NCBI RefSeq assembly: GCF_008386635.1
Contig: NZ_VUOE01000001.1
Span: 868,001-932,000 of the forward strand
Direction: 5' to 3'
DNA length: 64,000 nt
Source of the DNA: Maribacter flavus
Lineage (GTDB): Bacteria; Bacteroidota; Bacteroidia; Flavobacteriales; Flavobacteriaceae
Numbering within the stretch: position 1 is the stretch's first letter; every line of letters begins with the position of its first letter. A program made the position numbers and the translations under genes. Positions 1 to 64,000 of this stretch are shown here, in pieces. The notes beneath the pieces are model-generated. The model searched no databases and was not told the DNA's origin. It was given only the letters and a program-made list of their open reading frames with translations.

Positions 1-917
1 AAGAGGATCGAAGGGAAAATGCGGAAAAGATATTCGATTATTATTACTCTATTCGGGAAACGGAACTACCTCTAACGGGCGGGTTCTATCAATTTAGAAA
101 ATCAGATGGTTCCGATGCGGAAAGGATCTGGATGGGCGACAATGCCTGGCTGCTGATCGCTTTGAACCAATATGCCACCAAATACGGATCTGGAAAATAT
201 GAATCACTTTCGCTTCAATTGGAAAACTGGATCCGTTCCCTACAAATGGAAAATGGGGCTTTGAGAGGAGGAACAAATTCGGATGGAACGGAGATACCCA
301 ATGTTACGGAAGGTATGATCACGGCCTTTCACGCCGTAAAGGGATACGACGCATTCCATAAAAACATGCTGGATTTCCTGAAAAAGAATCGGTGGGACGA
401 AGAGCTTGGACTGTTAATGGCCTGGCCTGAAAATCCAGAATATGCCTTTGCCCTGGACGTGCTTTCCCTAAGCAAACTTATTTTCAACGACCTCTCTGAC
501 GATGTGCTCTTCCAAGCCAACAAGTTCCTGAACAATCAAACAGCCACCATGAGCGGTGAAATGATTTCAGGCTATTGCTTCGACCAGGACAAGGATGTAA
601 TCTGGCTGGAAGGTTCCGCACAAATGGCAGTGGCCTTCAACAGTATCGCGCGGTTCGATATTTCGGAAAATATAATGGAAAACATTGAAAAAACGGTCAT
701 ACAGAGCTCCATGACCGATAACGCTCAAGGCATACCCTATACCGCCAACTTTGGCACTTCCTATGGAAGCAACGAACTTTGGAATCATACGGATATTACC
801 CCGGCGCTGTCCTCCACCCTCTGGTACTACTTCGCCAAAACCAATTTCAATCCTTTCGATACGGGAAAAAAGGACATGCTACCTACAGCCGACAAATTTT
901 GGGAATACGATTTTTAG
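1..917 (+). CDS. (alpha/alpha)-barrel-like protein, 5' end cut by window edge
   Basis: The reading frame is open from the first bases of the window to a TAG at 915-917, so the true start lies outside; about 304 residues are visible. The visible part is rich in aromatic-containing helical segments (GDNAWLLIALNQYA, DVIWLEGSAQMAVAFNS, LSSTLWYYFA) of the kind seen in six-hairpin glycosidase folds and related (alpha/alpha)-toroid proteins. The conserved-looking acidic and Trp residues (WMGDN, IWLEG) sit where such folds place substrate-contacting side chains. I do not recognise the exact family and give no substrate. It ends 62 bases before the next gene with no clear terminator. A polysaccharide-related role is a guess from fold resemblance only. 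Confidence 0.75.
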   Translation, partial: EDRRENAEKIFDYYYSIRETELPLTGGFYQFRKSDGSDAERIWMGDNAWLLIALNQYATKYGSGKYESLSLQLENWIRSLQMENGALRGGTNSDGTEIPNVTEGMITAFHAVKGYDAFHKNMLDFLKKNRWDEELGLLMAWPENPEYAFALDVLSLSKLIFNDLSDDVLFQANKFLNNQTATMSGEMISGYCFDQDKDVIWLEGSAQMAVAFNSIARFDISENIMENIEKTVIQSSMTDNAQGIPYTANFGTSYGSNELWNHTDITPALSSTLWYYFAKTNFNPFDTGKKDMLPTADKFWEYDF

Positions 918-979
918 TCGCAGTTTTAAAAAACCTTTAACGCATTTAAGAGTCCCTAAACACTATCTTTCAATTAAAA

Positions 980-1207
980 ATGAAAGATTCAGTCTACGTT
1001 TGGGTAGTGATTACCACATTGGCCTTGGTCACGGTCACCATAATGTCCGTAATGAACCTCCCCTTTAATTGGATATTTTATTGCACCGTGCTAGGCCAGG
1101 CCCTTATTGTCATCATGGTCTATAAAGTACTGACCGATAATTACAAGACGGACAAAACATTCAAGGATTTTTACGAGGACAATCCCATTGGGAACCGCGT
1201 TAATTAG
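980..1207 (+). CDS. small two-helix membrane protein
   Basis: A 75-residue protein with two hydrophobic stretches (about residues 7-25 and 31-48) and a charged C-terminus ending in Asn-Arg-Val-Asn. It has no motif I can name. Its stop overlaps by eight bases the 3' end of the convergent universal stress protein gene. It is judged real because the ATG start, two clean TM segments and charged tail look like a typical flavobacterial small inner-membrane protein and nothing better competes in this stretch. Function unknown. Confidence 0.6.
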   Translation: MKDSVYVWVVITTLALVTVTIMSVMNLPFNWIFYCTVLGQALIVIMVYKVLTDNYKTDKTFKDFYEDNPIGNRVN

Positions 1208-2105
1208 GTACGACTACGTTTTCCCTCTTACTGGATTCCTTTAAATGGGAGGTCATGCCCAGTTCCGGTATGACCAGTAGCGGTATTTGGGTGTGAAATG
1301 CCACTCTTTTTACTACGGGCTCACGTACCAATTGTTCCATGTAACTGTGTTGGTAGTTCAACATGGCCAGTAAGTGAATGTCCATTTCCCTGGAAAAGAC
1401 CTCCAAGGTCTTGGAAACGGAATTCAACTCGGATACGGTGTGTACGTAATGCTCCACTTCACCCAGGTACTTGCGCAACATTCCCAAATTGAACAATTGA
1501 AGCTCGGACAGGGTCTTGATTTCATATTGTACATGTACGATCCGAACGGTGGCATCAAAAATGCCGGCCAGTTCCACCAAAGGCCTTAGCTCGGATTTGG
1601 TATAAAATCGGGTGAAATCCGTCGCGAAAGCGATTTCGGTCGGTTTTTGAAATTCAAAGTTTTGCGGAATGGCCAATACGGGACAGTCCTTTACGGATTT
1701 GATGACACGTACCGTATTGCTGCCCATGAAAACCTCTTCCATTCCTGTTGCCCCCGTGGTTCCCATAATGACCAGTTCAATGTCATAGGCCGAAATACTT
1801 TCAATGATCTCATCCACCAACAAACTAAAGGAAGAAATGGTCTCAAAATGATGATGCTCGTTCACAAAGTCATTCTTGACCCGCGCCAATAGATCATCCA
1901 GGCCCTTTTGGGAATATTTGGCGGCACTGTTCGTTAGCATACTTTCCTCAAAGGAAGCCGCCATAAACCTGCTGCCGGCGATGGCTGGGGTATAGGTATT
2001 CAATAAATAGAAGGTACATTCCTGATCCCAGAACATGGAAATGGCATACTTGATGGCATTGCAGGAATTATCCGAAAAGTCCGTAGGGATTAAAATATTC
2101 TTCAT
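1200..2105 (-). CDS. universal stress protein, two Usp domains
   Basis: 301 residues, the length of a tandem UspA-type protein. Domain 1 starts at the N-terminus (MKNILIPTDFSDNS) and carries the nucleotide-binding signature G-x2-G-x9-G-S around GTTGATGMEEVFMGSN. Domain 2 (from about residue 150) is more diverged. Family knowledge: Usp proteins bind ATP or act as stress and redox-related regulators in the cytoplasm. It lies downstream of and co-oriented with the Fnr-type regulator but has its own promoter: a perfect TGAC-AATT-GTCA dyad at 2161-2172 with a -7-like element at 2130-2137. It is therefore probably induced by low oxygen, as a second usp gene next to hemN also appears to be. Confidence 0.93.
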   Translation of the reverse strand: MKNILIPTDFSDNSCNAIKYAISMFWDQECTFYLLNTYTPAIAGSRFMAASFEESMLTNSAAKYSQKGLDDLLARVKNDFVNEHHHFETISSFSLLVDEIIESISAYDIELVIMGTTGATGMEEVFMGSNTVRVIKSVKDCPVLAIPQNFEFQKPTEIAFATDFTRFYTKSELRPLVELAGIFDATVRIVHVQYEIKTLSELQLFNLGMLRKYLGEVEHYVHTVSELNSVSKTLEVFSREMDIHLLAMLNYQHSYMEQLVREPVVKRVAFHTQIPLLVIPELGMTSHLKESSKRENVVVPN

Positions 2106-2129
2106 CTAATTTCATCTTTGAATATGGGA

Positions 2130-2137
2130 TAAAATTA
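2130..2137 (-). promoter_or_regulatory. -7 promoter element of usp
   Basis: Read on the minus strand this is TAATTTTA, seven of eight matches to the Bacteroidota TAnnTTTG -7 element. Its centre is 33 bp from the centre of the Fnr-type dyad at 2161-2172. The start codon lies 24 bases further downstream. Confidence 0.6.
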
Positions 2138-2160
2138 GACCGAGCCTTACGAGGAAACTA

Positions 2161-2172
2161 TGACAATTGTCA
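2161..2172 (-). promoter_or_regulatory. Fnr-type operator upstream of usp
   Basis: TGACAATTGTCA is a perfect 12-bp palindrome of the CRP/FNR kind (TGAC-N4-GTCA) in the 86-bp gap between the regulator's stop and the usp start. It has the same form and spacing as the sites upstream of ccoI, ccoS and hemN. The site is seen directly; binding by the neighbouring regulator is inferred. Confidence 0.72.
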
Positions 2173-2191
2173 TCTTTGGGAAATAATCGAC

Positions 2192-2881
2192 TTAAAAACC
2201 TTCCACAAGGTTTTTTAGCGCCTTTTCATCCTTGATGCCGATTCTTTTCCCGGAAGTTTTTAGATACCCTTTTTTCTTAAATTCTGAAATGATTCGGATA
2301 CACGATTCAATGGCCGTACCTACCACATTGGAAATATCCTCCCTGGACAACACAAGTCTTAGATAGCCTTCCTCATCCTCTCCAAAATTATTTTTCAGGT
2401 ACAGGAAAGCTTCCGCCATTCGTTGTTTGACGTTTTTTTGGCTCATGTTCACGATAACGTCATCGGCCTCCTTCAGATCGTGGGCCATATGCCGTAATAC
2501 CTCAAGGGTAAAATTGGGATTGGTATGCAAACTGGAAACTATTCCTTCCTTGGGTATGAAACAAACCTCCATATCACTTACGGCAATGGCGCTCAAGTTT
2601 ACGTTTTCTTCCGCCACCACGGAGCGTTGTCCTATGACCTCCCCCTTGCTCGCAAGCTTAACGATCTGATCTTTACCGTTTTCACTTAATTTGGATAATT
2701 TGGATACCCCATCGCGTACGCAAAATACGCCATCCAACTTTTCACCCTCCTTAAAGAGGGCCTCTCCCTTTTTGATTGTTCGTGTAGTTTTTGAATCGGA
2801 CACCCTTTTTAATTCCTCCTTGGACATAGCGCGTAAGGAGTTAAATTGCCGTACGATACAATTTTCACATCTGCTTTCCAT
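2192..2881 (-). CDS. Crp/Fnr-family transcription regulator, Fnr-like
   Basis: 229 residues: N-terminal Cys pair (C5-x2-C8), cyclic-nucleotide-binding-fold effector domain (about 25-145), long dimer helix, and C-terminal winged helix. The recognition helix GTAIESCIRII aligns with that of E. coli FNR and keeps the Glu and Arg that read the TGA part of the half-site, which agrees with the TGAY/RTCA dyads found nearby. No cAMP-pocket signature is obvious. The early CxxC plus later cysteines make an iron-sulfur or redox-sensing role plausible, but the fourth cluster ligand cannot be assigned by eye. It is divergent from ccoI and shares one operator with it (2937-2948), which suggests positive autoregulation. 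Confidence 0.9.
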   Translation of the reverse strand: MESRCENCIVRQFNSLRAMSKEELKRVSDSKTTRTIKKGEALFKEGEKLDGVFCVRDGVSKLSKLSENGKDQIVKLASKGEVIGQRSVVAEENVNLSAIAVSDMEVCFIPKEGIVSSLHTNPNFTLEVLRHMAHDLKEADDVIVNMSQKNVKQRMAEAFLYLKNNFGEDEEGYLRLVLSREDISNVVGTAIESCIRIISEFKKKGYLKTSGKRIGIKDEKALKNLVEGF

Positions 2882-2905
2882 TTAACTAATATTTACCTGA
2901 CCCTA

Positions 2906-2913
2906 CAAAAATA
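2906..2913 (-). promoter_or_regulatory. -7 promoter element of the fnr-like gene
   Basis: On the minus strand this reads TATTTTTG, a full match to TAnnTTTG. Its centre is exactly 33 bp from the centre of the shared dyad at 2937-2948, on the side facing the regulator gene. The predicted start of transcription is roughly 20 bases before its ATG. Confidence 0.62.
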
Positions 2914-2936
2914 ACAGCTTGAATTTACGTAAAAAC

Positions 2937-2948
2937 TGACAAATATCA
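2937..2948. promoter_or_regulatory. shared Fnr-type operator between fnr-like gene and ccoI
   Basis: TGACAAATATCA is an imperfect CRP/FNR dyad (TGAC-N4-ATCA) in the 121-bp divergent region. Elements resembling TAnnTTTG lie 33 bp away, centre to centre, on both sides (2906-2913 on minus, 2972-2979 on plus). One bound dimer could therefore activate both genes. Confidence 0.7.
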
Positions 2949-2971
2949 TATTTGTAACCGCATTGATTTCC

Positions 2972-2979
2972 AACCTTTG
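2972..2979 (+). promoter_or_regulatory. -7 promoter element of ccoI
   Basis: AACCTTTG matches seven of eight positions of TAnnTTTG. Its centre lies 33 bp downstream of the shared Fnr-type dyad centre and the ccoI ATG follows 24 bases later. Confidence 0.55.
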
Positions 2980-3002
2980 CCCCAGGTATAAGCAAATGTA
3001 TT

Positions 3003-5399
3003 ATGGAAAAGCAACCCTGTTATCACTGTGGGGACGATTGCGACTCCGAGAGTATTCAGTACGATGAAAAGTGCTTCTGTTGCAACGGTTGCAAAACGGT
3101 CTACGAGATTTTTTCGGAAAACGATTTATCCTATTATTACGACTTGCAAACTTCGGCAGGTTCTACGCCTACAGCCATAGAAGGCAAGTACGATTTTTTG
3201 GAAACCGAGCGTATCGTGGAAAAATTAACGGAATTCAACGACGGCAACCTACAGATCGTAAATCTCTACATTCCTTTAATACATTGTAGTTCCTGTATCT
3301 GGGTATTGGAAAACCTGAACAAGCTCAACCCGTTCATCTCCTCCTCCCAAGTAAACTTTTCCAAGAAAACGGTACGGATTTCCTATAACAGCCAAAAAAC
3401 CTCTTTAAAGGACGTGGTGGTGCTACTGGCCAGAATTGGTTACGAACCCTATATATCCTTGGAGGATATTGATGGAAAAGAAAAAAAGGTAGACCGAAGC
3501 CTTATTTATAAGTTGGGCGTCGCCGGATTTGTTTTTGGTAACGTGATGTTCCTTTCCTTTCCGGATTATTTTGATCTGAGCTCCAGCAAAACTTCCGGTG
3601 GCGAATTTTGGTTGAACCAATATGAAGTGGTTTTTAGATGGCTGATGTTCGCCTTTTCACTTCCCGTCGTTTTTTATGCAGGTGCGGACTACTTTGTTTC
3701 GGCCTATAAAGGCCTTCGTTCCAAAATCCTGAACATTGACGTTCCCATTTCCTTGGGTATTTTGGTACTTTTTGTACGAAGTACCTTGGAAATTATGTTC
3801 GATTGGGGAAGCGGCTTTTTTGACTCCCTTACAGGTTTGGTCTTCTTCCTGCTTCTAGGGAAGTTCTTCCAACAAAAAACCTATTCCTTTCTCTCTTTTG
3901 AACGGGACTATAAATCGTATTTCCCTATCGCGGTCACCAAAATTAATGATGATGGTACCGAGGAAAGTACCCAAGTGCACGAAATCAAACAGGGCGACCT
4001 GCTATTGATCAGAAACGGGGAACTGATTCCGGTAGACGGACTCCTATATAAAGGCAAAGCACAGATTGATTACAGTTTTGTAACGGGGGAATCGGTCCCT
4101 GTGGAGCGGGAATTTGGCGACAAAGTTTTCGCCGGAGGGAGGCAAATGAACGGCCCCATTGAAGTGGAGGCCTTAAAATCGGTTTCCCAAAGTTACCTCA
4201 CCCAGCTTTGGAGCAATTCGGTCTTTAAAACGGACAAATCCACCCGATTCCAAAACATCACCGATAGCATTGGAAAACGCTTTACCATTGGGGTATTGAC
4301 CATTGCTTTTTTGGCCACAGCCTACTGGTTGTTTTTTGACCCGTCCTTGGCAATGAACGTTTTTACGGCGGTGTTGATCATCGCATGCCCGTGCGCCATA
4401 GCCTTGGCCTCGCCTTTCACCCTGGGCAATATGCTCCGCATCTTTGGTCAGAAGAAATTTTACTTGAGGGATACCGGTGCCATTGAGCAATTGGCACAGA
4501 TAGATACCGCTATTTTTGATAAGACCGGGACCATTACTACTTCCAAACAAAGTACGGCCACCTATCAAGGCATGCCGTTGACAAAGGAAGAGGAATCCCT
4601 TCTAAAAAATACCTTGAGGGCCTCCAACCACCCGTTAAGCAGGACCTTGTACGATATTTTATCGGACCATAACATTTACACGTTGGACGATTACGAGGAA
4701 CATCTTGGCAAAGGCCTGGAAGGAAGTAAGGGCGACAGACATATAAAAATAGGCTCCTCTGAATTTGTGGGCAGGGAAGAGGTTTCGGACAATTTGAACA
4801 CGGCGGTGCACGTAGCGAGCAACAATGCGTACAAGGGCAAATACGTGTTTCACAATCAATACAGGGAAGGTGTTTCCGAAGTCTTTGAACAAATGTCGGA
4901 ACAACTACAATTGGCCATTCTTTCCGGGGATAACGAGGGCGAAAAACGCAACTTGGAAAAACTGTTGCCCAAATTGACTCCGTTGTATTTCAACCAAAAA
5001 CCGGAGGACAAACTGGCCTTTATCACTTCCTTACAGGAACAGGGCAAAAAAGTCCTTATGGTAGGTGACGGATTGAACGATGCCGGTGCCCTCGCCCAAG
5101 CGGAAGTGGGTATTGCCATATCGGAAAACATTAATGTATTCTCCCCCGCCTGTGATGGTATTATGGATGCATCAAAATTCCAGCAATTGTACCAATACAT
5201 CATCGCCTCCAAAAAGGCCATGAAAATCATAAAGCTCAGTTTTTTATTGTCGCTCCTTTACAATGTAGTGGGACTCTATTTTGCGGTTACCGGGCAACTG
5301 GAACCCGTTATCGCGGCCATTTTAATGCCCTTGAGTTCCATTAGCGTGGTTGGGTTTACAACGCTAATGACCAACCTTTTGGGCAAAAAATTAAAGTAA
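3003..5399 (+). CDS. ccoI: copper-transporting P-type ATPase CcoI
   Basis: 798-residue P1B-type ATPase. In order: a Cys-rich N-terminal metal-binding region (C6-x2-C9 and a C-x-C-C-x2-C cluster near residue 25), a heavy-metal-associated domain with C95-S-S-C98, membrane helices, actuator domain with TGES, the intramembrane C462-P-C464 copper motif, the phosphorylation site D506-KTGT, the HP motif of the nucleotide domain, and GDGLND near 688. The extra N-terminal Cys domain and the neighbouring cco genes make it the copper supplier for cbb3 oxidase, not a detoxification CopA. It exports Cu(I) across the inner membrane for CuB assembly. It is probably Fnr-activated. ccoS follows after 93 bases with its own promoter. 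Confidence 0.95.
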   Translation: MEKQPCYHCGDDCDSESIQYDEKCFCCNGCKTVYEIFSENDLSYYYDLQTSAGSTPTAIEGKYDFLETERIVEKLTEFNDGNLQIVNLYIPLIHCSSCIWVLENLNKLNPFISSSQVNFSKKTVRISYNSQKTSLKDVVVLLARIGYEPYISLEDIDGKEKKVDRSLIYKLGVAGFVFGNVMFLSFPDYFDLSSSKTSGGEFWLNQYEVVFRWLMFAFSLPVVFYAGADYFVSAYKGLRSKILNIDVPISLGILVLFVRSTLEIMFDWGSGFFDSLTGLVFFLLLGKFFQQKTYSFLSFERDYKSYFPIAVTKINDDGTEESTQVHEIKQGDLLLIRNGELIPVDGLLYKGKAQIDYSFVTGESVPVEREFGDKVFAGGRQMNGPIEVEALKSVSQSYLTQLWSNSVFKTDKSTRFQNITDSIGKRFTIGVLTIAFLATAYWLFFDPSLAMNVFTAVLIIACPCAIALASPFTLGNMLRIFGQKKFYLRDTGAIEQLAQIDTAIFDKTGTITTSKQSTATYQGMPLTKEEESLLKNTLRASNHPLSRTLYDILSDHNIYTLDDYEEHLGKGLEGSKGDRHIKIGSSEFVGREEVSDNLNTAVHVASNNAYKGKYVFHNQYREGVSEVFEQMSEQLQLAILSGDNEGEKRNLEKLLPKLTPLYFNQKPEDKLAFITSLQEQGKKVLMVGDGLNDAGALAQAEVGIAISENINVFSPACDGIMDASKFQQLYQYIIASKKAMKIIKLSFLLSLLYNVVGLYFAVTGQLEPVIAAILMPLSSISVVGFTTLMTNLLGKKLK

Positions 5400-5430
5400 A
5401 AAACAAGGTATAGAATAAAATATTTAAAAC

Positions 5431-5442
5431 TGATAAATGTCA
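5431..5442 (+). promoter_or_regulatory. Fnr-type operator upstream of ccoS
   Basis: TGATAAATGTCA, a TGAT-N4-GTCA dyad in the ccoI-ccoS gap. The flanking bases (CTGA-Y-AAAT-R-TCATATTT) are nearly identical to the shared site at 2937-2948, which suggests they diverged from a common promoter arrangement. Its centre is 33 bp from the -7 element at 5466-5473. Confidence 0.7.
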
Positions 5443-5465
5443 TATTTAAACGGAAGCAACAACGG

Positions 5466-5473
5466 TAATTTTA
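5466..5473 (+). promoter_or_regulatory. -7 promoter element of the ccoS-NO-Q-P operon
   Basis: TAATTTTA, seven of eight matches to TAnnTTTG and the same variant as at the usp promoter. It is centred 33 bp downstream of the dyad centre at 5436.5 and 19 bases before the ccoS ATG. Confidence 0.6.
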
Positions 5474-5492
5474 CCCCGAAATTCAGGTAGGT

Positions 5493-5696
5493 ATGAGTGT
5501 AATATATGTGTTATTGGCCATTAGTATCATCGTAGCCATTGTCTTTTTTGCAGCGTTCATTTTCTCGGTAAAAAATGGGCAATATGACGATTCCTATACG
5601 CCATCCGTCCGGATGCTCTTTGAGGACGAATTGGTAAAACAGAAAAAGAGTTTACAAAAATCCAATATGGATACATCAATAGAATCAAATAACTAA
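5493..5696 (+). CDS. ccoS: cbb3 oxidase maturation protein CcoS
   Basis: 67 residues with one N-terminal transmembrane helix (about 3-26) followed by the hallmark short hydrophilic tail containing KNGQYDD. This is the size and shape of the CcoS family, which is needed for cofactor insertion into cbb3 oxidase. It is the first gene of the oxidase operon, and the ATG of ccoNO begins six bases after its stop. Confidence 0.9.
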   Translation: MSVIYVLLAISIIVAIVFFAAFIFSVKNGQYDDSYTPSVRMLFEDELVKQKKSLQKSNMDTSIESNN

Positions 5697-5702
5697 TCAA
5701 CT

Positions 5703-7904
5703 ATGGAAGTACAGCAGTTTTATTACGATAACAAAATCGTAAAAAAGTTCATCTATGCCACAATGCTTTGGGGTATTGTTGGTATGTCCGTTGGCCTATT
5801 ATTGGCCTTTATGTTCTTGTTCCCGAATGTTACGGACGGAATTTCTTGGCTCAGTTTTGGCCGTTTAAGACCCTTGCACACCAACGCGGTCATTTTTGCC
5901 TTTGTAGGTAATGCCATTTTTGCCGGTGTGTATTATTCGACACAGCGCCTCCTTAAGGCACGAATGTTCAGTGATGTGCTGAGCAACATCAATTTTTGGG
6001 GCTGGCAATTGATCATTGTGGCCGCAGCCATTACGTTGCCATTGGGAATTACCACATCTAAGGAATATGCGGAATTGGAGTGGCCCATCGATATTGCCAT
6101 TGCCCTTGTGTGGGTAGCCTTTGGGGTCAATCTGATCGGAACCATGATCAAAAGAAGACAACGCCATTTATATGTTGCCATTTGGTTCTACTTGGCGACT
6201 TTTGTAACGGTTGCCGTACTTCATATCTTCAATAGTTTGGAGTTACCGGTAAGTGCCTTGAAGAGCTACTCCGTATATGCCGGGGTACAGGATGCCTTGG
6301 TACAATGGTGGTATGGCCACAACGCGGTTGCCTTCTTCTTGACAACCCCATTCTTGGGATTGATGTACTATTTTGTTCCTAAAGCGGCGAACAGGCCTGT
6401 ATATTCCTATAGACTTTCCATAGTTCACTTTTGGTCCTTGATATTCATTTATATCTGGGCAGGACCTCACCACTTGCTATACTCCGCATTGCCGGATTGG
6501 GCCCAAAACCTTGGTGTTGCCTTTTCGGTCATGTTGATCGCTCCTTCCTGGGGCGGTATGATCAACGGCCTTTTGACCTTGAGGGGTGCTTGGGACAAGG
6601 TTCGTACGGACCCAACACTTAAATTTATGGTAGTTGCGATTACAGGGTACGGGATGGCCACTTTTGAAGGTCCAATGCTTTCCTTAAAGAACGTAAACGC
6701 CATAGCCCATTTTAGCGACTGGATCATTGCCCACGTACATGTAGGTGCCTTGGCTTGGAACGGTTTCTTGACCTTTGGTATGATCTATTGGTTGGTTCCC
6801 AAAATGTTCAAGACCCGTTTGGCTTCGGTAGGAATGGCAAACTTCCACTTCTGGATTGGGACCCTAGGTATCATATTATATGCGCTGCCCATGTATGTAG
6901 CCGGTTTCACCCAGGCCTTGATGTGGAAAGATTTTAATCCGGATGGAACCTTGGTCTACGGTAACTTCTTGGAAACCGTAAACGAGATCATCCCAATGTA
7001 TTGGATGCGTGCTATTGGGGGTAGTCTTTACATTGTAGGTGCCATAGTTATGGTGTACAATATCGTTGTTACCATCAAATCCGGTCAAAAAGTGGAGGAT
7101 GAGTTGGCCGAAGCCGCTGCCCTTACCCGGGTATCCAAAAACAGGACCGCAGGGGAAACCTTCCACACATGGTTGGAGCGTAAACCCATCCAATTGACCA
7201 TTTTGGCTACCGTAGCCATTCTGATAGGTGGTATTGTACAAATTGTACCAACCATCATGGTGAAGTCCAATATTCCTACCATCACCAGTGTCAAACCTTA
7301 TACACCGTTAGAATTGGAAGGAAGGGACCTATATATACGCGAAGGTTGTGTAGGATGCCATTCCCAAATGATCAGGCCATTTAGAAGTGAGGTAGAACGC
7401 TATGGGGAATATGCCAAGGCCGGTGAGTTCGTATACGACCACCCATTCCTTTGGGGAAGTAAGAGAACGGGTCCTGATTTGCTACGGGTTGGTGGAAAGT
7501 ATTCGGATAACTGGCACTTAAACCACATGTACGATCCACAAACGACCTCCTCCGGTTCCATAATGCCCTCCTACTCCTGGTTGGTACGCAACAGACATGA
7601 CAGAAGTGGGGTTCAGGACAAAATGGAGGCCATGGTTACCTTGGGAGTACCTTATACCGATGAGGATATTGCCAATGCCGAAGCCAGTATGAGCGAACAG
7701 GCCATACAAATTGAGAAGAACCTCTATAGCGACCCGGATTTTGCATCGACCTACGAGGCCGATAAAAAATACGCCGCTGAAAACGGGGAGGAATTCATTG
7801 AAATGCGCGACAGGGAAATTGTGGCCATGATCGCCTACCTACAACGATTGGGTACGGATATAAAAATTAAGGAAACCAACGAATTAATCTCAGAAAATAA
7901 ATAG
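5703..7904 (+). CDS. ccoNO: cbb3-type cytochrome c oxidase, fused CcoN-CcoO subunit
   Basis: 733 residues joining two subunits that are separate in Proteobacteria. Residues 1 to about 480 are CcoN, a polytopic haem-copper oxidase subunit I with the expected His motifs ([29 protein letters not shown]). After a hydrophilic linker and one more TM helix (about 500-520) comes CcoO with a single c-type haem site C549-x2-C552-H553, and a downstream Met-containing region as probable axial ligand. Together they form the oxygen-reducing core and first electron-entry cytochrome in the inner membrane. N-O fusion is common in Bacteroidota. It is co-transcribed with ccoS, ccoQ and ccoP. Confidence 0.95.
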
Positions 7905-7906
7905 CC

Positions 7907-8098
7907 ATGCTAAAGTTTGTAAAAGGATATATGGAAAACATTGAGGGGGTGGCCACCTACCCAATGATTTCACTGATGATTTTCTTCGTCTTCTTCGTCG
8001 TTCTCTTCTGGTGGGTCTTTACCGCATCCAAGGAGTATGTCAAAGAGGTGAGCGACATCCCACTAGACAATAACAACCAACAAAACATTGAATTATGA
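7907..8098 (+). CDS. ccoQ: cbb3 oxidase small subunit CcoQ
   Basis: 63 residues with one transmembrane helix rich in Phe, Val and Trp (about 18-38) and a polar tail. Size, topology and position between ccoNO and ccoP fit CcoQ/FixQ, which stabilises the oxidase. It begins two bases after the ccoNO stop, and its stop overlaps the ccoP start by four bases (ATGA), indicating translational coupling. Confidence 0.85.
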   Translation: MLKFVKGYMENIEGVATYPMISLMIFFVFFVVLFWWVFTASKEYVKEVSDIPLDNNNQQNIEL

Positions 8099-9078
8099 AG
8101 AACCTAGGACCTTGGTGGATCAGACTTCCACTACTATTTTTTATCATATTTGGATTGACGGAGTTTTTTATAGACTCGGGGGATAAGCCAGCCTTTCTGG
8201 ACCAACCCATAGTCGCACTATTTCTAGGCTTTATAATCCTTTTGCTTGTGGGCATAGAGCTTATCCTGGCCTCCATTGAGAACGTCATGTTCCAGACACT
8301 ATCGGAAGAAGCAAAGGAACGCTACTTGGCTTCCAAGGAACAAGGCTTTGAATGGGCCTGGGGCAAAAGAATGTACCAGAAGCTTTTGGGCTCCAAACCT
8401 ATCGAGGCCGAAGGTGAAATCATCCTGGACCACAACTATGATGGCATTCGCGAGCTTGATAACAAGCTTCCACCCTGGTGGGTATACATGTTCTACGCCA
8501 CCATCATTTTTGGGGTAGTGTATTTGGTGCGGTTCCACATTTTCAATGATTATGATCAGGATACCGAATATCTAACGGAAATGACCTTGGCCGAAGCCGA
8601 AATAGAAGAATACAAGAAAAACGCCAAGGACCTAGTAGATGTCAATACCGTGGAACTATTGACCGATGCATCCGATATTGCCGCGGGTAAGGCCGTTTTT
8701 GAAACGAATTGTGTGGCCTGTCATATGGCTGACGGTGGTGGGGGAATTGGTCCTAACCTGACCGATCAAAACTGGATATTGGGTGGCGATATTAAATCGG
8801 TTTTCAACACCATTTCAGAAGGTGGAAGGGACGGTAAAGGTATGATTGCCTGGAAACAGAGCCTAAAACCTGTGGAGATGGCGCAAGTTGCCAGCTATGT
8901 ACTTAACTTTCAAGGAACCACACCAGCCAACCCAAAAGCTCCGGAAGGTGATATTATCGTAAACCCGCATATGGATGTGGAGGGAGCGCCCGCCGTGGAT
9001 TCGGCCATGATTGAAGTTGAAGTCGACACCTTAGAATTCATTAAAACCATTGACGAAGAGGGTACCGTAATTGAATAA
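8095..9078 (+). CDS. ccoP: cbb3 oxidase cytochrome c subunit CcoP, single-haem form
   Basis: 327 residues. Two N-terminal helices (about 9-27 and 37-57), a conserved cytoplasmic stretch leading into another TM helix (LPPWWVYMFYATIIFGVVY), then a periplasmic cytochrome c domain with one haem site C206-x2-C209-H210 and a later MIAWKQSLKP Met region. Proteobacterial CcoP carries two haems c; only one CxxCH is present here. The last 50 residues form an acidic tail. It passes electrons from the cytochrome c pool to CcoO. It is the last gene of the tight oxidase run; a 132-bp gap with a hairpin precedes ccoG. Confidence 0.93.
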   Translation: MKNLGPWWIRLPLLFFIIFGLTEFFIDSGDKPAFLDQPIVALFLGFIILLLVGIELILASIENVMFQTLSEEAKERYLASKEQGFEWAWGKRMYQKLLGSKPIEAEGEIILDHNYDGIRELDNKLPPWWVYMFYATIIFGVVYLVRFHIFNDYDQDTEYLTEMTLAEAEIEEYKKNAKDLVDVNTVELLTDASDIAAGKAVFETNCVACHMADGGGGIGPNLTDQNWILGGDIKSVFNTISEGGRDGKGMIAWKQSLKPVEMAQVASYVLNFQGTTPANPKAPEGDIIVNPHMDVEGAPAVDSAMIEVEVDTLEFIKTIDEEGTVIE

Positions 9079-9095
9079 CGAGATCCTTTTGGATT

Positions 9096-9125
9096 GCCAC
9101 ATGCCATACAAATTTGGTATGTGGC
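9096..9125 (+). terminator. hairpin in the ccoP-ccoG gap
   Basis: Seven-base arms GCCACAT (9096-9102) and ATGTGGC (9119-9125) can pair, with a shorter alternative pairing inside the loop. No T-run follows directly, so it is not a classical terminator. It may attenuate or protect the oxidase mRNA between ccoP and ccoG. Confidence 0.35.
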
Positions 9126-9210
9126 GGTTCAAAAAACCGATACCAAATAACCAAAAGCCAATAATGACAGCATTCCTATCCCTAGTAAAAGCAAGACAAA
9201 TTAAACCGTA

Positions 9211-10629
9211 ATGGCACAAGATCAAGAAAACTTTAGGGATTCCATTGGAACGATAAACGAAGAAGGGAAAAGAGCATGGGTTTTTCCAAAAAAACCCAGT
9301 GGCAAGTTCTACGAGTATCGGAAATATGTTAGTTATTTTCTGCTGGCTTTTTTGTTTGCCGCTCCTTTCATAAAAATAAATGGCAACCAGTTTTTAATGT
9401 TCAATGTATTGGAACGCCGTTTCAATATTTTTGGGTTTCCATTTTGGCCCCAGGATTTTCATTTGTTCGTCATTTCCATGATCATCGGTGTGATATTTGT
9501 CGCACTGTTTACGGTTGCTTTCGGACGTATTTTCTGCGGATGGATGTGCCCTCAGACCATTTTTATGGAAATGGTCTTCAGAAGGATCGAGTATTGGATC
9601 GATGGGGACCGTGGGGCCCAAATGAAATTGGACCGACAAGCATGGGATGCCGAAAAGATTAGGAAAAGGGTATTAAAGTGGTTCATCTTCTTTATCATTT
9701 CCTTTTTGATCGCCAATGTATTCCTGGCCTATCTCATCGGTAGCGACCGATTGATCAGGTATATTACGGACGGACCTTTTGAGCACTTAAGCACTATTGT
9801 CTCCTTACTGATTTTTACCGGGGTATTCTACTTTGTATTTGCTTGGTTCAGGGAGCAGGTCTGTATCATCGCATGCCCTTATGGTAGAATGCAAGGAGTC
9901 CTGTTGGACAATAAATCCATTGTCGTCGCCTACGACCACAAACGTGGCGAAGCGGAAAACGGCCGCAAAAAATGGCGTAAAAACGAGGATAGGGAAGCCC
10001 TTGGCTATGGGGATTGTATCGATTGTTTTCAATGCGTGAACGTTTGCCCAACGGGCATAGATATCAGAAACGGAACCCAACTGGAATGTGTCAACTGTAC
10101 CGCCTGTATCGATGAGTGCGATACCATTATGGAAAAGGTAAATCTCCCAAAGGGACTTATCAGGTATGCAAGCGAAGACGAAATTACCAAAAAGGAGAAA
10201 TTCAAATTCACACCACGCTTAAAAGGGTACTCCGCAGTATTGACCATTTTAATTGGTGTCTTGGTAGGGATGCTGTTTTTAAGGAACGACCTGGAAGCCA
10301 ATATCCTTCGGTTACCGGGGCAACTATATGAGCACAAGGAAGGGAACATCATTAGCAACGTCTACACCTATAAATTGGTGAACAAGACCACCAAACCTGT
10401 GGAGGACGTTAGCTTTAAGTTGATTTCCCACAAGGGAACCGTAAAACTGGTCCGTAACGAAAACTTTGAGGTTCCCGCACAGGATTTGGCCGAAGGAACG
10501 CTCTTTATAGAGATCAACAACGCCGCCGTAAAAAGCGATAAGGAAAAAGTGAAGGTTGGGGTATATAGTGGAGATGAGTTGGTAGAAACTACCCTTTGCT
10601 CCTTCATGGCTCCAAGGAGTTATAAATGA
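9211..10629 (+). CDS. ccoG: cbb3 oxidase accessory ferredoxin-like protein CcoG
   Basis: 472 residues. N-terminal membrane helices include an NapH/RdxA-like CGWMCPQ motif. Two 4Fe-4S clusters of the ferredoxin type follow (CIDCFQCVNVCP and CVNCTACIDEC, about residues 270-310). Another TM helix and a C-terminal Ig-like FixG domain complete it. Family knowledge: CcoG/FixG/RdxA reduces Cu(II) to Cu(I) for oxidase assembly. It begins a second accessory run (ccoG, ccoH, SafE-like) just after the structural genes. Confidence 0.95.
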   Translation: MAQDQENFRDSIGTINEEGKRAWVFPKKPSGKFYEYRKYVSYFLLAFLFAAPFIKINGNQFLMFNVLERRFNIFGFPFWPQDFHLFVISMIIGVIFVALFTVAFGRIFCGWMCPQTIFMEMVFRRIEYWIDGDRGAQMKLDRQAWDAEKIRKRVLKWFIFFIISFLIANVFLAYLIGSDRLIRYITDGPFEHLSTIVSLLIFTGVFYFVFAWFREQVCIIACPYGRMQGVLLDNKSIVVAYDHKRGEAENGRKKWRKNEDREALGYGDCIDCFQCVNVCPTGIDIRNGTQLECVNCTACIDECDTIMEKVNLPKGLIRYASEDEITKKEKFKFTPRLKGYSAVLTILIGVLVGMLFLRNDLEANILRLPGQLYEHKEGNIISNVYTYKLVNKTTKPVEDVSFKLISHKGTVKLVRNENFEVPAQDLAEGTLFIEINNAAVKSDKEKVKVGVYSGDELVETTLCSFMAPRSYK

Positions 10630-10643
10630 TAAAAAAATAAAAG

Positions 10644-11090
10644 ATGAAAATTAATTGGGGAACCGGAATTGTACTGGCATTTATAGGTTTTATTGGCTTT
10701 ATCCTCTTCTTTGTGGTACGGATGAGTACGGACAAACGTGCCAACCATGACCTTGTAACAGAGGATTACTACAGGCAGGAATTGGCCTATCAAAAGGAAA
10801 TCGATGCCCAAAATAATGCCACTAAGGACATCAATAAATTACAGGTGAGAAAAAGTCCGGACGGACTTGAAATTCGTTTCCCCGAAAAGGTGAACCCCAA
10901 AGAAATTAAAGGCACAGTGTCCCTATACAGACCATCTAATAAGCAATTGGATTTTGACTTACCCATAAGTTTGTCCAATAACCATTTGCTCATACCTGAC
11001 AACCGCTTGTTGGATGGTCGCTGGGACATTAAAGTCAGTTGGAACTACAATGGCACGGATTACTTGCATAAGGAAAATATAATCTATTAG
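10644..11090 (+). CDS. ccoH: cbb3 assembly protein CcoH (FixH)
   Basis: 148 residues with one N-terminal TM helix (about 6-27, GTGIVLAFIGFIGFILFFVV) and an extracytoplasmic beta-rich FixH domain ending in the typical WDIKVSWNYNG region. It follows ccoG after 14 bases and precedes the SafE-like gene by five bases. CcoH is an inner-membrane assembly factor that contacts the oxidase subunits. Confidence 0.9.
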   Translation: MKINWGTGIVLAFIGFIGFILFFVVRMSTDKRANHDLVTEDYYRQELAYQKEIDAQNNATKDINKLQVRKSPDGLEIRFPEKVNPKEIKGTVSLYRPSNKQLDFDLPISLSNNHLLIPDNRLLDGRWDIKVSWNYNGTDYLHKENIIY

Positions 11091-11095
11091 AAATC

Positions 11096-11800
11096 ATGCT
11101 ACTTTCTGCCCTCATATTAGGTCTTATGGGAAGTCTTCACTGTGTAGGCATGTGCGGACCCATAGCCTTTATGTTGCCGGTGGACCATAAAAACAATCTT
11201 AAAAAGTTTGGACAGATCAGCCTATATCACATAGGTAGGCTATTGGCCTATGGCATCATCGGGTTGGTTTTTGGACTATTGGGGAAAGGACTGTATGTCT
11301 TTGGAATGCAGCAAAGACTATCGATTGCCGTTGGTATTGTAATGATCTTATTGGTGCTGATTCCTGCCAAAACCTTAAACAGATATCAATTGGGACGCCC
11401 GGTATACAGGGCCGTATCAAAAATAAAAAGCAGATTGGGCCAAGAGTTCAAAAAGAAGTCGGCCGACACCTTTTTGACCATAGGATTCCTAAATGGTTTC
11501 CTCCCCTGTGGTTTGGTCTACATGGCGCTGTTCGGGGCCATCGCCATGGGCGAGGTCGCTCAGGGCAGCCTTTACATGGTGCTTTTTGGACTGGGTACCG
11601 TTCCCCTGATGACCACGGCCGTTTATTTTAGTGCATTTTTGAAAGGAAACGCAAAGAAACGCATCCAGAAACTAATTCCCGTTTTTGTGGTCCTTATGGG
11701 AACACTTTTCATTCTTCGCGGACTTGGATTGGGAATCCCCTACGTATCTCCAAAACCGATTACCCAATTGGTATCGGCAGAAATGGAATGTCATCCATGA
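11096..11800 (+). CDS. SafE/UreH-like membrane protein of the cbb3 cluster
   Basis: 234 residues, six predicted transmembrane helices, with paired motifs SLHCVGMCGP (about 13-22) and NGFLPCGLVY (about 133-142). These are typical of the sulfite exporter TauE/SafE-like proteins that sit at the end of cco clusters. The conserved Cys and His residues suggest metal, probably copper, handling, but transport has not been shown for most members. It is co-directional and nearly contiguous with ccoH. Confidence 0.88.
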   Translation: MLLSALILGLMGSLHCVGMCGPIAFMLPVDHKNNLKKFGQISLYHIGRLLAYGIIGLVFGLLGKGLYVFGMQQRLSIAVGIVMILLVLIPAKTLNRYQLGRPVYRAVSKIKSRLGQEFKKKSADTFLTIGFLNGFLPCGLVYMALFGAIAMGEVAQGSLYMVLFGLGTVPLMTTAVYFSAFLKGNAKKRIQKLIPVFVVLMGTLFILRGLGLGIPYVSPKPITQLVSAEMECHP

Positions 11801-11810
11801 TATAATACTG

Positions 11811-12299
11811 ATGAAGAAACTATCCAACGATATTGTCCTTAGGCCACGGTTTCAGCTCGAAATTTTGGGAAACAGGGAGCAATTGTTGCGAAAGTTCATC
11901 GATTCAAAAAAAGCCCCCTTTCTGGTCAATTGTCTGGACAACCATATCTTCATAAAATACAACAAGGAGACCACCCATTTTGGCTCTCCCCAATTACACT
12001 TGGAAATAGATGCTTTGGACGATAGAACATCCAAAATCTATGGTTTTTTTGGTCCAAACCCAACGCTATGGACCTTTTTCATGTTTCTGCATTTTGTGGT
12101 AGCCACCCTGTTCATTATTGTGGGTATTTGGGCCTATGTGAGTGCATCGCTCAACAAACCCTACGGACTTCAAGTTGGGTTTATGGTCTTATTGGTGGTC
12201 GTTTGGTTCGCACTCTATACCTTTGGACAAATGGGCAAAAGAAAAGGCAAGCCTCAAATACAGGAACTTTACGCCTTTATGATGGAAACTTTGGGGTAG
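11811..12299 (+). CDS. two-TM hypothetical protein after the cbb3 cluster
   Basis: 163 residues from the ATG at 11811, ten bases after the previous stop. The open frame extends further upstream, but that extension overlaps the SafE-like gene and has no typical features. A polar N-terminal half (1-80) is followed by two TM helices (about 84-108 and 118-138) and a charged end. No family recognised. Its placement suggests co-expression with the oxidase accessory genes. Confidence 0.7.
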   Translation: MKKLSNDIVLRPRFQLEILGNREQLLRKFIDSKKAPFLVNCLDNHIFIKYNKETTHFGSPQLHLEIDALDDRTSKIYGFFGPNPTLWTFFMFLHFVVATLFIIVGIWAYVSASLNKPYGLQVGFMVLLVVVWFALYTFGQMGKRKGKPQIQELYAFMMETLG

Positions 12300-12337
12300 T
12301 TGCAACCCTTTTCCATTGAAATGTGTATTTTACTAGT

Positions 12338-12733
12338 ATGAGCGATAAGCCGGAAATCAAGACCCGAAAAGATATAGCACTCCTTGTAAACACTTTTTAT
12401 GAAAAAGTGCGGAAGGAGGATACCCTAGGGCCTATTTTCAACGGAATAATCTCCGATTGGGAGGCTCATTTGCAAATCTTGACCGATTTTTGGGAATCCC
12501 AACTGTTCCTTAAAAGAAAGTATACCGGCGACCCGATTAAGGCCCACATTAAGACCGATGATTACATGGGGAACACCATGACCATGGAACACTTTGGTAT
12601 TTGGCTCAATCTATGGTTCGCTACTATAGACGAGCTATTTTCTGGGGAAACGGCCTGGATCGCAAAAAATAGGGCCCGCAAAATGAATACGATGCTTTTC
12701 CTGAAGATATTCGAACATCGGGCGGCCAAATAA
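12338..12733 (+). CDS. group III truncated haemoglobin
   Basis: 131 residues from the ATG at 12338 (a GTG five codons upstream is possible). It has the compact globin pattern of group III truncated haemoglobins: an early Tyr/Phe-containing B helix (VNTFYEKV), a Trp-Glu E-helix region (LTDFWESQLF) and the probable proximal His in MEHFGIWLNLWF. Such proteins bind O2 or NO in the cytoplasm. It closes the cbb3 block and fits a role under low oxygen or nitrosative stress, although I see no Fnr-type dyad directly upstream. Confidence 0.85.
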   Translation: MSDKPEIKTRKDIALLVNTFYEKVRKEDTLGPIFNGIISDWEAHLQILTDFWESQLFLKRKYTGDPIKAHIKTDDYMGNTMTMEHFGIWLNLWFATIDELFSGETAWIAKNRARKMNTMLFLKIFEHRAAK

Positions 12734-12825
12734 CCGTTCCTGAGGTTTTCACTTCGGATTTATCGTTTAAAAATTCCTATTTTTAAAACCGACGAACTCA
12801 AATTGTAACCAAGCCCTTTTCGATT

Positions 12826-14217
12826 ATGAGCAAGAAAAACACCCGAAGGTCCTTTCTTAAAAAGGCTACCTTGACCTCAGCCGCCGTAACAACAAGTCCA
12901 TTTCTATGGGCCTCAGGATTTGAGGAAAAATTGATGTTGAGCAGAAATTACACACCCAAATCCTTTTCGGCCAATGACCGCATCAACCTGGCGCTTTTCG
13001 GCACGGGAATCCAAGGCATTTATGATACCCAGACCGCTTTGCAGGTCGATGGCGTGCAATTAGTCGCTGCGTGCGATCTGTATACAGGCCGATTGGAAAG
13101 GGCCAAGGAACTTTGGGGGACATCTATTTTCACGACTCGGGATTATCGGGATATATTGAATAGAAAGGATATCGATGCCGTCATTGTTGCTACACCGGAC
13201 CATTGGCATCAAAAAATCACGATCGATGCTCTGAAAGCCGGTAAGCATGTGTACTGTGAGAAACCCATGGTCCAGAAACCGGAGGAAGGAGAGGCCATCA
13301 TCAAGGCACAAAAAGAAAGCGGAAAGATTTGTCAGATCGGGAGCCAAGGCATGTCCTCCCTTGGGAACGAAAAGGCAAAACAATTATATGAAGAAGGTGC
13401 CATTGGCGATTTGGTGATGTTGGACATGTACAACGACCGATATTCCGCCGAAGGCGCATGGCAATATCCCATCCCTCCGGATGCCGATACAAAAACCGTT
13501 GATTTCGATACCTTTCTGGGAAAAGCGCCCAAAGTTCCTTTTGAGCCCAAACGCTTTTTCAGGTGGCGAAACTATAGGGACTACGGAACAGGAGTTGCGG
13601 GCGATTTGTTCGTACATGCTTTCTCCACTTTAAACCACGTAATTAGTTCCATGGGTCCCAACCGAGCGCTGGCAACCGGCGGACTCCGCTACTGGAAAGA
13701 TGGCCGGGATGTGCCCGATGTTTCCATTACCTTATACGATTATCCTCAAACCGATACGCATGCGGCGTTTAATGCGGCCTTCAGGATCAATTTCATTGCC
13801 GGTAGTGGCGGTGGTGGGGGCTTTAAGCTAATCGGTACCGAAGGGGAAATGGAAGTCGGACAAAATTCGGTCACCGTAAGACGTTCCAAACTGAGTATGG
13901 TACCCCATGGATACTCCCTGGTTTCATTTACCGAGGAAATGCAGGAAAAGATAAGGGCAGGTTATGATTTGGAAACCTTGGAACCAAGATCGTCTTCCTT
14001 AAGTACAGGCACTACCACTTGGGAGGCGGAACGGGATTATAAAGGAGGCCACTATGATCATTTCAACAATTTCTTTACTGCCATTAGGAACAAGGGTTCC
14101 GTAATCCAAGATCCAACCTTTGGATTAAGGGCCGCTGGTGCCGCGCTCTTGGCGAATGACAGTTATTATAAACAGCAACCCGTGAACTGGGATCCCGTAA
14201 AAATGAAGCTCATATAA
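12826..14217 (+). CDS. Tat-exported Gfo/Idh/MocA family oxidoreductase
   Basis: 463 residues. A twin-arginine signal (R7-R8-SFLKK followed by an Ala/Thr/Ser-rich stretch) marks export in folded form. The Rossmann domain begins around residue 50 with LFGTGIQGI, followed by the ATPDHWH and GKHVYCEKPM motifs typical of NAD(P)-dependent sugar oxidoreductases, then the C-terminal alpha/beta domain. The family oxidises or rearranges sugars. Bacteroidota Tat-exported members include glycosidases acting by a redox mechanism, so the substrate is open. It stands alone and ends in a strong hairpin terminator. Confidence 0.92.
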   Translation: MSKKNTRRSFLKKATLTSAAVTTSPFLWASGFEEKLMLSRNYTPKSFSANDRINLALFGTGIQGIYDTQTALQVDGVQLVAACDLYTGRLERAKELWGTSIFTTRDYRDILNRKDIDAVIVATPDHWHQKITIDALKAGKHVYCEKPMVQKPEEGEAIIKAQKESGKICQIGSQGMSSLGNEKAKQLYEEGAIGDLVMLDMYNDRYSAEGAWQYPIPPDADTKTVDFDTFLGKAPKVPFEPKRFFRWRNYRDYGTGVAGDLFVHAFSTLNHVISSMGPNRALATGGLRYWKDGRDVPDVSITLYDYPQTDTHAAFNAAFRINFIAGSGGGGGFKLIGTEGEMEVGQNSVTVRRSKLSMVPHGYSLVSFTEEMQEKIRAGYDLETLEPRSSSLSTGTTTWEAERDYKGGHYDHFNNFFTAIRNKGSVIQDPTFGLRAAGAALLANDSYYKQQPVNWDPVKMKLI

Positions 14218-14218
14218 A

Positions 14219-14242
14219 AAAAGGGTGCCTACGCACCCTTTT
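14219..14242 (+). terminator. intrinsic terminator after Gfo/Idh/MocA gene
   Basis: Ten-base arms AAAAGGGTGC (14219-14228) and GCACCCTTTT (14233-14242) around a CTAC loop, two bases after the stop codon. Confidence 0.85.
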
Positions 14243-14276
14243 CAACCAACTAAAAACTGTGATTCCTTGCTTCTAA

Positions 14277-15098
14277 CTAAATCTTAAAGGTGACCACAGG
14301 TAGCGTTGCATGGTTAGCAATGTCCTCCCCTATGCTGCCCATAAAGAAATGGGAAAGTCCCTTTCTACCATGGGTGGGAACCCCGATCATATCGGCATTG
14401 CTCTCCATTCCAAAATTCAGTACGCCCCGTTCCACGTTATAATCGTTGTAGATGGCGATCAATAGTTCAAACCCGACCAGCTCGCAAAAGGATTTTATCC
14501 TCTTTTGTATTTCGGCGGTGCTTAAAAAATCGTCACCTGGGGTGTTGATATAGACCAATTTTAGTTCCGCCGAAAAGCTGTCAGCGATGTACTTGGCCCG
14601 TTGTAGGGCATGGATATTTTCATTTTTGAGATCACAGGCAAATAGAATCTGCTTCGGATTAAAATCGGATATTTTGGATTTGATGACCAAAACGGGGATA
14701 TCAGAATTTCTAACCACTTTTTCTGTATTGGAACCTACGAACATTTCCTTGAGTCCGTCCGCACCCTGGCTGCCCATCACAATCAAATCCACATCGTTCT
14801 CCTCGGCAACTTCGCTGATCTCACCAAAGACCTTGTAGTGCTTTATAATCGGCTCAACCTTTACACCTTTCAAATACGGTTTGTCCAAGAATTCATTCAA
14901 TCGCTTTTCGGCCAATTTTATCAAAAAGACCGTCTGTTCCGGGTGGAAACCTTCGGTGGAGGTAAGCATTGCCTGATTCAATTCCAGCATGTGCAGCACG
15001 TACAGCGTGGCATCGTGTTTTTTGGCTATGGAAGCCGCTACCTCAAAGGCATACTCGGATATTTCCGAAAAATCTATGGGAACTATGATACTTTTCAT
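14277..15098 (-). CDS. universal stress protein, two Usp domains
   Basis: 273 residues from the ATG at 15098 (KSIIVPIDFSE follows directly, the canonical Usp start). The longer frame begins with TTG right at the hemN stop and is less likely. Both halves keep ATP-binding signatures: GSQGADGLKEMFVGSN and THGRKGLSHFFMGS. It lies 24 bases after hemN in the same direction, so the two probably share the Fnr-type promoter upstream of hemN. This pairing links the stress protein to low-oxygen growth, as for the usp at 1200-2105. Confidence 0.93.
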   Translation of the reverse strand: MKSIIVPIDFSEISEYAFEVAASIAKKHDATLYVLHMLELNQAMLTSTEGFHPEQTVFLIKLAEKRLNEFLDKPYLKGVKVEPIIKHYKVFGEISEVAEENDVDLIVMGSQGADGLKEMFVGSNTEKVVRNSDIPVLVIKSKISDFNPKQILFACDLKNENIHALQRAKYIADSFSAELKLVYINTPGDDFLSTAEIQKRIKSFCELVGFELLIAIYNDYNVERGVLNFGMESNADMIGVPTHGRKGLSHFFMGSIGEDIANHATLPVVTFKI

Positions 15099-15122
15099 TT
15101 TTACAAGATTTAGGTTAAACAA

Positions 15123-16484
15123 TCAAATGGTCATGGAGAACAATCGGGTCTCCGGTGTTTTTTCGTGCAATTTCAAATCGAACGCCATACATATATTACG
15201 AACAAATGGACGCCCCTTTTCAGTGACCCGCAGTTGATATTGGGTCATTTCCAGAAGTCCGTCGTCCTGCATCTCCTTCAACCTGTCCATCACCACAGGT
15301 AATTCCTTGAACTGCATGGACTCCTGGAACCAAATAGTTTCAAGTTGACACATTAAGTTAAGGATATGTTTTCTGATGATCCTATCCTCATCGGTTAAAA
15401 TGTGGCCTCTGAAAATGGGTATGATGTTATTCTCCACCAAGTGCTGATATTCTTCCAGGCTTTTGACATTTTGGGCAAAACCGTACCAACTATCGCTAAT
15501 ACTGGAGGCTCCCAGACCTACCATCAATTGGGTCTTGGAAGCGGTGTAACCCATAAAGTTCCGGTGCAGTTTGCCATTTTGCATGGATCGATACAGACTG
15601 TCCGTATCCAAGGCGAAATGATCCATCCCTATTTCCGTATACCCGGCCTTAGCCAGTTCCAGTTTCCCTGCTTCATACTGTGTACGCTTTTCCTCGGCGG
15701 ACGGCAGATCGGTATCCTTATAACCACGCTGACCGTTTCCCTTGAGCCATGGTACATGGGCATAGCTATAAAAGGCCAATCTATCCGGCTTTAGGGTTTT
15801 CGTTTTTTCTATGGTTTCGAGTACATGTTCCAAGGTTTGGTGGGGTAACCCAAAAATGATATCGTGACCGATGGAGGTATACCCAATTTCCCTGGCCCAT
15901 TCCGTAACGTTCTTAACGTTCTCAAAAGATTGCACCCGGTGGATGGCCTTTTGCACGGTCTCGTTGTAATCTTGTACACCATAACTCACACGTCTAAACC
16001 CAACATCGTACAGCGCCTGAAGGTGCTCCTTGGTCGTATTGTTGGGATGGCCCTCAAAACTAAATTCGTAATCCGCTGCCCTATCGGCCCTCCTGAAGAG
16101 TCCGTTGATAAGCATTTGAAGGTTCTCCGGACTAAAAAATGTAGGGGTACCGCCTCCCAAATGGAGTTCCTTGATAATCGGCCTTTCATCGAACAACTCC
16201 AAATAAAGGGACCATTCCTTCAACAAGGTGCGTATGTAAGGGACCTCAACATCATGCCTTTTGGTGATGCGCTTATGGCACCCGCAAAACGTACACATAC
16301 TCTCACAAAAGGGAAGATGGATGTATAGACTGATGCCTTCTTTGGAATTCGATTCGGAAAAACTTTGTTTGACGGTCGCTTCCCATTTTTTGCCGGAAAA
16401 CGAATGAATATCCCAAAATGGGACCGTTGGATAACTGGTATACCTGGGACCCGGAATATTATATTTTTGAATAAGATTGCACAT
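15123..16484 (-). CDS. hemN: oxygen-independent coproporphyrinogen III oxidase
   Basis: 453 residues, the full length of HemN. The radical-SAM motif is C60-x3-C64-x2-C67 followed by C69, the same arrangement as in E. coli HemN. The N-terminal PGPRYTSYPT stretch, GGGTPTF, and the GFRRVSYGVQD region are all present. It decarboxylates coproporphyrinogen III to protoporphyrinogen IX without oxygen, so it supplies haem for the cbb3 oxidase under microaerobic or anaerobic conditions. An Fnr-type dyad lies 50 bases upstream. Confidence 0.95.
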   Translation of the reverse strand: MCNLIQKYNIPGPRYTSYPTVPFWDIHSFSGKKWEATVKQSFSESNSKEGISLYIHLPFCESMCTFCGCHKRITKRHDVEVPYIRTLLKEWSLYLELFDERPIIKELHLGGGTPTFFSPENLQMLINGLFRRADRAADYEFSFEGHPNNTTKEHLQALYDVGFRRVSYGVQDYNETVQKAIHRVQSFENVKNVTEWAREIGYTSIGHDIIFGLPHQTLEHVLETIEKTKTLKPDRLAFYSYAHVPWLKGNGQRGYKDTDLPSAEEKRTQYEAGKLELAKAGYTEIGMDHFALDTDSLYRSMQNGKLHRNFMGYTASKTQLMVGLGASSISDSWYGFAQNVKSLEEYQHLVENNIIPIFRGHILTDEDRIIRKHILNLMCQLETIWFQESMQFKELPVVMDRLKEMQDDGLLEMTQYQLRVTEKGRPFVRNICMAFDLKLHEKTPETRLFSMTI

Positions 16485-16503
16485 AGTTGGTTTGAATATG
16501 GCA

Positions 16504-16511
16504 CAAAGCTA
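16504..16511 (-). promoter_or_regulatory. -7 promoter element of hemN-usp
   Basis: Read on the minus strand this is TAGCTTTG, a full match to TAnnTTTG. Its centre is 33 bp from the Fnr-type dyad centre at 16540.5. Confidence 0.65.
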
Positions 16512-16534
16512 CTCCGTGCGCCTCCCAAAAAATA

Positions 16535-16546
16535 TGATAATTGTCA
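16535..16546 (-). promoter_or_regulatory. Fnr-type operator upstream of hemN
   Basis: TGATAATTGTCA, a TGAT-N4-GTCA dyad differing by one base from the perfect palindrome at 2161-2172. It has the same 33-bp relation to the -7 element as at the cco and usp promoters. On the opposite side, towards the nucleotidyltransferase, no -7-like element sits at this distance. Confidence 0.72.
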
Positions 16547-16684
16547 GTTTGGAATACCCATCTTGGCCAATAAGCATACTTTGGAATAAAAAAGTAACTT
16601 CATGGGGAATCCTCAACTGTTTGGCCGATTCTTCCCCGCTATTTTCATCACAATCCGTACTTTTGGACTTTAAAATTTAAAATC

Positions 16685-17560
16685 ATGACATTACTTTTAA
16701 TGGCCGCAGGAAGCGGAAGTAGATATGGAAAACTGAAACAGTTCGATGATTTGGGCCCCAAAGGGGAATTCCTCATGGAGTTTGCCATCTACGATGCACT
16801 ACAGAACGATTTTGAACAGATCGTGGTCATCACCAAAAAGGAAAATGTGTCCTTTTTGGAGGAATATTTAAGTGAAAGATTGCCAAAAAACATTAAAATA
16901 AATGTACTGGCCCAGGAATTGACGGATCTGCCCGATGGTGTAGATTACAAAGGTGACCGTCAAAAACCTTGGGGAACCGCACACGCGGTATGGACGGCCA
17001 GAAATGTCATTGACGGACCTTTTGTGGTCTTGAATGCGGACGATTATTACGGACAGGCCGTTTATAAAAAGGCTGCCGACTTTATAAAATCCAATAATGA
17101 GGCATACGCCCTTCTGGGCTACACCCTAAAGGATACCCTATCCGAACACGGTTCCGTGTCCCGAGGTGTTTGTAAGGTTGAAGGAGATAACTTGGTTTCC
17201 GTAAACGAACGGTTAAAATTGGTTCAAAAAGGCGACAAAATCGTTGATGAGGACACCGGTCTGGAATTTACGGGCGATGAACAGGCCAGTATGAACTTTT
17301 GGGTTTGCAGGCCTTCCATTTTTGAAAAGATAGATGCCGAGTTGAAGGTATTCCTACAGGACGAGAACAAAATCGCATCCAGCGAGCTGTATCTGCCCTT
17401 CATGATCCAAGAGATGCTGCAAGCTAATGAAGCCGAGGTGAAATGTATCCCCTCCGGCGCGGAATGGTTTGGGGTAACCTATGCCAGCGATCGTGAAAAG
17501 GCCGTGGAAAACCTACAGGCCAAGACCAATGAGGGACTTTACAAGACACCTTTGTGGTAG
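16685..17560 (+). CDS. nucleotidyltransferase (NTP-transferase fold)
   Basis: 291 residues. The N-terminal nucleotide-binding loop LLMAAGSGSRYGKLKQ and the metal-binding region LNADDYYGQ (near residues 117-125) identify a sugar-nucleotide pyrophosphorylase-like enzyme. The trans-activating Lys of the loop context is present (K18-LKQ). Related enzymes transfer a nucleotide to a sugar-1-phosphate or another phosphorylated substrate; the specific substrate is not readable. It is a single gene with its own terminator. Confidence 0.85.
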   Translation: MTLLLMAAGSGSRYGKLKQFDDLGPKGEFLMEFAIYDALQNDFEQIVVITKKENVSFLEEYLSERLPKNIKINVLAQELTDLPDGVDYKGDRQKPWGTAHAVWTARNVIDGPFVVLNADDYYGQAVYKKAADFIKSNNEAYALLGYTLKDTLSEHGSVSRGVCKVEGDNLVSVNERLKLVQKGDKIVDEDTGLEFTGDEQASMNFWVCRPSIFEKIDAELKVFLQDENKIASSELYLPFMIQEMLQANEAEVKCIPSGAEWFGVTYASDREKAVENLQAKTNEGLYKTPLW

Positions 17561-17577
17561 AAAACTCTTAAAAAATT

Positions 17578-17612
17578 AAAAAGGCCGGTAGTTGTTGCTA
17601 CCGGCCTTTTTT
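17578..17612 (+). terminator. intrinsic terminator after nucleotidyltransferase
   Basis: Arms AAAGGCCGGTAG (ending 17591) and CTACCGGCCTTT (from 17598) with a six-base loop and a T-run to 17612. Confidence 0.88.
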
Positions 17613-17667
17613 GTGTTTTAACCCAAATTATGCTTTAGGACTTCGTCATGAGGGTTCAAAATACAAT

Positions 17668-17743
17668 AAACACACGTGTTTTCTTAAATTTAGCATAGCA
17701 TCGCTATGGTTAAATTAAAAAACAGCTTAAACAGGGTGTGTTT
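17668..17743. repeat. 76-base composite inverted repeat
   Basis: Three nested pairings fold on one axis: AAACACAC (17668-17675) with GTGTGTTT (17736-17743), TGTTTT (17677-17682) with AAAACA (17719-17724), and AATTTA-g-CATAGC (17687-17699) with GCTATG-gt-TAAATT (17703-17716) around an ATC loop. This is far longer than the terminators of the window and has no T-run. It resembles a small non-autonomous element or structured RNA; identity unknown. Confidence 0.5.
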
Positions 17744-17819
17744 TTGAAGTAGTTTGAAGCCGTAATAGATTTTCTATTGCATATTTTGGGTTTAAGGATT
17801 ACCAAAAGGGTTGAAACTA

Positions 17820-17853
17820 AAAAGAGTCCGACTTTGTGAAGCCAGACTCTTTT
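17820..17853. terminator. orphan terminator-like hairpin
   Basis: Arms AAAAGAGTC (17820-17828) and GACTCTTTT (17845-17853), with an inner CTT/AAG pairing. It has A/T flanks on both sides and so could work in either direction, but no gene ends here. Confidence 0.45.
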
Positions 17854-18149
17854 ACGAGAACACTATATGAAAATGAAAAATTATTTACTTCTTTATTTTG
17901 ATGTAAATGTAGCAGCTTTCCTTTCGCTCAAGAACTATTTGTTGTGAGTGAAGTGCTATTTGTTGTCAAACCAACTTAAATTGTGGTTTGCCGAAATTTC
18001 CTTCAACATAAGCGGCCAATCTCAGCTGATTCTTACTAGCGCTATGGGAAAATAGCTTAACAATCAGATAACTAAAAGATAAGTTACACCTAACCGAAAT
18101 AGCGCGTTAAAGCATCAATTTTGTAGTCGGAGATTTTCTTTGTATGAAA

Positions 18150-18169
18150 CCCTCATCGAGGGATTTTTT
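18150..18169 (+). terminator. orphan terminator-like hairpin with T-run
   Basis: CCCTC (18150-18154), loop ATC, GAGGG (18158-18162), then A and seven Ts. It has the form of a plus-strand intrinsic terminator although no upstream gene is visible, which leaves room for an unannotated transcript in 17.9-18.15 kb. Confidence 0.45.
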
Positions 18170-18346
18170 AGGGTGAACTATATATCTCACTTAAAGGAAA
18201 TATTCATTTAGGGATCTCTTATACTTTATATGAACCTGTGAAAATAAGACTGAAACCTCTTACTTCATTTTCCTCAAGTTTTTCAGTAAACTCACCGGTA
18301 AGTCTATCATACTTAAGAAAAAATCACCACCAATTCATCGACCCTT

Positions 18347-19207
18347 ATGAAAAAAAGACCTGTTGATATCGTGGTCATATCAGATGTGCATTTAGGCACC
18401 TATGGATGCCATGCCAACGAACTATTGCAATACCTCAAGTCAATTGCTCCCAAGGAAGTTATACTAAACGGTGACATTATTGACATTTGGCAGTTCAGTA
18501 AGCGCTTCTGGCCCAAATCGCATATGAAGGTGGTCAAATACCTTATGGGCTGGATCACAAAGGGCATCAAAGTGCATTACATTACAGGGAACCACGATGA
18601 AATGCTACGAAAATTTACGGGCTTTCAAATGGGTTCCTTAAGTATTGTCAACAAAGTGGTTTTGCCCGTTCACGGTAAAAAAGCATGGTTTTTTCACGGG
18701 GATGTCTTTGATGTGACCATGCAGCATTCCAAGTGGGTCGCCAAACTTGGGGCCAAGGGCTATGACTTTTTGATTCTGTTGAACAAGGGTATTAACTTTA
18801 TCAGCAAACAATTGGGACGCGGACCTATTTCCATGTCCAAAAAAATAAAGAACGGCGTAAAATCCGCAGTCAAATTCATCAACAACTTTGAAACGACGGC
18901 CTCTGAAATAGCCATAGAAAATGGCTATGAATACGTTGTATGCGGACATATTCATCAACCCGAAATTCGCAAAATTTCTACGGATAAAGGAGAAGTAACC
19001 TACCTAAATTCTGGGGATTGGATAGAAAACCTAACTGCGTTGGAATACAACCACGGTCAATGGGAGCTCTACTCCTTTTACAATGATAAGGGCATACAAA
19101 ATCAATTGGAGGATCCTCATGAGGAACATCCGGTCCTTGAAAGGGCCGAACTGTTCCAAAGCCTTTTGGATGAATTCAGGACAAGCGGATTGGTAAAACT
19201 AAAATAA
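18347..19207 (+). CDS. LpxH-like metallophosphoesterase
   Basis: 286 residues with the calcineurin-like phosphoesterase set in order: SDVHLG, NGDIID, TGNHDE, and GHIHQP, which bind a two-metal centre. This is the UDP-2,3-diacylglucosamine diphosphatase-like family, whose best known member LpxH cleaves UDP-diacylglucosamine in lipid A synthesis. Members next to glycosyltransferases may act on other lipid or sugar diphosphates. No signal peptide is present. It leads a three-gene run, with 14 bases to the next gene. Confidence 0.88.
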   Translation: MKKRPVDIVVISDVHLGTYGCHANELLQYLKSIAPKEVILNGDIIDIWQFSKRFWPKSHMKVVKYLMGWITKGIKVHYITGNHDEMLRKFTGFQMGSLSIVNKVVLPVHGKKAWFFHGDVFDVTMQHSKWVAKLGAKGYDFLILLNKGINFISKQLGRGPISMSKKIKNGVKSAVKFINNFETTASEIAIENGYEYVVCGHIHQPEIRKISTDKGEVTYLNSGDWIENLTALEYNHGQWELYSFYNDKGIQNQLEDPHEEHPVLERAELFQSLLDEFRTSGLVKLK

Positions 19208-19221
19208 TACGACAGAAGTTT

Positions 19222-20217
19222 ATGCGGGTATTATATGCCATTCAAGGTACCGGAAACGGCCATTTAAGCAGGGCAAGGGACGTAATTCCGGCCCTGCTCG
19301 ATGAAAATATAGACCTGGATATCCTAATCAGTGGTACACAGGCCGATATAGACTTACCCTATACGATAAAATACCGATGCAAGGGATTGAGTTTCATATT
19401 CGGCAAAAAAGGGGGTGTGGATATGTGGAAGACCTACGTAAAATCGAACACCTTGCGATTGCAAAAGGAAATCCGAAGCATTCCGGTCCAGGACTACCAT
19501 TTGATCATCAATGATTTTGAACCTGTTTCCGCATGGGCCTGCAAACTGGCGGAAAAGCCTTGCTTTAGTTTCAGCCATCAATCGGCCGTACTATCCAAAA
19601 ACGCCCCCAAACCAAAGAAAAAGGACAGCTTGGGTAAAATGATACTAAAGAACTATGCGCCCGGCAGCCATCACTTTGGACTGCATTTTAAATCCTATGA
19701 CGAGGGTATTTTTACGCCCATTATCAGGGCCGATATTCGTAATGCAAACGTTTACGAGGGGGAACACTACACGGTCTATCTTCCATCCTACAGTGATGGA
19801 AAAATCATTCATTTTCTTTCACAAATACCCAATGTAAAGTGGGATGTATTTTCCAAGCACAACAACCGGGAAACGGTCACCAAGAATTTGAGCATACGCC
19901 CCATTACCAATGAAGCCTTTGTGCAAAGTATGGCCACTAGCAAGGGTGTTCTATGCGGGGCAGGTTTTGAAACGCCAGCGGAAGCACTTTATATGCAAAA
20001 GAAGCTACTCGTAGTTCCTATGAAAGGTCAATATGAACAACAATGCAATGCGGCCGCTTTGCAGGAAATGAACATTCCCGTCATAAAATCCTTAAAGGAA
20101 AAGCACCTGCCCAAGGTCATGGATTGGGTGGAATCCAATAAAAAAATTGAAGTAGATTACCCCAATATTACCAGTGAAATAGTTCAAAAACTACTTCAGA
20201 AAAGCTTGCAGGAATAA
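19222..20217 (+). CDS. GT28-like glycosyltransferase family protein
   Basis: 331 residues starting with a nucleotide-sugar-type loop YAIQGTGNGHLSRA. The C-terminal half contains GVLCGAGFETPAEALYMQKK followed by PMKGQYEQQCNA, the pattern of GT-B enzymes related to MurG and monogalactosyldiacylglycerol synthase. The family is often called MJ1255-like. It probably transfers a sugar to a lipid or polyprenyl acceptor at the inner face of the membrane. It lies between a phosphoesterase and a GH1 enzyme in one operon (gaps 14 and 8 bases). Confidence 0.82.
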   Translation: MRVLYAIQGTGNGHLSRARDVIPALLDENIDLDILISGTQADIDLPYTIKYRCKGLSFIFGKKGGVDMWKTYVKSNTLRLQKEIRSIPVQDYHLIINDFEPVSAWACKLAEKPCFSFSHQSAVLSKNAPKPKKKDSLGKMILKNYAPGSHHFGLHFKSYDEGIFTPIIRADIRNANVYEGEHYTVYLPSYSDGKIIHFLSQIPNVKWDVFSKHNNRETVTKNLSIRPITNEAFVQSMATSKGVLCGAGFETPAEALYMQKKLLVVPMKGQYEQQCNAAALQEMNIPVIKSLKEKHLPKVMDWVESNKKIEVDYPNITSEIVQKLLQKSLQE

Positions 20218-20225
20218 GTCTCCAA

Positions 20226-21572
20226 ATGACGAAAAAGATTCACTCCTCAGATTTTGGCAAGAATTTTATTTGGGGGGTCTCCACGGCCGCTTTCCAGATT
20301 GAGGGGGCCCATGACAAACATGGCAAAGGGCCCTCCATTTGGGACGTTTTTACCTCAAGGAAGGGAAAAATTCGCGGAAACGATACGGCCAAAACCAGTT
20401 GTGATTTTTACCACAGGTACAAGGAAGATATCGACCTGATGAAATCCTTGAATATCCCAAATTTTAGGTTCTCCATTTCCTGGAGCAGGATATTGCCTAC
20501 GGGCACGGGTAAAATAAATACGGAGGGAATTGCCTTCTACAATAGGGTCATCGACTATTGCCTGGAACAGGACATAACTCCTTGGATCACTTTATACCAT
20601 TGGGACCTACCCCACGAGCTTGAGTTGAAGGGAGGATGGACCAACAGGGAAATCCTGGATTGGTTCGAGGAATACACTAAGGTTTGCGCCCAATCCTTTG
20701 GCGACCGGGTCAAACATTGGATGGTACTGAACGAACCTATGGTGTTTACCGGCGGTGGCTATTTTTTGGGAGTCCACGCCCCGGGAAAAAAAGGAATGCG
20801 CAATTTTCTTCCTGCCGTTCATCACGCGCAATTGTCTCAAGCGGTTGGGGGACGCATGATTCGAAAATGGATTCACGATGCAAAAATTGGAACTACATAC
20901 TCCTGTTCCTACATTGTACCAAAAAACAAATCACCAAGGAACATCAGGGCGGCAAAAAGGGTGGATGCCCTTTTAAACCGACTCTTCATAGAGCCCGTCC
21001 TAGGTCTGGGCTATCCCGAAAAAGATTTGCCGATCTTAATAAAACTAAAGCCTTTTATCCTACCCGGGGATATGGGAAAAAGCCAATTTGAATTTGACTT
21101 CATCGGCATACAAAATTATACGAGGGAGGTCGTACAACACAGTTATTTTATACCTTATATCAAAGCTAAAATCATTGAAGCACCGAAAAGAAAGGTAATT
21201 ACCACGTTGATGGATTGGGAAGTATATCCACCCAGTATCTATGAAATGATACGCAAATACAGTGAGTATTGTACTATGCCGAATCTTATCATCACCGAGA
21301 ACGGGGCCGCATTTCAGGATACGTTCACGGAGGGAAAAATAAAGGACAAGAAAAGACAAAAGTTCCTTAAGGACCACTTGGAGCAAGTGCTAAAAGCCAA
21401 AAAGAAAGGCCTAAACGTTCATGGATACTTCGTGTGGACGCTCACGGATAATTTTGAGTGGGCCGAAGGCTACCACCCCGGTTTTGGTTTGGTCCACGTT
21501 GATTTCAAAACGCAAAAACGCACCGTGAAAAAATCGGGAAAGTGGTATAAAAACTTTTTAAAGGATTCCTAG
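20226..21572 (+). CDS. GH1 family beta-glycosidase
   Basis: 448 residues, the normal GH1 length. The N-terminal FIWGVSTAAFQIEGA, the acid/base Glu in LNEP (E170) and the nucleophile Glu in ITENG (E358) are all intact, and the C-terminal WTLTDNFEWAEGY loop is present. It retains beta-glucosides or related beta-glycosides as substrates. No signal peptide is seen, so it acts in the cytoplasm on imported disaccharides or on a product of the neighbouring glycosyltransferase. It is the last gene of the operon. Confidence 0.93.
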   Translation: MTKKIHSSDFGKNFIWGVSTAAFQIEGAHDKHGKGPSIWDVFTSRKGKIRGNDTAKTSCDFYHRYKEDIDLMKSLNIPNFRFSISWSRILPTGTGKINTEGIAFYNRVIDYCLEQDITPWITLYHWDLPHELELKGGWTNREILDWFEEYTKVCAQSFGDRVKHWMVLNEPMVFTGGGYFLGVHAPGKKGMRNFLPAVHHAQLSQAVGGRMIRKWIHDAKIGTTYSCSYIVPKNKSPRNIRAAKRVDALLNRLFIEPVLGLGYPEKDLPILIKLKPFILPGDMGKSQFEFDFIGIQNYTREVVQHSYFIPYIKAKIIEAPKRKVITTLMDWEVYPPSIYEMIRKYSEYCTMPNLIITENGAAFQDTFTEGKIKDKKRQKFLKDHLEQVLKAKKKGLNVHGYFVWTLTDNFEWAEGYHPGFGLVHVDFKTQKRTVKKSGKWYKNFLKDS

Positions 21573-21582
21573 CAATTGGATA

Positions 21583-21616
21583 AAAAAAAAAGAAAAGCCG
21601 ATGCTCCCATCGGCTT
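21583..21616 (-). terminator. intrinsic terminator of the acyl-CoA dehydrogenase gene
   Basis: Arms AAGCCGATG (21595-21603) and CATCGGCTT (21608-21616). The T-run follows only on the minus strand (A-rich 21583-21594 on plus), so it mainly ends the minus-strand acyl-CoA dehydrogenase transcript. Confidence 0.8.
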
Positions 21617-21719
21617 AAGCTAACTAACTCAAAAATTACATGAATCTTAATTACACGCAGGGCAAAAATAAGACCCTATTTTTGAGGATATGTTAAGATA
21701 ACCTAAGCAATTTGTTATC

Positions 21720-22898
21720 TTATTTAAAGGCCTGATGCCCCGTAATATCCGCTCCTGTAATCAAGAGATGAATATCATGGGTACCCTCATAGGTAATGAC
21801 ACTCTCCAAATTCATCATGTGGCGCATGATGCTGTAGTCCCCGGTAATGCCCATACCGCCCAAAACTTGTCGGGCTTCCCTGGCTATGTTGATGGCCATT
21901 TCCACATTGTTCCGTTTTGCCATGGAAATCTGGGCCGTTGTGGCCCTACCTTCGTTCTTTAACTGCCCTAGACGGAATGCCAACAATTGTGCCTTGGTGA
22001 TTTCGGTAATCATTTCGGCCAATTTTTTCTGTTGCAATTGAAAAGCGGCGATTGGCTTGCCAAATTGCATCCGCTCCTTCGCATATCGCAAGGCCGTATC
22101 ATAGCAATCCATGGCAGCTCCAATGGCGCCCCATGAAATTCCATATCGGGCAGAGTCCAAGCAACCCAATGGCGCTCCTAGACCCGATTTGTTCGGTAAC
22201 AAATTCTCCTTGGGCACTTTTACATTGTCGAAAATAAGTTCGCCTGTTGCCGACGCCCTTAGGGACCATTTGTTATGAGTTTCGGGTGTGGAAAATCCTT
22301 CCATGCCCCTTTCCACGATGAGTCCATGGATCCTGCCCTCCTCGTTCTTGGCCCAAACCACGGCAATGTCCGCAAATGGCGAATTGGAGATCCACAATTT
22401 TGCCCCGTTCAACAGATAATGGTCGCCCATAGCCTTAAACTTGGTCTCCATACCGCCCGGATTGGAACCGTGATTGGGTTCCGTTAACCCGAAACAGCCC
22501 ATCATTTCACCGCTTGCCAATTTAGGTAGGTACTTTTTACGCTGTTCCTCAGTTCCATAGGTATAGATTGGATACATCACCAACGAGGACTGCACGGAAG
22601 CTGTGGAACGCACCCCACTGTCCCCGCGCTCTATTTCCTGCATGATAAGCCCATAACTGATCTGATCTAGACCTGCTCCTCCATACTCTTCTGGGATATA
22701 CGGGCCAAACGCCCCTATTTCTGCTAATCCACCAATAATCTGCTTAGGGAATTGGGCCTTTTGGGCATACGTTTCTATAATGGGGGAAATATCCCTTTTT
22801 ACCCATTGCCTAGCGGCATCACGTACCAATTTATGTTCATCGGAGAGTAAGTCATCCAAATTATAATAGTCGGGCGCTTCGAATAAGTCGGTTCTCAT
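21720..22898 (-). CDS. gcdH: glutaryl-CoA dehydrogenase
   Basis: 392 residues of the acyl-CoA dehydrogenase family, closest by eye to glutaryl-CoA dehydrogenase. Shared landmarks include DSGVRSTASVQSSLVM, GCFGLTEPNHGSNP, ARYGISWGAIGA and the catalytic Glu in TYEGTHDIH (E371). FAD-dependent oxidation and decarboxylation of glutaryl-CoA to crotonyl-CoA is part of lysine and tryptophan breakdown. The RxxxSVQSS region is diagnostic compared with short-chain acyl-CoA dehydrogenases. It is transcribed alone, after trmN6. Confidence 0.9.
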   Translation of the reverse strand: MRTDLFEAPDYYNLDDLLSDEHKLVRDAARQWVKRDISPIIETYAQKAQFPKQIIGGLAEIGAFGPYIPEEYGGAGLDQISYGLIMQEIERGDSGVRSTASVQSSLVMYPIYTYGTEEQRKKYLPKLASGEMMGCFGLTEPNHGSNPGGMETKFKAMGDHYLLNGAKLWISNSPFADIAVVWAKNEEGRIHGLIVERGMEGFSTPETHNKWSLRASATGELIFDNVKVPKENLLPNKSGLGAPLGCLDSARYGISWGAIGAAMDCYDTALRYAKERMQFGKPIAAFQLQQKKLAEMITEITKAQLLAFRLGQLKNEGRATTAQISMAKRNNVEMAINIAREARQVLGGMGITGDYSIMRHMMNLESVITYEGTHDIHLLITGADITGHQAFK

Positions 22899-22948
22899 AT
22901 ATAGGATTTATAAGTGACGTAAAAATATAACATTGTAAAAACAATAAG

Positions 22949-23662
22949 TTACATTTTTAGATAAAAGTCCTTGGTCAAGGCCACGTATGCTTCGGTATAT
23001 TCATGCCTTTCCTTTTCGATGGTCAATGTTTCGACTATTGCATCGGCCTTTGTCCTCGAAAATTCTATCAGACTACGCTTTAATGGGGCATCGCTGTGTC
23101 CCCTTACGCTACATATCCTCCAGACGTAAAGACCCGAGGTATTTGCCAGTGCGATAAACTCCTCGGTTTCCTTGTAGGGGATTATGACCGAAAACGTACC
23201 TCTATCGGACAATAACTTGGAAACACTTTCCACCAATTCCGTAAAGGGCAACGTATCGTTCTGGCGCGCCAAGTCCCTTGAGGTATTACCACTGGATACG
23301 GTTTCACTATAAAATGGCGGATTACTTATGATCAAATCATAGACCTCGTCCACTTCATCTACAAACTCGTCCAATCCAGCATGATAGCAGTATAGTCGGT
23401 CGCCCCACGGTGAGGCCTCAAAATTTTCGACACACTGTTCGTAGGCATTTTCATCGATTTCAAGGGCATCGATTGTAGGCGCATCGCATCTTTGAGCCAA
23501 CATTAAGGATAATACACCTGTACCTGCACCAATATCCAAAATGGATTGTGGCTCAAAATCTACGTTCGTCCAAGCGCCTAAAAGGACACCATCGGTCCCT
23601 ATTTTCATCGCACAACGTTCTTGGTCAATTTTAAATTTTTTAAAGCAAAAAGTATCCTTCAA
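22949..23662 (-). CDS. trmN6: tRNA1(Val) (adenine-N6)-methyltransferase
   Basis: 237 residues. SAM-binding motif I DIGAGTG (43-49) and the N6-adenine methyltransferase motif N114-PPF identify the YfiC/TrmN6 family. The N-terminal FCFKKFKIDQ and the MKIGTDGVLLGAW stretch are characteristic. It methylates A37 of tRNA1(Val). It is 50 bases upstream of gcdH in the same direction; functional linkage is not obvious. Confidence 0.9.
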   Translation of the reverse strand: MKDTFCFKKFKIDQERCAMKIGTDGVLLGAWTNVDFEPQSILDIGAGTGVLSLMLAQRCDAPTIDALEIDENAYEQCVENFEASPWGDRLYCYHAGLDEFVDEVDEVYDLIISNPPFYSETVSSGNTSRDLARQNDTLPFTELVESVSKLLSDRGTFSVIIPYKETEEFIALANTSGLYVWRICSVRGHSDAPLKRSLIEFSRTKADAIVETLTIEKERHEYTEAYVALTKDFYLKM

Positions 23663-23777
23663 TGTGTTGTTTTTTGAGGTGTATGAAAATTTTGAAGGGC
23701 CTAGGTTCCAAAAAAAAGGAAAAAACTAAACCCTTGAAAAAATCTTCCGTACATAAACATACATAAAAACAATTATT

Positions 23778-25730
23778 ATGAAACTTAGAAAAACATTCAG
23801 ATTTATCCTGCCCATAGTCATGGGCGCAATGCTCGTTACTTCATGTAGTGATGATGACGGCGATTTTATTCCTCCAATAGTGGACGGAGGCGATTCCGAA
23901 ACCTATCAACTGAGCTCCGTTTCCAACCCCGACATCTCGGGTACAGCCAAAATTATTGACAATGAGGACAACTCCATAACCGTAGAACTGGAACTGCAAA
24001 ATACGCCCAGTGGCGGTATGCATCCGGCCCATATCCATTTCAACACCGCAGTGGAAGGTGGAGATATCGCAATTACCCTGGGTACGGTTGATGGTTCAAC
24101 CGGCATGAGTTCGGTTACGTTTTCAACGCTTGACGACGGTACGCCCATTACCTATGAAGAATTGTTGGATTTTGACGGTTACATCAATGTACATGCCAGT
24201 GCAGATGACCTGGAAACCCTGGTTGCGCAGGGCGATATAGGCCAGAACGAACTGAACGGCGAGACGAAAGTTTACGAACTAGGAAGCGTGGCGATTGAAG
24301 ATATTAGTGGTACCGCTACCTTCGCCGAACGTGTGAACGGGGAAGCGTTGGCCACCATTGTGCTGAACAATACGCCCGCTGATGGCATGCATCCAGGACA
24401 CATTCATATGAACACGGCTGCAGAAGGTGGTGATATTGCCTTCACTTTCAATCCAGTCAATGGTGCTACCGGCATAAGTAATACGAATGTCTCCGCGTTG
24501 GATGATGGCACCGCTTTTGGTTACAACGATGTGCTAACCTATGACGGATATATCAACATTCACCTAAGCGCGGATGACCTCGCTACTTTAGTAGCCCAGG
24601 GGGATATTGGACAAAATGAATTGACCGGTGAGGCCAAAAGCTACGAACTTGGTTCTGTTGACGTTGATGGGATTGATGGTATGGCTACTTTTGAAGAACG
24701 GGTAAACGGTGAAGCCTTGGCAACACTTATGTTGAACAACACCCCTGAAGACGGAACACATCCTGCGCACATTCATATGAATACGGCCGCAGAAGGTGGA
24801 GACATCATCTTTACGTTCAATCCAGTCGATGGTGCTACCGGTATGAGCATGACCAATGTAACCGCGTTGGATGACGATACTTCATTTGGATATGCCCAAG
24901 TATTGGAAGTTGATGGATATATTAATGTTCATTTAAGTGCCGATGATTTGGCCACTTTGGTTGCACAAAGTGATATTGGCCAAAATGAATTGACCGGGGA
25001 AGCCAAAACCTACGAATTAGGTTCCGTTGCAGTACCGACCATCTCTGGTACAGCGACCTTCGAAGAGCGTCTAAATGGAGAGGCTTTGGCAACTATCATG
25101 CTTGAAGGTACCCCAGATGGTGGTATGCACCCCGGACACATACACGCCAATAGCGCGGCGGAAACGGGCGACATTTTATTTACCTTCAATCCCGTGGATG
25201 GAACTACCGGAATGAGCGTGACCAATGTAGCTACCTTGGACGATGACTCGGCTTTTGGATATGATGATGTATTGGAAGTAGACGGATATATCAATATTCA
25301 CTTGAGTGCGGATGATTTGGCCACTTTGGTAGCCCAAGGAGATATTGGCGAAAATGAGCTCACCGGGACCTCCAAAACCTATGCCTTGGCCACAGTAGAT
25401 GTACCAGGAATAAGTGGAAGTGCCACCTTTTTTGAACGTGTAAGCGGAAATGCCCTGACGGTAATCGAACTCACAGGAACCCCGGCAGATGGCGTTCACC
25501 CAGCCCATATCCATGCGAACAGCGCTGCGGAAACCGGTCCGATAATCTTTAGCTTCAATCCCGTTGATGGAACTACGGGGATGAGTAGCACACATGTGGA
25601 AATCTTGGATGACGAGACCCCGTTCAGCTATCAGGATGTGTTGGAAGTAGACGGATATATCAATGTGCATTTAAGTCCGGATGACTTGGCAACCTTGGTT
25701 GCGCAAGCTGACATCGGAATAAATGAGTAA
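23778..25730 (+). CDS. surface lipoprotein with five tandem CHRD-like repeats
   Basis: 650 residues. Lipoprotein signal with lipobox Cys C23 followed by Ser-Asp-Asp-Asp, which resembles the export signal that sends lipoproteins to the cell surface in Bacteroidota. The rest is five consecutive copies of a unit of about 120 residues. Each unit has HPxHIHxN, an A-x-E-x-G-x-I stretch, a FNPVDGxTGMS-like loop and DGYINxHLSxDDLATLVAQ. This is the CHRD (chordin-like) module of unknown ligand. Copies 2-5 are much alike at DNA level and copy 1 is the most diverged, which suggests internal duplication. It has its own bidirectional terminator. Confidence 0.9.
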   Translation: MKLRKTFRFILPIVMGAMLVTSCSDDDGDFIPPIVDGGDSETYQLSSVSNPDISGTAKIIDNEDNSITVELELQNTPSGGMHPAHIHFNTAVEGGDIAITLGTVDGSTGMSSVTFSTLDDGTPITYEELLDFDGYINVHASADDLETLVAQGDIGQNELNGETKVYELGSVAIEDISGTATFAERVNGEALATIVLNNTPADGMHPGHIHMNTAAEGGDIAFTFNPVNGATGISNTNVSALDDGTAFGYNDVLTYDGYINIHLSADDLATLVAQGDIGQNELTGEAKSYELGSVDVDGIDGMATFEERVNGEALATLMLNNTPEDGTHPAHIHMNTAAEGGDIIFTFNPVDGATGMSMTNVTALDDDTSFGYAQVLEVDGYINVHLSADDLATLVAQSDIGQNELTGEAKTYELGSVAVPTISGTATFEERLNGEALATIMLEGTPDGGMHPGHIHANSAAETGDILFTFNPVDGTTGMSVTNVATLDDDSAFGYDDVLEVDGYINIHLSADDLATLVAQGDIGENELTGTSKTYALATVDVPGISGSATFFERVSGNALTVIELTGTPADGVHPAHIHANSAAETGPIIFSFNPVDGTTGMSSTHVEILDDETPFSYQDVLEVDGYINVHLSPDDLATLVAQADIGINE

Positions 25731-25749
25731 ACACGTTTCATTATTTGAT

Positions 25750-25783
25750 AAAATAGGGCGACCAAATTTGGTCGCCCTATTTT
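25750..25783. terminator. bidirectional terminator between CHRD protein and sulfatase
   Basis: A perfect 34-base palindrome: 17-base arms from AAAATAGGG (25750) to the mirror end CCCTATTTT (25783), with A- and T-rich flanks. It lies between convergent genes and fits termination in both directions. Confidence 0.9.
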
Positions 25784-25800
25784 ATTATAAAAAAATCATT

Positions 25801-27243
25801 TTATCGTACCCTAGCTGGCTCCCTGCGTTCACTGCCTTCCATTCCAGTAAGGCTATCTCCCAATTCGGCCCGCATGGCATCGGCCATAGCGGTAATTTCT
25901 GAAATAATCTCCGGATGTAAATCCGCAATGTTGGTGGTCTCACTAACATCGGCCTCCAAATCATACAGTTCAATATCTTTTAGTTTCACCATTTTATAAT
26001 CTCCTGGCAGCCCGTCCTTACCGGGTTCTTGACCTTCCATGGTTCTATAGGTATGGGGAAAATAAAGTTTCCATTTTCCATAGCGCACCCCAAAGAGTTC
26101 ATTGACGCGATAGTAATAGAAATAGGCCTTTTGGGGACTATTGTCGGTTTCACCCGTAAAGAGGCCCCAAGCGCTTTTACCATCGATTTTCTTTTGGGGC
26201 AATTGTGAATTTGTTGCCTCGGCAATGGTAGGTAAAATATCGATGGACATGACAGGTGCATCCACCACCCTATTGGATGGGATTTTCTTGGGGTATTTCA
26301 CCAAAAAAGGTTCGCGCTGGCCGCCTTCCCAAGCAGTACCTTTGCCTTCCCTGAGCGGATAGGCACTCCCCGCATGGTTGCCGTAGGAAAGCCAAGGCCC
26401 GTTATCCGAAGTAAAAATCACTATGGTATTTTCGGTCAGTGCGTTTTCCTCCAAGGCCCTTAGGATTTCCCCAACGGACCAGTCCAACTCCATGATAACG
26501 TCACCGTACAAACCCCTTCCGGATTTCCCCTTAAATTTATCGGATACAAATAAGGGAACATGTGGTTGTGGATGGGGCACGTAAAGAAAAAATGGCTTCT
26601 CTTTATTTTTGTTGATAAAATCCACGCTCCTTTCGGTAATGCTTTTTGTGAGGTCTGATTGGTCCGTTAGCGTGTCCAGTATTTTTTCGTTTTCGTACAA
26701 CGGTAAAGGACCGAAATTGAACACAGGCCCTTGCTGCGGATGCAATGGCCACATATCATTGGAATAGGGAATACCAAAATATTCATCAAATCCATGATTA
26801 TTGGGCATCAATTCAGGCGCATCGCCCAAATGCCATTTCCCAAAAATTCCGGTAGTATATCCCTGGGACTTGAGCATTTCGGCCAAGGTAGTTTCCTCAG
26901 GGTTCAATCCGATCTCGCTATTGGGCATCAATGCATTGTGGATGCCGATTCTATTGGGGTAGCATCCGGTAAGAATACCGGCCCTAGATGCGGAACAGAC
27001 CGCCTGTGCAGCATAAAAACTAGTGAGCTTCAGTCCCTCCTTGGCCATTTGGTCCAAATTAGGGGTAGCGATGTCATCGGCTCCAAAAACACCTACATCA
27101 TTGTATCCCTGGTCATCTGTAAAAATTAAAACGACATTAGGTGGCTGAACTTCTTTTGAAGTTGATTTTTGTGGTCTCTCTTGACAAGAACACATAGTAA
27201 TCAGCATTAAAAAGACAAATCCTTTAAAATTTAATTGTTTCAT
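25801..27243 (-). CDS. S1-family sulfatase, lipoprotein
   Basis: 480 residues. A lipoprotein signal ends at MCSC (Cys 18 or 20). The catalytic motif C83-S-A-S-R87 is the CxAxR form whose Cys is converted to formylglycine by a maturase. The metal-site residues FTDDQG (41-46) and a later FTSDNG region are present. Family knowledge: S1 sulfatases remove sulfate esters from marine algal polysaccharides or host glycans; the substrate cannot be read here. It is divergent from the haem-binding dehydrogenase-like gene and convergent with the CHRD gene. Confidence 0.92.
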   Translation of the reverse strand: MKQLNFKGFVFLMLITMCSCQERPQKSTSKEVQPPNVVLIFTDDQGYNDVGVFGADDIATPNLDQMAKEGLKLTSFYAAQAVCSASRAGILTGCYPNRIGIHNALMPNSEIGLNPEETTLAEMLKSQGYTTGIFGKWHLGDAPELMPNNHGFDEYFGIPYSNDMWPLHPQQGPVFNFGPLPLYENEKILDTLTDQSDLTKSITERSVDFINKNKEKPFFLYVPHPQPHVPLFVSDKFKGKSGRGLYGDVIMELDWSVGEILRALEENALTENTIVIFTSDNGPWLSYGNHAGSAYPLREGKGTAWEGGQREPFLVKYPKKIPSNRVVDAPVMSIDILPTIAEATNSQLPQKKIDGKSAWGLFTGETDNSPQKAYFYYYRVNELFGVRYGKWKLYFPHTYRTMEGQEPGKDGLPGDYKMVKLKDIELYDLEADVSETTNIADLHPEIISEITAMADAMRAELGDSLTGMEGSERREPARVR

Positions 27244-27416
27244 GTGTTTTTTATTGTTGTTTTTGATAAGTCACATGTAACCATTAACGATTACACTATT
27301 TTTTTTTAAGGATTATTCTAAATCATGTCGGTTTCATTGACACTATTTCAAAAATACCCAGTTAAATTACTTGTAAGATGCCATGAATATAATTAATTTC
27401 CGAACGTATATTTTGA

Positions 27417-30242
27417 ATGACCTTGACCAAAATGAATTTAAATAAGATCTTTAAGAAGAACCGCTCATTTTCATTTCTTTTAGTTTACGGCTTTTTGATT
27501 GTAGGATTACTTAGCTGCTCAAACCAAGAAAAAAAGGAAGTAGATAAAGATAGTGTGGCAGATGTGATCGCCTCGATGTCAGATACCCTTCCTATTGTTT
27601 CCTTACCTCCGGATGTGGATCCAGAGCATGAAGATTGGAAAGGCGCGGATCTAGATCCAAAATCCCCCGTACTTCCCTTATATCCAGAAGAAGAGGCCAA
27701 AAAATTTCTATTGCCCGAAGGCTACCATATTGAACCGATACTTACCGAACCCCAAATTGAACAGCCCGGTGCCATCGCTTTCGACGGTAATGGGAGAATG
27801 TTCGTTCTAGAATTGCGTACTTATATGCTTACGGCCGATTCTGACGGCACCTTGGAACCTACAAGTAGAATCTCCAGATGGGAGGATACCGATAATGACG
27901 GAATCTATGAAACGGGAACTGTCTTCGTGGACAGTCTTATTTTTCCCCGATTTGTACTGCCCTACGGAAAGGATGCCGTACTGACCATGAATTCAGATGA
28001 GGATAATGTATATAAATTTTCCGACACCAATGGTGACGGCAAGGCCGATAAAAAAGAACTCTTCACCACAAATTACGGTAGATCAGGGAACGTAGAGCAC
28101 CAACAGGCCTTTATGTATTACAACATGGACAACTGGATGTACAGCACCTATAACGCCTTCCGGGTCAGGGAAACGCCTACTGGAGTCATCCGTGAAAATA
28201 CGGGATATAACCGGGCACAATGGGGCGTAACACACGATGATGATGGAAAGGTTTGGTTTTTGGGAGGTGCAAGCGGCCTACCATCCCAATTTCAACAACC
28301 CGTACATTATGGTAATTTCGATTATGAGGATACCGACAATTATGCCGAAGGTTTTGAGGAACCGTGGGGCGCACCTGTATTGATCGGCGATCTTCAGGAA
28401 GGAATGGATCGAGTTCGTGAAAACAATGGTGGTCCAAAGAGGGTAACCGGTGCGGCCGGAAACGATATCTACCGTGGCGACCGATTACCCAAAGAATTAT
28501 ACGGACAATTGTTCTATGGAGAACCAGTAGCTCGGATTGTTCGCCAGGTTGATCCGGTGGTCAACGAAGGAATCACCACCTTGCACAACGCATTCCAGGA
28601 CCAAAAATCCGAGTTCCTTCGATCCACAGACCCTTTGTTCAGACCGGTAGATATGACCACCGCACCAGACGGAACCATGTATATTACGGATATGTACCAT
28701 GGAATTATACAGGAAGGGCAATGGGCGCAAAAGGGTACCTACCTTCGCGCAAAAATTGAGCAGTACCAGCTGGATAAGGTCATTGGATTAGGGCGTATTT
28801 GGCGTATTACCCATGACAGCAAGGAGCGGGACAAGACCAAGCCGAATATGCTGAATGAAACACCGGCCCAACTTGTAAAACATTTGGAGCATCCCAATGG
28901 TTGGTGGCGGGACAAGGCACAACAGTTGATCGTGTTGTCACAGGATAGAAGTATCGTTCCAGAACTTGAAGCCATGGTTAATAATAGCGATAATACATTG
29001 GCTCGTTTCCATGCCTTGTGGTGCTTGGAGGGCCTGGGTTCGTTGAAAGAGAAAATGGTTGAAAAATTAATGGAAGACCCCAATCCCAGAATGCGTATTC
29101 AAGCCATGCGTGCGGGGGAAACACTTTATAAGTCGGGTAAAAAATCGCTTGGAAAGGATTATTTAAAATTATTTGAGGAAAAAAATGTAGATGTAGTATT
29201 ACAGGCAGTTTTGTCGGCACACATTCTTGAAGTCCCATCCTTCGACATTGCCCTTAAAAAATTACTCAAGTCCAATTCGGCCAAAGGAATACAGACCATT
29301 GGCAAACAGATTTTAGAACCAAAAGAAGTCAAAAATTGGTGGGAAGTTGGCAATAATCAGCTTACCGAAGCCCAAAAGAACAGCTTGGAAAAAGGAAAGG
29401 TCATCTTCAACGAACTCTGTGTACAATGTCATGGAAACGATGGCACAGGAACACCCGTTGGAGATGGTTTGGTCATGGCACCGGCCTTAAGCGGTTCCAC
29501 CCGAGTACAATCGCACCCGGAATATGTTATTAAAACGGTGATGCACGGATTGGAAGGCCCATTGGATGGAAAAACCTATCCAGCAGGTATTATGGTAGGT
29601 AACAAAGAACAATCCGATGAATGGATTGCGTCGATTGTATCCTATATTCGAACCAACTTATCCAATGAAGCAACTTTAGTATCCGCTGAGGATGTACATA
29701 ACGTTAGGACCAAATCGGAGGAGCGCAACGCGCCTTATGTATATGATGAGTTAATGACATCGGTTCCGCAACTCCTTGTGCCAAGCGAAGATTGGAATAT
29801 TACGGCAAGCCATTCCGTACCCACAAGAATTGGTGGCCGGGCCTCCCCTACCAGTGCGTTTAATTTTGAGGGATGGAGTTCTGGAGGTAATCAGGAAGAG
29901 GGCATGTGGTTTCAAGTAGAGTTCCCGGAACCTATGAGCGTCTCTGAAGTTCACTATAACGCGACCCCAATTTCTAGAGGTTGGCGTCCCGGATCGCCAC
30001 CGCCACTTCACACCTATCCGCGTGGCTATAGATTAGAAACCTCCATGGATGGAATTTCATGGAAAGAAATTGAAAAAGGCGAAGGAGAACAGGCAGATGT
30101 TTCCCTGATTTTCGACCCTGTTGAGGCCAAGTTTATTCGTATAAGCTTAACGAAAAACTTTGGCCCACAAGAGGACCGTGAAATACCATGGTCCATGAGA
30201 CAAATGAAGATTTATGGAGCATCAAAAAAACCTGTATTATGA
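27417..30242 (+). CDS. PVC-type haem-binding dehydrogenase-like lipoprotein
   Basis: 941 residues. Lipobox Cys C34 (an inner ATG at 27432 is also possible). Then a membrane-bound-dehydrogenase beta-propeller-like domain (about 90-430, PGAIAFDGNGRMFVLE), a HEAT-like helical part (about 470-640), a cytochrome c domain with C668-x2-C671-H672 and a C-terminal discoidin-like galactose-binding domain (about 790-935). This architecture is typical of the PVC-type haem-binding CxxCH proteins found in Planctomycetes and Bacteroidota. It probably oxidises sugars at the cell envelope and passes electrons to cytochromes. Its stop overlaps the next start by ATGA. Confidence 0.88.
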   Translation: MTLTKMNLNKIFKKNRSFSFLLVYGFLIVGLLSCSNQEKKEVDKDSVADVIASMSDTLPIVSLPPDVDPEHEDWKGADLDPKSPVLPLYPEEEAKKFLLPEGYHIEPILTEPQIEQPGAIAFDGNGRMFVLELRTYMLTADSDGTLEPTSRISRWEDTDNDGIYETGTVFVDSLIFPRFVLPYGKDAVLTMNSDEDNVYKFSDTNGDGKADKKELFTTNYGRSGNVEHQQAFMYYNMDNWMYSTYNAFRVRETPTGVIRENTGYNRAQWGVTHDDDGKVWFLGGASGLPSQFQQPVHYGNFDYEDTDNYAEGFEEPWGAPVLIGDLQEGMDRVRENNGGPKRVTGAAGNDIYRGDRLPKELYGQLFYGEPVARIVRQVDPVVNEGITTLHNAFQDQKSEFLRSTDPLFRPVDMTTAPDGTMYITDMYHGIIQEGQWAQKGTYLRAKIEQYQLDKVIGLGRIWRITHDSKERDKTKPNMLNETPAQLVKHLEHPNGWWRDKAQQLIVLSQDRSIVPELEAMVNNSDNTLARFHALWCLEGLGSLKEKMVEKLMEDPNPRMRIQAMRAGETLYKSGKKSLGKDYLKLFEEKNVDVVLQAVLSAHILEVPSFDIALKKLLKSNSAKGIQTIGKQILEPKEVKNWWEVGNNQLTEAQKNSLEKGKVIFNELCVQCHGNDGTGTPVGDGLVMAPALSGSTRVQSHPEYVIKTVMHGLEGPLDGKTYPAGIMVGNKEQSDEWIASIVSYIRTNLSNEATLVSAEDVHNVRTKSEERNAPYVYDELMTSVPQLLVPSEDWNITASHSVPTRIGGRASPTSAFNFEGWSSGGNQEEGMWFQVEFPEPMSVSEVHYNATPISRGWRPGSPPPLHTYPRGYRLETSMDGISWKEIEKGEGEQADVSLIFDPVEAKFIRISLTKNFGPQEDREIPWSMRQMKIYGASKKPVL

Positions 30243-31282
30243 ATAACAAAAAAAACACAGTTTCAAGAAGAAACTTCGTAGCGAATTCAGCCGCTTTGGC
30301 CATTGGGACAACACTGATTGGTCCAAATATTTTTGGAAAAAATAGGTTGCTGAATTCAGCTGTCCCAAGCTCTAAAATAAATGGGGTGCAAATCGGGGTA
30401 ATTACGTATTCCTTTAGAAGTATGCCTGACCAAAGTGCAGAAGCTACGCTACAATATGTGTTGGATTCGGGCATTAACGCCATTGAATTAATGGGAGATC
30501 CGGCTGAATCCTTTGCTGGGAAACCCGAAAGTTCTTTGGACAGACGAACGCTTTGGGGATTAATGCGCTCCAAAAGGGAAGGAACCATAACAGCAGCGGA
30601 TGAAAAAAAATTGACGGAAATGCAAAAGGCCATGGACGTCTATAATGCAGAAGTGGCTAAATGGAGGGCTCAAGTTTCTATGGACAAGTTCAAGGAACTT
30701 AAGAAAATGTATAATGATGCCGGGGTAACCATTTACGCATTTAAGCCCAATGCATTTGGCAAGGACAATACCGATGAAGAAATAAACTATGGGTTCAAGG
30801 CCGCAAAGGCCCTAGGGGCATCCCATGTGACCCTTGAACACCCAAGTGATGACGAGCACACGAAAAAATTAGGGGAAATGGCCGCGAAACATGGGATTTA
30901 TGTTGCCTATCACGGACACACCCAACAAACGCCAACTTTTTGGGATACAGCCCTGAAGCAATCCAAATACAACGCGCTCAACTTGGATTTAGGTCATTTT
31001 GTAGCAGCAGGTAATGAAGCTCCGCTTGAAATTATGAAGGAAAAACATGATCATATCAAGAGTATGCATGTAAAGGATAGGCAAACACCGGAACATGGCC
31101 AAGGCAATGTCGTATGGGGCGAGGGAGATACTCCTCTGGCAGAAGCACTTCAATTGATGCGCGATAATGGATATTCCTTTCCGGCCACAATAGAATTGGA
31201 ATACGATATTCCTGAAGGTTCCGATGCCATTGCGGAAGTAAAGAAATGCTTGGAATTTGCCAAAGAAGCATTGGAAGGTTAA
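30239..31282 (+). CDS. Tat-exported sugar phosphate isomerase/epimerase-like protein
   Basis: 347 residues from the ATG at 30239, which overlaps the previous stop in ATGA; the longer frame overlaps that gene by 55 bases and has no signal features. A twin-arginine signal (SRRNFVANS) precedes an AP-endonuclease-2-type TIM barrel with GVQIGVITYSFR, YVAYHGHTQQ, LDLGHFVAAG and SMHVKDR, which carry the usual metal-binding His, Glu and Asp residues. Coupling to the dehydrogenase-like lipoprotein suggests extracytoplasmic sugar conversion. It converges on rimM with a four-base overlap. Confidence 0.88.
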   Translation: MNNKKNTVSRRNFVANSAALAIGTTLIGPNIFGKNRLLNSAVPSSKINGVQIGVITYSFRSMPDQSAEATLQYVLDSGINAIELMGDPAESFAGKPESSLDRRTLWGLMRSKREGTITAADEKKLTEMQKAMDVYNAEVAKWRAQVSMDKFKELKKMYNDAGVTIYAFKPNAFGKDNTDEEINYGFKAAKALGASHVTLEHPSDDEHTKKLGEMAAKHGIYVAYHGHTQQTPTFWDTALKQSKYNALNLDLGHFVAAGNEAPLEIMKEKHDHIKSMHVKDRQTPEHGQGNVVWGEGDTPLAEALQLMRDNGYSFPATIELEYDIPEGSDAIAEVKKCLEFAKEALEG

Positions 31283-31806
31283 GAAAGGTAAAGGTCTACC
31301 AAGCCTTCTGGAGTAGTCACGGAAATAGTTTTGCCTTGCCGGTCTACTTTTTTGATAATTTCATCATTGATGGGGATTAACAATTGTTTGTCCCCATTTT
31401 TAATTTCAAAGAGCGCTTGGGAAGTAGTGTCGTTAACACCTTCGATTACCCCGATATCTCCATGAACATCATCCAAAACGGAGAAACCAATGACCTCATG
31501 GTAATAGAATTTGTTGCCGGTAAGTTTAGGCAGCATGGTCAAGGGCAGATAAAGATCGCATCTCATGATTCGATCCGCATCAGATTCGTCCTTTACTTCC
31601 TCAAAATCTATTCGTAGCAAATTGGATTTATGGAGCCTACAGCGTTGAATAAAAAATGGAACCAGATTGTTTCCCAATGAAACAAATACTGATTCCATAT
31701 TTTCGTATATCTCCGGGTCATCGGTATCCAGCTTTACAAGTACCTCCCCTTTAAAACTATATTTTGAAACGATTTTGCCTAGGTAGAAACAATCTTCCTT
31801 TCGCAT
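31279..31806 (-). CDS. rimM: ribosome maturation factor RimM
   Basis: 175 residues, usual length. N-terminal RimM domain (YLGKIVSKYSFKGEVLVK) and C-terminal PRC-barrel domain with the FYYHEVIGF start and the LLIPINDEIIKKVD end are clear. It helps 16S rRNA processing and the late assembly of the 30S head, binding S19. It lies 11 bases after rpsP, a conserved pairing. Confidence 0.95.
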   Translation of the reverse strand: MRKEDCFYLGKIVSKYSFKGEVLVKLDTDDPEIYENMESVFVSLGNNLVPFFIQRCRLHKSNLLRIDFEEVKDESDADRIMRCDLYLPLTMLPKLTGNKFYYHEVIGFSVLDDVHGDIGVIEGVNDTTSQALFEIKNGDKQLLIPINDEIIKKVDRQGKTISVTTPEGLVDLYLS

Positions 31807-31817
31807 CGTTACAAATA

Positions 31818-32402
31818 CTATTCTCCTTCTTTAGGAGCTTCCTCCTCTTTCATTTCAGGAGCGGCAGGAGCCTCTTCTGGAACCTCGGGAGCTTCCTCAA
31901 CAGCCTCTACCTCTTCCTCTGCACTTTCACCTTCAGGAGTTTCAGGAAGTTCTGCAGCCGCAGCTTCAGCAGCTCTCTTTTCGTTTATTTCCTTTTCGGC
32001 AGCCAATGCTTTTGCCTTGGCTTCTTCTTTTGCTTTATCCAATCCACCTTTTTTGGCATCAATTGCAGCTTCCTTTTCAGCTACCCATGCGTTGAATTTT
32101 TCTTCTACCTGCTCCTCGGTCAAGGCTCCCTTGGCAACACCTCCCAACAAATGTCTCTTCAAAAGAACTCCTTTATAAGAAAGAATCGCTTTTGCAGTAT
32201 CTGTTGGCTGTGCACCGTTCTGTAACCATTTAACGGAACTATCAACATCCAATTCTATAGTAGCTGGGTTCGTATTAGGATTGTAGATTCCTAATTTTTC
32301 CAAGAATTTACCATCACGTTTGGCTCTTGAATCGGCGGCAACCACCCAATAAAATGGTTTACCTTTTTTACCGTGTCTCTGTAATCTAATCTTAACTGGC
32401 AT
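31818..32402 (-). CDS. rpsP: 30S ribosomal protein S16 with long acidic tail
   Basis: 194 residues. The conserved S16 domain occupies about residues 1-85 (MPVKIRLQRHGKKGKPFYWV, LGIYNP). The remaining ~105 residues are rich in Glu, Ala and Pro, which is far beyond the 80-90 residues of E. coli S16 but common in Bacteroidota. The tail is probably disordered and its role is not known. It is co-transcribed with rimM, and a good Bacteroidota promoter lies at 32469-32499. Confidence 0.95.
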   Translation of the reverse strand: MPVKIRLQRHGKKGKPFYWVVAADSRAKRDGKFLEKLGIYNPNTNPATIELDVDSSVKWLQNGAQPTDTAKAILSYKGVLLKRHLLGGVAKGALTEEQVEEKFNAWVAEKEAAIDAKKGGLDKAKEEAKAKALAAEKEINEKRAAEAAAAELPETPEGESAEEEVEAVEEAPEVPEEAPAAPEMKEEEAPKEGE

Positions 32403-32417
32403 ATCACATTAATTTGT

Positions 32418-32432
32418 AGGGTGCCCGACCCT
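32418..32432 (-). promoter_or_regulatory. small hairpin in the rpsP leader
   Basis: Arms AGGGT (32418-32422) and ACCCT (32428-32432), 16 bases before the rpsP start on the transcript. It could be a leader structure affecting translation of S16, but the short stem may be chance. Confidence 0.3.
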
Positions 32433-32468
32433 TGGTTATTAATTCTATTTATCCTTGAAAAAGGGCTG

Positions 32469-32499
32469 CAAATGTAATTTAATTAGTTTGATTTGGCAA
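32469..32499 (-). promoter_or_regulatory. Bacteroidota-type promoter of rpsP-rimM
   Basis: On the minus strand a full -7 match TACATTTG (32476-32469) lies 20 bases downstream of a TTG (-33 element, 32499-32497). This is the standard TTTG/TAnnTTTG layout with normal spacing, and no activator site is seen. Confidence 0.6.
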
Positions 32500-32630
32500 T
32501 GATTAAAACTAAAAAATAAACCCTAGGATGTTAAATGCATTTAAGATACCCTCATAAATAACGTTAAACCTATGCTAAACCCCCGTAAATACTTGGGTTT
32601 CCGAGATTTTCCTGTACCTTATATAGTGTA

Positions 32631-32649
32631 GTTATTGAAAGACAATAAC
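32631..32649 (+). promoter_or_regulatory. inverted repeat upstream of PA2169-family gene
   Basis: Perfect seven-base arms GTTATTG (32631-32637) and CAATAAC (32643-32649) separated by five bases, 29 bases before the start codon. A weak promoter (TTG at 32593, TACCTTAT at 32615-32622, spacing 19) places it just past the transcription start, suitable for an operator or a 5' mRNA hairpin. Confidence 0.4.
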
Positions 32650-32678
32650 CGTTATAAATTTAAATGATAAGATAGATT

Positions 32679-33134
32679 ATGAAGTATTCAGAAAAAATTT
32701 CTAACAGGTTAAATGATTTGTTGACCAAAACGTACGACGCAGAAAAGGTATATAAGCTGGCACAGGATAAAGTAGATAATCCAACCGTAAAAAAATTTCT
32801 TGCGGATAAGGTTCTACAGCGCTATAATTTTGGCCATGAACTTAAGAGAGAAATTCAAACTTACGGAGAACTGCCGGATAAAGGTGGAAGCACCAAAGGC
32901 GACTTGCACAGAACATGGATGAATTTAAGTGCAAGCCTCAGTTCGAATAGTACTGAACGCATCCTGGAAGAAGTAGAGCGCGGTGAAAAGGCCAGTCTGG
33001 AAGAATACAACGAAATTCTAAAGGACGATAATATGGAACTCGCACCAACTACCCAAGAAATCCTGATCAAGCATAGAAACCAGATTGAGAGCGCTTTAAA
33101 CAATGCCAGGATTTATGAGAAAGCGATTTCCTAA
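32679..33134 (+). CDS. PA2169-family four-helix-bundle protein
   Basis: 151 residues, nearly all helical and charged, with the ferritin-like YDAEKVYKLAQDKVDNPTVK start and a C-terminal HRNQIESALNNARIYEKA helix. This matches the PA2169/DUF2383 family of small cytoplasmic four-helix bundles, often stress-linked and without known activity. It stands alone with its own terminator and a possible operator. Confidence 0.82.
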   Translation: MKYSEKISNRLNDLLTKTYDAEKVYKLAQDKVDNPTVKKFLADKVLQRYNFGHELKREIQTYGELPDKGGSTKGDLHRTWMNLSASLSSNSTERILEEVERGEKASLEEYNEILKDDNMELAPTTQEILIKHRNQIESALNNARIYEKAIS

Positions 33135-33161
33135 AAAATATCTAACCATAAATATGAATGT

Positions 33162-33191
33162 AAAGCGGACGCTAAAACGTCCGCTTTTTTT
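33162..33191 (+). terminator. intrinsic terminator after PA2169-family gene
   Basis: Arms AAAGCGGACG (33162-33171) and CGTCCGCTTT (33178-33187), six-base loop, followed by a T-run. Confidence 0.88.
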
Positions 33192-33377
33192 GGTTGATAA
33201 CTCCTAGCAACTACACTTTTTCCAAACGTCACTTTTGAGTATTTTTATAAATCCATTTCTTTTGAATCCCAAACATCAGTTTTCGCAAAATTTTTATTGA
33301 ATTTGGGCTTCGACTTTTTGGAATTGAACACAAGATTCGTCAATATGTTCCGATTCCCTCGGAATTAAAAAAAATAT

Positions 33378-36300
33378 ATGTACCTAATTTTCGACACCGA
33401 AACCACTGGACTGCCAAAACGCTGGGACGCCCCCATAACCGACACGGATAACTGGCCCCGATGTATCCAAATCGCATGGCAATTGCACGATGCCATGGGC
33501 AACCTTTTGGACCAGCAGGATTATCTGGTAAAACCTGAAGGTTTCAACATTCCTTATGATGCCGAGAAAATCCATGGTATCTCCACTGCCTTGGCGGAAC
33601 AAGAGGGAGTCCCTTTGGCCGAGGTATTGGAAAAGTTCAATGATGCCATGTCCAAGACCAAGTTCATCGTAGGACAGAACGTTGGGTTCGATATCAAAAT
33701 CATGGGAGCGGAATTCCACCGGATGGGCGTTGAAAACCCCTTGCAGGAACTTCCGGTCTTGGATACCTGTACGGAACATACGGCCGAACTTTGCCAAATC
33801 CCGGGTGGGCGCGGAGGTAAGTTCAAGCTTCCCACGCTAACCGAATTGCACGAATATCTTTTTAAGGAACCCTTTGCGGAAGCCCATAACGCCACCGCGG
33901 ACGTGGAGGCCACTACCCGCTGCTTTTTGGAGTTGGTCCGGCTCAGACAGTATACGGCCGAGCAATTGGATGTACAGCCCGATTATTTCAGGAATTTCTC
34001 CGAAGCCAATCCGCAGGAGATTCAGCTTATCGGCCTAAAGCATATCAACCTAAAAAAAGCATCCAAAAAAATTGCCGATGCCCTCTGGGAAAAGGATACA
34101 GGCGGTATCACCAAGGAAGAAATAAAGGAAAACTTGGCCACCTTGGAGACGGCCGCTTTTGCCCATCTCCACAATCATACCCAGTTTTCCATATTGCAAT
34201 CCACCATCAGCGTACCTGACCTCATCGCGGCGACGGCCAAGGCAAAAATGCCTGCGGTTTCCATAACGGACCATGCCAACATGATGGGTGCCTTTCACTT
34301 TGTGAACGGTATCATCAACCATAATAACGGGGTTGCGGCCAGGAACGAAGAAAACAGAAAGCGTTACGAGGCTACCAAAAACGGCACCTTGGAAGAAGGT
34401 CAGGAACCCCTGGAAACATTACCGGAACCGGAGCGGGAAATTACGCCCATTGTGGGTTGTGAGTTCCAGGTGTGCGAGGACCATACCAATAAGACCCTAA
34501 AGGACAATGGGTACCAAATCGTGATGCTGGCGAAAAACAAGAACGGCTATCTCAATTTGGCCAAAATGTCCTCCATTGCTTTCGTGGACGGTAAATATTA
34601 TGTTCCCAGAATCGATAAAAAAATCATTGAACAATACAAGGATGACATCATTGTCCTAACGGGAAACCTGTATGGCGAGGTACCGAGCAAAGTTTTAAAT
34701 GTAGGTGAAAACCAAGCCGAGGAAGCTCTGATATGGTGGAAGGAAACCTTTGGCGACGACCTGTATATTGAAATCATGCGCCACGGGCAGGAAGACGAGG
34801 ACCGTGTCAACCAGGTTTTGATCCAGTTTGCACAAAAGCACCAAATTAAGTTGGTGGCCACCAACAACACCTATTACGAAAAAAAGGAAAATGCACATGC
34901 CCATGATATTTTGCTTTGTGTAAAGGACGGCGAAAAACAATCCACGCCCATTGGTAGGGGCCGTGGCTATCGTTATGGGTTGCCCAATCAGGAGTACTAT
35001 TTCAAGTCCTCGGATGAAATGAAGGAGCTTTTCAAGGACATCCCAGAGGCCATCATCAACATTCAGGAAATCGTTGACAAAGTAGAGACCTTTACCTTGG
35101 CAAGGGATGTCTTGTTACCCGCTTTTAATATTCCCGAAGAATTCCAATTTGAAGAGGATAAACTTGATGGGGGCAAACGCGGTGAAAATAAGTACCTACG
35201 TCACATCACCTATGAAGGTGCCAAAAAACGTTACGGGGAAATTACCCCTGAAATTGACGAGCGCCTTGATTTCGAGTTGAAAGTCATTGAAAAAACGGGG
35301 TATCCGGGATACTTTTTGATCGTGGAGGATTTCATAAGGGCGGCCCGTGATATGGGGGTTTCGGTAGGACCTGGCCGGGGATCTGCCGCAGGTTCTGCGG
35401 TGGCCTATTGCCTTTGGATAACCAATCTCGACCCTATCGAATACGACTTGCTATTTGAGCGTTTCCTCAATCCGGACCGTATCTCCATGCCCGATATCGA
35501 TATCGACTTTGATGATGAAGGCCGTAGCAGAGTTATGGACTACGTGATCGACAAATACGGATCAAACCAGGTGGCGCAAATTATTACCTATGGTACGATG
35601 GCCGCCAAATCTTCCATCCGTGATACGGCACGAGCCTTGGACCTTCCCCTTGGCGATGCCGACCGAATGGCGAAACTGATTCCCAACATGTCCAAGTTGA
35701 AAAAAATTATGGGGGTCGATGAGAAAATCCTCAGAAGCAAGTTCAACAGTGACGACATGGTCAAAATCAACGAACTGTTGGCCATTTCAGAAGGGGACGG
35801 ATTGGAATCCGAAACCTTGAACCAAGCCTATGTTTTGGAGGGTTCCGTACGAAATACAGGAATCCATGCCTGTGGGGTCATCATTACACCTGACGATATC
35901 ACCAAATTCGTACCAGTGGCCTTGGCGAAGGATTCCGACATGTACTGTACCCAGTTCGACAACTCCGTTGTGGAGAGTGCCGGACTCCTCAAAATGGACT
36001 TTTTGGGTCTAAAAACCTTGACCCTTATCAAGGACACCGTTAAGATTGTCAAGGCCAAACATGGCATTGAACTAGATCCTGAGAATTTTCCGTTGGACGA
36101 TGAAAAAACCTACCAGCTTTTTCAACGTGGGGAAACGATTGGGGTGTTCCAGTACGAATCGCCCGGGATGCAAAAACACATGAGGGCGTTAAAACCTACC
36201 GTGTTCGCCGATCTTATTGCCATGAATGCCTTGTATCGACCTGGACCCATGGAATATATTCCCAGCTTTATCGCCAGAAAGCACGGTACGGAGGAAATCG

Positions 36301-37814
36301 TGTACGACTTGGAGGCTTGCGAGGAATACTTGGCCGAAACCTATGGTATTACGGTATATCAAGAGCAGGTAATGCTCTTGTCCCAAAAATTGGCGGATTT
36401 CACCAAAGGCGAAGCGGATGTACTACGAAAGGCCATGGGGAAAAAACAAAAGTACGTGCTGGACAAAATGAAGCCCAAATTCATCCAACAAGCCTCTGCC
36501 AAAGGCCATCCGGAGGACAAACTGGAAAAAATATGGAAGGACTGGGAAGCCTTTGCCGCATACGCCTTTAATAAAAGTCACTCTACGTGTTACGCATGGA
36601 TAGCCTATCAAACGGCCTATTGCAAGGCCCACTATCCTGCCGAATACATGGCCGCGGTGCTCAGTAACAATATGAACGACATTAAGCAGGTCACCTTTTT
36701 CATGGAGGAATGTAAGCGCATGGGGCTGGATGTTCTAGGACCGGATGTTAACGAATCGTATTACAAATTCGCAGTGAACAAGGACGGAGCGGTCCGGTTT
36801 GGAATGGGGGCCATAAAAGGAGTAGGAAAAGGTGCCGTAGAGGCAATCGTTGAGGAACGAAAGGAAAATGGTCCGTATAAATCGGTTTTTGATATGGCCA
36901 AGCGCATCGACCTAAGGGCAGCAAACAAAAAAGCCTTTGAAAACTTGGCACTCGCCGGGGGATTCGATTCCTTGGGGAATTCCCACAGGGCACAATACTT
37001 TCATAACGACGGAGACGGAATCACCTTTTTGGAAAAAGTCATCAAGTACGGGGCAAAATTCCAGGAGAACCAAAATTCGGCACAAGTGAGCCTTTTTGGC
37101 GATGCCAGTGAAGTCTCCATCCCCGAGCCCATCGTTCCTCCCTGCGAGGAATGGGGTACCATGGAAAAATTAAGAAGGGAAAAGGAGGTAGTGGGCATCT
37201 ACATTTCAGGCCATCCACTGGATGATTTTAAAACGGAAATCAAAGCGTTCTGCAATGCCAGTCTTTCCCATTGTAGCGACCTTCAAAATTATATCAATAG
37301 GGAACTGACCTTTGCGGGGGTCATTACGGATGTACAACACAGGATTTCCAAAAACGGAAAGGGATGGGCCTCCTTTACCATGGAAGATTATACGGACTCC
37401 TTTGAGTTCCGGATATTTGGGGAGGAATACCTCAAGTTTAGGCACTTCCTAATGCTAAACTCCTTCGCCTATGTAAAATTGTTCGTGCGGGAAGGATGGG
37501 TCAACCGGGAAACCGGACTCAAGGGAGAGCCACGAATGCAGTTCAACAGCTTTATGCTGTTACAGGATGTCATGGAATCCTTTGCCAAAAAATTGACCAT
37601 TAGGCTGAACATCGATGAATTGGAAGAAGCGCAGGTACACCAACTCAAGGATACCTTGGTTTCCCACAAAGGGGAACACCCTTTGAGCTTTGTGGTGTAT
37701 GAAATGCAGGAACAGATCAAGGTTCGATTGAGCAGCAGAAAACAAAAAGTACAGATTTCCAGTGAACTATTACAACGACTGGAGGAGCAACAGGTACATT
37801 TTAAACTTAATTAG
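33378..37814 (+). CDS. dnaE: DNA polymerase III alpha subunit with N-terminal proofreading domain
   Basis: 1478 residues. Residues 1 to about 190 are a DnaQ-type 3'-5' exonuclease (FDTETTGLP with D6 and E8; HNATADVEAT with the later His and Asp). The PHP domain starts at H263-L-H, then the polymerase domain has GPGRGSAAGS and the catalytic acidic triplet D706-x-D708-x-D710. Thumb, fingers, a helix-hairpin-helix stretch (GAIKGVGKGAVEAI) and an OB domain with FAGVITDVQ follow. Fusion of proofreading and polymerase in one chain is usual for Bacteroidota. It replicates the chromosome with the beta clamp. The next gene begins 17 bases later with a TTG codon. Confidence 0.97.
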   Translation: MYLIFDTETTGLPKRWDAPITDTDNWPRCIQIAWQLHDAMGNLLDQQDYLVKPEGFNIPYDAEKIHGISTALAEQEGVPLAEVLEKFNDAMSKTKFIVGQNVGFDIKIMGAEFHRMGVENPLQELPVLDTCTEHTAELCQIPGGRGGKFKLPTLTELHEYLFKEPFAEAHNATADVEATTRCFLELVRLRQYTAEQLDVQPDYFRNFSEANPQEIQLIGLKHINLKKASKKIADALWEKDTGGITKEEIKENLATLETAAFAHLHNHTQFSILQSTISVPDLIAATAKAKMPAVSITDHANMMGAFHFVNGIINHNNGVAARNEENRKRYEATKNGTLEEGQEPLETLPEPEREITPIVGCEFQVCEDHTNKTLKDNGYQIVMLAKNKNGYLNLAKMSSIAFVDGKYYVPRIDKKIIEQYKDDIIVLTGNLYGEVPSKVLNVGENQAEEALIWWKETFGDDLYIEIMRHGQEDEDRVNQVLIQFAQKHQIKLVATNNTYYEKKENAHAHDILLCVKDGEKQSTPIGRGRGYRYGLPNQEYYFKSSDEMKELFKDIPEAIINIQEIVDKVETFTLARDVLLPAFNIPEEFQFEEDKLDGGKRGENKYLRHITYEGAKKRYGEITPEIDERLDFELKVIEKTGYPGYFLIVEDFIRAARDMGVSVGPGRGSAAGSAVAYCLWITNLDPIEYDLLFERFLNPDRISMPDIDIDFDDEGRSRVMDYVIDKYGSNQVAQIITYGTMAAKSSIRDTARALDLPLGDADRMAKLIPNMSKLKKIMGVDEKILRSKFNSDDMVKINELLAISEGDGLESETLNQAYVLEGSVRNTGIHACGVIITPDDITKFVPVALAKDSDMYCTQFDNSVVESAGLLKMDFLGLKTLTLIKDTVKIVKAKHGIELDPENFPLDDEKTYQLFQRGETIGVFQYESPGMQKHMRALKPTVFADLIAMNALYRPGPMEYIPSFIARKHGTEEIVYDLEACEEYLAETYGITVYQEQVMLLSQKLADFTKGEADVLRKAMGKKQKYVLDKMKPKFIQQASAKGHPEDKLEKIWKDWEAFAAYAFNKSHSTCYAWIAYQTAYCKAHYPAEYMAAVLSNNMNDIKQVTFFMEECKRMGLDVLGPDVNESYYKFAVNKDGAVRFGMGAIKGVGKGAVEAIVEERKENGPYKSVFDMAKRIDLRAANKKAFENLALAGGFDSLGNSHRAQYFHNDGDGITFLEKVIKYGAKFQENQNSAQVSLFGDASEVSIPEPIVPPCEEWGTMEKLRREKEVVGIYISGHPLDDFKTEIKAFCNASLSHCSDLQNYINRELTFAGVITDVQHRISKNGKGWASFTMEDYTDSFEFRIFGEEYLKFRHFLMLNSFAYVKLFVREGWVNRETGLKGEPRMQFNSFMLLQDVMESFAKKLTIRLNIDELEEAQVHQLKDTLVSHKGEHPLSFVVYEMQEQIKVRLSSRKQKVQISSELLQRLEEQQVHFKLN

Positions 37815-37831
37815 CCAAAAGACCATTTCCA

Positions 37832-39052
37832 TTGAAGAAAAAGATATTTGTCGGCCTTGGTTTAGTATTGCTCGGTTTTATTTCGGTAAAACTATACGAA
37901 TATCTTTCCGGACCATCGGAGCAGTACACTGATGTAAAAGTGATTGCCTACCATTATAACGGTGAAGGGTACGTAGGATCTGAATCCTGCATGGAATGCC
38001 ACGGGGATATTTATGAAACCCACTTACAAACGGCACATTACAACACTTCGGAATTCACCACCTTGGACAATATCCATGGTAGTTTTGAAGAAGGGAAAAA
38101 TGTGGTGAGATTAATGGATGCCGATATTACCATAGTGGATAAAAATGGACATCCGTTTCAGGTTGCCCGATTAAATTATGGAGACCGGAAACAATTTGAT
38201 TGGAGCATGGACATCACCATAGGCTCAGGACTAAAGGGACAAACCTTTTTGACCAATCAACCCGATGGTTTACATCAACTACAAGCATCCTATTTTGTGC
38301 CTACGGACACTTGGATAAATAGCCCAAATTATGCAAATACGTTGGTACCATTGAGGCCCGTAAACGACCAATGCTTAAAATGTCATGTCACTTTTGCCAA
38401 AAGCAACAATGAGAACCTAAACTCCAACATGTATGATATGTCCAGAATGGTTTTGGGCGTTGACTGTGAAAAATGCCATGGCCCATCGGAAAAACACGTA
38501 ATTTTTCAAAGGAAAGGTATAGGAACACAAAAAGATACCACGCTCATAGCCTTGGCTTCCCTGTCAAGGCAGCAAAGACTTGATGTTTGCGCCTCATGCC
38601 ACTCCGGACTCAGAAGCAATCAAATTCAAAACCCCTTTAAATTCTTACCTGGGGATACGCTATCCAAGTTTTCTAAAAACTTTAACTCACTTAGACCAAG
38701 CACGTCTTTGGACGTTCACGGAAACCAGTTTGGATTGCTCATCAGTAGCAAATGTTTTACCCAATCTGAACAGATGGACTGTATGACCTGTCATGACCCC
38801 CATAGAAACCAAAGAGGACAATCAGGCTATTTCAACAGTAAATGCATCGAGTGCCATCAACCAAATACAATCACATGTTCTATTTCGCAATCAAAAATGA
38901 CAGCAAATAACAATGACTGTATACAATGCCATATGCCTATAATACCTTCTAGGAGCATGCAGGTACAATTGACCAAATTGGAAGAATCCACCCCAATTGG
39001 GGTCAGAACCCATAACATTGCCATTTACCCAGAAGCCGAGGCAAATGAGTAA
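37832..39052 (+). CDS. seven-haem c-type cytochrome, TTG start
   Basis: 406 residues. Start chosen at TTG 37832 because it gives MKKKIFVGLGLVLLGFISV, a clean membrane anchor, and no ATG lies nearby. Seven CxxCH motifs follow: CMECH, CLKCH, CEKCH, CASCH, CMTCH, CIECH, CIQCH, with conserved His residues between them that could be distal ligands. The layout resembles the cytochrome c554-like multihaem family of periplasmic electron carriers. Its redox partner is unknown and no reductase or oxidase gene is adjacent. Confidence 0.87.
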   Translation: MKKKIFVGLGLVLLGFISVKLYEYLSGPSEQYTDVKVIAYHYNGEGYVGSESCMECHGDIYETHLQTAHYNTSEFTTLDNIHGSFEEGKNVVRLMDADITIVDKNGHPFQVARLNYGDRKQFDWSMDITIGSGLKGQTFLTNQPDGLHQLQASYFVPTDTWINSPNYANTLVPLRPVNDQCLKCHVTFAKSNNENLNSNMYDMSRMVLGVDCEKCHGPSEKHVIFQRKGIGTQKDTTLIALASLSRQQRLDVCASCHSGLRSNQIQNPFKFLPGDTLSKFSKNFNSLRPSTSLDVHGNQFGLLISSKCFTQSEQMDCMTCHDPHRNQRGQSGYFNSKCIECHQPNTITCSISQSKMTANNNDCIQCHMPIIPSRSMQVQLTKLEESTPIGVRTHNIAIYPEAEANE

Positions 39053-39128
39053 ATTGGCATAGATTACATCAATCTTTAAATAACCAAAACGAATACCAAT
39101 AGCGTAAGGAAAGCGTTGAATATTTGAC

Positions 39129-39136
39129 TAACTTTG
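39129..39136 (+). promoter_or_regulatory. -7 promoter element of trxA
   Basis: TAACTTTG, a full match to TAnnTTTG, 24 bases before the ATG. No convincing -33 TTG at standard spacing was found. Confidence 0.45.
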
Positions 39137-39160
39137 CATAATCAATAAAATGTAATAATC

Positions 39161-39478
39161 ATGGCATTAGAAATAACAGATGCTACTTTTGACGAAGTAG
39201 TTTTAAAAAGCGATAAACCCGTAGTAGTAGACTTTTGGGCCGCATGGTGCGGACCTTGTAGAATGGTAGGGCCGATCATTGACGAAGTAAGTAACGAATA
39301 CGAGGGCAAGGCCATAGTTGGAAAAGTGGATGTTGATGCCAATCAGGAATTCGCCGCAAAATATGGAGTTAGAAATATCCCAACGGTCTTGGTTTTCAAG
39401 GACGGGGAAATCGTAAGTAGACAAGTAGGTGTTTCACCCAAAAAGGTATATACGGACGCTATTGATGCGCTTTTATAG
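39161..39478 (+). CDS. trxA: thioredoxin
   Basis: 105 residues, normal length, with the active site W29-C30-G-P-C33 and the cis-Pro region NIPTVLVF. It reduces protein disulfides in the cytoplasm. It has its own terminator, so it is a single transcript. Confidence 0.96.
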   Translation: MALEITDATFDEVVLKSDKPVVVDFWAAWCGPCRMVGPIIDEVSNEYEGKAIVGKVDVDANQEFAAKYGVRNIPTVLVFKDGEIVSRQVGVSPKKVYTDAIDALL

Positions 39479-39504
39479 GCCCGTTACCCATATAATTATA
39501 AAGG

Positions 39505-39535
39505 AAAGTCCAGTGAAGAACGCTGGACTTTTTTT
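39505..39535 (+). terminator. intrinsic terminator of trxA
   Basis: Arms AAAGTCCAG (39505-39513) and CTGGACTTT (39523-39531), then a T-run. Confidence 0.88.
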
Positions 39536-39551
39536 ATGTTATCTTTAGGCT

Positions 39552-40481
39552 ATGGAAATACGCAAAGAATTAAACAACGCCACCTTATTTCCTAATCTGG
39601 AGATATTGGCCAATCAGGTCGTAGAAGGATTCATCAGTGGTATCCATAAAAGCCCCTTTCATGGTTTTTCTGCGGAGTTTGCGGAACATAAAATTTACAA
39701 CAACGGCGAAAGTACCAAGCATATCGATTGGAAATTGTACGCTAAAACGGATAAGTTATATACCAAACGCTACGAGGAAGAGACCAATCTTAGGTGCCAT
39801 ATGATTTTGGACAACTCGGCCTCCATGTTCTATCCGCAGGTCAAGACCCAGACCTTGGGAAACCTGAATAAAATCGGTTTTGGAATATTGGCCATTGCGG
39901 CCTTAATGAACGTATTAAAAAAACAACGCGACGCCGTGGGCCTGAGCGTGTTCTCCGATGATTACCACTATTACACCCCCGAAAAAGGAAGTGAGCGCCA
40001 TTTTCAAATGCTCTTGGCCAAATTAAATGAAATTGGGAGCGAAAAATCGGGCGGCAAGGAAACAAGAACCTATACCTATATCCATCAGATAGCCGAAAAA
40101 ATAAAAAGAAGAAGTCTCATATTTCTCTTTACCGATATGCTTCAGACGGAAAAAGAAGATGAAGAATTGTTCGAGGCCCTTAGGCATTTAAAGTATAACA
40201 AGCATGAGGTGGTACTCTTCCATTTGATGGACAAGGAACTAGAATATCACTTCGATTTTGACAATACGCCCAAACGATTTTTGGATGTTGAAACGGGCGA
40301 ACATTTGGATCTTTATGCCGATACTATTAAAGAAGCCTATGAGAAGGGTGTACAGGAATATTTCACCTCCATAAAGTTGAAATGTGCCCAATACCGAATC
40401 AAATATGTAGAAGTCGATATAATAAGGGATTTTTCTACGATACTGAATACCTTTTTGGTTGAACGCTCCAAATTTCTATAG
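39552..40481 (+). CDS. DUF58 domain protein
   Basis: 309 residues with the DUF58 landmarks: SAEFAEHKIYNNGESTKHID near the start, MILDNSASM (a MIDAS-like von Willebrand A metal site) near residue 85, and FLFTDMLQ. Family members usually sit beside MoxR ATPases and BatA-type proteins; here no such neighbour is present. Function is not defined; it may be a partner for a MoxR elsewhere. Confidence 0.88.
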   Translation: MEIRKELNNATLFPNLEILANQVVEGFISGIHKSPFHGFSAEFAEHKIYNNGESTKHIDWKLYAKTDKLYTKRYEEETNLRCHMILDNSASMFYPQVKTQTLGNLNKIGFGILAIAALMNVLKKQRDAVGLSVFSDDYHYYTPEKGSERHFQMLLAKLNEIGSEKSGGKETRTYTYIHQIAEKIKRRSLIFLFTDMLQTEKEDEELFEALRHLKYNKHEVVLFHLMDKELEYHFDFDNTPKRFLDVETGEHLDLYADTIKEAYEKGVQEYFTSIKLKCAQYRIKYVEVDIIRDFSTILNTFLVERSKFL

Positions 40482-40553
40482 AAGGTAATATTTTAAAAGA
40501 AAATGTTTGTGCAATTGAATAAGCAATGTATATTTGCACACGCTAAACGCCAC

Positions 40554-40627
40554 GGTCTGGTAGTTCAGTTGGTTAGAATACCTGCCTGTCACGCAGGGGG
40601 TCGCGGGTTCGAGTCCCGTCCAGACCG
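40554..40627 (+). tRNA. tRNA-Asp (GTC)
   Basis: A 74-base cloverleaf. The acceptor arm GGTCTGG (40554-40560) pairs with CCAGACC (40620-40626). The anticodon arm CCTGC/GCAGG presents GTC, and the T loop GTTCGAGTC follows. The CCA end is not encoded. It is followed immediately by a terminator. Confidence 0.97.
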
Positions 40628-40628
40628 C

Positions 40629-40659
40629 AAAAAGCCCTCAATTTATTGAGGGCTTTTTT
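40629..40659 (+). terminator. intrinsic terminator of tRNA-Asp
   Basis: Arms AAAAAGCCCTCAA (40629-40641) and TTGAGGGCTTTTTT (40646-40659) with a TTTA loop. Confidence 0.92.
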
Positions 40660-40980
40660 GTTACCAATTTTTAGCTATGTATTTGGTATCCAATAATTCA
40701 AATTTTCATGTACGATTTTCGTAGTGTGATTTTCAAAATAGTTTGAACTTCCAATAATTATCTCACCAAATTAATTGGTTTGGTTAAAACATATATTTTT
40801 TCAAACCCTACGCTTATTGATTCGGAAATAACGGATATATATTTCTTTGATATTTTTTTAAACAAAACTCTTTCCTTACCGAATTAGGGATAGTAAAATC
40901 CGTATTTTGTTTTTTATAAGGCATCCAGAAAGCAAAAAAATGAATGTCCCATCAGTACAAATAGCTTTGCCATTCTAACT
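40660..40980. other. AT-rich intergenic region before the sensor kinase operon
   Basis: No gene and no strong repeat found. The only signal is TAGCTTTG at 40962-40969, a full -7 match to TAnnTTTG, but no TTG lies at the usual -33 distance. If used, transcription would begin very close to the ATG at 40981, which would favour the ATG at 41017 as the true start of the next gene. Confidence 0.4.
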
Positions 40981-43224
40981 ATGTATTCAAAACCCAAACG
41001 AATAAGAAATACAGTAATGGCATGGCCGTTTTTCGGTTCTGGAAAATATTTCCGTATATCATTTATCTGTTTTTTTTTGACAACGATTGCCCTACCGGCA
41101 CAACAAAATCAAATTGACAGTCTTAAAATCGAGTTTGAAAAGCATACCATTAACGATTCAATTAGGGTTGATTTATTAAATCAATTGGCCTATGCTTATC
41201 GTAGAACCAATGCAGCTGAGGCAATTGCCTATCTTGAAGAGTCAGAGACCATTACCAGAAACATTGGATATTTAAAGGGTAAGGCAAAAAATTTATACCT
41301 AAGAGGGGTAATGGATGCCATACGAACGGACTACCGAGAAGGTTTTTTGAATTATGAAAAAGCCGTTGAAATTTATGGCCAAATCGGATGGAAGAAAGGT
41401 ATAGCAGAATGCTACAAGGATATGGGTGTCTTTATGTCCCGAAACAGTAATCAAGGTGAAGCATTGCGGAATTATAGAAAATCATTAGAAATCTTGAACG
41501 AGCTTGGTGAAGAAAATGAAGTTGCCGTGCTTTTGTTCAATATTGGATGGACCCATGCTCAAAATGGAAATTATGAAGACGCCAGGGCGAACTATTTCAA
41601 AGCGGTTAGAATAAATGAGAAATTAAACGAGAATACAAGGCTTTCTTCTTGCTTAGGGAGTATTGCCGTAACATATTCCAACCAGGGAAACTATCCTGTG
41701 GCCTTAGAATATTATTCTAAATCACTTATTCTAGCAAAAATAAATGAAAGTAAGCGCGAAATAATCAGCACACTTGGCAACATGGGAAGCCTATACTATA
41801 ACCTTAAAAACTATAATAAAGCGATAGACTATTATAATCAAGCACTTGAATATTTAGATGATACCGAAAAGTCTTTTAAAGCGCATTTTTATAATAATTT
41901 GGGCTTGACCTACAAAGAAAAAAAAGACAACAAACTTGCTTTTGATTACCTTACCAAGGGTAGAAATCTTTTTAATGAGACAAATAACAGAGCTGGTGAA
42001 GCCTACGCAATAAATAATATTGGGGGAATTTATTTAGAAGCAAAGGATTTTAATAAAGCATTGGAGTATTTTCTAGAAGCAAAAAAAGTTTGTCTAGAAA
42101 TCAAGAACAATAGAGGCTTATGTTACTCCTACCTTGGTTTGGCAAAAGTATTTGAGCAAAAAAAGGATTATGAGAAAGCACTGTACAATGCCTTGATGAG
42201 CAAAGAACTTTCGGCTAAGCACCAGTTTTTGCAGTATGAGGTAGACGTCGAGGAACTACTTTCTGTATTATTTCAAAAAACGGGCAATTACAAAAAGGCA
42301 CTCCAAAGCCACCAACAATTCAAAGTGTTGAACGACAGTCTTTTTAATAAGGAAAATATCGAAAAGATTGCCCAATTAGAGAGTGAGTATAAATATAAAC
42401 AGGCCATTGACTCGGCGAGTATCCGGGAACTCAAATTGAACAAGACTATTTTGAGCACCTCCCAAGACCTGGCAAAGACCAAACAGAATTACCTGTGGGC
42501 CGTTATCGGTATCTTAGGCACTTCCATCCTATCCGGTACCTTCGTCTTCCATCAAAAGTTTAAGTCGGTCAAAATCAGGAACCAGAATATCGTCACGGAA
42601 CAAAAACTGTTGCGCTCGCAGATGACCCCACATTTTATTTTCAACTCGCTTTCGGTATTGCAGGGAATGATCTTGAACAAGGAGGAGAAAAAATCCATCA
42701 CCTACCTTTCCAAATTTTCAAAACTGTTGCGCATCGTTCTGGAGAATTCACGGGACAAGGTCGTTCCCCTAATCCAGGAACTGGATGCCATTGACAATTA
42801 CATGATTCTACAAAACTTGGATGCCGAACCGCCCTATGATTATAGCTTGGTGGTGGATGAAAACATAGACATCAACCTGTTTTTGGTTCCGCCCATGCTC
42901 ATCCAACCTTTTATAGAAAACGCCATAGAGCATGCGTTCACCGAAGGTCAAGAACATCGTGAAATAGCCATCCATCTTACCTTTGAGCACAAAAAATTAC
43001 GCTGTACCATAACGGACAATGGTATAGGCATCGATGCCATTTCAAACAAAACGGATACCAAAAAGAAATCGCTGGCCACCACTATTACCAAAGAGCGCTT
43101 GGAAATGTTGGCCAAGGATTTTAACACGACCGGAGGCATTACCGTAGCGGACAGAACAAAAGACAATGAATGGGGTACGAGAGTAGCGTTGGTCATTCCC
43201 TATAAACTTATTTCCAATACATGA
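40981..43224 (+). CDS. TPR-containing LytS-type sensor histidine kinase
   Basis: 747 residues. Signal peptide or TM near residues 25-40 (an ATG 12 codons in is an alternative start), then about ten tetratricopeptide repeats (60-430), a coiled-coil, one TM helix (about 507-527) and a cytoplasmic His_kinase domain with SQMTPHFIFNSL (H551), followed by an ATPase domain of the LytS/YehU type (CTITDNGIGIDAI). The TPR sensor part lies outside the cytoplasm, so an extracytoplasmic peptide or protein ligand is likely. Overlaps the next kinase by ATGA; the two and the regulator form one operon. Confidence 0.9.
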   Translation: MYSKPKRIRNTVMAWPFFGSGKYFRISFICFFLTTIALPAQQNQIDSLKIEFEKHTINDSIRVDLLNQLAYAYRRTNAAEAIAYLEESETITRNIGYLKGKAKNLYLRGVMDAIRTDYREGFLNYEKAVEIYGQIGWKKGIAECYKDMGVFMSRNSNQGEALRNYRKSLEILNELGEENEVAVLLFNIGWTHAQNGNYEDARANYFKAVRINEKLNENTRLSSCLGSIAVTYSNQGNYPVALEYYSKSLILAKINESKREIISTLGNMGSLYYNLKNYNKAIDYYNQALEYLDDTEKSFKAHFYNNLGLTYKEKKDNKLAFDYLTKGRNLFNETNNRAGEAYAINNIGGIYLEAKDFNKALEYFLEAKKVCLEIKNNRGLCYSYLGLAKVFEQKKDYEKALYNALMSKELSAKHQFLQYEVDVEELLSVLFQKTGNYKKALQSHQQFKVLNDSLFNKENIEKIAQLESEYKYKQAIDSASIRELKLNKTILSTSQDLAKTKQNYLWAVIGILGTSILSGTFVFHQKFKSVKIRNQNIVTEQKLLRSQMTPHFIFNSLSVLQGMILNKEEKKSITYLSKFSKLLRIVLENSRDKVVPLIQELDAIDNYMILQNLDAEPPYDYSLVVDENIDINLFLVPPMLIQPFIENAIEHAFTEGQEHREIAIHLTFEHKKLRCTITDNGIGIDAISNKTDTKKKSLATTITKERLEMLAKDFNTTGGITVADRTKDNEWGTRVALVIPYKLISNT

Positions 43225-45416
43225 AAATAGAGTCAACAATTAAAAATAGTATTCTGATTTTCTTTCTAGTTTTAATGGGAAGCGTTTATGCACAGAATAA
43301 AAAAATCGATAGTTTAAAGAGCGAATTGGCGTTTCATACCGAAAAGGATACCATAAGGGTAAATCTGTTAAATGATTTGGCTTTCTCATATTTTAGTAGT
43401 GATTTGGCAAAATCCCTTGAATATTTGGATGAATCATCCGCTCTGTTGGAAACATTGAATTTCAAAAAGGGCAAGGCGAGGACTATTTACATTAGAGGTA
43501 TAACGGAAGCCATACAATCAAATTTTGAGAAGGCCCTAGACCATTATAATGAGGCACTTGACATTTATAAAAAAATTGATTTCAATAAGGGAATAGCCAA
43601 CTGTTACAATGCCATGGGCATTACTTACAGAAATAAAGGAGAATTTAGCGCTTCCGTTACATTTTTTAAGAGTGCGATAAAGATAGAAGAGGAAATAGGG
43701 AGCGACAATTTATCTGCCAGTCTTTTGAATTTAGGAACTTCATATGAAGAACTGGGGGACTTTGATCAAGCTATTTTCTTTTTAACCAAAGCTCTTTCCA
43801 TTGCCAAGGAAAACAAAAATAACCAACGCATCGCCTATAGCTTAAATAATTTGGGTAATGTTTACAAAATTCAGGGCAATTATCCATTTGCTATGAAACA
43901 TTTTAAAGAGTCCTTATATATAGATGAAAAGATAGGGGATAGTTTGGGCATTGCAAATCATCTATCCAATATAGGACAAATCTATCAGATTCAGAATGAC
44001 CTTGTCAAGGCGATGAACTATTATAAAAAGTCATTGGAGATTTATTCAAGGGTCAATAGAAAACAAGGGATATCAGGGGCTTTGAATGATGTAGGAACCG
44101 TGCATAAGGAAATGGGAAACTACAAAAACGCCTTGAATTCTTATGCTGAAGCCTTAAGTATTAGTAAGGAAATTGGGTCAAAAAGTATAATTCCAAATAT
44201 TCTAATAAATACTGGTGAAGTTAATTTGATATTGAAAGAATATAAACTTGCAAAAAAGTTTTATGATGAGGCAAAAAAAATCAGCCTTGAAACTGAAAAC
44301 AAAGAATCATTATGCGAGGCTTACATTGGTCTGGCTCGCACTTATGCATATCAAAATGAATATAGAACTGCCTTATTTAAGGCCCTAAAGGCAAACAAAA
44401 TTTCTAAAAAATTTGGTTTCTTAAAAAATCAGAAGGAATCTGAGGAAATTCTTTCTTTAATATACAAGGCAACAGGAGACTACAAAAAAGCATTTGAAAG
44501 TCATCAACAATTTAAAATATTGAACGACAGCCTTTTCAATAAGGAAAATATTGAAAAAATCGCCCAACTCGAGTATGAGTATAAATACAAACAGGCCTTG
44601 GACTCGGCAAGTATACGTGAATTGAAGCTCACCAAGACAGTAATGACCACCTCGCAAGACCTAGCAAAGACCAAACAGAATTACCTGTGGGCCGTTATCG
44701 GTATCCTCTTAACCTCCATCCTATCCGGATCCTTCGTTTTTTATCAAAAGTACAAGTCGGTCAAAATCAGGAACCAGAATATCGTCACAGAACAAAAACT
44801 GTTGCGCTCGCAGATGACCCCACATTTTATTTTCAACTCCCTTTCGGTATTGCAGGGAATGATCTTGAACAAGGAGGAGAAAAAATCCATCACTTACCTT
44901 TCCAAATTTTCAAAACTGTTGCGGATCGTCCTGGAAAACTCCCGGGACAAGGTCGTTCCCCTAATCCAGGAGCTCGACGCCATCGACAATTATATGATCC
45001 TCCAAAACCTGGATGCCGACCCACCCTATGACTATAGCTTGATCGTTGACGAAAACATAGACATCAACCAGTTTTTGGTTCCGCCAATGCTCATCCAGCC
45101 ATTTATAGAAAATGCCATCGAGCATGCATTCACAACAAATCAGGAACACCGTGAAATAGGTGTACATCTTACTCTTGAGGGTAATAAGTTGCGTTGCACC
45201 ATAACGGACAACGGAATAGGCATCGATGCCATTTCAAACAAAACGGATACCAAAAAGAAATCGCTGGCCACCACTATTACAAAAGAGCGCTTGGAAATGT
45301 TGGCCAAGGATTTTAAGACGGCCGGGGGCATTACCATAGCCGACAGAAAAAAAGACAAGGAACGGGGAACACGGATAACTTTGCTTATTCCATACAAACC
45401 AAACGAGGAAACATGA
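43221..45416 (+). CDS. second TPR-containing LytS-type sensor histidine kinase
   Basis: 731 residues with the same architecture: signal peptide (about 8-25), TPR array, TM helix (near 490-510) and kinase domain with MTPHFIFNSL (H535). The last ~250 residues are almost identical to the upstream kinase, also in DNA, while the TPR sensor halves differ strongly. The pair probably feeds different extracytoplasmic signals into the same regulator. Overlaps both neighbours by four bases. Confidence 0.9.
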   Translation: MKIESTIKNSILIFFLVLMGSVYAQNKKIDSLKSELAFHTEKDTIRVNLLNDLAFSYFSSDLAKSLEYLDESSALLETLNFKKGKARTIYIRGITEAIQSNFEKALDHYNEALDIYKKIDFNKGIANCYNAMGITYRNKGEFSASVTFFKSAIKIEEEIGSDNLSASLLNLGTSYEELGDFDQAIFFLTKALSIAKENKNNQRIAYSLNNLGNVYKIQGNYPFAMKHFKESLYIDEKIGDSLGIANHLSNIGQIYQIQNDLVKAMNYYKKSLEIYSRVNRKQGISGALNDVGTVHKEMGNYKNALNSYAEALSISKEIGSKSIIPNILINTGEVNLILKEYKLAKKFYDEAKKISLETENKESLCEAYIGLARTYAYQNEYRTALFKALKANKISKKFGFLKNQKESEEILSLIYKATGDYKKAFESHQQFKILNDSLFNKENIEKIAQLEYEYKYKQALDSASIRELKLTKTVMTTSQDLAKTKQNYLWAVIGILLTSILSGSFVFYQKYKSVKIRNQNIVTEQKLLRSQMTPHFIFNSLSVLQGMILNKEEKKSITYLSKFSKLLRIVLENSRDKVVPLIQELDAIDNYMILQNLDADPPYDYSLIVDENIDINQFLVPPMLIQPFIENAIEHAFTTNQEHREIGVHLTLEGNKLRCTITDNGIGIDAISNKTDTKKKSLATTITKERLEMLAKDFKTAGGITIADRKKDKERGTRITLLIPYKPNEET

Positions 45417-46150
45417 AAGCACTTATTATTGAGGACAAAGCCTATATTCGAAAAGGTTTGATCAACTTATTGGAAACGGTTGAAACCGATGTGGAGATTA
45501 TCGGTGAATGCCCCTCGGTAAAGGAAGCGGTGGTGGTCGCCAATGCCTGCAAACCTGAATTAGTGTTTTTGGATATCAATCTTACCGATGGCACTGGGTT
45601 CGACTTTCTCGACCAAACCGACCACCTAAGCTTTAAAACCATATTCATTACTGCCTACGAGGAATATGCATTGAAAGCATTAAAGGCTGGGGCGGTCGAT
45701 TACCTGTTAAAACCCGTTGATTTTCATGAGTTACAATCGGCCCTCAAAAAAATTAAGATCTTACCTGTTTCGGAACAGAAAAAGCAATTGAACACGGCAA
45801 AAAAAGTCTGGTATCAAGATGATGCCACCTTGGTGCTTTCGTTGAGCGATAGTTTTCAGGTCATAAACCTCACAGAACTATTGTATTGTGAGTCCGATAA
45901 AGGCTATACCACGTTCTACTTGGCCGATAACAAAAAATACGTGGCCTCCAAACCGTTGAAGGAATACGAAGAAAAACTGGAAACGGCCAACTTCACCAGA
46001 CCCCATCAATCCTTTATGGTGAACTTAAAGTTTATCGATAAGTACGATAAGTCGGGAACCATCTATCTAAAAAACGGAAAAAAGATTCCCGTTTCCTCCC
46101 GAAAAAAGGATGCCTTTATCTCCACGTTCCTCCGTTTCAATAGTCATTGA
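45413..46150 (+). CDS. LytTR-family response regulator
   Basis: 245 residues. The receiver domain (1-120) has D54 in LVFLDINLTDG and the conserved Lys in LLKPVD. A LytTR DNA-binding domain (about 140-240) follows, with the LYCESDKGYTTFYL and RPHQSFMVNL signatures. It is the cytoplasmic output of the two upstream kinases. Targets are unknown; the downstream lipoproteins are candidates by position only. Confidence 0.93.
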   Translation: MKALIIEDKAYIRKGLINLLETVETDVEIIGECPSVKEAVVVANACKPELVFLDINLTDGTGFDFLDQTDHLSFKTIFITAYEEYALKALKAGAVDYLLKPVDFHELQSALKKIKILPVSEQKKQLNTAKKVWYQDDATLVLSLSDSFQVINLTELLYCESDKGYTTFYLADNKKYVASKPLKEYEEKLETANFTRPHQSFMVNLKFIDKYDKSGTIYLKNGKKIPVSSRKKDAFISTFLRFNSH

Positions 46151-46369
46151 ACAGACTTGTTTTTAGGTAATTTTTGACTCTTTTCCTTCTCCTCAAAAAA
46201 CGGAAATAGGTTGGTATCCAACATATTTACTTTGGGATGGTACATAAAAACATTGGTTGTTTTTTTGGAAACCACCTTGCCCCATCTTTACCCTGCAAAA
46301 ACCATTTCTTGATCGGTTGCAGAAGGTAAAAAACCTCGACCTGTTAGGATACAATCAAATCAAACAACA

Positions 46370-46585
46370 ATGGAAAACATCAAATCAAAATTGGGCCAAG
46401 GAGGCCTTGTTCTCGCGGCAATGGGTATCATATCGGCCTTATTGTCCATTTTCAACTACAACATTAGGCTCTTGGCCTGGATAGACATTTGGGGCAGCAC
46501 CATGGGCTGGATCTTAAGAATTGTCCTTGTAATAGCTGGCGGTGCCTTGTTCTTTTTATTTGGAAGGGAAAAAGCAGAAGAATAA
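46370..46585 (+). CDS. small two-helix membrane protein
   Basis: 71 residues with two hydrophobic segments (about 11-30 and 45-63) and a charged KAEE end. The start was chosen at ATG 46370; a competing longer frame in another phase has poor composition. Not a family I know. It lies 16 bases before a lipoprotein gene and probably shares its transcript. Confidence 0.65.
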   Translation: MENIKSKLGQGGLVLAAMGIISALLSIFNYNIRLLAWIDIWGSTMGWILRIVLVIAGGALFFLFGREKAEE

Positions 46586-46601
46586 CATAAAATTATTTAA
46601 G

Positions 46602-47171
46602 ATGAAACATGTAAAACAGATTTTAGTCCTATTGGTTTTTGGAATAACCCTTTGGTCCTGTGGCGGCGGTGCGGCTAAACAACCTGCTACGGCCCAAGGC
46701 TTTGCCGACATTGAACAAGAACTGAAAAACGAATTTGGTGACAACGCCTACTATACGGAATTGACCATTATCTATAATGAATCCATTGGCAATAGTATAT
46801 CGACAACGGTTACCGATGATCCGGAATCCATGGAAATGGGGCAATGGACGTACTCCATGGGCAGTTGGAACCAAACTTCGGAAATAACCCTCGAAGTGCC
46901 CCAAGGCACCAAGGCGGCCGATTTTATGTTCCAATTGGGCGAAAAAATAGGTCTTAAGAAGTTGGGCGAACTTGTTGAAAAATCCAAGGAGCAGCTAAAG
47001 GCCGATAAAGCTATTGACAACCCTCGTTTTGAAATGGCCTTCATAAAATATCCAAAAAACGGAGATATTGAAGCTGCGGAATACATCGTAAAACTTCAGC
47101 CCGAAAACGGAGGCACTTCGTTCACATTTAACTATCAATTAGACGGTTCATTCATTGAGATGGACTACTAA
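46602..47171 (+). CDS. hypothetical lipoprotein
   Basis: 189 residues from ATG 46602 (the frame extends upstream into the previous gene but without features). Lipobox LWSC with C20, followed by Gly-Gly-Gly, which lacks the acidic surface-export signal, so it probably stays on the periplasmic side of the outer membrane. The mature part is a mixed alpha/beta domain with no motif I recognise. Confidence 0.75.
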   Translation: MKHVKQILVLLVFGITLWSCGGGAAKQPATAQGFADIEQELKNEFGDNAYYTELTIIYNESIGNSISTTVTDDPESMEMGQWTYSMGSWNQTSEITLEVPQGTKAADFMFQLGEKIGLKKLGELVEKSKEQLKADKAIDNPRFEMAFIKYPKNGDIEAAEYIVKLQPENGGTSFTFNYQLDGSFIEMDY

Positions 47172-47219
47172 AATTCATTCATTTCCTCGAATTCAAAAAC
47201 CTATCAAAGCAAAACTATT

Positions 47220-48167
47220 ATGCGACATTTTTTTAAATCAAACATCTTTATCCTTTTGACCATTGTACTTCATATTTCCTGTAGCAGTGACGATGGCACC
47301 GTGGTAGTAAACCTTCAAGATTTAACGGTATCCCTGGATGAAAATCCTGCCAATGGTGATGCTGTGGGAACGGTACAATCCGACACACCCACTGCCAATT
47401 TCAGTATTAGCTCTCAAACCCCGGCAGGAGCTTTGGGCATAGATGCCACCACAGGTGAACTAACGGTAGCGGATGCCTCGATATTCGATTTTGAAACAAA
47501 TCCCACGATATCGGCTAACGTTACAGCCGATAATGCGGCCAATGCGGCCATAATCACCATCGATCTGAATGATTTGTTCGAATCCTCAGTACCTGGCAAT
47601 TCCAATACGGAATTTGTGATCGGTTCCGATGCCTACGTTACGCCAAAAGCCTATCTATTGGTAGACGATGCCTCTCTCGATGGCGAATACGACCGCGAAT
47701 TTACTTTTGTATTTACCGATGGGGATATCATTGAGGATGTCACCAATGAAATCGCTTTTGAAACGACAACGACAGTTTTTACAAAGGTTACATGTAACCT
47801 GGTTTTTACTAGTCCTACCTTGGCGGCGACACCATTTTTTGTTTGGGACCCACAGGCCAATCCCAATGGGTTCGTTTCCATCGTCATGAGCGGTAACAAC
47901 TATTCAAGATACGGAGTTAGCAATTTTACGAATACAATGTTGGTGGGCAGCCAAACCTTTGGGCAACCCTCAGATGGCACCTTGCTCAACCACACTGCTT
48001 TGCCTCAAGGTAGCGGCGTAACCAATTTATTAACAATTAACGCACGCACTTTTGACCTCAACACCATGACGGGTACCATTGACTGTAGCTATTCCTATGT
48101 GGATGACAACGGTGTAACGGTCACAGGGGTTTTCGTTGGCAACTATGAAATCCTAACCGCATTTTAA
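47220..48167 (+). CDS. cadherin-like lipoprotein
   Basis: 315 residues. Lipobox Cys C21 followed by Ser-Ser-Asp-Asp, similar to the surface-export signal. One cadherin-like repeat (about 28-118: DLTVSLDENPANGDAVGTV, then FDFETNP) is followed by a beta-rich domain of about 190 residues that I do not recognise. The repeat is closely related to those of the next gene. Probably a cell-surface protein with Ca-binding or adhesive role. Confidence 0.82.
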   Translation: MRHFFKSNIFILLTIVLHISCSSDDGTVVVNLQDLTVSLDENPANGDAVGTVQSDTPTANFSISSQTPAGALGIDATTGELTVADASIFDFETNPTISANVTADNAANAAIITIDLNDLFESSVPGNSNTEFVIGSDAYVTPKAYLLVDDASLDGEYDREFTFVFTDGDIIEDVTNEIAFETTTTVFTKVTCNLVFTSPTLAATPFFVWDPQANPNGFVSIVMSGNNYSRYGVSNFTNTMLVGSQTFGQPSDGTLLNHTALPQGSGVTNLLTINARTFDLNTMTGTIDCSYSYVDDNGVTVTGVFVGNYEILTAF

Positions 48168-48206
48168 TTTCTACACACAAATATTTTATTAATAAACCCA
48201 AAAACC

Positions 48207-49931
48207 ATGATAAAACAAATTCTAAATGTAAAAATATTTATAGCCTTGGTTTTGCTGATCTCAGTGGGCTGTAACAAGGATGATGACCAACCTAGCACCG
48301 TAAATCTCCAGAATTTGGAGGTATCCTTGGATGAAAATCCTTCAAATGGTGAAACGGTAGGTACCGTTCAAACAACCAATGGTACTGCCATAAATTATAG
48401 CATTAGTTCCCAATTACCCTCAGGAGCATTAAGCATTGATAGTTCCTCCGGTGAACTGACAGTGGCGAATGCTACGTTGTTTGATTTTGAAACGAATCCT
48501 ACGATTACCGCGACAATCACTGCGGACAATGCCGAAAATTCGGTAACCGTGACCATTACCCTAAACAATACCAACGAGGTTACCGCACAGAATTTGGAAG
48601 TGACCATTGATGAAAACCCAACAGCAGGGCAAGTCCTTGGTAGCCTACAAACTATGGGTAATGCTTCGGGTTTTACTATAACCACCCAATCTCCAGTAGG
48701 TGCTATGGACATTGATTCCAATTCGGGGGAACTGATCGTTGCAGATGCTTCGCTTTTCGACTTTGAAACAAATCCAACCCTAACTGCCACAGTTTCTATT
48801 GAGGATGCCGCAAATCCGGTTACCGTAACCGTAACACTTACCGATGTACTTGAAATAACGGTCCAAGACTTTACGGTTGCCGTAGACGAAAATCCAACGG
48901 ATGGTCAGGTTTTGGGTACTGTACAAGCCACTGGAAATGGTGCATTTGACTTTTCAATCACTTCACAAACACCTATGGGAGCCATGGCCATTGACGCCAC
49001 TACGGGAGAATTGACCGTCATCGACCCCAACCTATTTGATTTTGAGACCAATCCCGTTATTACCGCAGAAATTTCAGTAACAGATGGGGTAGAGTCAACG
49101 TCGTTGACCGCAACCATCAACTTAAACGATGTGGACGAAGTATCCGCTCAAAATACGGACCTGAACATTGATGAAAACCCATCCAACGGAGATATCATTG
49201 GAAGCTTACAGGCCAGTGGTTCCAATTTGACCTATACCATTACGTTCCAGAACCCTGCGGGAGCATTTGCGATCAACCAAAGTACTGGGGAACTTTCCGT
49301 AGCTAACGAAACCCTTTTCGATTTTGAAACAAACCCCAATATGTTGGCGACTATTTCGGTAAGCAACGGTACCCAAACCGTTTCCGCCAATACTTTTGTA
49401 GAACTAAATGACTTAAACGAAATCGGAGAGTATAAATATGGAGGTGTTATCTTTTGGATAGACCCGGCAAGTAACAACAGTGAAGGTTTGGTATGTGATA
49501 TAAACAATCAAGGCTTTACATCTTGGAGTTGTTCTAATACGGTTGACATCACCGGAGCTACGGGTACCGCAATAGGTACTGGAGCCACAAACACCATGGC
49601 CATAATTTCAAATTCCTGTACCTCATCAAGCGGGGCAGCCAATATTATAGCGGCTTTGAACGTGAATGGATATAATGATTGGTTCCTGCCTAGTAAGGAT
49701 GAACTTACGGAAATGTACTTGAACAGGAATATTATCGATTCAACTTCTGCAGTACAAGGAGGTAGTGATTTAAGCAATCCGGCGCAACCCATTTCGCATT
49801 GGAGCTCTTCGCAGAGTACAAGCGATGTTAATAAAGCTTGGATACGATTATTTGTTAACGGATCCGAAAATGAGGTTGACAAGACAGTCATAATCACGAG
49901 TCGCGCAGTACGGGCCTGGACAGACTTTTAA
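48207..49931 (+). CDS. surface lipoprotein with four cadherin-like repeats and a DUF1566/Lcl domain
   Basis: 574 residues. Lipobox Cys C22 followed by Asn-Lys-Asp-Asp-Asp. Four repeats of about 92 residues each carry the marks V-x-DENP, G-x-LG-x-LQ, and FDFETNP. The C-terminal domain (about 410-574) starts YKYGGVIFWID and contains WFLPSKDEL and SRAVRAW, typical of the DUF1566/Lcl C-terminal module of surface proteins. The neighbouring cadherin-like gene shares the repeat, so the two likely arose by duplication. Role in adhesion or matrix contact is inference. Confidence 0.87.
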   Translation: MIKQILNVKIFIALVLLISVGCNKDDDQPSTVNLQNLEVSLDENPSNGETVGTVQTTNGTAINYSISSQLPSGALSIDSSSGELTVANATLFDFETNPTITATITADNAENSVTVTITLNNTNEVTAQNLEVTIDENPTAGQVLGSLQTMGNASGFTITTQSPVGAMDIDSNSGELIVADASLFDFETNPTLTATVSIEDAANPVTVTVTLTDVLEITVQDFTVAVDENPTDGQVLGTVQATGNGAFDFSITSQTPMGAMAIDATTGELTVIDPNLFDFETNPVITAEISVTDGVESTSLTATINLNDVDEVSAQNTDLNIDENPSNGDIIGSLQASGSNLTYTITFQNPAGAFAINQSTGELSVANETLFDFETNPNMLATISVSNGTQTVSANTFVELNDLNEIGEYKYGGVIFWIDPASNNSEGLVCDINNQGFTSWSCSNTVDITGATGTAIGTGATNTMAIISNSCTSSSGAANIIAALNVNGYNDWFLPSKDELTEMYLNRNIIDSTSAVQGGSDLSNPAQPISHWSSSQSTSDVNKAWIRLFVNGSENEVDKTVIITSRAVRAWTDF

Positions 49932-49960
49932 AACCTTATTTATTCTTCAAAGCTAAAACA

Positions 49961-49994
49961 AAAACCACGCTGCAATCATACGTAGCGTGGTTTT
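49961..49994 (+). terminator. intrinsic terminator after the Lcl lipoprotein
   Basis: Arms AAAACCACGCT (49961-49971) and AGCGTGGTTTT (49984-49994). It lies before the ATG of the next gene, so the following three genes must have their own promoter or read through. Confidence 0.78.
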
Positions 49995-50016
49995 ACATCC
50001 CTTAAAACAAACCAAA

Positions 50017-50400
50017 ATGGAATCATTACTTAAAATTCAAAGCCAATACAATTCATTAGATAGCCTTAAGGCTTTTATTAAGACACAAACGGACTACGAG
50101 TGCTCCATCGAGTACGATATTTGGGAAGGTACTATCGATGCCAATGGGCAAATGGCCCAATGCCTTGTAATTAAAAAAAGCGGCATGCACGCCGTAAAGG
50201 CCCTTTTTGTAAATGACAACACTTTAAAGGTCAGTCATTTTATACCCAACAAGGTATTGAACGCTTATTTCGGTAAAAGTGTAAAAGCCTATAGGAGTGT
50301 TTTAGAAATTGCAGGGGAAGCCATTAAAAACTCCTTATTGAAAGGTTCGCAACAAAATGCCTTCGACGAATTGGAAAAGTTGATAGCCAAAGCAGCCTAG
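50017..50400 (+). CDS. small protein of the protease unit, function unknown
   Basis: 127 residues from ATG 50017; the frame extends upstream only into a terminator. No signal peptide or TM segment, so cytoplasmic. Mixed alpha/beta with a helical C-terminus (FDELEKLIAKAA). No family recognised. It precedes the 401-residue gene by 64 bases and is probably part of the protease unit. Confidence 0.7.
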   Translation: MESLLKIQSQYNSLDSLKAFIKTQTDYECSIEYDIWEGTIDANGQMAQCLVIKKSGMHAVKALFVNDNTLKVSHFIPNKVLNAYFGKSVKAYRSVLEIAGEAIKNSLLKGSQQNAFDELEKLIAKAA

Positions 50401-50464
50401 CGAACCAATTGGGGCAATGCCAAAATCACTTACATAACACGAACCAAGCATAGAATAGATATCA

Positions 50465-51670
50465 ATGAGCAAAAGCAATACGTATTATCCACCCATACAT
50501 CCTAAAAAAGCTTCGACCAGACAAGATGAAAAATGGGACGAAGCGGTAGGGTTGTTCAATAGCCAACAATTTGAAAAAGTAGTCCCTACCCTATTGGATT
50601 ATATCGACCCCAACCTTAAAAACAAGAAAAACGGAGATACCTATGAGATTCCGCATGGCTCCGTGGTTATCTCCATCAGGCAAACAGCGGATGGCCTATG
50701 GATCAAATGTCCATTTTTGAACATCGCAAATGCCAAAAAAGTACCATTGATGCGAAGGTTGGCGGAACTTCGAATGTCGCCCCTTAATTTGACCAATCTG
50801 GTCTTGGAGGGCGATTTGGTATTTTTCACCTTTTCATGCCCCATAACCCTTTGCGAACCGTACAAAATCTATGGGGTACTCCGGGAAATCTGTTATTATG
50901 CCGATAGTTTTGACGATGAGTTTATCGAAAAGTTTGATGCGCAACACTTACAGGAGCCAAAGATTAGTTGGTTCTCCGAAGCCGTCAAACAGGAAGCCCA
51001 TGCCAATTGTCAAAAAATAATTGCGGATGGCCTACAACGGTTTGACTACTATATGGAAAAACGGCATGGAAACAATGCCTGGTACACCTTGAACATCACC
51101 TTAAAAAAGATAGAGTTCCACGCAGAGCCACAAGGGTATGTACGTAGCCTTTTGGAAAAGGCTATCGACGGACTTTTTGATGGTAGGATTCCTTTTCATG
51201 ACCGATTGCTGAACGGAAAATCCGACTTGGAAAAATTGAAGCAACTTCCGGAGGAAAAATTCCTGTCGGGTCTCTACCAAGTCGAAACCTTCGTTCCCTA
51301 TAAATACAGTGGTAAAAAGGAAAACATCCGGGAAAATTGGCAGGAAAGCTACGAAGAGGCGCAGGAAATGATTTCCAATTCCAGATTTGAGGATGCTTCT
51401 AATCTCATACAGTCCTGTTTTTACAATTTGTTCTATTACAATTTGGTCAATGAAGAGATTAGTAAACCCATCACCGATGCCCTATCACAAGCAAGTGATT
51501 TGCCATGGAGCCAAGCGGCTCCCCTCCTCTTAAAGGGCATGCAAGCCATCATGGAAGATACGTTTATGGGTGCCGATTACGGTATGGACCTTTCAAAACT
51601 CATGGGCGAACAAATGCAACAATCCATGCAGATGATGCAACAGTTCATGGCCAATTACAAAACGAATTAA
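50465..51670 (+). CDS. cytoplasmic protein with T3SS-chaperone/YbjN-like N-terminal domain
   Basis: 401 residues without signal peptide. Residues 20-165 (NGDTYEIPHGSVVISIRQ, WIKCPFLNI, a final helix with REICYYAD) look like the YbjN / type III chaperone-like fold, judged by eye. The rest is helical and ends in a Met/Gln-rich tail (QMQQSMQMMQQFM). Followed after 12 bases by the trypsin-like protease. Function unknown; it could hold or deliver substrates. Confidence 0.7.
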   Translation: MSKSNTYYPPIHPKKASTRQDEKWDEAVGLFNSQQFEKVVPTLLDYIDPNLKNKKNGDTYEIPHGSVVISIRQTADGLWIKCPFLNIANAKKVPLMRRLAELRMSPLNLTNLVLEGDLVFFTFSCPITLCEPYKIYGVLREICYYADSFDDEFIEKFDAQHLQEPKISWFSEAVKQEAHANCQKIIADGLQRFDYYMEKRHGNNAWYTLNITLKKIEFHAEPQGYVRSLLEKAIDGLFDGRIPFHDRLLNGKSDLEKLKQLPEEKFLSGLYQVETFVPYKYSGKKENIRENWQESYEEAQEMISNSRFEDASNLIQSCFYNLFYYNLVNEEISKPITDALSQASDLPWSQAAPLLLKGMQAIMEDTFMGADYGMDLSKLMGEQMQQSMQMMQQFMANYKTN

Positions 51671-51682
51671 ATACTAGGAAGA

Positions 51683-52747
51683 ATGAACAACATAGAAAGT
51701 TCGGTATTCAAAATAAATACCGCAAACGGCACGGGCACAGGTTTTTACAGCAACGAAAACGATATTATCATCACCAATTACCACGTGGTGGCAGGTTGTC
51801 ATACCGTAAGTGTGGAAGGAAAGGACAAGAACAGATACCTGACCCATGTATTATATGTAAATCCGGGAAAGGACATAGCGTTTTTAAGGGCTAACGACCT
51901 TCCAAAACCTATTGATACGGTGCTCATTGACCATCAAACGGAGTCAAGATCTAGAGACAAGGTAATCGTCTTGGGCTATCCTTACGGCATGCCGTTTACG
52001 GTAACGGAGGGCATCGTTTCCAATCCCCGGCAAAGTATTGGTGGCAGTTATTTTATACAGACCGATGCGGCCATCAACCCCGGTAATAGCGGGGGCCCCG
52101 TCATCAATGAAAAAGGGGAACTGATGGGTATAGTCACCTCTAAGTTTTCAGATGCCGATAACATGGGCTTTGCCATTCCGCTAGAAACTTTAAAGGAAGA
52201 ATTGCAGGTGGTCGCTGATTTGTCCGAAGTATTTACCCTTGGCTGTTCCAACTGTGGTGGACTGATTGAGGAAAAGACCGATTATTGCCCTAATTGCGGC
52301 ACCAACATAGATGAAAAACTGTTTGAGGAAATCGCCCTTTCAGATTTTAGCCTTAAAGTTGAGGAAGCTATTTCCAAATTGGATATCAATCCCGTCTTGG
52401 CCAGGTCCGGCCGGGAGCGATGGTATTTTCACCAGGGAAGTGCAGAGATTCGCATGTTCGTGTATGACAACAATTACCTCTTCGCAACCTCGCCTTTAAA
52501 CGATTTGCCGCGTAAAAATCTGGCCGAAGTCTATAAATATATCTTGACTGCCGATACGGAACCGCATCGCCTTTCGATTTCGGACAATCAGATCTACCTC
52601 TCATATCGCATTCATATCAGTGACCTGTATTCCGGCCAAACGAACGAAATACTGGAGAACCTTGCACAATTGGCCATCAAAGCCGATGCGCTGGACAATA
52701 CCTTCGTAACCAATTTTGGTGCGGAAATGACCCATTACAGCAAATAG
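51683..52747 (+). CDS. cytoplasmic trypsin-like serine protease with zinc ribbon
   Basis: 354 residues. Trypsin/HtrA-type catalytic triad intact: H34 in NYHVV, D64 in KDIAFLR, S136 in GNSGGP. A zinc ribbon follows (C188-x2-C191 ... C202-x2-C205), then a ~140-residue C-terminal domain resembling the YbjN/T3SS-chaperone-like fold of the upstream protein. There is no PDZ domain. There is no signal peptide, which is unusual for this protease class and points to the cytoplasm. It might act in a regulated proteolysis or defence-like response, but no partner or trigger is known. Confidence 0.8.
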   Translation: MNNIESSVFKINTANGTGTGFYSNENDIIITNYHVVAGCHTVSVEGKDKNRYLTHVLYVNPGKDIAFLRANDLPKPIDTVLIDHQTESRSRDKVIVLGYPYGMPFTVTEGIVSNPRQSIGGSYFIQTDAAINPGNSGGPVINEKGELMGIVTSKFSDADNMGFAIPLETLKEELQVVADLSEVFTLGCSNCGGLIEEKTDYCPNCGTNIDEKLFEEIALSDFSLKVEEAISKLDINPVLARSGRERWYFHQGSAEIRMFVYDNNYLFATSPLNDLPRKNLAEVYKYILTADTEPHRLSISDNQIYLSYRIHISDLYSGQTNEILENLAQLAIKADALDNTFVTNFGAEMTHYSK

Positions 52748-52792
52748 CATCTACGGATGCCAAATTAAATCACACCCCAAAAAATTTAAAAC

Positions 52793-53809
52793 ATGAAGAA
52801 AACAACCCTTATTAGAAGCGTCTGTATGGTAGGAATGGCTTTTGTATTTAGCTGCTCCAGCAATGAATCTCCAGAAAGGGAAACTCCCATAAGGGCCACG
52901 CCCGAAGCTTTTGCCCAACTTAAAAGCACTTCGCTTGGGAACAAGGTCCAAAACTTTCAATTGGATGCTTCACAAACGGGATTTTTCACCACGGAAAATG
53001 GTGTCTTTTTCACCATCAACGGCAATTGCCTTTCCAAAAATGGAAATCCGGTTACGGGTATGGTAGACGTTCAGATTGTAGAACTTTTTGAACGGGGCGC
53101 CATGCTAACGACCAATAAACCTACCATGGGAACCCTGCCCAATGGCGACAAGGCCCTATTGATTTCTGGAGGGGAATTTTTCCTGAACATCACACAAGAC
53201 GGGGAATCTGTGGACGAGGATTGTGATATGGTGGCCACCATTCCTTCTGATATTACGGGAGGGGCCGACACTGGAATGACCCTATGGAAAGGAAATGGCG
53301 GCGATCAAGACTGCGACGGTATTGATGATGATTGCGATGGTTTTGTATGGGACCAGAATGTTGATCCCAATGGCGACCCCATTGAGGCTGAGATTCAGGA
53401 CGGGGATGGCGGCGAACGCTTCTACGTGGCACCTTTTGGTGATTTTGGCTGGACCAATGTAGACCGCTTTTTTAGCGACCCAAGACCAAAGACAACCATT
53501 TTAGTAGAGGTGCCGGAAGGTTTTAATGACGAAAACAGCAGGGTGTACCTATCATACGTAGGTGAACCCAATGCTTTGGCGTATTTGGACACCTATGATG
53601 CCACAACTGGACTTTTTAGTGAGCATTACGGTCAAATCCCTATTGGTTTGGAATGCCACGTAATTTTCACAAGTAAAGAAAATGGACAATGGCTCTATGG
53701 TATAAAATCGGTCACTATAACCGATGGGCAGACCGTGGAAATTGCCGATACCGATTTAAATACCGCCAACGAAAGTGAGTTGGAAGCCTTGATAAATGGC
53801 TTGCCTTAG
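52793..53809 (+). CDS. hypothetical lipoprotein with Asp-rich calcium-binding-like motif
   Basis: 338 residues. Lipobox Cys C21 followed by Ser-Ser-Asn-Glu, without the clear surface-export signal. After an N-terminal domain there is DQDCDGIDDDCDGF near residue 167, similar to thrombospondin type 3 / EF-hand-like calcium loops. The C-terminal part is beta-rich. Family unknown. It starts the accessory cluster or ends the previous unit (46 bases from the protease gene). Confidence 0.75.
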   Translation: MKKTTLIRSVCMVGMAFVFSCSSNESPERETPIRATPEAFAQLKSTSLGNKVQNFQLDASQTGFFTTENGVFFTINGNCLSKNGNPVTGMVDVQIVELFERGAMLTTNKPTMGTLPNGDKALLISGGEFFLNITQDGESVDEDCDMVATIPSDITGGADTGMTLWKGNGGDQDCDGIDDDCDGFVWDQNVDPNGDPIEAEIQDGDGGERFYVAPFGDFGWTNVDRFFSDPRPKTTILVEVPEGFNDENSRVYLSYVGEPNALAYLDTYDATTGLFSEHYGQIPIGLECHVIFTSKENGQWLYGIKSVTITDGQTVEIADTDLNTANESELEALINGLP

Positions 53810-53889
53810 CCCGTCGGAAGTCCTTGAACGCCTTTTTGGTGGGGCATCAAAGTGATTAGCATAAATCAAAAAAGTAGAAGGAATAGATT

Positions 53890-54852
53890 ATGGGGTTTGC
53901 TTTCATCATACTTACTGCATCGGCTATTTTCTGTCTTTTGATTTTGTCGTTCTTGGCCCTGTCGAAAAACAAATTCCTTACTGCAATCTTACTGGTAATG
54001 GCCGGACTTTTTCTTGCAGCAGCATCGTTTTATGCTTTTACCGAATATTTGGCCTATAAGGAAAGAAAGGAACGTTATACCGTACAGGCCAACGAGGTTT
54101 TTGAACAAATTGATAAAGAAAGACTCCTATCCGAAACAGAATTTGGGGCTTTTAAGCACTTTAAAGAATATCGAAATGCTATGCACGGTTACGAAGTCTT
54201 CTTTTTGGATGTGGGCATCAACGATACCGACTATGTTTCTTATCAAAACACGATAAGGGATGAAATAATGGCCGGTTTGGAAAGCCAACAATATGGCGAA
54301 ACGTATTGGAACACCATTCTCAACATTGCCTTTGATTACGATAAGAACAATAGAGAGTATCACCGGCCATACTATGGGTCATTGTATGTGGTTCCCGCCA
54401 TATATGAGTATCACGGTTTGGAGGAAAATTATGGTGATTTGAACGATGCGGAAAACTATGCCTTTTTTGAACGTATGAGCCAACTGTTGTACATGGGTCA
54501 AAAAATAAAATCGTTTGATCGGTCGGCAGAAAATATCGGCAACCTATGGAATCATAATAAATCCTATATCTATACTTTTTTCTCAAAAAAGAAATATGAT
54601 GAGCTCTGTAAAGAGGTTGTTGACGATTTATTGGAAGTGCATGAAACACTAACCGCAACGCCCAACTATAGAACGTTTTATGCGGAATATGATATTTCGG
54701 ATGAAGGTTTTCTGGATTTCCCTTCCTTAGAATACACGAGTTCGTTCGATTATTCATGGCCGTTCAGTTTTTGGGACCGTCGTTTCTCCGAGAACAACGC
54801 CGGCGAAGTATATGCCGTATTAAAGGAAATTCAGGATCATTATAAAGATTGA
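53890..54852 (+). CDS. two-TM protein with exported domain, paralogue of next gene
   Basis: 320 residues. Two TM helices at the N-terminus (about 5-27 and 31-53), then a soluble domain rich in Tyr and charged residues. The last ~30 residues (FWDRRFSENNAGEVYAVLKE) resemble the end of the next protein, so the soluble domains are probably homologous. No known domain. It starts one base apart from its neighbour (ends 54852, next starts 54854). Confidence 0.7.
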   Translation: MGFAFIILTASAIFCLLILSFLALSKNKFLTAILLVMAGLFLAAASFYAFTEYLAYKERKERYTVQANEVFEQIDKERLLSETEFGAFKHFKEYRNAMHGYEVFFLDVGINDTDYVSYQNTIRDEIMAGLESQQYGETYWNTILNIAFDYDKNNREYHRPYYGSLYVVPAIYEYHGLEENYGDLNDAENYAFFERMSQLLYMGQKIKSFDRSAENIGNLWNHNKSYIYTFFSKKKYDELCKEVVDDLLEVHETLTATPNYRTFYAEYDISDEGFLDFPSLEYTSSFDYSWPFSFWDRRFSENNAGEVYAVLKEIQDHYKD

Positions 54853-54853
54853 T

Positions 54854-55627
54854 ATGAAAAAGATAGCTGTCATCTTCGTTATTGTTGGTCTTTGCCTTGT
54901 CGGGTTGGCCTATTATTTCTCATCGGAATCGCTCAAATTGATTGAAAGGAAACACAAAGGTGATGACCTCAATGATGTAATTCTAGGGAACGAAATGATT
55001 TTGGAAGTATCCGCCAAGGAAGAACTGCAATACGATAATGAAATCATCTATCCATCCATCGCGTTGAACAAACCTGATCATGCAGCGGTTAGTCCATGTA
55101 TACAACTCTTTCAGTCCAACGGTGAACTTGATGCATTGTGCTTGAACAATCTATTGAACGTGGTCATCGATGATTTTGGGGAACTGGCGTTTTTTAAAGC
55201 AGATATCGGTTCTAGTATAGATTATGACAATCTTTCATTTGACCATACGTTCTTATCAAACCTGTTCAGCAAAAATAACACGTTGGCGAATAGCCTCACC
55301 CTTGGCTTTTTAAATAGGTACCGTAACCCTGAGCGGTTACAGCAAGCATTTCGCAAGCATAAGCAGGATTTATTCCAAAGCGTTCCGAAAAATATGTACC
55401 AAAGGGTTTTTGAAAAGCAAGTGAATAGATTGTTATCGGCCCATGAAGAAATAGCGCAACAGAACAACAAAGAAGCCTTTTTTGAAGACCTCTATTTTAA
55501 GGCGGACACGCAAAATTCACACCGCCAATATTGGAAGTACACCTTTTGGAAAAGAAGAGAAATAGAAAAAACCGACGGAATCGTTTTTACGATCCTAAGC
55601 GAAATAAAAAAACGGTATGATCGGTAA
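54854..55627 (+). CDS. membrane-anchored protein, paralogue of the previous gene
   Basis: 257 residues with one N-terminal TM helix (about 4-21) and a mainly helical exported domain. The end (FWKRREIEKTDGIVFTILSE) aligns with that of the 320-residue protein. No known family. It lies within the tight run, 38 bases before the SH3-domain protein. Confidence 0.68.
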   Translation: MKKIAVIFVIVGLCLVGLAYYFSSESLKLIERKHKGDDLNDVILGNEMILEVSAKEELQYDNEIIYPSIALNKPDHAAVSPCIQLFQSNGELDALCLNNLLNVVIDDFGELAFFKADIGSSIDYDNLSFDHTFLSNLFSKNNTLANSLTLGFLNRYRNPERLQQAFRKHKQDLFQSVPKNMYQRVFEKQVNRLLSAHEEIAQQNNKEAFFEDLYFKADTQNSHRQYWKYTFWKRREIEKTDGIVFTILSEIKKRYDR

Positions 55628-55665
55628 ATGCAACCTGTAAAAAGCACAAAACAACAAATAACGAA

Positions 55666-57195
55666 ATGTTTATAGTCCTCCTCCTCTTTTTGCTCCTTTT
55701 GTTGGTCGGCCTAGTGTTCTTGGTCATTAAACTGACCAAATGGACGTTTCGAAAGAAATTAAGAGTGAAGGCAGCAGGTATACTTTTTGGGGTGGCCATT
55801 ATGGGTTTGGTAGTCAACCATTTCCTTTTTAAAAATATGCGGTTAATCCAGTCCGAAGTATATCCTAATCTCTATTTGGTAAAATACCCTGATAAAGAGT
55901 ATTCCAAAGTTCAAAAAGCCATACAAGAAAAGATAAAGGAACACCTGCAGGCCGAACATAAAACCGGAAAACCATTGGCCTATAGAAACGAAAACGGCAT
56001 CTATTTTTATGAATACGGCGGCACGACCTTCGGTTTTATTGGAGAAGCGGGTACTGGCTATTTTATTGACCATGAAGAAGATTTGGGTGGTTTTGTATCC
56101 GAAGAACTGGGTATTTACCAGGATTATAGGTTGGCGGAGTTTTACTATGATTCTTGCCCAGATGATTCAACTTTAATTTGTGGAGAAATCAACTATTTCA
56201 AAGAAGGTGAATTCCATAAAATTCATAGTCTGTCAAATCTTGCTTACGTGAACGGTAACCTAAAACCTTCAAAAGATTTAGGGAAATCTACTGAACAAAG
56301 TAATGCCCAAGTTTCCGAAGAGACCGATGAAAATCAAGGAGAAAAATTACCCCTTCATGGAATATTGGATAAAGAGGCTTTGGCCAAGTATTATCCAAAA
56401 ATTTTAAATGAGTTTGACAGGACTGAAAATTTCTATTCCGAAAAGATAGAAGTCCCGAAAAATCATGGTGCCATAGTAAGTCTTTTACACCTTACAAACA
56501 CCTCAACAGATTACTTATTATATACCCATAATCAAAATCTGGAACCCATTGACGCTTTTTATATTGGAAAAGCTACTGATTTTGACAATGGCAGAAGCGA
56601 GACAATTGATTACAAAATCAATCAAGACGGTACCATTGTTTTTAACAAAGTGGTTTGGGGAATGATGGAACGGAACAATGAAGAAATCATTGACACCCTG
56701 GCCCACAAAACCATTACAATTCGTTTATCGGACAAGGGAAATATTGACTATACCATTTCGAAAAACCCTGAATATTACGTTTTGGAGGCTTTTAACATGG
56801 ATTCAGACCCTAACGGAATCAACCTACGAGATAGCCCCAATGGCACTATCATTAAAACCCTTAAACCACCGGAGTACGGTTATATTTTTAGTATCGTGCG
56901 AGGAGAAAATGGATGGTTCCGGGTTTTGAAAATCAACACCGTAGACGATGGTGAACTTAAAATGTCTCAAGGTATTTTATGGATACACAGTTCGGTAATA
57001 GGAATTCGTGCCAATCGGGATGCGCCAATCCTTGACACACCCCAAACGGGCAAGCAAATAGGTCTTATACCATCGGATAAGGAGATAAAAATTATGGATC
57101 TACATCGCGATTGGGTAAAAGTTGAATATCAAGGTATCATTGGGTGGGTAGATTCAGAATTACTCTGTGGCTACCCCGTTTCCACTTGTCCTTAA
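55666..57195 (+). CDS. membrane protein with SH3-like C-terminal domains
   Basis: 509 residues. Two N-terminal TM helices (about 1-22 and 37-52), an unknown domain at 60-205, a second at 230-370 (shared with the 634-residue lipoprotein below) and two bacterial SH3-like modules at the end (NGINLRDSPNGT and RANRDAPILDTPQTG, with GWFRVL and DWVKVEYQG). Bacterial SH3 modules often bind peptidoglycan or peptides in the periplasm. The next gene starts ten bases after the stop. Confidence 0.72.
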   Translation: MFIVLLLFLLLLLVGLVFLVIKLTKWTFRKKLRVKAAGILFGVAIMGLVVNHFLFKNMRLIQSEVYPNLYLVKYPDKEYSKVQKAIQEKIKEHLQAEHKTGKPLAYRNENGIYFYEYGGTTFGFIGEAGTGYFIDHEEDLGGFVSEELGIYQDYRLAEFYYDSCPDDSTLICGEINYFKEGEFHKIHSLSNLAYVNGNLKPSKDLGKSTEQSNAQVSEETDENQGEKLPLHGILDKEALAKYYPKILNEFDRTENFYSEKIEVPKNHGAIVSLLHLTNTSTDYLLYTHNQNLEPIDAFYIGKATDFDNGRSETIDYKINQDGTIVFNKVVWGMMERNNEEIIDTLAHKTITIRLSDKGNIDYTISKNPEYYVLEAFNMDSDPNGINLRDSPNGTIIKTLKPPEYGYIFSIVRGENGWFRVLKINTVDDGELKMSQGILWIHSSVIGIRANRDAPILDTPQTGKQIGLIPSDKEIKIMDLHRDWVKVEYQGIIGWVDSELLCGYPVSTCP

Positions 57196-57205
57196 CAAAA
57201 AGCTT

Positions 57206-58423
57206 ATGATGAAACCAAAGAACATTTGGCACTTATTTTTGATACTCTTGGTAAGTATCTTCATTTGCTGTAAAGACAGCAAAACGGGCACAAAGAATGC
57301 CATGGAACCTTCCTCGCAAAATACTTTGGTCACCGAAAGCACAGAAAAAACAGACAATCAAACTTCACGTGACTACGCCAAAATTGATGCTGGTAATGAT
57401 ATCGCAAATATTGAAAAACTAAAAGAGACTTTTAGGAGCAAAAACGAAGTGCTGTTCCTAGAACAATTTCCATCAGACCAAGAGCAATTCATGCAGCACT
57501 TCGGATGGAACTATAAAAGCAACCAACCCAACGAACTGTACGAAGAAAGTTACGCCTACATTGATTACTTCTTTAATCTCTTGTCTCAAGACAAATACAA
57601 AAAGTTTGAATCGAAGTTTATCGACATTGCCAAGGATGGTTCTTGGCAAGAAGATGCTATCAATTACTTTCAAGACAAGACCTTAAATTTCATTAAGACT
57701 GGAAAGCGATACGACCTCATCAATACGTTGTCATCCGACGAGGCAAAATCCGTGCTGTTCTTTCTATTTGATGGGCCGCATCCAAAATTTGATGCTGAGT
57801 TTGCCTCCCATCTGAGCCCGTCAAAAAAAGAAATACTTGAAGAACTCTTTAAAACAGGTTTTTATGATCATAATGAAAACCCTGACCTCATTATGCCAGA
57901 CCTTGAAGAAGTGGACCCCATAGATGATGAAGGATCGATCCATCATGATATTTCGGATTTTGAAGGCGCAGAGCACTTTTTTATTCGGGACATAGACATC
58001 AACAACGATGGTGTTTTGGACAAAATAGTAAGTGCAGACCCATATCAGGGCGATGAGCTATTTCTATTCGAAAATGTTGGGGGTGAATACCAACACACCC
58101 TAAAGACAATTAATTTTTCAGAGGACGGCGGAAATCAAATTGTGGATGTAATTGCAGAAAACAGCGGGTTTTATATTAAAACGGCATTTCCAGATGGCGG
58201 ACTTCTAGAGGCCGATTACCACATTACCTTTAAAAACAATGCTTGGGTACTTACCCATACCGTTTACAGAACCCAAAGCAGCAATCAAGAAAATGCGGTT
58301 ATCTATGTCTGCAATGTGGTTCAGGAATTGAATCTGGAAGATGCCGATTTTTTTGAGAGACTAAAAGGCATGCCTTACGAAACCGATAGGGAAAGGCTTT
58401 GCAGCAAAGAAAAAATGAATTAA
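57206..58423 (+). CDS. hypothetical lipoprotein with calcium-loop-like motif
   Basis: 405 residues from ATG 57206 (the upstream frame overlaps the previous gene). Putative lipobox FICC (C21 or C22). A helical domain fills 40-225, and the later part has DIDINNDGVLDKIV near residue 264, like the calcium loop of FG-GAP/EF-hand repeats, then a beta-rich end. Function unknown. It is part of the envelope cluster. Confidence 0.7.
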   Translation: MMKPKNIWHLFLILLVSIFICCKDSKTGTKNAMEPSSQNTLVTESTEKTDNQTSRDYAKIDAGNDIANIEKLKETFRSKNEVLFLEQFPSDQEQFMQHFGWNYKSNQPNELYEESYAYIDYFFNLLSQDKYKKFESKFIDIAKDGSWQEDAINYFQDKTLNFIKTGKRYDLINTLSSDEAKSVLFFLFDGPHPKFDAEFASHLSPSKKEILEELFKTGFYDHNENPDLIMPDLEEVDPIDDEGSIHHDISDFEGAEHFFIRDIDINNDGVLDKIVSADPYQGDELFLFENVGGEYQHTLKTINFSEDGGNQIVDVIAENSGFYIKTAFPDGGLLEADYHITFKNNAWVLTHTVYRTQSSNQENAVIYVCNVVQELNLEDADFFERLKGMPYETDRERLCSKEKMN

Positions 58424-58434
58424 AATCATCCCCT

Positions 58435-58782
58435 ATGCGAATTGTAAAACATCTTTTGACCTACCTGCTCTGGACGATGTTGTCATTGCTCATGGGTATT
58501 GTGTATATGCGTCTATTATTGGGCGATATCGCCGAGGATGAAAGTATAGGAGGTTTTGGCTACCTATTAAAAGTTTTCTATCTACACGGACTTTTTTTTA
58601 TCGGTTTGCCTTTTGGAGCCATTATAGCCCTTTTATTTATTGCTACAGATTGGTTTTTTCTTAGTAAAAAACGCAAACCAAAGACCAATAGAACCCTCAT
58701 GCGCATTGCTTTGCTGTTGGTTATAACGGTTATCGTAGCCATAGTCCACTATGTTTTAGAAGTTGTGATCGATGTTATTTAA
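58435..58782 (+). CDS. three-TM membrane protein
   Basis: 115 residues from ATG 58435, chosen because the upstream frame overlaps the previous gene. Three TM helices (about 7-28, 43-70, 90-112). It has no recognisable motif. It lies inside the envelope cluster and may be inner-membrane anchored. Confidence 0.62.
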   Translation: MRIVKHLLTYLLWTMLSLLMGIVYMRLLLGDIAEDESIGGFGYLLKVFYLHGLFFIGLPFGAIIALLFIATDWFFLSKKRKPKTNRTLMRIALLLVITVIVAIVHYVLEVVIDVI

Positions 58783-58894
58783 ATGAGAAAAATGAAACCG
58801 ACATGATAAATATAATCTTTAAACACACAGCGTAATGATTATTAGAATCATCAAAGGTTACATGTGTCCATATCAAAAACAATAAAATAAACAC

Positions 58895-60229
58895 ATGAAA
58901 TATCTTCCCATATTACTGATACTATTGCTCTTTTCCTGCCAGCAAGGTGACAAGAATAAAAATATTCCTGAAACAGAGGTTGAGCAGCTAGAAGCTATTG
59001 ATAAACAAATTGATACGCTTGAAACGAGTCAAACTCCAATACAAGTCAACAGTCCATTACGACCAAATGAAACCCTTTTTTTAAACAAAACGTATATCGA
59101 CACCCTAGAGTTCAACGATTATAACGACGACTACGATTATCGATATCTTATTGGGAATAAAAATGGTAAAGAGGTTTCCTTTGCCTATAATTGGGATTGG
59201 TTCGATAACGAGGAATATAATTTTATACAAGGCGATGTAATTGAAGTACAATGGAAAATGGACAGTATCTCGATGCCGGGCGACCAAGAATCCGTAGCTA
59301 TTGCTGAAATAGCCTTGGAGGCCAAGAAAATAGCATCGTCCAAAGGGCCCTTTCAATTTTTAAAAAGAAAGAATGCTTATGATGAAGCAGTAAAAGACAC
59401 TTTCAGTACCATAGTAATCAACCATAGTTATTTACACAATATCACCCCACCCGAAAAAGCGGCCTTGGCCTTTGTGGCCTATGACATTGGTAACGAATGT
59501 GAATGGGGCTACGACTCGGATGGAAACGGACGTGTGCTATGGTGCCGCATCGTATCAGCCTTGGATTTGGGTCACCAATGTTCCGAAAAGCAGCTCAGCT
59601 TTTTGCGAAATTGGTTTTCTCGAGATACCGTCGCCCTTAAAAAACTGGAAAGTTGTCGCACTATACCCAACACTGCCACCATTCAGACCACTTTTGATGA
59701 GATTCTAATACAGAACAATGAAGCCGAAAAAACAATTACGGTGAGTTATAAGGTTACGGGCATAAATATGCGCGAATCAGAATCTTGGCACCACTCCCAG
59801 ACCGATATTTTTAAATATGATTCGGAATATATTGTTTTGGTCGATTCCAAAAAATCGGATGTATCAGAAGATCAAATAAGCATGAACCCTGATTCCCCTG
59901 AAAATATTGATCCTCAAAACTTTGTTTTGGCCCTCAAAGACCACATACTGAACGAATGGAAGAATCAAGATGGTTTTGATACCCTTAAAATCACATTTGG
60001 CGACAATATTCTAAACATTCAGGGCAATGAAGGATTTACATTAAGCCGCTACGATTTTAATGAGATGGTCATTAATGGAACAAGTGAACCTCAAACAATT
60101 TACCTAACGATCACCAATGAAGGAGGCGGTGGTGGCGGTAATGTTGCGCTGGTCGAAACCTATAGTTTAACGGTCGTGGATGCTGAGCATTTCGACATTA
60201 AGCATGTAGAAACCGATTTGGCGGACTAA
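58895..60229 (+). CDS. hypothetical lipoprotein of the envelope cluster
   Basis: 444 residues. Lipobox LLFSC with C15, followed by Gln-Gln-Gly-Asp, so probably periplasmic-facing. The first part is rich in Tyr and Asp (YNDDYDYRYLIG), the middle has a Cys-containing domain (ECEWGYDSDGNGRVLWC), and a Gly-rich run is found near the end (GGGGGN). No known family. Confidence 0.72.
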   Translation: MKYLPILLILLLFSCQQGDKNKNIPETEVEQLEAIDKQIDTLETSQTPIQVNSPLRPNETLFLNKTYIDTLEFNDYNDDYDYRYLIGNKNGKEVSFAYNWDWFDNEEYNFIQGDVIEVQWKMDSISMPGDQESVAIAEIALEAKKIASSKGPFQFLKRKNAYDEAVKDTFSTIVINHSYLHNITPPEKAALAFVAYDIGNECEWGYDSDGNGRVLWCRIVSALDLGHQCSEKQLSFLRNWFSRDTVALKKLESCRTIPNTATIQTTFDEILIQNNEAEKTITVSYKVTGINMRESESWHHSQTDIFKYDSEYIVLVDSKKSDVSEDQISMNPDSPENIDPQNFVLALKDHILNEWKNQDGFDTLKITFGDNILNIQGNEGFTLSRYDFNEMVINGTSEPQTIYLTITNEGGGGGGNVALVETYSLTVVDAEHFDIKHVETDLAD

Positions 60230-60241
60230 AAAACGAAGTTT

Positions 60242-60619
60242 ATGAAATTAAAATTAGTCACGTTCTTACTTGTCATCACAACCCTGCTATTCGGGATAAC
60301 AGCTGGAGTTTTATATACCCTAATTGATTCTTATGAAAAAACAATATGCGACCGTGAATTGACTATAAACAGCTATAAAAGAGTTATCGATGCCATGGGA
60401 AGAAGTAATACAATTTCATTGGATCAGCTTAAAACTGAACTTACAATTGATTTTTATCTGGACGAAAAGAGCTACAATGACTACAGCAATGAATATTACT
60501 TCGTAATACATCCAAAAAACGAAGAAGTCAATCGTAATGAAAACATTGATTTTATGGGATTACAACTGGTCTTTGATTATCAACAAAAACTAAAAACCAT
60601 TTACCTATATAAACCATAA
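60242..60619 (+). CDS. membrane-anchored small protein
   Basis: 125 residues with one N-terminal TM helix (about 4-25) and an exported domain. No motif. It sits 12 bases after the previous gene and eight bases before the next. Confidence 0.6.
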   Translation: MKLKLVTFLLVITTLLFGITAGVLYTLIDSYEKTICDRELTINSYKRVIDAMGRSNTISLDQLKTELTIDFYLDEKSYNDYSNEYYFVIHPKNEEVNRNENIDFMGLQLVFDYQQKLKTIYLYKP

Positions 60620-60627
60620 CAATAAAA

Positions 60628-60969
60628 ATGAAAAGCCAAAAAATAATCTTGTTTTTATTGCTAATATCTTGTGGTTCAAAGCCCAACGATTTTTATCAAG
60701 GATTGGTCATGGATAAAAACGGTAACCTAATTGAAAATGTAAGCATTTTCGAAGAATATGACACAGAAAACAGGTTAAAAACAAACAAAAAAGGGTACTT
60801 CAAATTGAATCGGACCTCTGATAGGATTCAAAGCTTGGTATTTGTAAAAGAGGGTTTTAAAACCGATACCATTCCAACTGTTTGGGCACAGCATGGTGAA
60901 AAGCTCAACTACCAATTCATAAAAAATGACACTACCGTAGTCCGGTTAAAGACTGTAAAATCAAAATAA
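60628..60969 (+). CDS. small lipoprotein with carboxypeptidase-regulatory-like fold
   Basis: 113 residues. Lipobox LISC with C15. The rest resembles the beta-sandwich seen in CarboxypepD_reg-like domains (GLVMDKNGNLIENVSIFEEY, KTNKKGYFKL, VFVKEGFKTDT). In Bacteroidota such domains occur as N-terminal plugs or stand-alone envelope proteins. Function unknown. Confidence 0.72.
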   Translation: MKSQKIILFLLLISCGSKPNDFYQGLVMDKNGNLIENVSIFEEYDTENRLKTNKKGYFKLNRTSDRIQSLVFVKEGFKTDTIPTVWAQHGEKLNYQFIKNDTTVVRLKTVKSK

Positions 60970-60978
60970 TTCTGAAAG

Positions 60979-62883
60979 ATGTTCTATAAAATCAAAAGAA
61001 AGAAATTTTACGTAGCAATCGGTTTTCTAATTATCTCATGTGGCCAAGGCCCAAAAAAGGAAAAAGCACCGGAAATCGAAACCCAAGGTGCCGTAGAAAT
61101 GATTGAAGCAGTTGTGGACTCCATACCCGACGATGAGGGTTTTGATTTTCTTAAAACTATTTCCAATACCAAAACGTTGAAATTACCTCACATAGAGAAT
61201 ACCAATTTCGACAGCTTTATCGATGAAGATGATTATGAAGTAATCGATTTCAAGGCTTTTAATTTGAACCAGATTTATCCTGATTATAATGCAGAGGGTC
61301 GAAACTATCGAGCTATTGCCAAGTACACCGTTCCGATAAGAGATAACTTTCATTCTGTAGTAGTGACCATCCTAAAAAGTGAGAATGAAATGGAATCCGT
61401 GTTGATTAATTACGATCCAGAAGGTACAATTATTGCTCATGAATTGGTTTCGTACGACGAAATAGCCGAGGGCATGTCCAGAACGGTTTCCCGTATCAGC
61501 GAAAACCGATTGACCGTTGACCGAATCTTCTGGGGCAACATTAGAGAAGTGGAACAAATAGAATACGAAATAACTTGGGATGGTACCATAGAAAAAGTAG
61601 ATACCAAAAAATTGAACGATTCTTTTAAAAACTATACACTAATAAATAGTGTTTTAATGGATTTAAAATTGGATTGGATACAAATAAAAACCGATTTGAT
61701 TGCCACTAAAGTCTATCCAGAAAATCCAGAAGAAACCATTGTGGTTATTCCAGAAATAGTGGATGAGGGCGAGCATTATTTTGCACTGAACAGCCATATC
61801 CTCATTGCTGATAATCGTTCTGGAAAAGTCACACATAAATACTTTGAAAGTAAAAAGACTAACGAATGGGTTTCGGATGCCATAGAATTGAACGGAATTC
61901 AAATCGACTCTACTTCATATCAGATTTCAGAAGACAAAATGGCCTTTGGTGTAACCGTTTCGCGTTTTGGCTCTTCTAGGGTAAACCCGTATTCAAATAA
62001 AGCGTTGTCACTTTTTGTAAAATCTGGTGACAGTCTAGTTAAAGTACTTTCCAACTATACTGTTGAAAATTATGGCGGAGAATGGGACGGCGATTGTGAT
62101 GGAGAATTTAACGAGACGAAAAAAAGTCTTAGGATGGGACAGGAAAAAAACAACGGCTATTTTGACATCTGGGTTGATGCTGAAAATTCATATACCCATA
62201 GTTTTAAAGATAAAAACGGGGATTGCCTTTCAGAGATGAAGCTTAATCCCAAAACCACAATTTTAAAATTTAATGGCTGGCGATACTCAGAATATGATAC
62301 TGAAACCATTGCCTATGCTGAATACGCCCCGGAAAAAAAAGTGAATGTTCGGTTAGAAAATGTCCACGTTGGTCACGCATTTCAAATGGAACCTTTTATC
62401 CTTTTGTCTGGACTGTATATGCCCAAAAACGGAAAAATAGTATTTCCTGACACTGAAACCGATAACGGTTATAGAGTATTCCTAGTGAACGAAGACAACG
62501 AAATACACTATAAATCCAAAGGTTTCGGGGATTTATACCATTTTGAACCCCATTTTTATAAAAGCGAAGCTTCGGACAAAACCATCATTATTTGTCAACT
62601 GGGCTTTGAATACCCGTTTGGCGGCGAAGTATTCATCTATCAGAATGAAAAGATGGAACATATAGGAACGCTGGATATTGAAGGATACGACCCTGAACAA
62701 AATGGCACTAATTATTTGACTGAAATCATTGAAATAAAAGAAGGTAAAACGGGTATTGAATTTTCCTTTAAAACGGACAGATTAATTCTCAATCCAGGTG
62801 GAGAGCATGAGGAAGTAATTACGAACAATAATGTTTTTTATGTCTACAAGAACAATGAGCTATCCTTACTATGGAACAACTAA
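60979..62883 (+). CDS. large hypothetical lipoprotein of the envelope cluster
   Basis: 634 residues. Lipobox IISC with C21, followed by Gly-Gln-Gly-Pro. The region 110-220 shares a domain with the SH3-type protein at 55666 (VDRIFWGN versus FNKVVWGM, each followed by the same strand order and TIEKVDTKK-like end). The C-terminal half is beta-rich. No known family. Its 3' end overlaps the next gene by 13 bases, an uncommon long overlap in a different frame. Confidence 0.72.
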   Translation: MFYKIKRKKFYVAIGFLIISCGQGPKKEKAPEIETQGAVEMIEAVVDSIPDDEGFDFLKTISNTKTLKLPHIENTNFDSFIDEDDYEVIDFKAFNLNQIYPDYNAEGRNYRAIAKYTVPIRDNFHSVVVTILKSENEMESVLINYDPEGTIIAHELVSYDEIAEGMSRTVSRISENRLTVDRIFWGNIREVEQIEYEITWDGTIEKVDTKKLNDSFKNYTLINSVLMDLKLDWIQIKTDLIATKVYPENPEETIVVIPEIVDEGEHYFALNSHILIADNRSGKVTHKYFESKKTNEWVSDAIELNGIQIDSTSYQISEDKMAFGVTVSRFGSSRVNPYSNKALSLFVKSGDSLVKVLSNYTVENYGGEWDGDCDGEFNETKKSLRMGQEKNNGYFDIWVDAENSYTHSFKDKNGDCLSEMKLNPKTTILKFNGWRYSEYDTETIAYAEYAPEKKVNVRLENVHVGHAFQMEPFILLSGLYMPKNGKIVFPDTETDNGYRVFLVNEDNEIHYKSKGFGDLYHFEPHFYKSEASDKTIIICQLGFEYPFGGEVFIYQNEKMEHIGTLDIEGYDPEQNGTNYLTEIIEIKEGKTGIEFSFKTDRLILNPGGEHEEVITNNNVFYVYKNNELSLLWNN

Positions 62884-63611
62884 AGAATTTTAAAAAGGTG
62901 TTTTTTTTAGGGATGGTTTTTGGGATTCTTGGTCTTCATGCCCAAAAAGAAGCAACGTATCCAAAATTACCCAAATCTGTAATGGAAATACACGATTTGA
63001 TTCCCGATAGCTGGCAGATACTTTCGCAGGTCTCAGGGGACCTTAACGGAGACGGATATGAAGACCTGGCCTTTGCTATACAAAGCCCCGTAAAAGAGAC
63101 GATTCAATACACCGATGATTCTGAAAGTGATACAATAGTTACAAGTCCCAGAATACTGGGTATCTACTTTGGCAAACGCAACGGAAAATTTAAGAAAAAG
63201 CTGCAATCCAATACGTTTATCATCAATCGAAATACACCTGTGATGGATGAGCCTTTTAAGGGTCTTGAAATCTTGCCAGACGGAGAATTTCAGATACTGT
63301 TCTTTATATGGCCATGCAGGGAATGTACCTCATGGTCAGAACATCTATATAGTTTCAGATACCAAAACAAAGCTTTTGAACTGGTGGGTTATAATGAAAA
63401 TATTGCCCAACGCGTATCGGCTGATGATATAGCTTACAATATCGATTTTGAAAACAAAACAATGCATATCAGCACTAGCACGATCAATGATGAAACAGAT
63501 GAACAAGTACTGGAGGAACAACCGACCATCAAATTTGAGCTTGATAAATTAAAAACCCTAAAATCGATGGAAAAACCCTTTGAATGGGAATTTCTTCAAT
63601 TACATATTTAA
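62871..63611 (+). CDS. secreted protein with FG-GAP-like calcium loop
   Basis: 246 residues with a signal peptide (about 7-23, ending LHAQ). Near residue 55, GDLNGDGYEDLAFA is a typical calcium loop of FG-GAP/VCBS-like repeats; a second loop is not clear. The rest is beta-rich with RECTSW and two Cys. It is the last gene of the envelope cluster and ends at a hairpin terminator. Confidence 0.72.
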   Translation: MEQLKNFKKVFFLGMVFGILGLHAQKEATYPKLPKSVMEIHDLIPDSWQILSQVSGDLNGDGYEDLAFAIQSPVKETIQYTDDSESDTIVTSPRILGIYFGKRNGKFKKKLQSNTFIINRNTPVMDEPFKGLEILPDGEFQILFFIWPCRECTSWSEHLYSFRYQNKAFELVGYNENIAQRVSADDIAYNIDFENKTMHISTSTINDETDEQVLEEQPTIKFELDKLKTLKSMEKPFEWEFLQLHI

Positions 63612-63627
63612 TACCATTCCCCAATTA

Positions 63628-63652
63628 AAAACAGGCCAAAAACGCTTGTTTT
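63628..63652. terminator. terminator-like hairpin at end of the envelope cluster
   Basis: Arms AAAACAGGC (63628-63636) and GCTTGTTTT (63644-63652), one G-T wobble. It lies between convergent genes and probably works in both directions. Confidence 0.6.
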
Positions 63653-63703
63653 AATCACAGAGTATGGGGTGTTTAATCCTTTGGCGATGCCAATAAAACC
63701 AAA

Positions 63704-64000
63704 CTATTTTGGCATTTTATCCATTTCCATGTGCAGCATGCTCCAACGGTGACCGTCCCTATCGATGAAGCCCATGGCGTACATCCATCCATCAACCTCA
63801 GCAGGTTCCGCAAAAATCCTGCCTCCGGCATTTTTCACTTTTTGGGCCATTTCATCGACTTCCGCTCTGGTCTGGGCATCCAGATTGATCAGCATCTCGG
63901 AACCTTGGTTGGTATCGGAAATCTCCGTCTGTGCAAAATGCTGAAAGGCATTTTCCGGAAAAAGCATCAGCACAAAATCATGCTCACCAATCAAAAAACT
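63704..64000 (-). CDS. VOC-family (glyoxalase-like) protein, 5' end cut by window edge
   Basis: The C-terminal ~98 residues are visible and the frame continues past the window. The residues EHDFVLMLFPENAFQ, then GGRIFAEPAEVDGWMYAMGF and a DRDGHRWSMLHM end form half of a vicinal oxygen chelate fold, similar to PhnB/YdhR-type glyoxalase-like proteins. Metal ligands cannot be fully listed. Substrate unknown. Confidence 0.85.
   Translation of the reverse strand, partial: SFLIGEHDFVLMLFPENAFQHFAQTEISDTNQGSEMLINLDAQTRAEVDEMAQKVKNAGGRIFAEPAEVDGWMYAMGFIDRDGHRWSMLHMEMDKMPK

Follow-up and report, generated by a model that had tools for sequence, protein, structure and literature searches.

The closest described relatives of the arrangement reported here are the class II promoters activated by FNR in Escherichia coli and the FNR-type circuits of rhizobia. 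In E. coli 19 of the 23 directly FNR-activated promoters with a known start have the operator at -41.5 +/-4 (PMC3688515, accessible part), and the class II promoters described there (narG, dmsA and others) resemble the present locus in having an operator at -41.5, an FNR-type dyad and low-oxygen genes behind it. The differences are that here one operator would serve two opposite promoters, that the promoter box is the sigma-A box TAnnTTTG and that the dyad arms are TGAY/RTCA.

As described in the accessible part of PMC7888657, FnrN of Rhizobium is likewise an FNR-type regulator of cbb3 genes (fixNOQP) and is autoregulated, with a distal site that activates and a proximal site that represses the regulator gene. 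There each sign has its own site within one promoter, whereas here a single site has the promoter 33 or 19 bp away according to lineage; fnrN is also described in that part of the source as lying outside any cluster. The K-box of fxkR9/fixK9b in R. leguminosarum, from the same source, resembles the present case in being one operator common to two adjacent regulatory genes, although it is predicted to induce the one and repress the other, while here both sides lie at an activating distance. With precedents for both autoactivation and autorepression in FnrN, the kind of circuit is already known. The two-register arrangement, this particular operator and the promoter shift described below were not found in a search of the literature outside subscription papers. 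The Bacteroidota, for which little was found in the literature on low-oxygen regulators, gain from this locus a concrete candidate operator, a spacing rule and a list of predicted targets.

The gap between the regulator gene and ccoI

The window is the whole 64,000-nucleotide stretch of DNA that was analysed, from the marine flavobacterium Maribacter flavus. Within it a gap of 121 bp (2882-3002) separates a regulator gene, with its ATG on the complementary strand at 2881, from ccoI, with its ATG at 3003. The gap carries a dyad, TGACAAATATCA, of the form TGAY-N4-RTCA at 2937-2948 (centre 2942.5), which is a predicted operator of Crp/Fnr type shared by two promoters. The -7 element of the regulator promoter, TATTTTTG, lies on the minus strand at 2906-2913 (centre 2909.5) and that of the ccoI promoter, AACCTTTG, on the plus strand at 2972-2979 (centre 2975.5), the latter being off-consensus at -12. 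Each is 33 bp from the dyad counted centre to centre, with 23 bp from edge to edge, and the operator is exactly midway between the two back-to-back predicted promoters. The sequence-only reading of the window had reported this geometry, with a full match to TAnnTTTG facing the regulator, and both points hold (the full match runs from 2913 to 2906 on the minus strand). Its count of 7/8 for the ccoI side is reached only if both n are counted, the match being 5/6 of the specified letters.

In flavobacteria the -7 box TAnnTTTG occupies -12 to -5, according to the accessible part of PMC9723704, and together with the 33-bp spacing this gives predicted starts at 2901 for the regulator and 2984 for ccoI. 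The dyad centre then falls at -41.5 for both promoters, so that by predicted start the operator is centred where a class II operator is expected, at about -41.5.

Conservation of the elements and the case for a shared operator

Relatives were collected in two ways. The first set began with loci carrying a relative of the regulator, of which the best 80 out of 568 were kept; 78 of these have a ccoI hit, in every case divergent, and leaving out the 2 loci without such a hit and 9 with a long gap gave 69 relatives with a gap below 310 bp, which with the window make up a set of 70 regions. No two of the 70 sequences are the same, yet they come from related species and do not amount to 70 independent tests. 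A family set of 147 genomes with ccoI provided 146 ccoI upstream regions, G048 being without a gene start, and three of these regions (L162, L182 and L253) are shortened by contig ends. For the count of distances the 70-region set was joined with family regions to give 166 regions, with 50 of the 146 family regions omitted because they came from the window's own genome (already represented by the window), had no 8/8 dyad, lacked a divergent regulator hit at 320 bp or less, or had the dyad outside the gap. One row, G176, measures the promoter of a paralogue, since its nearest regulator hit is an inserted paralogue.

In the 70 regions from the best 80 of 568 loci the dyad arms TGAY/RTCA are found 70 times, as is nAnnTTTG on the ccoI side at exactly 33 bp from the dyad. 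The element on the regulator side is present at 33 bp with at least 5/6 letters in 60/70 (6/6 in 57/70) and absent, that is below 5/6, in 10/70. For comparison, matches of at least 5/6 occur at 2% of all positions on either strand of these regions, the real elements included (349/16874). The spacers between the conserved blocks have a low information content in the 70-region profile, except for the bases beside the dyad, where the left arm is usually preceded by C or A and not T. Across the family an 8/8 dyad lies within 400 bp upstream of ccoI in 138/146 regions, and in 98 of these 138 a divergent homologue of the regulator is found within 500 bp of ccoI.

The best reading of this arrangement, and one that is held to be fairly probable, is a class II operator shared by two divergent sigma-A promoters, with autoactivation by the regulator. 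The FNR-like regulator encoded next to it would bind the dyad at 2937-2948 as its operator, and at low oxygen its active dimer would bring polymerase to ccoI on the right and to the regulator gene on the left, so that the regulator is proposed to activate itself. The sign of this regulation is taken from promoter geometry as known from E. coli and rhizobia. As there is no conserved -33 TTG on either side in the 70-region profile, activator dependence is to be expected for both promoters. The sequence-only reading is supported in part: one operator stands at the class II position of two divergent predicted promoters, it is conserved far more than the DNA around it (70/70 and 60/70), its neighbour is FNR-like, and such sites recur before genes of low-oxygen type. 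That a single dimer activates both genes is retained as a prediction. The predicted starts are 83 bp apart, which would place the upstream DNA contacted by one polymerase inside the other promoter, and the two polymerases may compete or exclude each other. The sharp switch to the high-affinity oxidase, which had been expected from the feedback, is kept as a hypothesis; such competition could weaken its sharpness.

It is also conceivable, if unlikely, that the dyad activates ccoI only, and that the full-consensus -7 element of the regulator is constitutive and nearby by chance, with binding neutral or mildly repressive for it. This would fit the full consensus of that element in 57/70 regions from the best 80 of 568 loci and the wider conservation of the ccoI side, where the geometry is kept in 70/70 and, family-wide, in 120/146 regions, against 60/70 and 18/146 (at least 5/6) for the regulator side; the Muriicola loci L011, L017 and L073 have lost the regulator side and kept that of ccoI. 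A constitutive promoter needs no fixed register, however, and the regulator element is found at exactly 33 bp in 78/164 regions as against at most 4 within 3 bp of that distance.

The bases of the two -7 elements differ in a consistent way. That of the regulator has T at -12 in 60/60 regions with A at -11 and TTT at -8 to -6, while that of ccoI has T at -12 in 0/70 regions from the best 80 of 568 loci (C in 61, G in 5, A in 4) and in 4/120 family-wide. In other families of the class, of which 28 regions were read, the base is not T in 8/9 regions with a 33-bp element, and at the 16 other promoters with the same spacing in the window's own genome it is T in 15/16. It is possible that single bases tune basal strength at a common activator distance: the full consensus of the regulator promoter would allow some basal synthesis, and the off-consensus -12 should keep ccoI low until activation. 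A TTTG at 2951-2954 in the window, 17 bp before the ccoI -7 element, could act as the -33 element of the ccoI promoter; its G is present in only 2/70 regions from the best 80 of 568 loci.

A short motif, AGGTA, was seen in the leaders, without a fixed distance to the predicted start or the ATG. In the regions from the best 80 of 568 loci it occurs in 58/70 regulator leaders (2882-2900, minus strand, in the window), 57/70 ccoI leaders (2984-3002, plus strand) and 49/53 ccoS leaders (5474-5492, plus strand), and it is present in 77/121 family ccoI leaders. Among the window's 46 open reading frames of 150 aa or more it lies within 35 nt upstream only of ccoI and the regulator. As a general leader element it was rejected, being without clear enrichment behind TAnnTTTG genome-wide (23 matches against 18 for a reversed control), and it is therefore treated as peculiar to the locus.

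The regulator protein and sites elsewhere in the genome

The regulator (2192-2881, minus strand) is a protein of 229 aa with the two-domain architecture of the Crp/Fnr family (Pfam cNMP_binding, 1.3e-17, and HTH_Crp_2, 1.3e-14). Its best NCBIfam model is the Fnr model PRK11161, with a score of 111.2 bits that is below the curated cut-off of 228. By sequence it matches P. gingivalis 2gau and A. fischeri FNR best among the solved structures, and the first Foldseek hits are Crp/Fnr structures including A. fischeri FNR, from a modest model (pLDDT 75.6, pTM 0.57) and with TM-scores of about 0.5.

FNR proteins sense oxygen by a [4Fe-4S] cluster, which in E. coli FNR is bound by C20, C23, C29 and C122. 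Four cysteines of the window protein, C5, C8, C54 and C107, are invariant in 180/180 homologues, and in an alignment to A. fischeri FNR three of them (C5, C8 and C107) fall on cluster cysteines, while the position of the third N-terminal FNR cysteine holds N in 171, S in 8 and G in 1 of the 180. In FNR the recognition helix carries E209, S212 and R213, of which the E and the R align here and the S position is I. With three of the four cysteines aligned and the fourth position taken by N, S or G, the protein may work like FNR and is not filed as FNR, so that the name Fnr used in the sequence-only reading calls for caution. It could be that the three cysteines together with another ligand, or with C54, hold a cluster. 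A homologue from the Flavobacteriales was grouped near MalR, another regulator, in the accessible part of PMC8510549.

Two further Crp/Fnr proteins are encoded in the own genome, with 28% and 24% identity to the regulator, and one of these rather than the neighbour might be the main ligand of the dyad, the neighbouring gene then being a target and not the sensor. This is considered quite improbable. The genes of both paralogues have other class II sites, at 2.19 and 2.21 Mb, in their vicinity, and nine relatives have a second Crp/Fnr-like frame in the divergent slot. In these nine (L015, L037, L042, L050, L053, L057, L059, L060 and L068) the gap of 852-994 bp holds an extra open frame of 226-250 aa, which by its first residues is Crp/Fnr-like; a two-sided dyad lies between this frame and ccoI, its far side matching 6/6 in 9/9, and no exact dyad adjoins the regulator itself. 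This persistence of the two-sided dyad beside ccoI counts in favour of the shared class II operator. Against another ligand stand the divergent homologue of the neighbour in 98 of the 138 dyad-bearing family regions, the four invariant cysteines of its homologues and the low identity of the paralogues, so that the adjacent regulator is still preferred as the protein that would bind.

The gene to the right of the gap (3003-5399, plus strand) encodes a P-type ATPase with Pfam E1-E2_ATPase, Hydrolase and ATPase-cat_bd domains and an HMA domain of 23.4 bits, just under the cut-off of 24.8; from its neighbours and established knowledge we take it to be ccoI, for copper supply to the cbb3 oxidase. 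In another genome (G036:C9:129399-131657) the ccoI match has seven internal stops and is apparently a broken gene. Downstream of ccoI are ccoS (5493-5696, plus strand, Pfam FixS) and a single frame of 733 aa (5703-7904, plus strand) in which ccoN and ccoO are fused (Pfam COX1 and FixO). A second predicted operator, TGATAAATGTCA at 5431-5442, lies upstream of ccoS-ccoNO with TAATTTTA at 5466-5473, again 33 bp away, and this arrangement is found within 250 bp after ccoI in 52/65 relatives; the ccoS element ends in A, not G, in 21/22 of the printed rows that have it. Also at 33 bp, the predicted operator TGACAATTGTCA (2161-2172) upstream of a universal stress protein gene (1200-2105, minus strand) has TAATTTTA at 2130-2137 (minus strand), and the predicted operator TGATAATTGTCA (16535-16546) has TAGCTTTG at 16504-16511 before a minus-strand gene that is Radical_SAM by Pfam and hemN-like from a reading of its sequence.

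Across the own genome the pattern CAAANNTN{13,33}TGAYNNNNRTCA gives 43 dyad/-7 pairs, 18 of which have exactly this spacing, two of them from the gap 2882-3002; among the 21 spacings the other lengths have at most 3 matches each, and a reversed control pattern gives 9 in all. The first frames behind the 16 other sites matched a Pfam family in 13 cases and nothing in three. Among the matched frames are two Ribosomal_S30AE hibernation factors, a universal stress protein, a cytochrome c, a PfkB kinase, a patatin, a pyridine nucleotide-disulphide oxidoreductase, an MlaE permease, an HlyD protein, a zinc-type dehydrogenase and a radical-SAM protein whose sequence reads as HemN. Much of this predicted target list fits a control by low oxygen or dormancy and some of it is neutral. 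In F. psychrophilum the cbb3 oxidase and heme genes are raised under oxygen limitation (PMC9723704, accessible part).

The two-sided pattern of 74 bp occurs at 35 places in 29/199 family genomes, with a control of 0 across the 199, and 14 of the 35 are ccoI gaps, so two-sided sites occur elsewhere too. A second one in the own genome, outside the window at C1:2197096-2197169 (L269), has a -7 element at 33 bp on each side, one towards a hibernation-factor gene and the other towards a divergent DUF2267 gene. It belongs to a cluster of class II sites at about 2.19-2.28 Mb of C1 (L269-L274), which stand before genes of universal stress, hibernation, PfkB kinase, patatin, MlaE and other proteins, with the two further Crp/Fnr genes nearby.

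A look-alike of the -7 box, CATATTTG, spans the dyad edge in the window (2947-2954) with a 5/6 match to TAnnTTTG, and as a rival promoter it was rejected, being kept at 5/6 in only 1/70 regions from the best 80 of 568 loci. Such a match and the commonness of TGAYN4RTCA alone, at 262 places in the own genome (107 for the reversed control), are what one would expect of a chance pattern in AT-rich intergenic DNA, an explanation that is nevertheless extremely improbable given the 70/70 footprint, the mode in the spacing, the control of 0 for the two-sided pattern and the poor conservation of the look-alike itself.

Regulator promoter at 33 or 19 bp

The count over 166 regions has two modes for a -7 element of at least 5/6 on the regulator strand, the one at 33 bp given above and a second at 19 bp in 64/166 regions, with every other distance from 8 to 69 bp occupied in at most 7. 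The 19-bp element is prominent in the profile of 43 compact regions, where it usually ends in A. At this distance the dyad would be at -27.5 and cover -33 to -22 of the regulator promoter, given the placing of the -7 box in the accessible part of PMC9723704, so that a bound dimer should block it. In relatives of this kind the same operator lies inside the promoter and should repress the regulator, and autorepression is what the 19-bp distance predicts. The positive feedback proposed in the sequence-only reading would hold for the window, which is at the activating 33 bp, and would not extend to the many relatives at 19 bp.

The two fixed distances of the regulator promoter probably decide whether the regulator boosts or damps itself. 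It is more tentatively suggested, as a possibility a little short of probable, that within the Flavobacteriaceae the regulator promoter has taken up either distance on an invariant operator, and that a displacement by 14 bp flips autorepression to autoactivation, and in the other direction too, with the control of ccoI unchanged. If this is true, the sign of the autoregulation of an oxygen regulator could be read from one genomic distance and compared across lineages, and matched pairs would be at hand, such as the Eudoraea-like 19-bp rows within the 33-bp clade, in which the sign of the feedback differs with the operator and target promoter held constant.

The distribution of the two distances was followed on a tree of 150 regulator rows made by a quick method, with SH-aLRT support only and a midpoint root, in which rows were labelled by their best-scoring distance and the label 19 pools rows at 19 bp (59), 20 bp (3) and 21 bp (6). 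All 33-bp rows belong to a single 75-row clade (support 94) except for G180, a doubtful row labelled 33 that matches equally well at 41 bp, and the rows outside the clade are mostly 19 or unlabelled. Inside the clade 19 bp recurs for L040, for L066/G032 (99) and for an Eudoraea-like group of seven rows (support 96), and the distance is 21 bp in two Muriicola rows that are identical. With all other rows disregarded, 5 changes between 19 and 33 are enough on this tree, and 15 are needed for 33 against all rows; a FastTree run with earlier labels (G068, G109 and G180 as 33) gave 8 changes. As many branches are weak (61/141 open), as six row pairs across the two collections have proteins that are identical or nearly so, and as the root is not inferred, the direction and number of the changes are provisional.

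Class-wide outgroups had ccoI in 43/80 genomes, and of the 28 loci read outside the family 9 have, before ccoI, a dyad together with a 33-bp element of at least 5/6. A neighbouring divergent regulator hit (35-38%) is present in only 3 of these outgroup loci, none with a 19- or 33-bp element, and the ancestral distance is thus not fixed by them. For a relic of the 19-bp element within the 33-bp clade there is weak support at most. Over all 60 regions with the 33-bp element 19 bp is not prominent (15/60, with 16 and 17 at 11 and 12 bp). Among 29 Maribacter-like regions, which are related rows, 19 bp scores highest of the distances 9-30, with a mean of 3.0/6, and reaches at least 4/6 in 13/29 against 7/29 for the next distances.
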